From positions 1 through 23,511 of IMG/VR virus record IMGVR_UViG_3300020159_000664: DNA of 23,511 nucleotides; one strand, written 5' to 3'. A model generated the notes under the pieces. The model made no database searches, was not told where the DNA came from, and saw nothing but the letters and a program-made list of their open reading frames with translations. Origin of the DNA: a virus. Both the position numbers and the translations under genes were made by a program. Positions 1 through 23,511 of this stretch are shown here, one piece after another; position 1 is the stretch's first letter; each line of letters starts with the position of its first letter.

Positions 1-213
1 ACTGCCAAGACAATGACCTGTGGTAACTGTGCTGCCTTTAACATATCAGACAGTATGTATAAGTGTATACACGACGGTATGGGCAAAGAAGCCTATGATG
101 CTGAAAAGACTCGCGAAGCCGCAGACCTAGGCTACTGTAATCTATTACACTTTAAATGTGCTGGCACACGCAGTTGCGAACTGTGGGTTACAGGCGGACC
201 TATTGTAAAATAA
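1..213 (+). CDS. Cys-rich phage protein, C-terminal part (5' truncated by window)
   Basis: The frame is open from base 1. An ATG lies at 13, but only 12 bases precede it and no ribosome site is visible, so I read this as the C-terminal end of a gene that starts upstream. It carries six cysteines: a CGNC pair at the start, then YKC, GYC, FKC and RSC, followed by WVTGGPI and the stop. From memory, similar Cys-rich tails with CGNCAxF, a GYC and a final C-x-x-W(V)xGGP close longer virion-associated proteins in marine phages. The spacing suggests metal binding (zinc or iron-sulfur), but nothing here decides which. If the ATG at 13 is used it is a free 66-aa protein. The next gene starts 13 bases after the stop with its own ribosome site, so the two are probably cotranscribed. 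Confidence 0.6.
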   Translation, partial: TAKTMTCGNCAAFNISDSMYKCIHDGMGKEAYDAEKTREAADLGYCNLLHFKCAGTRSCELWVTGGPIVK

Positions 214-226
214 TAAGGAGCGTAAG

Positions 227-361
227 ATGGAAGAAAATACTTGTAATCACTGTCGTCATCCTGCACATTGCGGACACGGATGTTCAGACGAAACCTGCGA
301 TCATTGCCCTGAGTGTGCCTGCGTTCATTGTCAAGCAGAAAATGCTGACACTGACCAATAA
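227..361 (+). CDS. 44-aa Cys/His-rich microprotein, probable metal binder
   Basis: This short frame has a strong ribosome site (AAGGAG at 215-220, six bases before the ATG). It encodes 44 residues with nine cysteines and six histidines, in repeated C-x-x-C, H-C and C-x-H-C arrangements (CNHC, AHCGHGC, CDHCPEC, CVHC). The density of thiols and imidazoles in such a small acidic peptide suggests it binds one or two metal ions, probably zinc, or acts as a metallothionein-like sink. I do not recognise a family. Its stop lies 20 bases inside the start of the next gene, which fits translational coupling. It sits directly after another Cys-rich gene, so the pair may belong together. The call as a gene rests on the ribosome site and the very non-random composition. 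Confidence 0.7.
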   Translation: MEENTCNHCRHPAHCGHGCSDETCDHCPECACVHCQAENADTDQ

Positions 362-977
362 TCAATTTAATCCGAATGGCTATTGGTCTTGTTCAATGAA
401 CAAGATGGTGTTTGTGCCCTTGGCAGAAGATGTTGCTCTGTTTGATCAAAACGGCTACGACCTAACAGTACTAGAACAACACTTCGCTGTCAGCAACGAC
501 ACCCAAGCACACAAGCATAGGTCACATAGAACAGCACTTAAACAACCGTGGTTTACTCAAGAGCACAGGATAGAAGGTGCTGTATTAAATCACAGTTTGC
601 TATTTGAGCGTAAGGCCTACACAGGTGCTGCCTTAGAACAATTACAGTATTGGGCCAAAACCCTACCGCTCCTACACAAAATTATAGCCATGCGTCCTAA
701 ATGGGGATTAGATTTCAGCATGGACTATGCTGATCGTGAAGGCAATGCCTTTGAACTGCTACATTGGGAATACGACGGATTTGACTATGATGAAATATGT
801 GAAGTCAAAGCCCAAGTAGAGCCTAAAATTCTAGCAATCAATTGGGAACAAACAGCTAAAGATTTGATTAAATACAAGCACGAATGGCATCACTTAGATT
901 TCTTCGCACAAAGCGATTGGAAATGTAATTACTTTGGGATACCAAAAGAACGATTTAAAATGGTTATATGGGATTAA
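342..977 (+). CDS. Conserved phage protein of unknown function
   Basis: The frame is open from about 156, but the upstream part overlaps two better supported Cys-rich genes, so I place the start at the ATG at 342 (211 aa), overlapping the microprotein stop by 20 bases. A later ATG at 396 is also possible. The protein is soluble-looking, rich in Trp, His and aromatic residues, with no signal peptide or membrane segment. There is an acidic aromatic stretch, FELLHWEYDGFDYDEI, and a His/Trp-rich end (HEWHHLDFF, SDWKCNYFGIPKERFK). I do not recognise the family and see no catalytic motif. The secreted nuclease follows after a single base, so the genes are one transcription unit. Confidence 0.7.
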   Translation: MLTLTNNQFNPNGYWSCSMNKMVFVPLAEDVALFDQNGYDLTVLEQHFAVSNDTQAHKHRSHRTALKQPWFTQEHRIEGAVLNHSLLFERKAYTGAALEQLQYWAKTLPLLHKIIAMRPKWGLDFSMDYADREGNAFELLHWEYDGFDYDEICEVKAQVEPKILAINWEQTAKDLIKYKHEWHHLDFFAQSDWKCNYFGIPKERFKMVIWD

Positions 978-978
978 A

Positions 979-1413
979 ATGAAAAAACTACTACTATTAT
1001 TATTAGCTGTACCGATGCTAGCACTAGCACAAAAAGCACCCCAAGGCGTTACCTATGACGCACAAATTCTAAGAGTGAGTGATGGCGACACAGTTGTGAT
1101 CGCCGCCCCCTTTTTACCACAGCCGCTTAAACCTGAGCTTGCCGTCCGAATCTACGGTGTTGATACCCCCGAAAAAGGTTTCCGAGGACAGTGTGATAGT
1201 GAAAAAGCCCGAGGAGAAGCCGCCAGCGTTTTCACTAAAAATCTTGTTAGCACCAGTCAACAACGACAAGTCATCCTCTACGGTTGGGATAAATTCGGTG
1301 GTCGTGTATTGGGCGACATCATTCTAAACGGCAAGAGTCTACGTGCTGAATTAATTCGCAACGGGTTTGCCCGTGAGTATTATGGTGATGCTAAACAAAG
1401 TTGGTGTAATTAA
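979..1413 (+). CDS. Secreted staphylococcal nuclease-like (SNase/thermonuclease) protein
   Basis: A 144-aa protein of the SNase family (OB fold, Ca-dependent phosphodiesterase). Residues 1-17 are a clear signal peptide (MKK, seven leucine-rich residues, then LALA followed by Gln-Lys), so the product should be exported to the periplasm. The SNase motifs are in place: SDGDT (Asp37, equivalent to SNase Asp21), R57 and VDTPE (Asp62 and Glu65, equivalent to Arg35, Asp40 and Glu43), and DKFGGR (Arg109, near Arg87, with one extra Gly). The length matches a minimal SNase domain. The start at 979 is one base after the previous stop; a frame extending back to 934 would bury the signal peptide. Possible roles are periplasmic attack on incoming competitor DNA or nucleotide scavenging; both are inference. 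Confidence 0.88.
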   Translation: MKKLLLLLLAVPMLALAQKAPQGVTYDAQILRVSDGDTVVIAAPFLPQPLKPELAVRIYGVDTPEKGFRGQCDSEKARGEAASVFTKNLVSTSQQRQVILYGWDKFGGRVLGDIILNGKSLRAELIRNGFAREYYGDAKQSWCN

Positions 1414-1414
1414 A

Positions 1415-2296
1415 ATGCAAATCAAAAGCTATCAATTATTTGCTCAACTACTGGAAGGCTATGTAAACGAAGCCAGTACTAGTATGAGCCTTATTTCAAA
1501 ACATCCTGGCGGTAAAGAAGTTATACAAAAACTTCATACAGATCAAAAGCTGGCACATGATATTAGTTACAGTCCTGTGGCTAAGATTTCTTGGAGCGAG
1601 CTCAAAGACAGCTATCGTGGTGCGTGGGTTATTATCCAGGGCGACAAAGGCACAGGAGCTATTAAAGCCAGCGGCGGCAATACTGGTGATTATTTTGCCG
1701 TAGCCAGCGTAGGCGGAGAAATACGCAGCATGAATGATGGACGTGGTGGTAATGTTATTGATTTCCTTAAAGGTGAGATTGGCGGCCTGCGTAAGTTTTA
1801 TGTAGGTAAGAATACCACAGCAGTAAACGACAAACAGAAAAACCGTGCTGATGCTACCAAAGGACTAGATACCACAGTTAGTCAAGATACATTAGTTAAG
1901 AAATTTAAACCTTTGTGGGTTCGTGCTATTACCGCAGCAATAGCAGACATCAAGGGTCACGTAGCTAACCAAATTAAGAACGATGCTTTTGAAAAAGCCA
2001 AAAAGAAACTTAATTATATTGAAACTTTACAGAACGGTCTTGAAGCGTTAGACGCAGGAAATCAAGATACTCCTGGATTTGTTCATTCAGCTATCAATTC
2101 AGCAGTGTTAATGACTGCTAGTCATTATTATCCAGAAACCACAGGCAACATTGAACGCAGTCGCTATAGTGGTAGCGGTGTTAGTGCTCAGTTTCCTGAA
2201 GGTCCCGCACAACTATTAAAAGATATCGCCGGTGGCGATCAAAAGAAACTAGGAACAGTTCTTGCTTTCTTTAAGAGGAGCTTGATATCAGGATGA
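1415..2296 (+). CDS. Conserved T4-like marine phage protein, possible head-packaged protein
   Basis: A 293-aa protein starting at the ATG at 1415, one base after the nuclease stop. I recall close relatives in marine T4-like phages (shared blocks such as SLISKHPGGKEVIQKLH, GAWVIIQG and GTVLAFFKRSLISG) without a known function. The N-terminus MQIKSYQLFAQLLE-G ends in Leu-Leu-Glu before Gly15, which fits the T4 prohead protease rule (Ile/Leu-x-Glu) and a capsid-targeting leader. Residues 60-130 are Gly-rich, probably beta; the second half is helical and Lys/Ala-rich. There is no membrane segment. The stop overlaps the next start (ATGA at 2293), so the two are translationally coupled and probably work together. 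Confidence 0.8.
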   Translation: MQIKSYQLFAQLLEGYVNEASTSMSLISKHPGGKEVIQKLHTDQKLAHDISYSPVAKISWSELKDSYRGAWVIIQGDKGTGAIKASGGNTGDYFAVASVGGEIRSMNDGRGGNVIDFLKGEIGGLRKFYVGKNTTAVNDKQKNRADATKGLDTTVSQDTLVKKFKPLWVRAITAAIADIKGHVANQIKNDAFEKAKKKLNYIETLQNGLEALDAGNQDTPGFVHSAINSAVLMTASHYYPETTGNIERSRYSGSGVSAQFPEGPAQLLKDIAGGDQKKLGTVLAFFKRSLISG

Positions 2297-3393
2297 AACT
2301 AGATCAAATTATTCAAGAAGCTAACGTAGCAGCAAAAATTAAAGATCCAAAAACTATCAAGATGCTGGGCATTGCCATGCGTCATGATGCTACATTGCCA
2401 AAAAATAAAGTAGCTGCCCTAGGCCCTAACCCTACAGAAGAAGATATACTAAAGTTATGGAGCGAGCTACTAGATGCTTCATTAGCTAGTACAGACTATG
2501 GCGACATATCGCAGGATGGCAAGTTTGATGATTGGCTAACTCGTATGTATATGAACGGGATCGCCGACTATGAAGATATCAACGGCGAAGGTGGTGACGC
2601 TCTAGGTGCTTGGAAAGCGTTGAGCATACGTGGCAAGCTATCAGAAAAACATCAAGACTTTAATAAATTTAAGAATCTACGTCAGATACAGGCTATTATT
2701 CAAGATAGAACATATCGTGATGAACTTCGTCGAATCAAAGATGCTGAAGTTATTGAAAAGCACAAACGTGAAAAGAAAGAAACAACACTTATTGATGACG
2801 ATCGTTTCCTAGTCACTGTACCTTACAACTACGGTGCCTGTTACAACTTTAATAACTCGCACGGATTTAATGCTAGTTTCTGTACAGGATCAAGCAGTGG
2901 TGCTAGTTGGTTTAATCGTTACGCAGATGATGGTCCTATCATTTCAGTGTTTGACAAACAAAATCCAGATGATGTCAATGGCAAATGGCAAATACACGCA
3001 CCAACTAATCAGATCAACAACGGTAATCAAAGTGTGCGTAAAGATGATAAGTTTGCTGAATTGTTTCCAGGATTGATGAAACGGATTGCACAAGCAGTAC
3101 AAAGCAAGGGCGAAGAACTCAAACAGAATTCTACTGAAATTGTCAGTGGCGGGTATGATGCTGCTAAAGCAGTGACTGATCTAAAGAACAAGTTTCCTAT
3201 TAGTTTTAATTCTAGCGAAGAAGAAACTCAATCTAACGATAGCGGTGCTGGCACATACCTAGTGACTCATAATCCTTCTGGAAGAACTGCTCAAATAGAT
3301 GCTGAGAGTAGGGATGATGTGCTTAATAAACTTCGTGAGCGTCACCCTAATATCAATACCGATGACTTTACAATAGAAAAACAAGCAGCATAG
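2293..3393 (+). CDS. Conserved phage protein with Cys-centred GKWQIH domain, possible head-packaged
   Basis: A 366-aa protein whose start overlaps the preceding stop by four bases. The N-terminus MKLDQIIQE-A has Ile-Gln-Glu before Ala10, matching a prohead-protease site. The first 170 residues are helical and charged. Residues 178-240 form the distinctive core: YGACYNF, then GFNASFCTGSSSG, WFNRY, DGPI, an Asp and GKWQIH. This recalls a widespread phage domain with a conserved Cys, WF-x-R/x-Y, G-P-I/L and a W/Y-Q-I/F-H strand, whose function I do not know. The C-terminal third is Lys/Glu/Asn-rich with an ISFNSSEEE segment and then a small alpha/beta stretch. Neighbours suggest a virion or internal-head protein; the biochemical role is not visible. 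Confidence 0.8.
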   Translation: MKLDQIIQEANVAAKIKDPKTIKMLGIAMRHDATLPKNKVAALGPNPTEEDILKLWSELLDASLASTDYGDISQDGKFDDWLTRMYMNGIADYEDINGEGGDALGAWKALSIRGKLSEKHQDFNKFKNLRQIQAIIQDRTYRDELRRIKDAEVIEKHKREKKETTLIDDDRFLVTVPYNYGACYNFNNSHGFNASFCTGSSSGASWFNRYADDGPIISVFDKQNPDDVNGKWQIHAPTNQINNGNQSVRKDDKFAELFPGLMKRIAQAVQSKGEELKQNSTEIVSGGYDAAKAVTDLKNKFPISFNSSEEETQSNDSGAGTYLVTHNPSGRTAQIDAESRDDVLNKLRERHPNINTDDFTIEKQAA

Positions 3394-3402
3394 GATTAAA
3401 TT

Positions 3403-4029
3403 GTGTTTCCGGATATCAAGGAGATTGAATTATCCAAAACATTTGTGTGGTATCCTGCCGGTAGAGAACAAGAGTATAGTGATCGCATGGGTCCTATATA
3501 TGCTAAATTGTTGTACAATTACGAAAACACTAGTAACCCCGCAGTGTTTGATCAAAACAAAATACTAATTGCTAATCTGTGGGAACAGGTAAAGAACAAC
3601 CCTATCAAACACGAACTATTATATCGTGTAGAAAAAATCTTAATGCTCTATGAACACTGGACTAGAACTAATAAATGGCAATCTCCGATGGTAGCTGTTG
3701 TTCACGGTGATCGGTACAGGGTACATCCAGGCAAAGACAGATGGTTTATTATGCGTCATTTGAACATACCTAGATATCAGTTTCTAGTAATAGATCAAAT
3801 AAATCATCAAACGTTAAATCTTGTATCTGGATTTTGGGACAATAAACTTAAATTATCTATAAGAGGCAAAGAAGTACCTGCCATATTCCACGACTACGAT
3901 AAAACAGATGTATACAAATTTGCTAGACTAACTAGCTGGTTGGGTTCTCAACTGTCATTCAAAGAGTTTGCCTCATCTACAAATAGACAACGATCAATAA
4001 ATCTAATCGTCAACAAGAAAGGACCCTAA
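3403..4029 (+). CDS. Protein of unknown function, GTG start
   Basis: A 208-aa protein. The start is a GTG at 3403 with AGGA at 3392-3395, seven bases upstream; an in-frame stop at 3397-3399 excludes a longer version, and the next ATG is 84 bases inside. It has no signal peptide and no membrane segment, is rich in Tyr, Trp and Arg, and contains HGDRYRVHPGKDRWFIMRHL followed by a beta-rich region. That phrase reads like a ligand- or nucleotide-binding loop but I do not recognise the family. Its stop codon lies in the loop of the terminator hairpin at 4017-4038, making it the last gene of the first + strand unit. Confidence 0.7.
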   Translation: MFPDIKEIELSKTFVWYPAGREQEYSDRMGPIYAKLLYNYENTSNPAVFDQNKILIANLWEQVKNNPIKHELLYRVEKILMLYEHWTRTNKWQSPMVAVVHGDRYRVHPGKDRWFIMRHLNIPRYQFLVIDQINHQTLNLVSGFWDNKLKLSIRGKEVPAIFHDYDKTDVYKFARLTSWLGSQLSFKEFASSTNRQRSINLIVNKKGP

Positions 4030-4045
4030 GGTCCTTTCTATTTCT
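4017..4045 (+). terminator. Hairpin terminator with stop codon in the loop
   Basis: A perfect 9-bp stem, GAAAGGACC (4017-4025) and GGTCCTTTC (4030-4038), with loop CTAA, followed by TATTTCTTC. The TAA stop of the upstream gene is within the loop. It lies between convergent genes and may stop transcription from both sides. The same GGACC/GGTCC core recurs at 10055 and, with a wobble pair, at 22862. Confidence 0.75.
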
Positions 4046-4072
4046 TCTATTATAACCTGCTACGCAGCAATA

Positions 4073-4345
4073 TTATTTCTTTGTAGCACCGCTGTTAACA
4101 AATGCGTACATTTTCTCAGCAGTCTCAAGAACTTTATCTAGTCCTGGGTGCTCTGGCATGCCAACTGTGGTAACGATCTGATTGGTTTTTTCATCACGTT
4201 TAGCAGTCATTTCCCAGCCAGAGAACTTGACATGAAAATCATCGCTAATAAGGTCTTTGGCCATTGCTAGGATGTCAGTGCGGATTTCGTAGCCGTTCTT
4301 GTTGAATTTTACTTCTGGTAATTTTGGTGTTTCGAATTGTGACAT
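4073..4345 (-). CDS. Small conserved phage protein of unknown function
   Basis: A 90-aa minus-strand protein starting MSQFETPKLPEVKFNKNGYE. I choose the start at 4345 because AGGAG lies six bases before that ATG, whereas the longer frame to 4381 has none. The N-terminal phrase (xLPEVxFNKNGYEIR followed by LAMAKDL) is familiar from small proteins of marine T4-like phages with no assigned role. It is soluble, slightly acidic, with predicted helix-strand-helix. It is monocistronic: a sigma70-like promoter lies upstream (4406-4434) and the hairpin at 4017-4038 downstream. This arrangement suggests early expression by host RNA polymerase, unlike the neighbouring virion-type genes. Confidence 0.78.
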   Translation of the reverse strand: MSQFETPKLPEVKFNKNGYEIRTDILAMAKDLISDDFHVKFSGWEMTAKRDEKTNQIVTTVGMPEHPGLDKVLETAEKMYAFVNSGATKK

Positions 4346-4405
4346 AATAATCTCCTGTGTGTAATGTCTGTATGTTAACAACTACTTCTTTTTCGCTGTT
4401 AACTT

Positions 4406-4434
4406 ATTATATATGCTCTGTGAACAAAAAGCAA
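4406..4434 (-). promoter_or_regulatory. Sigma70-like promoter for the 90-aa minus-strand gene
   Basis: On the minus strand, TTGCTT (4434-4429) and a perfect TATAAT (4411-4406) are separated by 17 bases, just upstream of the 90-aa gene. It reads away from the hydrolase stop at 4436. The host-type architecture contrasts with the late motifs ahead of structural genes. Confidence 0.65.
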
Positions 4435-4435
4435 C

Positions 4436-5011
4436 TTATTTCTTGAACTTATTTGTTCGTTCTTGAATTATGTTGACTATTTGGTCACTAAGCACAACTT
4501 CGTAATGGTTGTAATCTACGTCCACTAATTCCATATCAGCATGATGTCGCATACTGCTTATGGTTACAACTCCGTCATTGGGTTCAACCATGAACGGACT
4601 TTGTCCTTTTACAGTAACCACGTTAGTCCATGGATGCTGTATTTTGATTTTATTTGCTTGCCGCATGGCCCAACTGCTAGGACCAATGTCACGCATCAGT
4701 CTGCTAAACGGCAAAAAGTATTGAGCATAGTCTGCTACTTCTGCCCCGCCATAAGGCGTACTTAATGTAACAGCACCTAATACTTGTTTGGGCATAATAT
4801 TAGCCAGATGCAAACTGTATATACCGCCTAAACTATGTGCTATGAACGCAATGTTATCAACATCTTCTAACTGTAATTGCATTACTTTTAGATTGTTTTC
4901 AAAGCCATTGCGACTATCATAGTCGATATCTATACCGCTACCTAGTTTACTTTTAATATAATTGAAACTTTCACTAGTAGCATTAGCACCATGTATATAA
5001 ACTAAATTCAT
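4436..5011 (-). CDS. Alpha/beta hydrolase (lipase/esterase-like)
   Basis: A 191-aa protein with a compact alpha/beta-hydrolase core. Near the N-terminus VYIHG (His7-Gly8) supplies the oxyanion-hole strand; AHSLGG carries the nucleophile Ser60 in a classic elbow; Asp146 in EPNDGVV and His169 in YNHYEVV are the likely acid and base. TLSTPYGGA after the elbow is typical of lipase/PGAP1-like serine esterases. No signal peptide or membrane segment, so it should act in the cytoplasm or be packaged. Substrate unknown; lipid or a protein ester are possible. The start at 5011 has only a weak AGAAG upstream. Such enzymes are unusual in T4-like phages. It is the last gene of a three-gene minus-strand unit with two tiny proteins. 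Confidence 0.85.
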   Translation of the reverse strand: MNLVYIHGANATSESFNYIKSKLGSGIDIDYDSRNGFENNLKVMQLQLEDVDNIAFIAHSLGGIYSLHLANIMPKQVLGAVTLSTPYGGAEVADYAQYFLPFSRLMRDIGPSSWAMRQANKIKIQHPWTNVVTVKGQSPFMVEPNDGVVTISSMRHHADMELVDVDYNHYEVVLSDQIVNIIQERTNKFKK

Positions 5012-5038
5012 AGTGTATATATCTTCTGCAATAACGTA

Positions 5039-5161
5039 TTACTTGCTGGTCATTACAGCTTTGGCTTCTTCTACTCGCCCTTGACTTGCTAGCCAAGAAG
5101 CATATCTTGCTTCGCCCACTGCTAATAAAAAATTGCCAACTGAATTTAAAAAGTTTTTCAT
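5039..5161 (-). CDS. 40-aa small protein
   Basis: A minus-strand frame encoding 40 residues, MKNFLNSVGNFLLAVGEARY then ASWLASQGRVEEAKAVMTSK. AAGGAA lies about eight bases before the ATG, and the ATG overlaps the stop of the 60-aa gene upstream (ATGA), which supports translation by coupling. The N-terminal half is a hydrophobic amphipathic helix; the end resembles tiny proteobacterial proteins with an A-x-x-L-A-x-x-G-R-x-x-E-A-K pattern. I recall that pattern from bacterial genomes rather than phages and cannot assign a role. Twenty-seven bases separate it from the hydrolase. Confidence 0.65.
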   Translation of the reverse strand: MKNFLNSVGNFLLAVGEARYASWLASQGRVEEAKAVMTSK

Positions 5162-5340
5162 ACTGTATTTTCCTTGTGAGAATTGTAGTTGAATTGCTGG
5201 ATATAGCTTTCCAACTGTGCGGCATCGGTAATGCCTTTGGTGCTTAGATAGTGATCTAAGCGGCTTTGATATGTGGAATCGGGAAACATCTCTGCTAGTC
5301 TTTCCAACGCGGCCAGCATCTTTTTTGATAGTATATTCAT
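5158..5340 (-). CDS. 60-aa small protein
   Basis: The first gene of the minus-strand unit, 60 residues, starting MNILSKKMLAALERLAEMF and ending with an acidic/aromatic helix (AAQLESYIQQFNYN). AGAGGA lies immediately upstream of the ATG, and the stop overlaps the next ATG. The end (a Y-L-S stretch then A-x-Q-L-E-x-x-I) is faintly like short DUF3563-type bacterial proteins, but this is only a resemblance. No membrane segment or Cys. Function unknown; the association with the 40-aa protein and hydrolase suggests a small host-derived cassette. Confidence 0.6.
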   Translation of the reverse strand: MNILSKKMLAALERLAEMFPDSTYQSRLDHYLSTKGITDAAQLESYIQQFNYNSHKENTV

Positions 5341-5485
5341 AAATCCTCTGTAAGTGTGTGTAGTACCTTATGGTTTCTACTGAGTATTTAGTTCTGAGAG
5401 ATTACAATTTTGTCAAAAAGAATGTAAAATAGTATTTTTAATCTAGATGATTAATTGGTTAAATATAAGACTGGAACAATAATAT
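5341..5485. promoter_or_regulatory. Divergent intergenic promoter region
   Basis: This AT-rich gap separates the minus-strand cassette from the + strand nucleotidyltransferase unit. For the minus strand there is a perfect TTGACA (5416-5411), but only poor -10 candidates, and a late-motif variant ACTAAATAC (5392-5384). For the + strand, GTTAAATA (5458-5465) lies 20 bases before the ATG and matches six of eight late-motif positions. No ORF or hairpin of note. Confidence 0.4.
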
Positions 5486-5770
5486 ATGAAAATAAGCACA
5501 CGATCTATCCTACAAGAACTTAACCAAGTTGCTTCTGTACGGAACACTGATGCTGTTATAGAAAGCAGAGCTACAAATATTATTAATTCTGCTATCAACC
5601 TAATAGAATCTATGAAAAAGCAGTACGACCCAGAAGTCGCTGACGAATTAGAGCGTCGATTGCTTAATGCTATTAAGGGACAAGATCCATCCAAATTCAC
5701 TCGTGGTATTCGTAAGGTTACTGAAGCCCGCAAACAAAAACGAAAAATAGAAGAATCTAAAAATGACTGA
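5486..5770 (+). CDS. Small helical protein with prohead-cleavage-like leader
   Basis: A 94-aa, almost wholly helical, charged protein. It starts MKISTRSILQE-L, where Leu-Gln-Glu (residues 9-11) fits the T4-type prohead protease rule. The body has long amphipathic helices (ANSAINLIESMKK-like and EVADELERRLLNAIKG) and a very basic tail (ARKQKRKIEESKND), which could touch DNA or a core scaffold. I do not recognise a family. The end overlaps the next gene by eight bases, so it is the first gene of the nucleotidyltransferase operon (5486-8664). Confidence 0.72.
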   Translation: MKISTRSILQELNQVASVRNTDAVIESRATNIINSAINLIESMKKQYDPEVADELERRLLNAIKGQDPSKFTRGIRKVTEARKQKRKIEESKND

Positions 5771-6530
5771 TTTATTTGAAGGCGGTAATGTTTTTAAAGA
5801 CAATGCCGGAACAATATTAACCAAACGCATTAATCGAGCAGATGTTTTGCCTACTATTAAATGGTTAGAAACCGTTACAGGTTTAGAGCTTACTGATCAC
5901 CTGCTAGGCACAACAGGCAAGAAAGAAACCAGCGGCGACCTAGACATTGCCATTGATGCCAATGAAGTAAACAAAGATGAATTCGCTGCCAAGTTGGGTG
6001 AGTACATTAGCAAGCAGGGCAGTGATCCTAAACAGTGGATTAAAAAGAGCGGAGTTTCAGTACATTTTAAAACTCCCATCAAAGGTGACGAAGCCAACGG
6101 TTATGTCCAGTCAGATTTTATGTTTGGAGAGCGTGAGTGGATGAAGTGGTCAATGACTGGCGGACGTGAAGGATCAGAGCTTAAAGGTGCCCACCGTCAC
6201 GTTATCCTAGCCAGCATTGCTAAGACCAAAGGCATGAAGTGGAGTTTTCAAAACGGATTGATGAATCGTGACACTAACGAAGTGATCACTAAAGATCCTA
6301 ATGAGATTGCCAAGAAACTCTTAGGGCAAACAGCTACACCTAAAAATCTTCAAGACCCTGAAGCAATCATCGATTACATTATCAAATTACCCAACTACGA
6401 AGAACTAGTAGCAGATGCTAGAACAACTCTTGCTAGAGACGGAGTTGAATTGCCCGTATCCGGACAAGTTGAAAGTTATACCCCTGGTACCAATGCGTGG
6501 TTCCGTAAGATGATTGAGATTGTTAGATGA
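5763..6530 (+). CDS. Nucleotidyltransferase-fold protein 1
   Basis: A 255-aa protein with the signature of the DNA polymerase beta-type nucleotidyltransferase fold. HLLGTTG supplies the Gly-rich turn (around residues 47-52), SGDLDIAID gives the metal-binding Asp59-x-Asp61, and the third carboxylate is Asp118 in VQSDFMF. A helical C-terminal region follows. These enzymes move a nucleotide monophosphate onto a hydroxyl on RNA, protein or small molecules; the acceptor cannot be told. The N-terminus MTDLFE-G fits Ile/Leu-x-Glu cleavage after residue 6. The Gly-Ser of the classical motif is Gly-Thr here. The next gene overlaps (ATGA at 6527) and encodes a related enzyme sharing the VQ-x-DFM strand, so the two may be ancient duplicates. 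Confidence 0.8.
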   Translation: MTDLFEGGNVFKDNAGTILTKRINRADVLPTIKWLETVTGLELTDHLLGTTGKKETSGDLDIAIDANEVNKDEFAAKLGEYISKQGSDPKQWIKKSGVSVHFKTPIKGDEANGYVQSDFMFGEREWMKWSMTGGREGSELKGAHRHVILASIAKTKGMKWSFQNGLMNRDTNEVITKDPNEIAKKLLGQTATPKNLQDPEAIIDYIIKLPNYEELVADARTTLARDGVELPVSGQVESYTPGTNAWFRKMIEIVR

Positions 6531-7543
6531 GAGCATTTGAGTTTATAGTAGAAGGTGGCTGGGACACAACCTTAACACAAGGTACTGTTCTAAAGCCTGC
6601 TGCTGTGGCTCGAGCATTAGAAGTTGTTGACAAGTTTGTTGTTGACTTTAACGATTATTTGAAGGCCAAAGGAATAGGACCAGTACAACGTGGCAAGCCT
6701 ACTGGTAGCAGTGCTTACCATGAGCGAGATCAAGAAGAAGATCCAGACAAAGTCTACGGCGACGTTGACCTACAGATGATTGCTCCGCCTGTAGAAGGCA
6801 AGAGCTACGGACAATTCTCAGCATATTGGAATACGCTAGCAGATGAATTTGTCAAAACAGGTGCTGCTCCTTATGTAGACAATACTGAAAGCAAGCCTGG
6901 TCATCCTATTGTAAACATAGGTGACAGTGACTATGTACAAATTGACTTTATGTGGCATGAGCCAAAGATGGCCGACTGGGGTGCTACTCGTGTAACACCA
7001 GAGCGTGGAGTTAAAGGATTGTTATCTGGCAACATGTACTCGGTTACTGGTGAGATAATGGATCTAAGTATCCAACATGCTGGTGTACAATTAAAAGTTG
7101 TTGACAATCAACGTGTGTCCTTTAGCAAACAAAAAGACACAACAACAGTAACCGTTACTACAAACCCTAAGACTTGGATCTATGATATCTTTAAATATCA
7201 AGCAGAACAGATGGGAGTAAATAATCCCGTAGTTGATCCGTTACTAAAGGCCAACCCGGGTACTGACATCGCTGATGTTAAGATCAGTGTAATGGCCAAC
7301 GGTATTAAAGGTTTGGCCAAGAGCTTTGAAGCTAATAAGATGTTAGGGCAAGGTGACCTTGCTAAGTTTTCATCGGCTGATGAATTCCTAGCACAGTGGA
7401 TGAATCGTTACGAAGAAAAAGCAATAATTGATGTCAACGCTAAGAAGCGTGACAAAGCAGAAACACCAGAAGCCAAGGCTCGTGCTGAAAGCGATAGAAA
7501 GAAAGTCTTACAGGGTCTTGAAATGGTTAAAGGATTATTTTAA
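6527..7543 (+). CDS. Nucleotidyltransferase-fold protein 2, head-targeting-like N-terminus
   Basis: A 338-aa protein with a second, more complete nucleotidyltransferase active site: Gly60-Ser61-Ser62 in KPTGSSAY, Asp79-x-Asp81 in YGDVDLQM, and Asp140 in VQIDFMWHEP. An insert rich in Asp/Glu (HERDQEEDPDK) sits between the first two motifs. The C-terminal half is helical with a Lys/Glu-rich end (VNAKKRDKAETPEAKARAES). The N-terminus MRAFEFIVE-G closely parallels the T4 internal-protein capsid-targeting sequence (MKTYQEFIAE) and ends in Ile-Val-Glu. The gene after it starts with nearly the same leader. Substrate unknown; the ligase-like protein downstream suggests nucleic-acid end processing. 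Confidence 0.82.
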   Translation: MRAFEFIVEGGWDTTLTQGTVLKPAAVARALEVVDKFVVDFNDYLKAKGIGPVQRGKPTGSSAYHERDQEEDPDKVYGDVDLQMIAPPVEGKSYGQFSAYWNTLADEFVKTGAAPYVDNTESKPGHPIVNIGDSDYVQIDFMWHEPKMADWGATRVTPERGVKGLLSGNMYSVTGEIMDLSIQHAGVQLKVVDNQRVSFSKQKDTTTVTVTTNPKTWIYDIFKYQAEQMGVNNPVVDPLLKANPGTDIADVKISVMANGIKGLAKSFEANKMLGQGDLAKFSSADEFLAQWMNRYEEKAIIDVNAKKRDKAETPEAKARAESDRKKVLQGLEMVKGLF

Positions 7544-8664
7544 TGAGAGCGTTTGAATTTTTAACAGAGTCTAAAGTTGGTCGTGAACTTCAACACGCAG
7601 AAGATCTCATTGTGGTGGACGGATCAAAAGGGGCTCTTGAAGCCTTAGACGAACTAGCTGCTATGGCCAAGAATGTTGACGATGTTACTGTTAAATGGGA
7701 TGGCTCTCCAGCGGTGTACTTTGGTCGTAATGAAGCGGGGGCGTTTGTGCTTACTGACATTGCGGGCTTTGGTGCTAAAGGTTATCAAGGAAAAGTTACC
7801 AGTGCTGACGATCTAGAAAACATGTTACTAAGTCGCGGCAAAGAAGTCAATGATTCACGTAGACAGTTTGCCGGTGCTATGAAAGGTTTATGGGATCAAT
7901 TCTCACAAATGATTGAGCCCAACTTCCGCGGCTATATCAAAGGCGATCTATTGTATTATACACAACCGCCAAAAGATCCTAGTGGAGACTATGTGTTTAC
8001 ACCTAACACAGTAACTTACCATATTCCTACTGATTCAACTATTGGTAAAAGAATAGCTCAGAGTACTGCTGGTGTAGCAGTACATCAATACATTGATCTA
8101 AACGGTAATTCAACAGCAGTTAAGCTACCAATGCGTGGCATCAAATCTCAGGGACCTGTGATGATCCAAGGTCCAGTAACTGTAAACGTATTGCCCAGCA
8201 TAGACGAAAATAAACTAAAATCTGTAAGACAGTATGTAACTAGTCGTGCTGGTGAAATTGATAAGTTACTAGATGACAATCAACTAGCCGCAGACAAGAT
8301 GGGCGACTTTAAAAATGTGCTTTACCGGTTTGTTAACGAACAAACAGACACAGGCAGTTTTACTGGTTTGAACAAACGTTTTCAAAGTTGGTTAAGTTCT
8401 GATCCTAAAGTTAGTGCTCCAAAGAAAGCAAAGATAGACGGATACATCAAAGCACATGCTGGTGCGTTTGAAGCATTGTTTACGGTCATCGAACAGATCA
8501 TGGCCATCAAGGATGACATTATCGATCAACTAGATCAACAGGCAGAAGTTAGATCTAGCATCGCCGGCAAGCGTGGTGGTGAGGGCTATGTTAAAGGATC
8601 TAGCAAGATCAAACTAGTACCTAGACTACACTTTACAGCAGCAAATCGAGCCAAAACTCGCTGA
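7543..8664 (+). CDS. Ligase-like covalent nucleotidyltransferase (possibly DUF6267-type), head-targeting-like N-terminus
   Basis: A 373-aa protein. VKWDGSPAVYFGRN contains the K-x-D-G of motif I of ATP-dependent DNA/RNA ligases and capping enzymes (Lys51 would be adenylated); GYIKGDLLY (130-138) sits where motif III/IIIa is expected; GGEGYVKG (345-352) and KIKLVPR (355-361) look like motifs IV and V. About 200 residues, mostly helical, separate motifs III and IV, more than in ordinary ligases. I believe the family is known in marine phages as an unassigned DUF. The leader MRAFEFLTE-S is almost identical to that of the preceding gene and ends in Leu-Thr-Glu. The ATG overlaps the previous TAA by one base. 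Likely substrate is nucleic acid ends, but unproven. Confidence 0.78.
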   Translation: MRAFEFLTESKVGRELQHAEDLIVVDGSKGALEALDELAAMAKNVDDVTVKWDGSPAVYFGRNEAGAFVLTDIAGFGAKGYQGKVTSADDLENMLLSRGKEVNDSRRQFAGAMKGLWDQFSQMIEPNFRGYIKGDLLYYTQPPKDPSGDYVFTPNTVTYHIPTDSTIGKRIAQSTAGVAVHQYIDLNGNSTAVKLPMRGIKSQGPVMIQGPVTVNVLPSIDENKLKSVRQYVTSRAGEIDKLLDDNQLAADKMGDFKNVLYRFVNEQTDTGSFTGLNKRFQSWLSSDPKVSAPKKAKIDGYIKAHAGAFEALFTVIEQIMAIKDDIIDQLDQQAEVRSSIAGKRGGEGYVKGSSKIKLVPRLHFTAANRAKTR

Positions 8665-8688
8665 TATCACCCGTTTTCTCTAAACCAA

Positions 8689-8697
8689 TATAAATAC
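8689..8697 (+). promoter_or_regulatory. T4-type late promoter
   Basis: TATAAATAC matches the T4 late promoter consensus TATAAATA exactly, 25 bases after the ligase-like gene and 51 before the next ATG. Transcription should begin around 8702, immediately before or at the hairpin at 8704-8720. Confidence 0.75.
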
Positions 8698-8703
8698 TAT
8701 GCC

Positions 8704-8720
8704 GATCCCGGAGCGGGATC
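8704..8720 (+). promoter_or_regulatory. Hairpin at the 5' end of the late transcript
   Basis: GATCCCG-GAG-CGGGATC is a perfect 7-bp stem with a GAG triloop. It starts about where the late transcript should start, so the mRNA would begin with a hairpin, a known way to protect 5' ends from RNase E. There is no U tract, so it is not a terminator. Confidence 0.6.
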
Positions 8721-8747
8721 ACGATTTAGAGACAAGGAGAAAAAATC

Positions 8748-9104
8748 ATGGCAGACTTAACAGCAACCACAGTAGCAGCAAATTTTAACAAATTTGCAAT
8801 TTCACAATCTGACGCAGGTTCAGAGATCGTAATCAGCGGTTCAAAATCAAATATGACCAACGCTGATCTATTAGCAGTTATTCGTCAACTATCAGTAGCT
8901 GGTGGTGACGGTACAGGTACTGACACTGGCGGCCCAGACGCTTTCACAGTAGCAGCATTTGGTACAGCAGACGGTACAGCATTTGAAAGTGGTGTAACAG
9001 ACGTTGTTTACTTCCGTATTCAAGGTACTGGTGGTACACCAAATCTAACTACAGTTTCTGGCGTAACATTGGCAGCAGTAGCACATTTCAAACCAGCACT
9101 ATAA
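8748..9104 (+). CDS. Small Ala/Thr/Gly-rich probable virion protein
   Basis: A 118-aa protein starting MADLTATTVAANFNKF, with composition typical of an abundant capsid or tail surface protein: Ala, Thr, Gly, Val and Ser-rich, one Met after the start plus no Cys, beta-rich C-terminal half. It is a monocistronic late gene with every mark of strong expression: exact late promoter, 5' hairpin, AAGGAGA ribosome site, and a strong terminator right after it. I recall similarly starting small structural proteins in T4-like cyanophages, but cannot name the part. A head-decoration protein is the leading guess. No signal peptide or membrane segment. Confidence 0.75.
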   Translation: MADLTATTVAANFNKFAISQSDAGSEIVISGSKSNMTNADLLAVIRQLSVAGGDGTGTDTGGPDAFTVAAFGTADGTAFESGVTDVVYFRIQGTGGTPNLTTVSGVTLAAVAHFKPAL

Positions 9105-9132
9105 TTAGTAATTCCTAGGGATGGGAAGTAAG

Positions 9133-9160
9133 GACCGGAATTTATTTCCGGTCTTTTTTT
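9133..9160 (+). terminator. Intrinsic terminator of the small virion protein gene
   Basis: GACCGGAA (9133-9140) pairs perfectly with TTCCGGTC (9146-9153), loop TTTAT, followed by seven T. It lies 28 bases after the stop codon. Confidence 0.9.
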
Positions 9161-9165
9161 ATCTG

Positions 9166-9174
9166 CGTAAATAC
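9166..9174 (+). promoter_or_regulatory. Late-promoter-like motif
   Basis: CGTAAATAC matches seven of nine positions of TATAAATAC. It lies just after the terminator and only ten bases before the ATG at 9184, so a transcript starting here would have a leader of a few bases. Confidence 0.4.
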
Positions 9175-9183
9175 TAGCAGATT

Positions 9184-9579
9184 ATGAACCGATACAAGAT
9201 AACCACACTAGTAGACATTACTCGAAGCAGGCCCTCTAGATACGATCCTGACGAAATTAAACAGGGTCAGCAGAGTAACTTTAATACACTCCTACAAGCA
9301 ATCGGACTAAGAGCTAACATTGCTTCTGATACAGATCCAAAGCGGGATACAGGACGATTACCAGACCCATTTAACGGCAAAGGCACATATTGGGTATATG
9401 AGTTTGAACCTGAACGTGCTGACAGCTTTTTAGACGGTGATAATCCTGTAGGGCATTTAATCAACGACCTACATGGCGTTCCGATCATAGATAGATTAAA
9501 TAATAGCATAGACTTTGATCTTCCGGTATTCAAAACTCTAGGTAATCAAATCAACACGGTAGTTCAGAAATTGGACTAG
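9184..9579 (+). CDS. Conserved T4-like phage protein of unknown function
   Basis: A 131-aa protein beginning MNRYKITTLVDITRSRPSRY. I recall the pattern (YKITTLVDITR, a Q-Q-x-N-F-x-x-LLQ-x-IGLR helix, PFNGKGTYWVYEF, NDLHGVPII, LNN) as a conserved hypothetical of marine and other T4-like phages. It looks like a small alpha/beta protein with a conserved W-V-Y-E-F strand; no catalytic motif is evident. The start has no clear Shine-Dalgarno. It sits between two late genes with their own terminators and promoters. Confidence 0.75.
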   Translation: MNRYKITTLVDITRSRPSRYDPDEIKQGQQSNFNTLLQAIGLRANIASDTDPKRDTGRLPDPFNGKGTYWVYEFEPERADSFLDGDNPVGHLINDLHGVPIIDRLNNSIDFDLPVFKTLGNQINTVVQKLD

Positions 9580-9582
9580 TTG

Positions 9583-9591
9583 GATAAATAT
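9583..9591 (+). promoter_or_regulatory. Late-promoter-like motif
   Basis: GATAAATAT matches seven of nine positions of TATAAATAC. It lies four bases after the stop of the preceding gene and about 100 bases before the ATG at 9690, giving a leader that contains the hairpin at 9646-9658. Confidence 0.5.
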
Positions 9592-9645
9592 ATTACCAAA
9601 GGCATAGTAGTAACCATTAGGCAATTCAGAACACTTAGGCACATG

Positions 9646-9658
9646 GCTCGGAGCGAGC
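9646..9658 (+). promoter_or_regulatory. Leader hairpin sharing a CG-GAG-CG tip
   Basis: GCTCG-GAG-CGAGC forms a 5-bp stem with a GAG triloop, 31 bases before the ATG at 9690. The CGGAGCG tip is identical to that of the hairpin at 8704-8720. The rest of the 110-base gap 9580-9689 holds only the promoter and an AAAAGGAA ribosome site. Confidence 0.4.
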
Positions 9659-9689
9659 ACTTGACTTAACATAAAAGGAATCAGCCATA

Positions 9690-10037
9690 ATGGCCACAAA
9701 AGAAGCTGTCGCACAGTTAGCGGCATTACCCGAGCGGGTAGCAGTAGTTGAGATTAAAGTAGAAGCAATCAACGAAAAACTTTCTGATATCAAAGCTGAT
9801 GTCAAAGAAATGCACGACTGTCTAGATAACACTCGTGATTTACTAGATAAAAAACTGTGTGAAATGTCAGAAGCATCAAACAGTCAACACGCAGAACTTG
9901 CTGCTAAGATTGGCAATTTAGAAAAACTTAAAAACAAATATACAACCTATGCAATGATTGGATTGGCATTTGCCGCAGGCACTGGTTGGCTTAATTCGGT
10001 ACACTTGCCACAAATACTCAAGTTCTTTGGCGTATAA
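9690..10037 (+). CDS. Coiled-coil protein with C-terminal membrane segment
   Basis: A 115-aa protein. Residues 10-82 are a long heptad-like helix (AVVEIKVEAINEKLSDIKADV and onward), and 84-102 (YTTYAMIGLAFAAGTGW) form one membrane segment, leaving a short tail. This layout resembles XhlA-type holin-associated proteins and other small lysis or membrane-anchored phage proteins; a lysis role is possible but not shown. Two cysteines occur in the coil. AAAAGGAA precedes the ATG. It is a single-gene unit bounded by a late motif and the terminator at 10055-10077. Confidence 0.7.
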   Translation: MATKEAVAQLAALPERVAVVEIKVEAINEKLSDIKADVKEMHDCLDNTRDLLDKKLCEMSEASNSQHAELAAKIGNLEKLKNKYTTYAMIGLAFAAGTGWLNSVHLPQILKFFGV

Positions 10038-10054
10038 AATATACGCACTTAAAT

Positions 10055-10077
10055 AAAGGACCATAGGTCCTTTTTTT
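10055..10077 (+). terminator. Intrinsic terminator abutting the next start codon
   Basis: AAAGGACC (10055-10062) pairs with GGTCCTTT (10066-10073), loop ATA, followed by further T to 10077. The ATG of the next gene begins at 10078, directly after the T tract. Its core stem matches the terminator at 4017. Confidence 0.85.
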
Positions 10078-10524
10078 ATGACTAAAAACATACAGCAACG
10101 GCTTGACACAGTCATTGCTCGAGTAAACAAAAAACTAGTTCAAAATGAATTTGTAATTCCGCAAAAAACGGAACGAGGAATTCTTGTTGGTCCTGTGCTG
10201 ATTGAAAGTGCTGGTGCTCTCAAAAATATCTATTATAATGATACGCTTATGTTTGCTGACATATCGCTGAATAAAGTAGCAATTAAAATAGCCAACTTGC
10301 TGGCCATAGATTCTACCAGATATCAACAAAAAATAGACGAACTAGTACATGTAGACAACAAGTTTGGAGCCGCATTATCTGACTATCAGATGTTTAAAGA
10401 TCGCTTGTCTAAAGCCCATAGAGAACAAGACCAGTTTAAAATAGACATGTATCTAGCAAGGCTGGGCTATGCTAAATCATCTGCTGAATATTGGAAAAAA
10501 CAAGCACTTAGTTTGGCTGGATAA
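10078..10524 (+). CDS. Conserved phage protein of unknown function
   Basis: A 148-aa mostly helical protein. The ATG at 10078 follows the terminator T tract without a normal ribosome site; the only purine-rich sequence is within the hairpin, so translation would need read-through or an independent start. The next in-frame ATG is far inside, and the N-terminal part (QRLDTVIARVNKKL) reads as genuine coding sequence. Notable segments: LVGPVLIESAGALKNIYYND, a Lys/Ile-rich strand-helix, and a C-terminal helical pair ending YWKKQALSLAG. No recognised motif. Its neighbours are virion-type genes. Confidence 0.7.
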   Translation: MTKNIQQRLDTVIARVNKKLVQNEFVIPQKTERGILVGPVLIESAGALKNIYYNDTLMFADISLNKVAIKIANLLAIDSTRYQQKIDELVHVDNKFGAALSDYQMFKDRLSKAHREQDQFKIDMYLARLGYAKSSAEYWKKQALSLAG

Positions 10525-10525
10525 G

Positions 10526-10534
10526 TAATAAATA
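10526..10534 (+). promoter_or_regulatory. Late-promoter-like motif
   Basis: TAATAAATA, containing AATAAATA (7 of 8 matches to TATAAATA), lies 25 bases before the ATG at 10559, at the head of the 10559-12245 unit. Confidence 0.5.
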
Positions 10535-10558
10535 TATGATAATCCTGGATGGGCAACT

Positions 10559-11377
10559 ATGAAAACTACAGAAATTTTTAAAAGATCCGATGCTAAAAAG
10601 ATCAATGAAACAATCCAAAAAACATTTGGACAGCGTATTAGTTTTGAAAACTATAATCTAGATCAACTAGAAGACTCACGCAATAGACTAAGAACACAGA
10701 TCTATCAGTTTAAGCAAGCTTCGGGCTTTAACGAAACTTTAGAGAATGTTGATTACTCTCGTGCTCAGTGGATGCTAGATGCTATCAATGCTGAAATCGA
10801 AGAGCGTGGCGAAGTTGCTATGGAAAGCCCAGAAGGAAATCTACCAGAAACCCAAACAGGAGAAGAAATGAGTAATCAAGTTAGAGAAAGTGCTACAGAC
10901 AAAGCCAGTGCTGTAGTCACAGCAAAATCAATGGTTGACAGAGTTGGCCGTTGGATTGAAGATTTGGCACAGATGGAAAACGATCAGCTATTAGAACTAG
11001 GTGATGTTATCCGTGACGAAATGGGTCAAGAACAAGCTAAGGCATTTGTAAGCCAAGTTGCTCCAGCTATTCAGACTGCCCTAGCAACATTGAAAACAAC
11101 ACGCGAAGCACTGAGCTCAGGAGTGCGTGTACTATCCGGTGACGAGCAACCAACAGACATGCTTGGTGCTGAACCAACAGACGACATGGGCGGTGATATG
11201 GGTGATGACATGGGTGCTGCTCCAGCTGCTCCAGACGAAATGAACCTTGGCGATGAAATGCCACCAGAAGATGACTTTGCTGCTGCTGAACCAGCATCTG
11301 GTCCAGACGAAGCCGGCCGTGCTAAACGTGAAAGTATTAATCGCAGCAATCAACTATTAAAAGTTCTAGCAGGATAA
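10559..11377 (+). CDS. Acidic virion/scaffold-like protein
   Basis: A 272-aa protein. Residues 1-85 are helical (MKTTEIFKRSDAKKINE, then LDQLEDSRNRLRTQIYQFKQ), a pattern I recall from marine T4-like phages. Residues 100-190 are helical and Ala/Glu-rich. Residues about 198-255 are a low-complexity acidic tract rich in Asp, Met, Gly, Ala and Pro (DDMGGDMGDDMGAAPAAPDE), followed by a short basic helix ending LLKVLAG. No catalytic motif. Acidic disordered tracts of this kind fit scaffold or virion assembly proteins; the true role is unknown. Ile-Asn-Glu at 15-17 could be a cleavage site. The next gene starts on the last base of this stop (TAATG). Confidence 0.75.
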   Translation: MKTTEIFKRSDAKKINETIQKTFGQRISFENYNLDQLEDSRNRLRTQIYQFKQASGFNETLENVDYSRAQWMLDAINAEIEERGEVAMESPEGNLPETQTGEEMSNQVRESATDKASAVVTAKSMVDRVGRWIEDLAQMENDQLLELGDVIRDEMGQEQAKAFVSQVAPAIQTALATLKTTREALSSGVRVLSGDEQPTDMLGAEPTDDMGGDMGDDMGAAPAAPDEMNLGDEMPPEDDFAAAEPASGPDEAGRAKRESINRSNQLLKVLAG

Positions 11378-11868
11378 TGCGATTAACCGAGTTTACTTCT
11401 AAAGAAGAACAAGAAAAGCTGGACGAGATTCTTCCAGCTCTTGCTGCTGCTGGCGGTATGCTAGCTCGCGGTGCTGCCGCTGCTGGTGGTGCTGTTGTTC
11501 GTGGCGCCGGTGCTGCTGCTTCAGCTATTGGTCGCGGTGCCACTGCTGTAGGACAAGGCATAGCTAGTGCTGCTCCTAAAGTAGGACAAGCAGTAGTTAG
11601 AGGTGCTTCCGCAGTAGGTAACGCAGCATTAAAAGGTGCTGGTGCTACAGCTCGTGGTGTTGGCAATCTAGCAGGACAGGCCGTTGGTGGTGCTGTTAGT
11701 GGATTCGGTAAGGCTACAAGCGGAACTGATCAAGAGATGACTCCGCAACAACAAAAACAACAACAGCAACAACAACAATTGGCTATAAAAGGTCAACAGG
11801 ACATGGCTAGTAGAATTAAAGAGTTAGAAACTGCTCTTGCTGGCCTAAAACAATCTTCAGGACTATAA
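11377..11868 (+). CDS. Ala/Gly-rich low-complexity protein with poly-Gln tract
   Basis: A 163-aa protein. After a charged start (MRLTEFTSKEEQEKLDEIL), residues 20-115 are built almost only of Ala, Gly, Val, Arg and Ser in a repeating small-x-x-x-small pattern (GAAAAGGAVVRGAGAAASAI, then similar blocks), such as is found in membrane-inserting helices or glycine-zipper proteins. A Gln-rich tract (about 122-134) and a final coiled helix follow. Its basic glycine-zipper character suggests a membrane-active or DNA-associated virion component; this is inference. The MRLTE start resembles the MRxxE leaders of other genes here. Coupled on both sides through TAATG overlaps. Confidence 0.7.
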   Translation: MRLTEFTSKEEQEKLDEILPALAAAGGMLARGAAAAGGAVVRGAGAAASAIGRGATAVGQGIASAAPKVGQAVVRGASAVGNAALKGAGATARGVGNLAGQAVGGAVSGFGKATSGTDQEMTPQQQKQQQQQQQLAIKGQQDMASRIKELETALAGLKQSSGL

Positions 11869-12245
11869 TGAGAATTTTTGAAATTGATGACTCTGCTAAT
11901 CCTGGACACGAATACGCTGTTAGAATTAAATTAGCGTTGAGCAACCTTATTGGCCGCTCGGCTAGCAAAGGGCAAGCAGCCAACTACAATTGGGCCTTTC
12001 TAAACCAATTGCCGGAACTAAAAGGTCTCAAGTTAGATCAATCTTCTTTTGCCAAACTATATGACACATATCCTATGATCAAAGATCTAGTTAAAAACTT
12101 TGAACCAAGCGGTATCAGTCTCAAAGTACCCGGTGTCAGCCAAGAAAAGGAAGATCCAGGCTCTGATCTAGATAAATCTAAAGAGAAGATCAATCAAGCC
12201 GCAGCGTCAGCAGCACCTAAGCAATTGGCAAAATCGGCTATTTGA
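11868..12245 (+). CDS. Small phage protein of unknown function
   Basis: A 125-aa protein starting MRIFEIDDSANPGHEY, the last of the three-gene unit. Residues 15-90 are a helical domain (ALSNLIGRSASKG, NYNWAFLNQLPEL, FAKLYDTYPMIKDLVKNF); the rest is a charged, disordered tail rich in Lys, Ser, Ala and Asp. MRIFE gives Ile-Phe-Glu before Ile6, another possible but weaker leader. No family recognised. Its stop is immediately followed by a sigma70-like promoter for the exonuclease. Confidence 0.7.
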   Translation: MRIFEIDDSANPGHEYAVRIKLALSNLIGRSASKGQAANYNWAFLNQLPELKGLKLDQSSFAKLYDTYPMIKDLVKNFEPSGISLKVPGVSQEKEDPGSDLDKSKEKINQAAASAAPKQLAKSAI

Positions 12246-12269
12246 TTTTTATCAAATACCTGTTATAAT
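12242..12269 (+). promoter_or_regulatory. Sigma70-like promoter, possibly giving a leaderless transcript
   Basis: TTGATT (12242-12247) and a perfect TATAAT (12264-12269) are separated by 16 bases. Transcription should start near 12276, which is the A of the exonuclease ATG. No ribosome site precedes that ATG. Confidence 0.55.
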
Positions 12270-12275
12270 TGCTAA

Positions 12276-12983
12276 ATGAATCTAATTGAAAATATAAACC
12301 CGCCTCCTTTCGTTGAACGATTTCAGTATAAAGCCTGTAAACAAATCAATGATCCAGTAACACGTAAGCGTGTCTACTTAACTCCAGATGGAGAAAGCCT
12401 TCCTTCAGTAACTACTATTCTAAGTGCTACCAAAGATATGACAGCACTCAATGAATGGAAGCGTCGTGTAGGCGAACAAAAAGCTCGTGAGATCACTACA
12501 GAAGCTGCCGGCGTTGGTACAGCCATGCACGCCAACTTAGAAAGATTCTTAGCGGGTCTACAAAGGCAACCAGGCAACGCTCCTGTACACGTTCAAGCTA
12601 ACAAAATGGCTGACGAAATTATCATCAACGGACTCAGCAAGGTTAATGAAGTATGGGCTATGGAGCAGAGCTTGTATTTTCCAGGTTTATATTCAGGCAC
12701 TACAGACCTAGTAGGAGTCTATGACGGCGAGCCGGCTGTGATGGATCATAAACAGACCAACAAACCCAAAAAAGAAGAATGGATTGACGACTATAAAATT
12801 CAGTTGGTTGCGTATATACTAGCACATAATGAAGTTTATAAAACTGACATCCGCAGGGGTGTAGTGTTCATGTGCTCTAGAGCATGTGAATATCAACAGT
12901 TTGATCTGCTACCGCAAGACTTTAACAAGTACCAAGATATGTGGCTTGGCAAGGTAGAAGAATACTACCTAGCTAATAGATAA
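12276..12983 (+). CDS. PD-(D/E)XK exonuclease (Cas4/RecB/MGME1-like)
   Basis: A 235-aa nuclease. The ordered motifs are visible: PSVTTILS near residue 43, GTAMHANLE (Gly81, His85, Glu89), Glu130 before the core, GTTDLVG (Asp144), MDHKQT (Asp157-x-Lys159, the PD-(D/E)XK catalytic pair) and IQLVAY (Gln176, Tyr180). This order is that of the MGME1/Cas4-like single-strand exonucleases common in marine T4-like phages, where they likely process recombination or replication ends. Length is typical. The ATG has no Shine-Dalgarno and coincides with the predicted start of transcription, so it may be translated as a leaderless message. No Fe-S cysteine cluster of true Cas4 is evident. Confidence 0.88.
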   Translation: MNLIENINPPPFVERFQYKACKQINDPVTRKRVYLTPDGESLPSVTTILSATKDMTALNEWKRRVGEQKAREITTEAAGVGTAMHANLERFLAGLQRQPGNAPVHVQANKMADEIIINGLSKVNEVWAMEQSLYFPGLYSGTTDLVGVYDGEPAVMDHKQTNKPKKEEWIDDYKIQLVAYILAHNEVYKTDIRRGVVFMCSRACEYQQFDLLPQDFNKYQDMWLGKVEEYYLANR

Positions 12984-12987
12984 ATAC
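12979..12987 (+). promoter_or_regulatory. Late-promoter-like motif for the tail spike
   Basis: GATAAATAC matches eight of nine positions of TATAAATAC and overlaps the stop codon of the exonuclease. A weak hairpin (CCCT-ATAAC-AGGG, 12987-12999) follows, whose 3' arm holds the AGGGA ribosome site of the tail spike gene. Confidence 0.6.
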
Positions 12988-13007
12988 CCTATAACAGGGA
13001 ATTTAAT

Positions 13008-14573
13008 ATGGCCGTAGTGCAAATCTCAAAAATTCAGGTCAGACGTGGCCGCAAAAATGGTGAATCCGGAATTCCTCAGCTTTCAAGCGGAGAAATGGCG
13101 TGGGCTGTTGACACACAAGAATTATATATTGGTAACGGATCAGTAGCAGACGGTGCTCCGGAAGTTGGCAATACCAAAGTTCTTACAGAACAAGATAACT
13201 TACTTGATCTAGTTGATTCTTATAGATTCGCAAGAAACACGCCAACGATTACTAAGACGGTATTTAGATCTCTACAAAGTAAATTAGACGACAGAGTCAA
13301 CGTTAAAGACTTTGGCGCAGTGGGCAACGGTATTGTTGACGACACTGAAGCATTTCAAAATGCTCTAGATGAATTATTTAGAAATGCTGATGCTGAATTT
13401 AGAAAAGAGCTGTTTGTTCCAACTGGACACTACAGAATTGCCAGTCCCTTAGCAATTCCGTCATACGCTGCTGTTATTGGAGAATCGCAAGTTGGTGCTG
13501 TTATTATTGTTGACGATACTGAAATATCGTTGACATCTACGGCAGGAACTGGTCCTTCCTTATGGTCATCATCAGATCGACCACACGATATTATTTTTAG
13601 ACAAATTACTTTTAGATTTACTACAGGGCATTTTGATCTAACTGGCCTGAAAGACGGATCATTTGAACGTTGTACATTCCAAGGTACGCTGATAACTTTG
13701 TCAGATGCTGCTAATGCTACTCCTGTAGACCCTCTGGTTTATATTTCTAACACGCAAAACATTGGTACTACCATCGATAACATTACGTTTAGAAATTGTA
13801 TATTTGAAAAAAGCTACAAAGCTATTCAGTTTGATCAAGTACAGGCACTTAGAAGTAACGTTAACATCATTGGTTCTGAATTTAGATTATTAAACTCAGC
13901 AATTGATATTCTCGGCATCACTGAGCAAATTAACGATTGGTACATTGACGATTGTTTCTTTAAAGATATAGCTAGATATGCGTTTAAATCAAACTTTGGC
14001 GTAAATGTAAAAATTACAAGAACAAGATTCCGTAGATGCGGCAATAATGATCTTTTACCAAATGCGCCAGACAGTGGTATTGTGATTTTTGGGCAAATTG
14101 GTAACAACATTGTATTGGATTGTTCTTTTGATAGACACGCTGCGGCATACACTAACGTATCGGTAGATGACGATCGATTGGCATACTCTGAAGTAATAAA
14201 CGGCAGTACTGTAACAATCTCTGACCAAATTAATCAAAGCATCTATGTGTCATTTGGTCCTGTGCCGTTAACAATGTTTTCAGCATTGAATACATATACT
14301 AAATTAGATTATAATATTTCATTTACTAATGGATCAGCTAGAGCCGGTACATTGGAAATTACTGTTGGTGATAGTTTTGTTGGTCCTATTATCACTGACA
14401 CATACAGCAGTACGTGTGGTGATGTTAGACCCGAAACTGTTGAATTTTCTGTTCGATTGGTTTCGAACAGCACTGCTATCGCCGGAGATGAAACTATGAT
14501 AATTGACTACAAGAGTCCGGCCGCAGATCTTGTTCCGGATAAATTTAGATATTTTGTAAGTTACAGTGTTTGA
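13008..14573 (+). CDS. Tail spike / receptor-binding protein, Mtd-N plus beta-helix
   Basis: A 521-aa protein in three parts. Residues 1-60 (ISKIQVRRGR, LSSGEMAWAVDTQELYIGNG) match the tail-fibre N-terminal repeat also found at the start of the Mtd receptor-binding protein. Residues 97-120 (NVKDFGAVGNGIVDDTEAFQ) are the hallmark of pectate-lyase-3-type right-handed beta-helix proteins, and the region to about 390 shows repeating short strands (FRQITFRF, FERCTFQG, FRNCIFEK, IDDCFFKD, IVLDCSFD). The C-terminal 130 residues are a beta-rich tip. It should form trimers at the baseplate and bind or trim surface glycan. No glycosidase catalytic triad can be asserted. The ribosome site AGGGA precedes the ATG. 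Confidence 0.87.
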   Translation: MAVVQISKIQVRRGRKNGESGIPQLSSGEMAWAVDTQELYIGNGSVADGAPEVGNTKVLTEQDNLLDLVDSYRFARNTPTITKTVFRSLQSKLDDRVNVKDFGAVGNGIVDDTEAFQNALDELFRNADAEFRKELFVPTGHYRIASPLAIPSYAAVIGESQVGAVIIVDDTEISLTSTAGTGPSLWSSSDRPHDIIFRQITFRFTTGHFDLTGLKDGSFERCTFQGTLITLSDAANATPVDPLVYISNTQNIGTTIDNITFRNCIFEKSYKAIQFDQVQALRSNVNIIGSEFRLLNSAIDILGITEQINDWYIDDCFFKDIARYAFKSNFGVNVKITRTRFRRCGNNDLLPNAPDSGIVIFGQIGNNIVLDCSFDRHAAAYTNVSVDDDRLAYSEVINGSTVTISDQINQSIYVSFGPVPLTMFSALNTYTKLDYNISFTNGSARAGTLEITVGDSFVGPIITDTYSSTCGDVRPETVEFSVRLVSNSTAIAGDETMIIDYKSPAADLVPDKFRYFVSYSV

Positions 14574-14970
14574 TCTTGATCAAACTTCAAAACTCAAGAC
14601 CTGGAAAGAATTTAGACAGGCCCTTGAAACATCAAAAACTCCGTTAGAGGATGTAGCAATCTATTGGAGTAGAACACCGTTTGTTAATCCTTATCTTGAT
14701 CCAACCAATCCGTCTTCATGGCCCGATCCATGGCAATTAATTTTAGATAGTAAGTTTGACGAGCTTGCTATTGCTCTAGGTATATGCTATACTTTAACAT
14801 TAACAGAACGTTTTAAGAGCCAGCAAGTCGAGATACATACGTCTATGTCTTCAGGAGAAAGTAGATATATTGTAGTTGTTAATAACATCAATATATTAAC
14901 TCCTTTTTATAGAGAAGTAACTAATGTGAGCGAGCTAACGTATGGATCTAATAAGATTTGGCCAGTATGA
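14566..14970 (+). CDS. Conserved phage protein associated with tail spike gene
   Basis: A 134-aa protein. The start is a GTG at 14566 overlapping the spike gene by eight bases, so it is coupled to it. I recall the pattern WKEFRxALExSxxPLxxV, VNPYLDPxNPxSWPDPWxLI, and FDxLAIALGICYTLxLTxRF from small conserved hypotheticals of T4-like marine phages. The first half is Pro/Trp-rich; the second half looks like two or three beta strands. Likely a tail assembly or attachment accessory, judged from position only. Confidence 0.75.
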   Translation: MFDLDQTSKLKTWKEFRQALETSKTPLEDVAIYWSRTPFVNPYLDPTNPSSWPDPWQLILDSKFDELAIALGICYTLTLTERFKSQQVEIHTSMSSGESRYIVVVNNINILTPFYREVTNVSELTYGSNKIWPV

Positions 14971-14976
14971 GGAAGT

Positions 14977-14985
14977 TATAAATAC
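14977..14985 (+). promoter_or_regulatory. T4-type late promoter motif ahead of nrdA
   Basis: TATAAATAC matches the consensus exactly, seven bases after the previous stop and 38 before the nrdA ATG at 15023. It also shows that the upstream in-frame ATG at 14942 is not the start on this transcript. Confidence 0.65.
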
Positions 14986-15022
14986 TACCTTAGATACAAA
15001 AGAACAAAGAATTGAGGCGAGA

Positions 15023-17350
15023 ATGAACGATAGCATTATAGTATTAAAAAGAAACGGATCCAAAGAGCCGCTGGATTTAGAAAAGTGGCAAGCACAAATA
15101 ACAAAAATATGTAGTGGGATAGCAGACGTCAGTCAGAGTATGGTTGAGATCAAGGCCAGTCCGCATTTCTATGATGGAATTACTACAAGAGAAATTGACG
15201 CAATAACTCTAAGAGCGATTGTTGATCTTATCGACGTAGAAAACAATCCCGATGTTGGTCATACAAATTATCAGTATGTAGCCGGCAAACAAAGATTATC
15301 AATGTTGAGAAAAGACGTGTATGGAAAATATGAGCCGCCGCATCTTTACGACATTGTAAAAACAAATGTAGCCACAGGGTTATACACTCCAGAACTTCTT
15401 GAATGGTACAGTGAAGAAGATTGGAATAAGATGGACGAAATTATTGACCATGCTAAAGACGAAGAGTATGGTTATGCTAGCATCGAGCAATTAATAGAAA
15501 AGTATTTGGTACGCAATCGTGCCACAAAGGAAATTTATGAAACTCCACAAATTCGTTACATGGTTGCGGCAGCAACTGTGTTCCATAAAGAAGAGCCAAA
15601 TAGCGCAAGAATGCGTTACATTAAAGAATACTATAGTGCGGCATCCGATGGTTTGTTTACTCTTGCTACACCTGTGCTTGCAGGGCTCGGCACTCCTACT
15701 AAACAGTTTAGTAGTTGTGTGCTTATCAGGAGTGACGACGATCTTGATAGTATATTCGCTTCTGGTGAGATGATGGCCAAGTATGCCAGCAAACGTGCCG
15801 GCATTGGTTTGGAGATTGGACGTCTACGTCCTTTGGGTAGTCCCATCAGAGGTGGCGAAATTATGCACACAGGCATGATACCTTTCTTAAAGAAGTGGTT
15901 TGGCGATTTGCGCTCGTGTTCACAAGGAGGTATTCGTAATGCTAGTGCTACTGTATTTTATCCTATTTGGCATCATCAGTTTGATGACCTTATCGTGCTT
16001 AAGAACAACCAAGGCACAGACGAAACCCGAGTCCGTCATATGGATTATGGGGTTGTGCTTAGTGCTTTCTTCTGGAGAAGATTCAAGAACAAAGAAAACA
16101 TAACTTTCTTTGACCCAAACGAAGTACCCGAATTATACGAATCATTTTACAAAAATACACAGCAGTTTGAAGAACTGTATGTCAAATATGAAAAGCGTCG
16201 TGACCTACGTAAAAAGGTCATGAGTGCTGAAGAAGTTTTCAAGGGTGGTATACTGAAAGAACGCACAGATACAGGTCGTATCTATTTGGTGTTTATTGAT
16301 AATGTAATGAATCAAGGACCATTTGATCCTGAGTATCACACGATATATCAGAGTAACCTGTGCTGTGAGATCTTATTACCCACACGTCCATTTAAAAGAC
16401 TCGATGACGATAGTGGTCGCATAGCGTTATGTACACTGGGGTCTATCAACTGGGGTGCGTTCCGGAACCCGGAGGATATGCGTAGAGCCGCAAGGATTCT
16501 ACAGCGTAGCCTGTGTAACATCCTTGACTACCAAGACTTCTTGTCGATACAGAGTAAACTCAGTAACGATGAGATACAACCGTTAGGCATAGGTGTTACT
16601 AATCTAGCCTACTGGCATGCCAAACGTGGATTACGTTACGGTGATAAAGATGCTCTAGCTGAAGTCAAAACTTGGATGGAACATCAGGCCTACTATCTAA
16701 CAGAAGCCACAGTTGACCTAGCCAAAGAACGTGGACCTTGTCAGCATAGCTCACATACACGATACGGCCAAGGTACATTCCCCTGGGAACTACGTGCTAA
16801 GGGTGTTAATGATCTAGCAGACTTTACACCTGAACTAGATTGGGAACCTTTACGCAAGGACATGAAACAATACGGTGTACGCAATGCTACATTGATGGCC
16901 ATTGCTCCGGTAGAGTCTAGCAGTGTTGTCATCAACTCAACCAACGGTATTGAAATGCCAATGAGTTTAATTTCAACTAAAGAATCCAAAGCAGGATCAT
17001 TTACACAAGTAGTTCCAGAATATCACAAGTTGAAGAACAAGTATCAACTAATGTGGGAACAGAAAGACTGTGATGGTTATTTGAAGACTGCCGCAGTACT
17101 ACAGGCCTATGTTGATCAAAGTATTTCAACAAACACATTCTACAATCCAGCACATTTTGCAGATCGTAAAGTTCCAACTACACTGATTGCTCGTAATCTA
17201 ATGAACTTCTTATATTGGGGCGGTAAAACATTCTATTACAGCCTAATTAATAAAGCAGGTAGTAAACAACTTGCTGAGGAAACTCCACCTATGGGATTAT
17301 CTCCAATTGACTTTGATGCTGAAGATGACTGTGAGAGCTGTAAGCTATGA
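15023..17350 (+). CDS. nrdA: Class Ia ribonucleoside-diphosphate reductase, large subunit
   Basis: A 775-aa RNR alpha subunit, reducing ribonucleoside diphosphates for phage DNA synthesis. Residues about 6-95 form an ATP-cone (VLKRNGSKEPLDLEKW). Active-site residues are in place: FSSC (Cys232), NLCCE (Asn445, Cys447, Glu449), the substrate loop PVESSSVVINSTNGIE, the radical-transfer Tyr738-Tyr739 in KTFYYS, and the C-terminal redox pair Cys770 and Cys773 in CESCKL. The frame is open from 14942, but the ATG at 15023 has GAGG five bases upstream and lies after a late promoter motif, so I start there. The stop overlaps the superoxide dismutase ATG (ATGA), and nrdB and glutaredoxin follow, forming one nucleotide-supply operon. 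Confidence 0.96.
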   Translation: MNDSIIVLKRNGSKEPLDLEKWQAQITKICSGIADVSQSMVEIKASPHFYDGITTREIDAITLRAIVDLIDVENNPDVGHTNYQYVAGKQRLSMLRKDVYGKYEPPHLYDIVKTNVATGLYTPELLEWYSEEDWNKMDEIIDHAKDEEYGYASIEQLIEKYLVRNRATKEIYETPQIRYMVAAATVFHKEEPNSARMRYIKEYYSAASDGLFTLATPVLAGLGTPTKQFSSCVLIRSDDDLDSIFASGEMMAKYASKRAGIGLEIGRLRPLGSPIRGGEIMHTGMIPFLKKWFGDLRSCSQGGIRNASATVFYPIWHHQFDDLIVLKNNQGTDETRVRHMDYGVVLSAFFWRRFKNKENITFFDPNEVPELYESFYKNTQQFEELYVKYEKRRDLRKKVMSAEEVFKGGILKERTDTGRIYLVFIDNVMNQGPFDPEYHTIYQSNLCCEILLPTRPFKRLDDDSGRIALCTLGSINWGAFRNPEDMRRAARILQRSLCNILDYQDFLSIQSKLSNDEIQPLGIGVTNLAYWHAKRGLRYGDKDALAEVKTWMEHQAYYLTEATVDLAKERGPCQHSSHTRYGQGTFPWELRAKGVNDLADFTPELDWEPLRKDMKQYGVRNATLMAIAPVESSSVVINSTNGIEMPMSLISTKESKAGSFTQVVPEYHKLKNKYQLMWEQKDCDGYLKTAAVLQAYVDQSISTNTFYNPAHFADRKVPTTLIARNLMNFLYWGGKTFYYSLINKAGSKQLAEETPPMGLSPIDFDAEDDCESCKL

Positions 17351-17925
17351 GTTTTAGTTTTATTAGAAACGTGCTGTTAGAAGGCAAGCCTGATAAGTTA
17401 GAAATCAAAGCCTTGCCTTACGATGTTGATGAACTTGATCCAGTTATATCAAAAGAAACAATTAACTATCACTATGGCAAGTTGGCCAAGACCTATGCTG
17501 AAAGATACAATGCCAATGAAGGTGATGCTACATTTAATGAAGCTGGTGTATTCTTACATAATATATTGTTTCAGCAATATCAAACACCTAAAAGTTCAAA
17601 CAAACCCACAGGCGATATTCTCGCCTTTATTGAAGAGCACCACAAGAGTTTTGACAAATTCAAAGAAGAGTTTGCCAAAGTAGCAATGGGTATACAAGGC
17701 AGTGGTTGGGTTTATCTTGCCAAAGACGGCAAGATTAAAACTATTAAAAATCACGAAATTAAGAAAGACATTGTGTTATTAATTGATTGGTGGGAACATG
17801 CGTGGGCATTAGACTATCAAGCAGACAAGAAAAAGTATTTAGAGAATCAATGGAAAATTATCAACTGGAATCATATAAATGAGCAAAGCACAATACAACT
17901 TAACAACAAAGACAGACTACCTTAA
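17347..17925 (+). CDS. Fe/Mn superoxide dismutase homologue with leader-like N-terminus
   Basis: A 192-aa protein of the Fe/Mn superoxide dismutase family, which converts superoxide to peroxide. LPYDVDELDPVISKETI marks the N-terminal domain; all four metal ligands are present: His42, His71, Asp147 and His151 (IDWWEHAW). Tyr50 matches the gateway Tyr34 of E. coli. GSGWVYL and the YLENQWKIINW end are typical. The second-shell Gln is absent: Gly67 stands at the FeSOD Gln position and His136 (KNHE) at the MnSOD one, as I recall for some archaeal and mycobacterial enzymes. The gateway His30 position is Leu46. Residues 1-13, MSFSFIRNVLLE-G, are extra to the family and end in Leu-Leu-Glu. It sits between nrdA and nrdB, overlapping both. 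Confidence 0.88.
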   Translation: MSFSFIRNVLLEGKPDKLEIKALPYDVDELDPVISKETINYHYGKLAKTYAERYNANEGDATFNEAGVFLHNILFQQYQTPKSSNKPTGDILAFIEEHHKSFDKFKEEFAKVAMGIQGSGWVYLAKDGKIKTIKNHEIKKDIVLLIDWWEHAWALDYQADKKKYLENQWKIINWNHINEQSTIQLNNKDRLP

Positions 17926-18979
17926 TCGCAAGATGTTTCTAGACCCAGCCGGTCCTGTAACTATTCAAAGATTTGAAGAAGTCAAGTACAAGAAGATAGC
18001 AGACTTTGATGCCACCGCTCGCGGCTTCTTTTGGCAACCAGAAGAGATCAGTCTTACCAAAGATGCCAATGACTTCAAAGATGCTAGTGAAGCTGTAAAA
18101 CATATCTTTACCAGTAACCTACTACGTCAAACAGCCTTAGATAGTTTACAAGGACGTGGACCAACGCAGGTGTTTACTCCTGTGTGTAGTCTTCCGGAAC
18201 TAGAAGCATTGATGTACAATTGGGGTTTCTTTGAAACTAACATTCATAGCAAGAGCTACAGTCATATCATTCGTAACATCTATAACGTACCAAAAGATGT
18301 GTTCAACACAATTCACGAAACCAAAGAGATTGTAGATATGGCTAGTAGCGTTGGTTTGTATTACGACAAGTTACATGTCATTAATTGTCGTAAAGAGCTT
18401 GGCGAAGTTATTCCTGAAAAAGAATACATCAAGGCAATTTGGCTAGCACTGCACGCATCTTATGCCTTAGAAGCATTCCGTTTCATGGTTAGCTTTGCCA
18501 CAAGTCTTGCCATGGTTGAGAATAAGATTTTTATTGGCAATGGCAACATCATCAGCCTAATTCTACAAGACGAACTACTACACAAGGGTTGGACAGCTTA
18601 CATTATCAATCAGGTCATTAAAGAAGATCAGCGATTTGTTGATGCCAAACTAGAGTGTGAGCAAGAAGTTTATGCGTTGTATATGGATGTTATCCGTGAA
18701 GAAAAAGAGTGGGCAGAATATTTGTTTAACAAAGGTCCAGTGATTGGACTAAATGCTAATATTCTTAAAGACTTTGTGGACTTTACTGCTGTTAACGCCT
18801 TAAAAGATATAGGGATTAAATATCATACTAGTGCTCCTAAAACAACACCAATTCCGTGGTTTAACAAACATTCGGACACTAGTAAGAAGCAGACCGCTCT
18901 TCAAGAAAATGAATCAACCAATTATGTAATCGGTATTATGAGCGACAGCATAAATTATGATGAGTTACCGACAATTTAA
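17879..18979 (+). CDS. nrdB: Class Ia ribonucleoside-diphosphate reductase, small subunit
   Basis: A 366-aa RNR beta subunit that makes the tyrosyl radical for NrdA. Metal ligands and the radical Tyr are readable: Asp88 (LDSLQGR), Glu119 and His123 (FFETNIHSKSY), Tyr127, Glu198 (YALEAFRF), Glu232 and His235 (DELLH). E. coli and T4 have three residues from Glu to His (E-T-I-H); here there are four (E-T-N-I-H), an apparent one-residue insertion. The C-terminal tail (NYVIGIMSDSINYDELPTI) is acidic and would dock to NrdA. The start overlaps the SOD gene by 47 bases; a later ATG at 17933 would remove conserved N-terminal residues, so I keep 17879. Confidence 0.95.
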   Translation: MSKAQYNLTTKTDYLNRKMFLDPAGPVTIQRFEEVKYKKIADFDATARGFFWQPEEISLTKDANDFKDASEAVKHIFTSNLLRQTALDSLQGRGPTQVFTPVCSLPELEALMYNWGFFETNIHSKSYSHIIRNIYNVPKDVFNTIHETKEIVDMASSVGLYYDKLHVINCRKELGEVIPEKEYIKAIWLALHASYALEAFRFMVSFATSLAMVENKIFIGNGNIISLILQDELLHKGWTAYIINQVIKEDQRFVDAKLECEQEVYALYMDVIREEKEWAEYLFNKGPVIGLNANILKDFVDFTAVNALKDIGIKYHTSAPKTTPIPWFNKHSDTSKKQTALQENESTNYVIGIMSDSINYDELPTI

Positions 18980-18988
18980 AGGATATAC

Positions 18989-19228
18989 ATGAAAGCTATT
19001 GTGTGGAGTAAAGACAACTGTCCATTTTGTGATCAAGCCAAAGGCTTACTCAAAATGAAAGGCATTGAGTTTAAAGAATGTAAAATTGGACACGGTTATA
19101 CTAAAGAACAGTTACTAGAAGCTGTACCAACAGCAAGAACAGTACCACAGATTTTCCTAGATGATTCGTTGATTGGCGGATTTACAGAATTAAAAGCATA
19201 TTTTGCAAAGGATAAACATGTTAATTGA
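18989..19228 (+). CDS. Glutaredoxin
   Basis: A 79-aa glutaredoxin with the dithiol motif CPFC (Cys11, Cys14), the cis-Pro element TVP (51-53) and GG (63-64) that position glutathione. It should recycle the C-terminal Cys pair of NrdA, the role of T4 NrdC and cellular Grx1, and it directly follows nrdB. AAAGGA lies six bases before the ATG. Its last 11 bases overlap the next gene. The domain is complete and minimal, with no signal peptide, so it acts in the cytoplasm. Confidence 0.93.
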   Translation: MKAIVWSKDNCPFCDQAKGLLKMKGIEFKECKIGHGYTKEQLLEAVPTARTVPQIFLDDSLIGGFTELKAYFAKDKHVN

Positions 19229-19508
19229 TCGAGGTGTAACAGTAGGTGAAGTGATCACCTTGAAACTAACCAGCGGTGAAGAAATTGTTGCTACTCTGGT
19301 AGAAGAAACCGTAGAGCATTATAAATTACACAGACCAATGGTTATTGGTATGGGACAACAGGGACCGGGTTTAATGCCCTATCTGTTTACAGTTAATCCA
19401 GACAAGGATGTTAAACTGTTTAAAAAGACTGTGACTATGGCAGAAGCCACTGATAAATCGTTTGCTGATCAGTTCATACAGTCAACTACTGGCATTAAGC
19501 TAGTTTAA
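19218..19508 (+). CDS. Small phage protein, possible Sm-like fold
   Basis: A 96-aa protein. The ATG at 19218 has AAAGGA just upstream; the TTG at 19203 is a less likely start. The first half (VGEVITLKLTSGEEIVATLVE, then a YKLHRPMVI strand) resembles the Sm1 strand-turn-strand pattern of LSm/Hfq-like folds, with the phage-family ending FIQSTTGIKLV that I recall from marine T4-like phages. RNA binding is possible but only inferred from fold resemblance. It is coupled to the glutaredoxin gene by an 11-base overlap and closes the nrd operon. Confidence 0.7.
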   Translation: MLIDRGVTVGEVITLKLTSGEEIVATLVEETVEHYKLHRPMVIGMGQQGPGLMPYLFTVNPDKDVKLFKKTVTMAEATDKSFADQFIQSTTGIKLV

Positions 19509-19521
19509 CTAGGAGACTAAC

Positions 19522-20220
19522 ATGGCATCAGAATTCCTAATAGGAACATATCCGGGACCATTTAACGGCAGAGATTATACCGATGATTTGGCGACCCTTA
19601 ACGCTAACCTAGGATATATAAAAACAGCAATAGATAACCTCGTTATTGCATTAAAGAGTGAGATGATCGGAGCCACCGCAGCCACAGTTCCAGGAACGTT
19701 GGCTAATAGTGCTAAAGGATCAAAACTTTTGCTTGAGGCCATGGCCGGTCTTGACAAAGATGGCGTTTCAAAAAACGCTCAAGGATTAGCGGCACTTGGT
19801 ACTATTGCTAAACAGCTTGCCGGATTGTCTTCTACTATAGCTGCTGGGGTTGCTACTAGTCAAATTATAGCAGCTGATCAAATTAGTAAAAATGCCTTTG
19901 ACAAATCAGCTACCCAGGCTGCGTTAAAAAGAAATAAGCTACCAGAAGTAACTGTTACTAGTGAAAGTTTGCTAGCAACAATTCAAAACTCAATTGAGTC
20001 TGCGGGTAATATTGCTGCTCAGGCCAGTGCTACAGGATTTGTATCTAGTACCGCTAACAAGGCGATCAGTTCCGCTAGTAACTATGTTACAGATATGCTG
20101 CCATCGTTTGGTGATATTACTAATATGTTTAAAACAAATACTTTAGGTAAGCGGGCCGATACGGAAGGCACTATACAGATGAACAGGGCAGACATCTTAA
20201 TAACTAGTTCTCAGGCCTAA
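19522..20220 (+). CDS. Ala/Ser-rich helical protein, probable tail/baseplate component
   Basis: A 232-aa protein with a strong AGGAG ribosome site. It begins MASEFLIGTYPGPFNGRDYT, followed by long helices rich in Ala, Ser, Leu and Thr (LNANLGYIKTAIDNLVIALK, LAALGTIAKQLAGLSSTIAA, ISSASNYVTDML) without clear membrane segments. There are no Cys or Trp. The PAAR spike-tip gene follows after eight bases, so a role in the tail hub or spike is likely, such as a structural partner of the tip. I do not recognise the family, and composition alone cannot distinguish a tail protein from a helical chaperone. Confidence 0.68.
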   Translation: MASEFLIGTYPGPFNGRDYTDDLATLNANLGYIKTAIDNLVIALKSEMIGATAATVPGTLANSAKGSKLLLEAMAGLDKDGVSKNAQGLAALGTIAKQLAGLSSTIAAGVATSQIIAADQISKNAFDKSATQAALKRNKLPEVTVTSESLLATIQNSIESAGNIAAQASATGFVSSTANKAISSASNYVTDMLPSFGDITNMFKTNTLGKRADTEGTIQMNRADILITSSQA

Positions 20221-20228
20221 AAAATAAC

Positions 20229-20480
20229 ATGAGTGGAAAAGCCCCAGCAAGAATAGAAAGCGATGCAGCAGAGTCTCCAATTGTATCTGGGTCTACAGAT
20301 GTATTTGTTGACTTTACAGGACTGGCCTACGAAGGCTCAATCACTGCGTTTGGCAACACCATTGTTACATCATCACTTAGTGTGATAGTCAATAACAGGG
20401 GTGTTGCTAGGGAATCAGATCTCACTGCTCAAGGACCAGCAGTGCGTACTGGATTTCAAGATATATGTATAGGCGATTAA
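20229..20480 (+). CDS. PAAR-like tail spike tip protein (gp5.4-like)
   Basis: An 83-aa protein resembling the PAAR-repeat tips of contractile tails (T4 gp5.4, type VI secretion). MSGKAPARIESD, SGSTDVFV and VNNRGVARESD show the K-P-A-A-R-x-x-D and G-S-x-x-V-x-V-N patterns, repeated in an order that would make the conical beta structure. Metal-binding residues normally supplied by His/Cys at the tip are not evident, apart from a single Cys near the end (DICIGD). Length fits gp5.4. It would sit on the central spike and meet the cell envelope first. Its stop shares a base with the next ATG (TAATG). Confidence 0.78.
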   Translation: MSGKAPARIESDAAESPIVSGSTDVFVDFTGLAYEGSITAFGNTIVTSSLSVIVNNRGVARESDLTAQGPAVRTGFQDICIGD

Positions 20481-20890
20481 TGAAAAAATTATTTTGGAAC
20501 ATACTAGGATTTATAAGTCTAGGTCTTGCCTATGTAGGAGTAATAACTCCAGGCATTCCATATAGTCCTTTTGTTGTATTTGCGGCCTACTGTTTTAGCA
20601 AGGGCAGCGAACGTATGCACAAGTGGATTATGAATCACAAGTTGTTTGGACCATTCTTGACCAATTGGGGTGAGAAGCGGGTGTTCCCAACTAAGATGAA
20701 ATACTTTATGCTGGCTATGATGAGCACAAGTTTAATCATTATGTTCTTTACAGGAGTTAAACCAATTGGAATTATCAGTACCGCAATTTTTATGGGACTT
20801 GTCGCTTGTTGGGCTTGGCGTTTTCCTGGCTCTGTTGCCGAACATACTAGACGAATTAATAACGGAGAGAAAGTAGGATGGTTGAAATGA
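20480..20890 (+). CDS. DUF454 (YbaN-like) inner-membrane protein
   Basis: A 136-aa membrane protein with four hydrophobic segments (about 5-22, 26-43, 77-95 and 98-118). VGVITPGIPYSPFVVFAAYC followed by SERMHKWIMNHKLFGP and an NW motif matches the DUF454/YbaN signature of bacterial inner-membrane proteins (lP-x-x-Pxxpf, then cF-x-x-x-S-x-R-x-h-x-W). The start at 20480 is coupled to the PAAR gene; the longer frame to 20465 lies inside that gene. The function of the family is unknown. It is of cellular type and unusual beside tail genes; it may alter the host envelope during infection. Confidence 0.83.
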   Translation: MKKLFWNILGFISLGLAYVGVITPGIPYSPFVVFAAYCFSKGSERMHKWIMNHKLFGPFLTNWGEKRVFPTKMKYFMLAMMSTSLIIMFFTGVKPIGIISTAIFMGLVACWAWRFPGSVAEHTRRINNGEKVGWLK

Positions 20891-21513
20891 CCTATAAGAT
20901 GCATAACTTATTTCCGATTCCTTTGTACCAGACTTCAATCAAAGGTCCAGATCCAATAATGGAAAAGATTTTGATTAACTCTGAGTTTAGTCATTTTGAT
21001 GAGGCTTCTCCAACCCACCTTGAAACACCCAAACGTCAGTTACTAGATCAACCACAGTTTGCCAATCTCAAGAAACAGATCCAGGAAAAGGTTGATGAAT
21101 ATGTCTACGAAGTTTTAGGTGTAACTAGAAAGCAAAAGTGGTTAATAACAACCAGTTGGTTAAACAAAGCACCAACTGGCGGATATCATCCTTCACACTG
21201 GCACAGTAACAGTCTAATTAGTGGAGTATACTATTTGAAAACTAACCCCACTTCTGGTGCCATATGCTTTCACAAAGAACGGTCACATAACAATATATGG
21301 AGAGATACATTCTGTATAGATTTTGAAAAAACCAACGAGTATAATACAGATTGTGCTATTAGTCCAAAACCTAACGATCTACTGTTATTTCCGTCTATTT
21401 TAAATCACAGCGTATTGGATAACTTGTCACAAGAAGATCGTTACAGTTTGGCATTCAACGTATTTCCTAGAGGAATTATTGGTGAAGGCGGAAATAGTGA
21501 AATTAGTTTATAA
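20887..21513 (+). CDS. 2OG-Fe(II) oxygenase family protein (TIGR02466-like)
   Basis: A 208-aa protein of the putative 2-oxoglutarate/Fe(II) oxygenase group common in marine phages. HPSHWHSNSLISGVYYLK (His104/His106 and the SGVYYL strand) supplies the iron-binding HxH region; DLLLFPSILNHSV gives the distal His174; Arg185 in RYSLAFN should hold 2-oxoglutarate. Start: ATG 20887 overlaps the previous stop (ATGA) with AGG nine bases upstream; ATGs at 20878 and 20899 are alternatives. The substrate is unknown. It closes the tail-module unit; the sigma70-like promoter of the next gene begins eight bases after its stop. Confidence 0.85.
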   Translation: MTYKMHNLFPIPLYQTSIKGPDPIMEKILINSEFSHFDEASPTHLETPKRQLLDQPQFANLKKQIQEKVDEYVYEVLGVTRKQKWLITTSWLNKAPTGGYHPSHWHSNSLISGVYYLKTNPTSGAICFHKERSHNNIWRDTFCIDFEKTNEYNTDCAISPKPNDLLLFPSILNHSVLDNLSQEDRYSLAFNVFPRGIIGEGGNSEISL

Positions 21514-21520
21514 AATAAAT

Positions 21521-21549
21521 TTGACACACACACAAAAAGATGCTTAAAT
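21521..21549 (+). promoter_or_regulatory. Sigma70-like promoter for the csp-tmRNA unit
   Basis: A perfect TTGACA (21521-21526) is followed after 17 bases by TTAAAT (21544-21549), preceded by TGC (an extended -10). Transcription should begin near 21556, giving a leader of about 110 bases before the cold-shock gene. No ORF of note is seen in 21514-21666. Confidence 0.65.
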
Positions 21550-21666
21550 AATATATATGAACAGTTTGTTGGTTAGAGTAGTTGAGACAGTTAGTAACCT
21601 TTGTGTTAGTACCGTTAGATGAAATTGGCAGATCAGTAATATACATACAACACAAAGGAAAATAGT

Positions 21667-21870
21667 ATGACAACAGGTAAAGTAAAATGGTTTAATGAAA
21701 CCAAAGGTTTTGGATTTATTACTCCAGACGCAGGCGGTGAGGATTTATTTGCTCACTACTCACAAATTCAAGGCGGTGGATACAAAGTTCTACAAGAAGG
21801 ACAGAGTGTGCGTTTTGATGTAACAATGGGCATGAAAGGTAAGCAGGCTAGTAACATCCAGCCTGCCTAA
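21667..21870 (+). CDS. Cold-shock domain protein (CspA family)
   Basis: A 67-aa OB-fold nucleic-acid chaperone. [15 protein letters not shown] contains RNP1 (KGFGFI, 13-18), and DLFAHY (26-31) is RNP2; the end ([19 protein letters not shown]) matches the family closely, and length is standard. It binds single-stranded RNA or DNA in the cytoplasm and may aid translation or transcription antitermination. An AAAGGA ribosome site lies upstream. The leader is about 110 bases from a host-type promoter, as often seen for csp genes whose leader folds with temperature. The 22-aa ORF and tmRNA follow without a visible terminator, so they are probably cotranscribed. Confidence 0.95.
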
Positions 21871-21882
21871 GTAGGAATAAAA

Positions 21883-21951
21883 ATGAAAGCGTATGAATTT
21901 ATTGTAGCAGTTTTAATTGTTACATTTCTAGTAATACATTTCATTTTTTAA
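21883..21951 (+). CDS. 22-aa single-span hydrophobic peptide
   Basis: A frame of 22 codons with TAGGA seven bases before its ATG. It starts MKAYEF and continues as an unbroken hydrophobic helix (IVAVLIVTFLVIHFIF) that could span the inner membrane. The MKAYEF start echoes the MRAFEF leaders upstream, but there is no Ile/Leu-x-Glu and the rest is membrane-like. It lies twelve bases after the cold-shock gene and immediately before the tmRNA. It may be a real small membrane peptide or chance; no homologue is known to me. Confidence 0.45.
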   Translation: MKAYEFIVAVLIVTFLVIHFIF

Positions 21952-21954
21952 AGA

Positions 21955-22296
21955 ATTGTTGTAATCCCTTCCGAGTGAAGGCATGTTGGACGAGGGTTCG
22001 ATCCCCTCCAGGTCCACCAAAAGGAAATTTATGGAAAAAAGTGAATTGAAGTTGCGACAGATGTATATGCAGACTGCTAAGTCTATAGTAGCATTTATCC
22101 GAGCAAGATCTTTTGGACGTTGTTAAGTTTTCTTCTGATGGGCCTGACCAGGTTTCGACAGCGTGAGATAGCGGAGACGGCAACACGACAGCGATAGTCG
22201 AAAAAACTAAAAAAACGTAAACGCAAACGACGAACAGTTCGCATTAGCAGCCTAAACACTGCTTAGGGTAGGATATACCTCGTAACAGAAAATACC
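21955..22296 (+). ncRNA. ssrA: Circularly permuted (two-piece) tmRNA
   Basis: The acceptor segment comes first: T-arm GAGGG-TTCGATC-CCCTC (21992-22008), acceptor 3' strand CAGGTCC (22009-22015) and ACCA (22016-22019). After a 120-base spacer the coding segment starts at 22140 with GGGCCTG, which pairs with CAGGTCC over seven base pairs, including G3-U70, the alanyl-tRNA synthetase determinant. GGTTTCGACAG is the conserved D-loop region. The tag frame GCA to TAA (22223-22255) encodes ANDEQFALAA, ending in the ALAA ClpXP degron. CCTAA/TTAGG after the stop forms the following helix. This order is that of processed two-piece tmRNAs of alphaproteobacteria, some cyanobacteria and betaproteobacteria. 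The 5' end is approximate. It rescues stalled ribosomes with SmpB. Confidence 0.93.
22031..22126 (+). CDS. 31-aa basic ORF inside the tmRNA spacer
   Basis: Between the acceptor and coding segments of the permuted tmRNA lies a frame of 31 codons with AAGGA six bases before its ATG. The peptide starts MEKSELKLRQMYMQTAKSIV and ends RARSFGRC; it is basic (several Lys/Arg), helix-prone and has one C-terminal Cys. It fills most of the 120-base segment normally discarded on tmRNA processing. I know no homologue. It may be a genuine peptide translated from the precursor or chance coding; the good ribosome site and fit to the spacer favour the former moderately. Confidence 0.45.
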   Translation: MEKSELKLRQMYMQTAKSIVAFIRARSFGRC

Positions 22297-22323
22297 AAAA
22301 AGCGATCTTAGGATCGCTTTTTT
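22297..22323 (+). terminator. Intrinsic terminator of the csp-tmRNA unit
   Basis: AAAAAGCGATC (22297-22307) pairs with GATCGCTTTTT (22312-22322), loop TTAG, within a run of T to 22323. It lies about 40 bases after the tag stop and probably also defines the 3' end of the tmRNA precursor. Confidence 0.9.
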
Positions 22324-22324
22324 C

Positions 22325-22353
22325 TTGCTCTCTCCGTACAAACACTATATACT
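22325..22353 (+). promoter_or_regulatory. Sigma70-like promoter for the outer-membrane barrel gene
   Basis: TTGCTC (22325-22330) and TATACT (22348-22353) are separated by 17 bases, directly after the tmRNA terminator and 40 bases before the ATG at 22394. Confidence 0.5.
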
Positions 22354-22393
22354 AGTCTTATGACAGATGTCATATCTTAAAGGAAACATAATT

Positions 22394-22846
22394 ATGAAAA
22401 ATATCTTAATCGCATCAATCTTGGCAGTGGCCGCTTTTTCAGCAAACGCTGTAGAAGTCGGTGTAAATGGTAGCTATGACTTTGGAGCACCAACTGAACG
22501 AGCAGGCGCCGGTATCACTATCGGTGAGAAGTTTGGTAAGTTTGGCGTAACAGCAGGTTTTGATCGTTATACAAAAACTACCGATCAAGACAAGTATAGT
22601 CTAGTTGGTTCTTACGATGTTGCTACAATTGCCAAAACTACTGTTGCTGTTAAGGCAGGTGCTGCGTATCTTAGCAACACTAGTGGTGTGTCAGACGGTT
22701 ATGCCGCATTAGTTGGTGTTGGCGCAAGCTACCCTATTACCAAAGCTGTTGCGTTGACAGCAGACTATCGTTACCAAGCAGGTCAATCTAGAGTTAATCA
22801 GTTTGACGGCAGTACTGTAGCATTTGGTGCCAAGTACTCATTCTAA
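22394..22846 (+). CDS. Outer-membrane beta-barrel protein
   Basis: A 150-aa exported protein. Residues 1-19 are a signal peptide (MKN, hydrophobic core, SANA cleavage before Val-Glu-Val). The mature part shows alternating polar and hydrophobic residues in about eight strands (VGVNGSYDF, GAGITIGEKF, FGVTAGFDRY, YSLVGSYDVA, TVAVKAGAAYL, AALVGVGASYP, VALTADYRYQ, TVAFGAKYSF) and ends with Phe, the BAM recognition signature. It is the size of OmpX/Ail/Lom or the OmpA barrel. The start at 22394 follows AAAGGAAAC; the frame extending to 22367 would bury the signal peptide. Likely displayed on the infected cell, perhaps to block receptors or alter adhesion. Own promoter and terminator. Confidence 0.9.
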   Translation: MKNILIASILAVAAFSANAVEVGVNGSYDFGAPTERAGAGITIGEKFGKFGVTAGFDRYTKTTDQDKYSLVGSYDVATIAKTTVAVKAGAAYLSNTSGVSDGYAALVGVGASYPITKAVALTADYRYQAGQSRVNQFDGSTVAFGAKYSF

Positions 22847-22860
22847 TTTTTAATTAGATT

Positions 22861-22886
22861 AAAAAGGGCCGACAGGTCCTTTTTTT
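22861..22886 (+). terminator. Intrinsic terminator after the barrel gene
   Basis: AAAAGGGCC (22862-22870) pairs with GGTCCTTTT (22875-22883) through one G-T wobble, loop GACA, then T to 22886. The stem is a variant of the AAAGGACC/GGTCCTTT terminators at 4017 and 10055. Confidence 0.85.
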
Positions 22887-22943
22887 GCCTGTGACATTAT
22901 TGGTTTTATCTATAAGCGTCATAAAAAAATATTTAGGAAAAAA

Positions 22944-22966
22944 CTATTGATTTCGTAGATCAATAG
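22944..22966 (+). repeat. Inverted repeat over the ahpC promoter, possible operator
   Basis: CTATTGAT-N7-ATCAATAG is a perfect dyad with 8-bp arms. It covers the -35 element and most of the spacer of the ahpC promoter, as a repressor or LysR-type activator site would. The regulator is unknown; the spacing does not fit the E. coli OxyR consensus. Confidence 0.5.
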
Positions 22967-22976
22967 GATATATAAT
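22947..22976 (+). promoter_or_regulatory. Sigma70-like promoter for ahpC
   Basis: TTGATT (22947-22952) and a perfect TATAAT (22971-22976) are separated by 18 bases. Transcription should start near 22983, about 47 bases before the ATG. The 183-base gap 22847-23029 otherwise contains the barrel terminator and AAGGAG at 23019-23024. Confidence 0.65.
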
Positions 22977-23029
22977 GTACATATACAACACAGCGTTGTT
23001 ATAGTTTTCAACACACACAAGGAGACAAT

Positions 23030-23511
23030 ATGAAAACAGTTGGCGATAAGTTAGAAAAATTCGCAGTCACTGGCGTTAAACCAGGACAACCAGAAGATGC
23101 TTTCTTTGAAATTACAGATGAATCATTTGCTGGCAAGTGGAAAGTAATTGTTTACTATCCAAAAGACTTTACATTCGTTTGCCCTACAGAAATCGTAGCC
23201 TACGACAAGTTGGCAGGTGACTTTGCTGACCGTGACGCAGTATTGCTCACAGGTTCAACAGACAACGAGTTCTGTAAAGTGGCATGGCAAAAAGCGCATA
23301 GTGATTTACAAAAGATCACACATACACAATTTGCCGACACACAGCGTTGGAACGCAGAGACTGGTGAAAATCTAAGTCTAATCGAACAGCTCGGTGTATT
23401 CTATGCTCCAGCAGGTGCCGCTCTACGTGCTACTTTCATCGTTGACCCAGACAATGTTATCCAACACGTTACTGTCAACAACTTGAACGTTGGTCGTAGT
23501 CCAGAAGAAAC
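23030..23511 (+). CDS. ahpC: 2-Cys peroxiredoxin, AhpC type (3' end cut by window)
   Basis: The ATG at 23030 has AAGGAG six bases upstream; the frame is open to the window end (160 codons, no stop). It begins MKTVGDKLEKFAVTGVKPG, and YPKDFTFVCPTE (45-54) holds the peroxidatic Cys51 with the Pro-Thr-x-Cys environment of typical 2-Cys peroxiredoxins. TDNEFCK, RATFIVDPDN and NNLNVGRSPEE follow in family order. The resolving Cys lies beyond the window. The sequence is, from memory, closest to betaproteobacterial AhpC, so a host-derived copy. It reduces H2O2 and organic peroxides in the cytoplasm. An extra Cys (about residue 83, in NEFC) is present. Expression is from its own host-type promoter with a dyad operator. 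Confidence 0.95.
   Translation, partial: MKTVGDKLEKFAVTGVKPGQPEDAFFEITDESFAGKWKVIVYYPKDFTFVCPTEIVAYDKLAGDFADRDAVLLTGSTDNEFCKVAWQKAHSDLQKITHTQFADTQRWNAETGENLSLIEQLGVFYAPAGAALRATFIVDPDNVIQHVTVNNLNVGRSPEE

Follow-up and report, generated by a model that had tools for sequence, protein, structure and literature searches.

Permuted tmRNAs, with the acceptor piece encoded upstream of the coding piece, are found in bacteria and in phages. The myophage Melnitz of Methylophilales OM43 (MZ577097) carries a phage-borne permuted two-piece ssrA gene, as does the virus described here. In the Melnitz paper, this tmRNA from an isolated phage was grouped by the authors with alphaproteobacterial lineages, and 53 two-piece tmRNAs were counted in isolate phages, 50 of them marine or aquatic (PMC9004378). 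Inserts have been described in the segment between the two pieces of permuted tmRNAs, namely one tRNA-Ala gene and one repetitive element, with no mention of protein genes, and 23 group I introns of tmRNA are known (PMC11915505).

At 23,511 bases, the window analysed here takes in a whole virus record of IMG/VR. The ORFs searched included nrdA, nrdB, a PAAR protein, a 2OG-Fe(II) oxygenase and one virion-structural match, and no T4 hallmark structural gene (capsid, portal, terminase type) was seen among those searched in this 23.5-kb fragment. An Fe/Mn superoxide dismutase gene (17347-17925; Sod_Fe_C, E 5.2e-24) lies between nrdA and nrdB. A sequence-only reading had proposed a permuted two-piece tmRNA at 21955-22296 and had suggested a covariance-model check, which was run. 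ARAGORN called a permuted tmRNA at 21927-22346 on the plus strand, with the tag ANDEQFALAA and the coding part at 22223-22255. The Rfam model beta_tmRNA (RF01850) aligned over its whole length, to 21903-22323 (175.9 bits, E 2.9e-55, cut-off 84), and tmRNA_permuted (RF04321) matched at 21957-22255 (134.5 bits, cut-off 47); PK1 and PK2 are not encoded in the models. RF01850 was retained as the best model of its clan, beta over alpha and cyano. With ARAGORN and both Rfam models in agreement the proposal was borne out, and the window carries a real, complete phage permuted tmRNA gene, spanning about 21952-22323. The coordinates proposed earlier gave the right locus and were slightly short at both ends.

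All parts of the gene lie on the plus strand. The acceptor (3') piece (21952..22019, 5' end approximate), placed by the RF01850 and RF04321 alignments and the sequence, contains the T-stem (21992-21996/22004-22008), the acceptor 3' strand CAGGTCC (22009-22015) and ACCA (22016-22019), with the encoded CCA at 22017-22019. The coding (5') piece (22140..22296, end approximate), placed by Rfam and the sequence, begins with the acceptor 5' strand GGGCCTG (22140-22146), which forms seven pairs with CAGGTCC, G3-U70 included. Its tag reading frame (22223..22255 by ARAGORN) has the resume codon GCA and encodes ANDEQFALAA before a stop, a tag with a protease-type AA end. The T-arm and CCA upstream, the coding segment downstream, the seven acceptor pairs with G3-U70 and the tag had all been noticed before; the first two were read in both the sequence and the Rfam alignments, the pairs are those given above, and the tag was the same in the ARAGORN call. 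A terminator-like hairpin with a T run, AAGCGATC-TTAG-GATCGCTT-TTTT, follows at 22297..22323 according to the last stem of RF01850 and the fold; the palindrome was listed on the minus strand by a scan. A porin-like outer-membrane protein is encoded directly downstream of this terminator (22397-22846), with a weak Porin_2 match just below the cut-off.

Other phage permuted tmRNAs were collected from IMG/VR by four pattern scans and one search by a neighbouring gene. At least 364 loci were parsed, at least 298 of them with distinct intervening segments, and all totals are lower bounds. Because patterns were used to seed the sample, and two of them required TGAT before G1, TGAT and class frequencies are not free of bias. 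All counts rest on ARAGORN calls and a custom parser. The final parser gave small bonuses for G-U at 3-70, TGAT and helix pairs, and the G-U and helix claims are therefore based on a bonus-free parse. Among the matches listed, the parse without the G-U bonus found all seven acceptor pairs in 173/174 phage relatives and G-U at 3-70 in 172/174. Among the 298 unique phage tmRNAs in the matches listed, acceptor pairing was complete in 297, with differing acceptor sequences, and 288 tags ended in AA. TGAT preceded G1 in 267/298 unique segments of these matches, a set partly selected for TGAT. The permuted architecture had been called unusual for a phage described as T4-like, a view that did not hold: Melnitz has one, isolate phages have the 53 counted in PMC9004378, and IMG/VR has at least 364 loci. 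Permuted tmRNAs, mostly unannotated, were also found in Stenotrophomonas, Xanthomonas, Pseudomonas and roseobacter phages. Those of Stenotrophomonas phage Mendera (L556), two Xanthomonas phages (L557 and L558) and Pseudomonas phage SM1 (L559) are unannotated in their records; the hosts of these four phages have a one-piece tmRNA.

The tag was also compared with those in the bacterial genomes scanned. The permuted tmRNAs of Rhodocyclaceae mostly have the similar tag ANDEQFAIAA, and bacteria with exact ANDEQFALAA, from several genera, have a one-piece tmRNA. No bacterial pairing of ANDEQFALAA with the permuted form was found among the genomes scanned, L242 excepted, and the nearest tag was ANDEQFAIAA. 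L242 is a short contig of a gammaproteobacterial MAG whose permuted tmRNA resembles phage tmRNAs and has the segment sequence of L048; it probably comes from a phage and ended up in the MAG bin. Assignment of a host from the tag was dropped on these grounds. The gene is therefore of phage lineage, and its tag names no host. The earlier idea of a betaproteobacteria-like tag stood as far as the covariance model and the look of the tag are concerned, and fell short in that the exact tag occurs in no bacterial permuted tmRNA scanned. The window gene fits best among the beta-type tmRNAs that form a phage lineage. Its blastn coverage against the phage collection was just 16%, around the T-arm.

The two pieces are separated by an intervening segment of 120 nt (22020..22139), which is an insert in both Rfam alignments and is expected to be removed from the precursor. 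The sequence-only reading made no mention of this long segment or of its ORF. The segment opens AAAGGAAATTTATGG, in which an SD (AAAGGA, 22020-22025) immediately past CCA precedes the ATG of a 31-codon ORF (22031..22126, plus strand). The ORF encodes MEKSELKLRQMYMQTAKSIVAFIRARSFGRC and stops with TAA 13 nt before G1; the TGAT motif that ends the segment (22136..22139) pairs with ACCA in the fold except for one C-A mismatch. No homologue of the 31-aa product was found in Pfam, in PHROGs or by a degenerate core pattern. The window (L001) fits a pattern common to phage segments, with an SD shortly past CCA, a start ATG at position 9-26 and 20 or more open codons, and it is this group pattern, rather than homologues, that marks its ORF as putatively coding. 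Since the segment appears to carry a small protein gene here and in many related phages, the precursor RNA would have two uses. We therefore consider it likely that the locus is a working tmRNA whose precursor doubles as the mRNA of a nested micro-gene.

This pattern was used as the strict rule for nested ORFs in 146 non-redundant phage segments of at least 75 nt among the matches listed. The data showed that 49 of the 146 segments carried such an ORF, compared with 1.1 in dinucleotide shuffles (maximum 5 in 300) and none in their reverse complements. When SD and ATG were given, 49/50 segments of these matches were open for at least 20 codons, compared with 11.4 (maximum 19) when the part after ATG was shuffled. 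Chance is excluded as the origin of the nested ORFs for the group as a whole. A looser open-ended ORF count in the matches listed gave 104/191, with 25 on the reverse strand, and this higher background kept it from being the headline figure. For the window alone, it could be supposed that an ordinary phage permuted tmRNA has a mere spacer in which an ORF arose by chance. The ORF has no homologue, about two thirds of the long phage segments among the matches listed have no ORF by the strict rule, and a body-only shuffle leaves 23% of the segments with SD and ATG open for 20 codons. However, the SD, ATG position, helix and stop placement of the window resemble those of coding segments, and the TAA together with the identical downstream AAGTTTTCTT closes the 65-aa nested ORF of L314 too. 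A chance ORF is thus rather unlikely.

We also analyzed the products of the nested ORFs. The 49 strict ORFs of the matches listed fell into 38 protein clusters, with a strongly hydrophobic segment in 16, and many of the micro-proteins look like single-span membrane peptides by a crude, hydropathy-based call. Pooled pN/pS was 0.30 for the most diverged pair from each of 11 families, and in families tested frame by frame the lowest ratio was in the coding frame for most pairs, family F4 being an exception. Several nested-protein families are shown to be under purifying selection. Conservation of the nested protein in relatives was seen for at least 11 other families, and no relative was found for the window's ORF. 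The L021 nested protein is DUF2061 (Pfam, E 3.5e-20) and that of L440, which has a weaker SD and is outside the strict 49, is DUF6356 (E 2.7e-8); a DUF2061-like frame in the alpha-type phage tmRNA L498 was just under the cut-off (22.3 vs 23.1 bits). The tmRNAs of the L436, L497 and L532 group are also alpha-type. Two overlapping frames per segment were seen in L436, L456, L467, L489, L497, L506, L514, L519, L532, L547 and L551; the second frame of the L436/L497/L532 type encodes a conserved membrane peptide, MKNPLV..SICADI.., which starts at position 42 and ends at the TGA before G1. The segments of other isolates (roseophages and Stenotrophomonas, Xanthomonas and Pseudomonas phages) look non-coding, as do most phage segments, and the nested gene is therefore optional. 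L139, L206, L143, L336, L534 and other long segments have no ORF and often have internal hairpins.

The SD and the stop of the window ORF lie in a helix. Its 5' strand AAGGAAATTTA (22021..22031, plus strand) comprises the SD AAGGA and the start codon's A, and its 3' strand TAAGTTTTCTT (22124..22134, plus strand) includes the TAA stop, so that the end of the ORF pairs with its SD and start codon. The helix was found in the MFE fold and by covariation across phages, with segment position p pairing with -(p+4) from G1; in the window it is 11 bp long. In the MFE fold of the whole precursor it joins the acceptor stem and the CCA/TGAT region in a single hairpin that is nearly continuous, with z -2.9 for 22009-22146. 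In the bonus-free parse, the longest helix averaged 10.4 pairs, compared with 5.5 (sd 0.22) when the 3' ends were swapped among phages, and the coding segments alone gave 9.9 pairs compared with 7.1 (sd 0.33). Per-position covariation involved many pair types, and pairing fell from 91-93% to 39-63% in slid registers. The SD started at segment position 2 or 3 in 43/49 ORFs of the matches listed. An SD-like word was present within the first 8 nt of 19/50 bacterial segments, none of which had a nested ORF; the nested genes may have found a ready SD in the AAGG of the stem. Since the SD and start codon lie within a helix that extends the acceptor stem, and helix and frame share nucleotides, the nested ORF might be a leader peptide whose translation, and not its product, controls tmRNA maturation through ribosomes that hold the precursor open. 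Such a leader is quite unlikely, as it needs no conserved protein, whereas amino-acid sequences are selected in several families and the nested proteins with Pfam domains reach 69 aa.

The ends of the 49 ORFs, all among the matches listed, were of three kinds: 19 ended in the TGA of TGAT just before G1, 15 at an earlier stop, the window (at -13) among them, and 15 were open past G1. The last kind would be odd if the excised segment were the message. A self-limiting micro-gene would account for them, in which the cut leaves a message without a stop, the ribosome is rescued and the peptide is tagged by the same tmRNA; E. coli arfA follows a comparable self-limiting logic. The ORFs open across G1 include those of the MFxxWHW, MEQWD and MKYTALC families and that of Melnitz, and within a family the stops beyond G1 fall at different points (+27, +54 and +90), conservation being confined to the portion inside the segment. 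However, the 34 other ORFs have a stop before G1, and the idea is inapplicable to the window unless trimming removes its stop; as an account of this locus it is very unlikely. The non-stop message as a general rule was rejected for the same 34/49. A wider form of the two-use reading is put forward tentatively: the excised spacer would be a general phage expression site for small genes, the helix supplying the SD and often the stop, with translation tied to maturation, and in a subset the excised piece would be a non-stop message that the same tmRNA could tag.

For a precursor that serves both as tmRNA and as message, we infer that the segment is excised, that the ORF is translated in vivo, that folding competes with translation and that the micro-protein has a function. 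Once folded, the precursor would form one hairpin from the acceptor stem through the CCA/TGAT region to the segment helix, in which the SD is buried. The tRNA-processing enzymes of the host would cut at CCA and at G1 and free the segment, and the two pieces would form the tmRNA, which would act in trans-translation with host SmpB and alanyl-tRNA synthetase during infection. The micro-protein would be made by a ribosome that initiates at the nested SD while the 3' strand is still untranscribed or once the hairpin has opened; such a ribosome would block the precursor fold, so that the same RNA would be either tmRNA precursor or message. Where an ORF reaches TGAT or G1, its ribosome would have to unwind the acceptor stem. 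It is extremely improbable that the tmRNA has become a decoy or is decaying, with the nested gene as the sole remaining use of the locus: the host presumably has its own tmRNA and smpB was not recognised among the window ORFs examined, but pairing kept across differing acceptor sequences (297/298 in the matches listed) and AA-ending tags (288/298) mean that tmRNA function is being maintained.

The neighbourhood of the gene was examined in the window and its relatives. A promoter-like TTGACA-N17-TTAAAT (21521..21549, plus strand), read from the sequence, is the putative head of a transcript of cspA, a micro-ORF and the tmRNA; it was missed by a consensus scan that demands A at -10 position 2, and a similar TTGACA...TTAAAT precedes cspA or the tmRNA in L305 and L312-L316. 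The cold-shock protein gene cspA (21667..21870, plus strand; 67 aa; phrog_729, E 2.2e-21) is also next to the tmRNA in L302 and L314-L316. The micro-ORF (21883..21951, plus strand) translates to 22 aa, MKAYEFIVAVLIVTFLVIHFIF, with one hydrophobic segment, and ends at the 5' edge of the tmRNA. Homologues occur at the same place in L302 (MKAYHFIVTVLIVIFVLVHVFM) and L314 (MKTYQFIVTVLIVVFVLIHVFM), and a 22-aa peptide resembling it is nested inside the intervening segment of L174. Similar short N-termini (MRAFEF..., MRLTEF..., MRIFEI..., MKAYEF...) were seen in ORFs 6527-7543 and 7543-8664 and in those with 5' ends at 11377, 11868 and 21883, as if a common leader were used.

The gene order oxygenase, cspA, (22-aa micro-ORF), tmRNA is common to the relatives found via the oxygenase gene. 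L302, whose oxygenase is the most similar (99%), has a 24-nt non-coding hairpin segment in a different tmRNA. L314 and L316 have tmRNA halves that are 97% and 98% identical, with a segment of 223 nt and a 65-aa ORF in L314 and a segment of 89 nt and a 24-aa ORF in L316. The halves of the window and L314 are 90% and 95% identical, whereas the segments are 44% identical, differ in length (120 vs 223) and hold different ORFs; the window's segment is unrelated in sequence to those of orthologous tmRNAs. Near-identical halves with differing segments indicate therefore that whole cassettes were exchanged while the tmRNA halves persisted. Judged by these alignments, the intervening segment is shown to be a cassette site with replacement in related phages.

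The spacer of permuted tmRNAs would thus be a hot spot of gene exchange, with phage micro-proteins of a class that can escape annotation, as in Melnitz. If the two-use reading is true, a structured RNA gene and an mRNA share one precursor with the SD in the stem that flanks the cut sites, which would be a new gene nesting and a new coupling between ribosome rescue and the production of small proteins by phages, and the retention of long intervening segments in these phages would be accounted for. The idea is testable in an isolated phage.

The Melnitz locus is similar in detail. Its segment of 142 nt has the SD TTGGAGAAG, a 41-codon frame open at G1 and the same kind of closing helix, and the nested product is MFKWLSKTRLVVITRDYFRERNRKADAKIPKYLSGTRSVYD..., also given as MFKWLSKTRLVVITRDYF... 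The nested ORF is unannotated in GenBank MZ577097, where only SsrA is given, and no mention of it was found in the accessible part of PMC9004378. In L446, a relative of Melnitz, the nested protein is kept with an in-frame insertion of 24 nt and a pN/pS of 0.38. The two loci differ in the tag, which is ANDNYVPVDYALAA in Melnitz and ANDEQFALAA in the window, and in the end of the ORF, which has no stop before G1 in Melnitz but stops 13 nt before it in the window.

The betaproteobacterial permuted tmRNAs (RF01850, e.g. Azonexus/Dechloromonas) share the architecture, the best covariance model and the similar tag ANDEQFAIAA, and have a short intervening hairpin at the same position, often with AAGG near its start. 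However, the bacterial segments were mostly 4-70 nt (median 28 nt), compared with 120 nt in the window, and an SD-led ORF of 20 codons was found in 0/50 of them; these 50 parsed controls include the longest ones seen among 398 sampled Pseudomonadota genomes. No report of a protein gene in the spacer of a permuted tmRNA was found in the open-access literature searched. The phage permuted tmRNA is thus of a known kind, and what makes it a variant, not found described in that literature or in the accessible part of the Melnitz paper, is the micro-gene nested between its two pieces. Homing-endonuclease genes occur inside self-splicing introns, and they are likewise protein genes housed in RNA-gene sequence that maturation removes. 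The phage loci differ in that there is no intron, removal is predicted to occur by tRNA-processing cuts and no recognised nested protein is an endonuclease. The unusual segments of PMC11915505 likewise hold a gene or element inside a permuted tmRNA, but they are single cases, whereas in the phages studied here the site is occupied by dozens of protein genes unrelated to one another.
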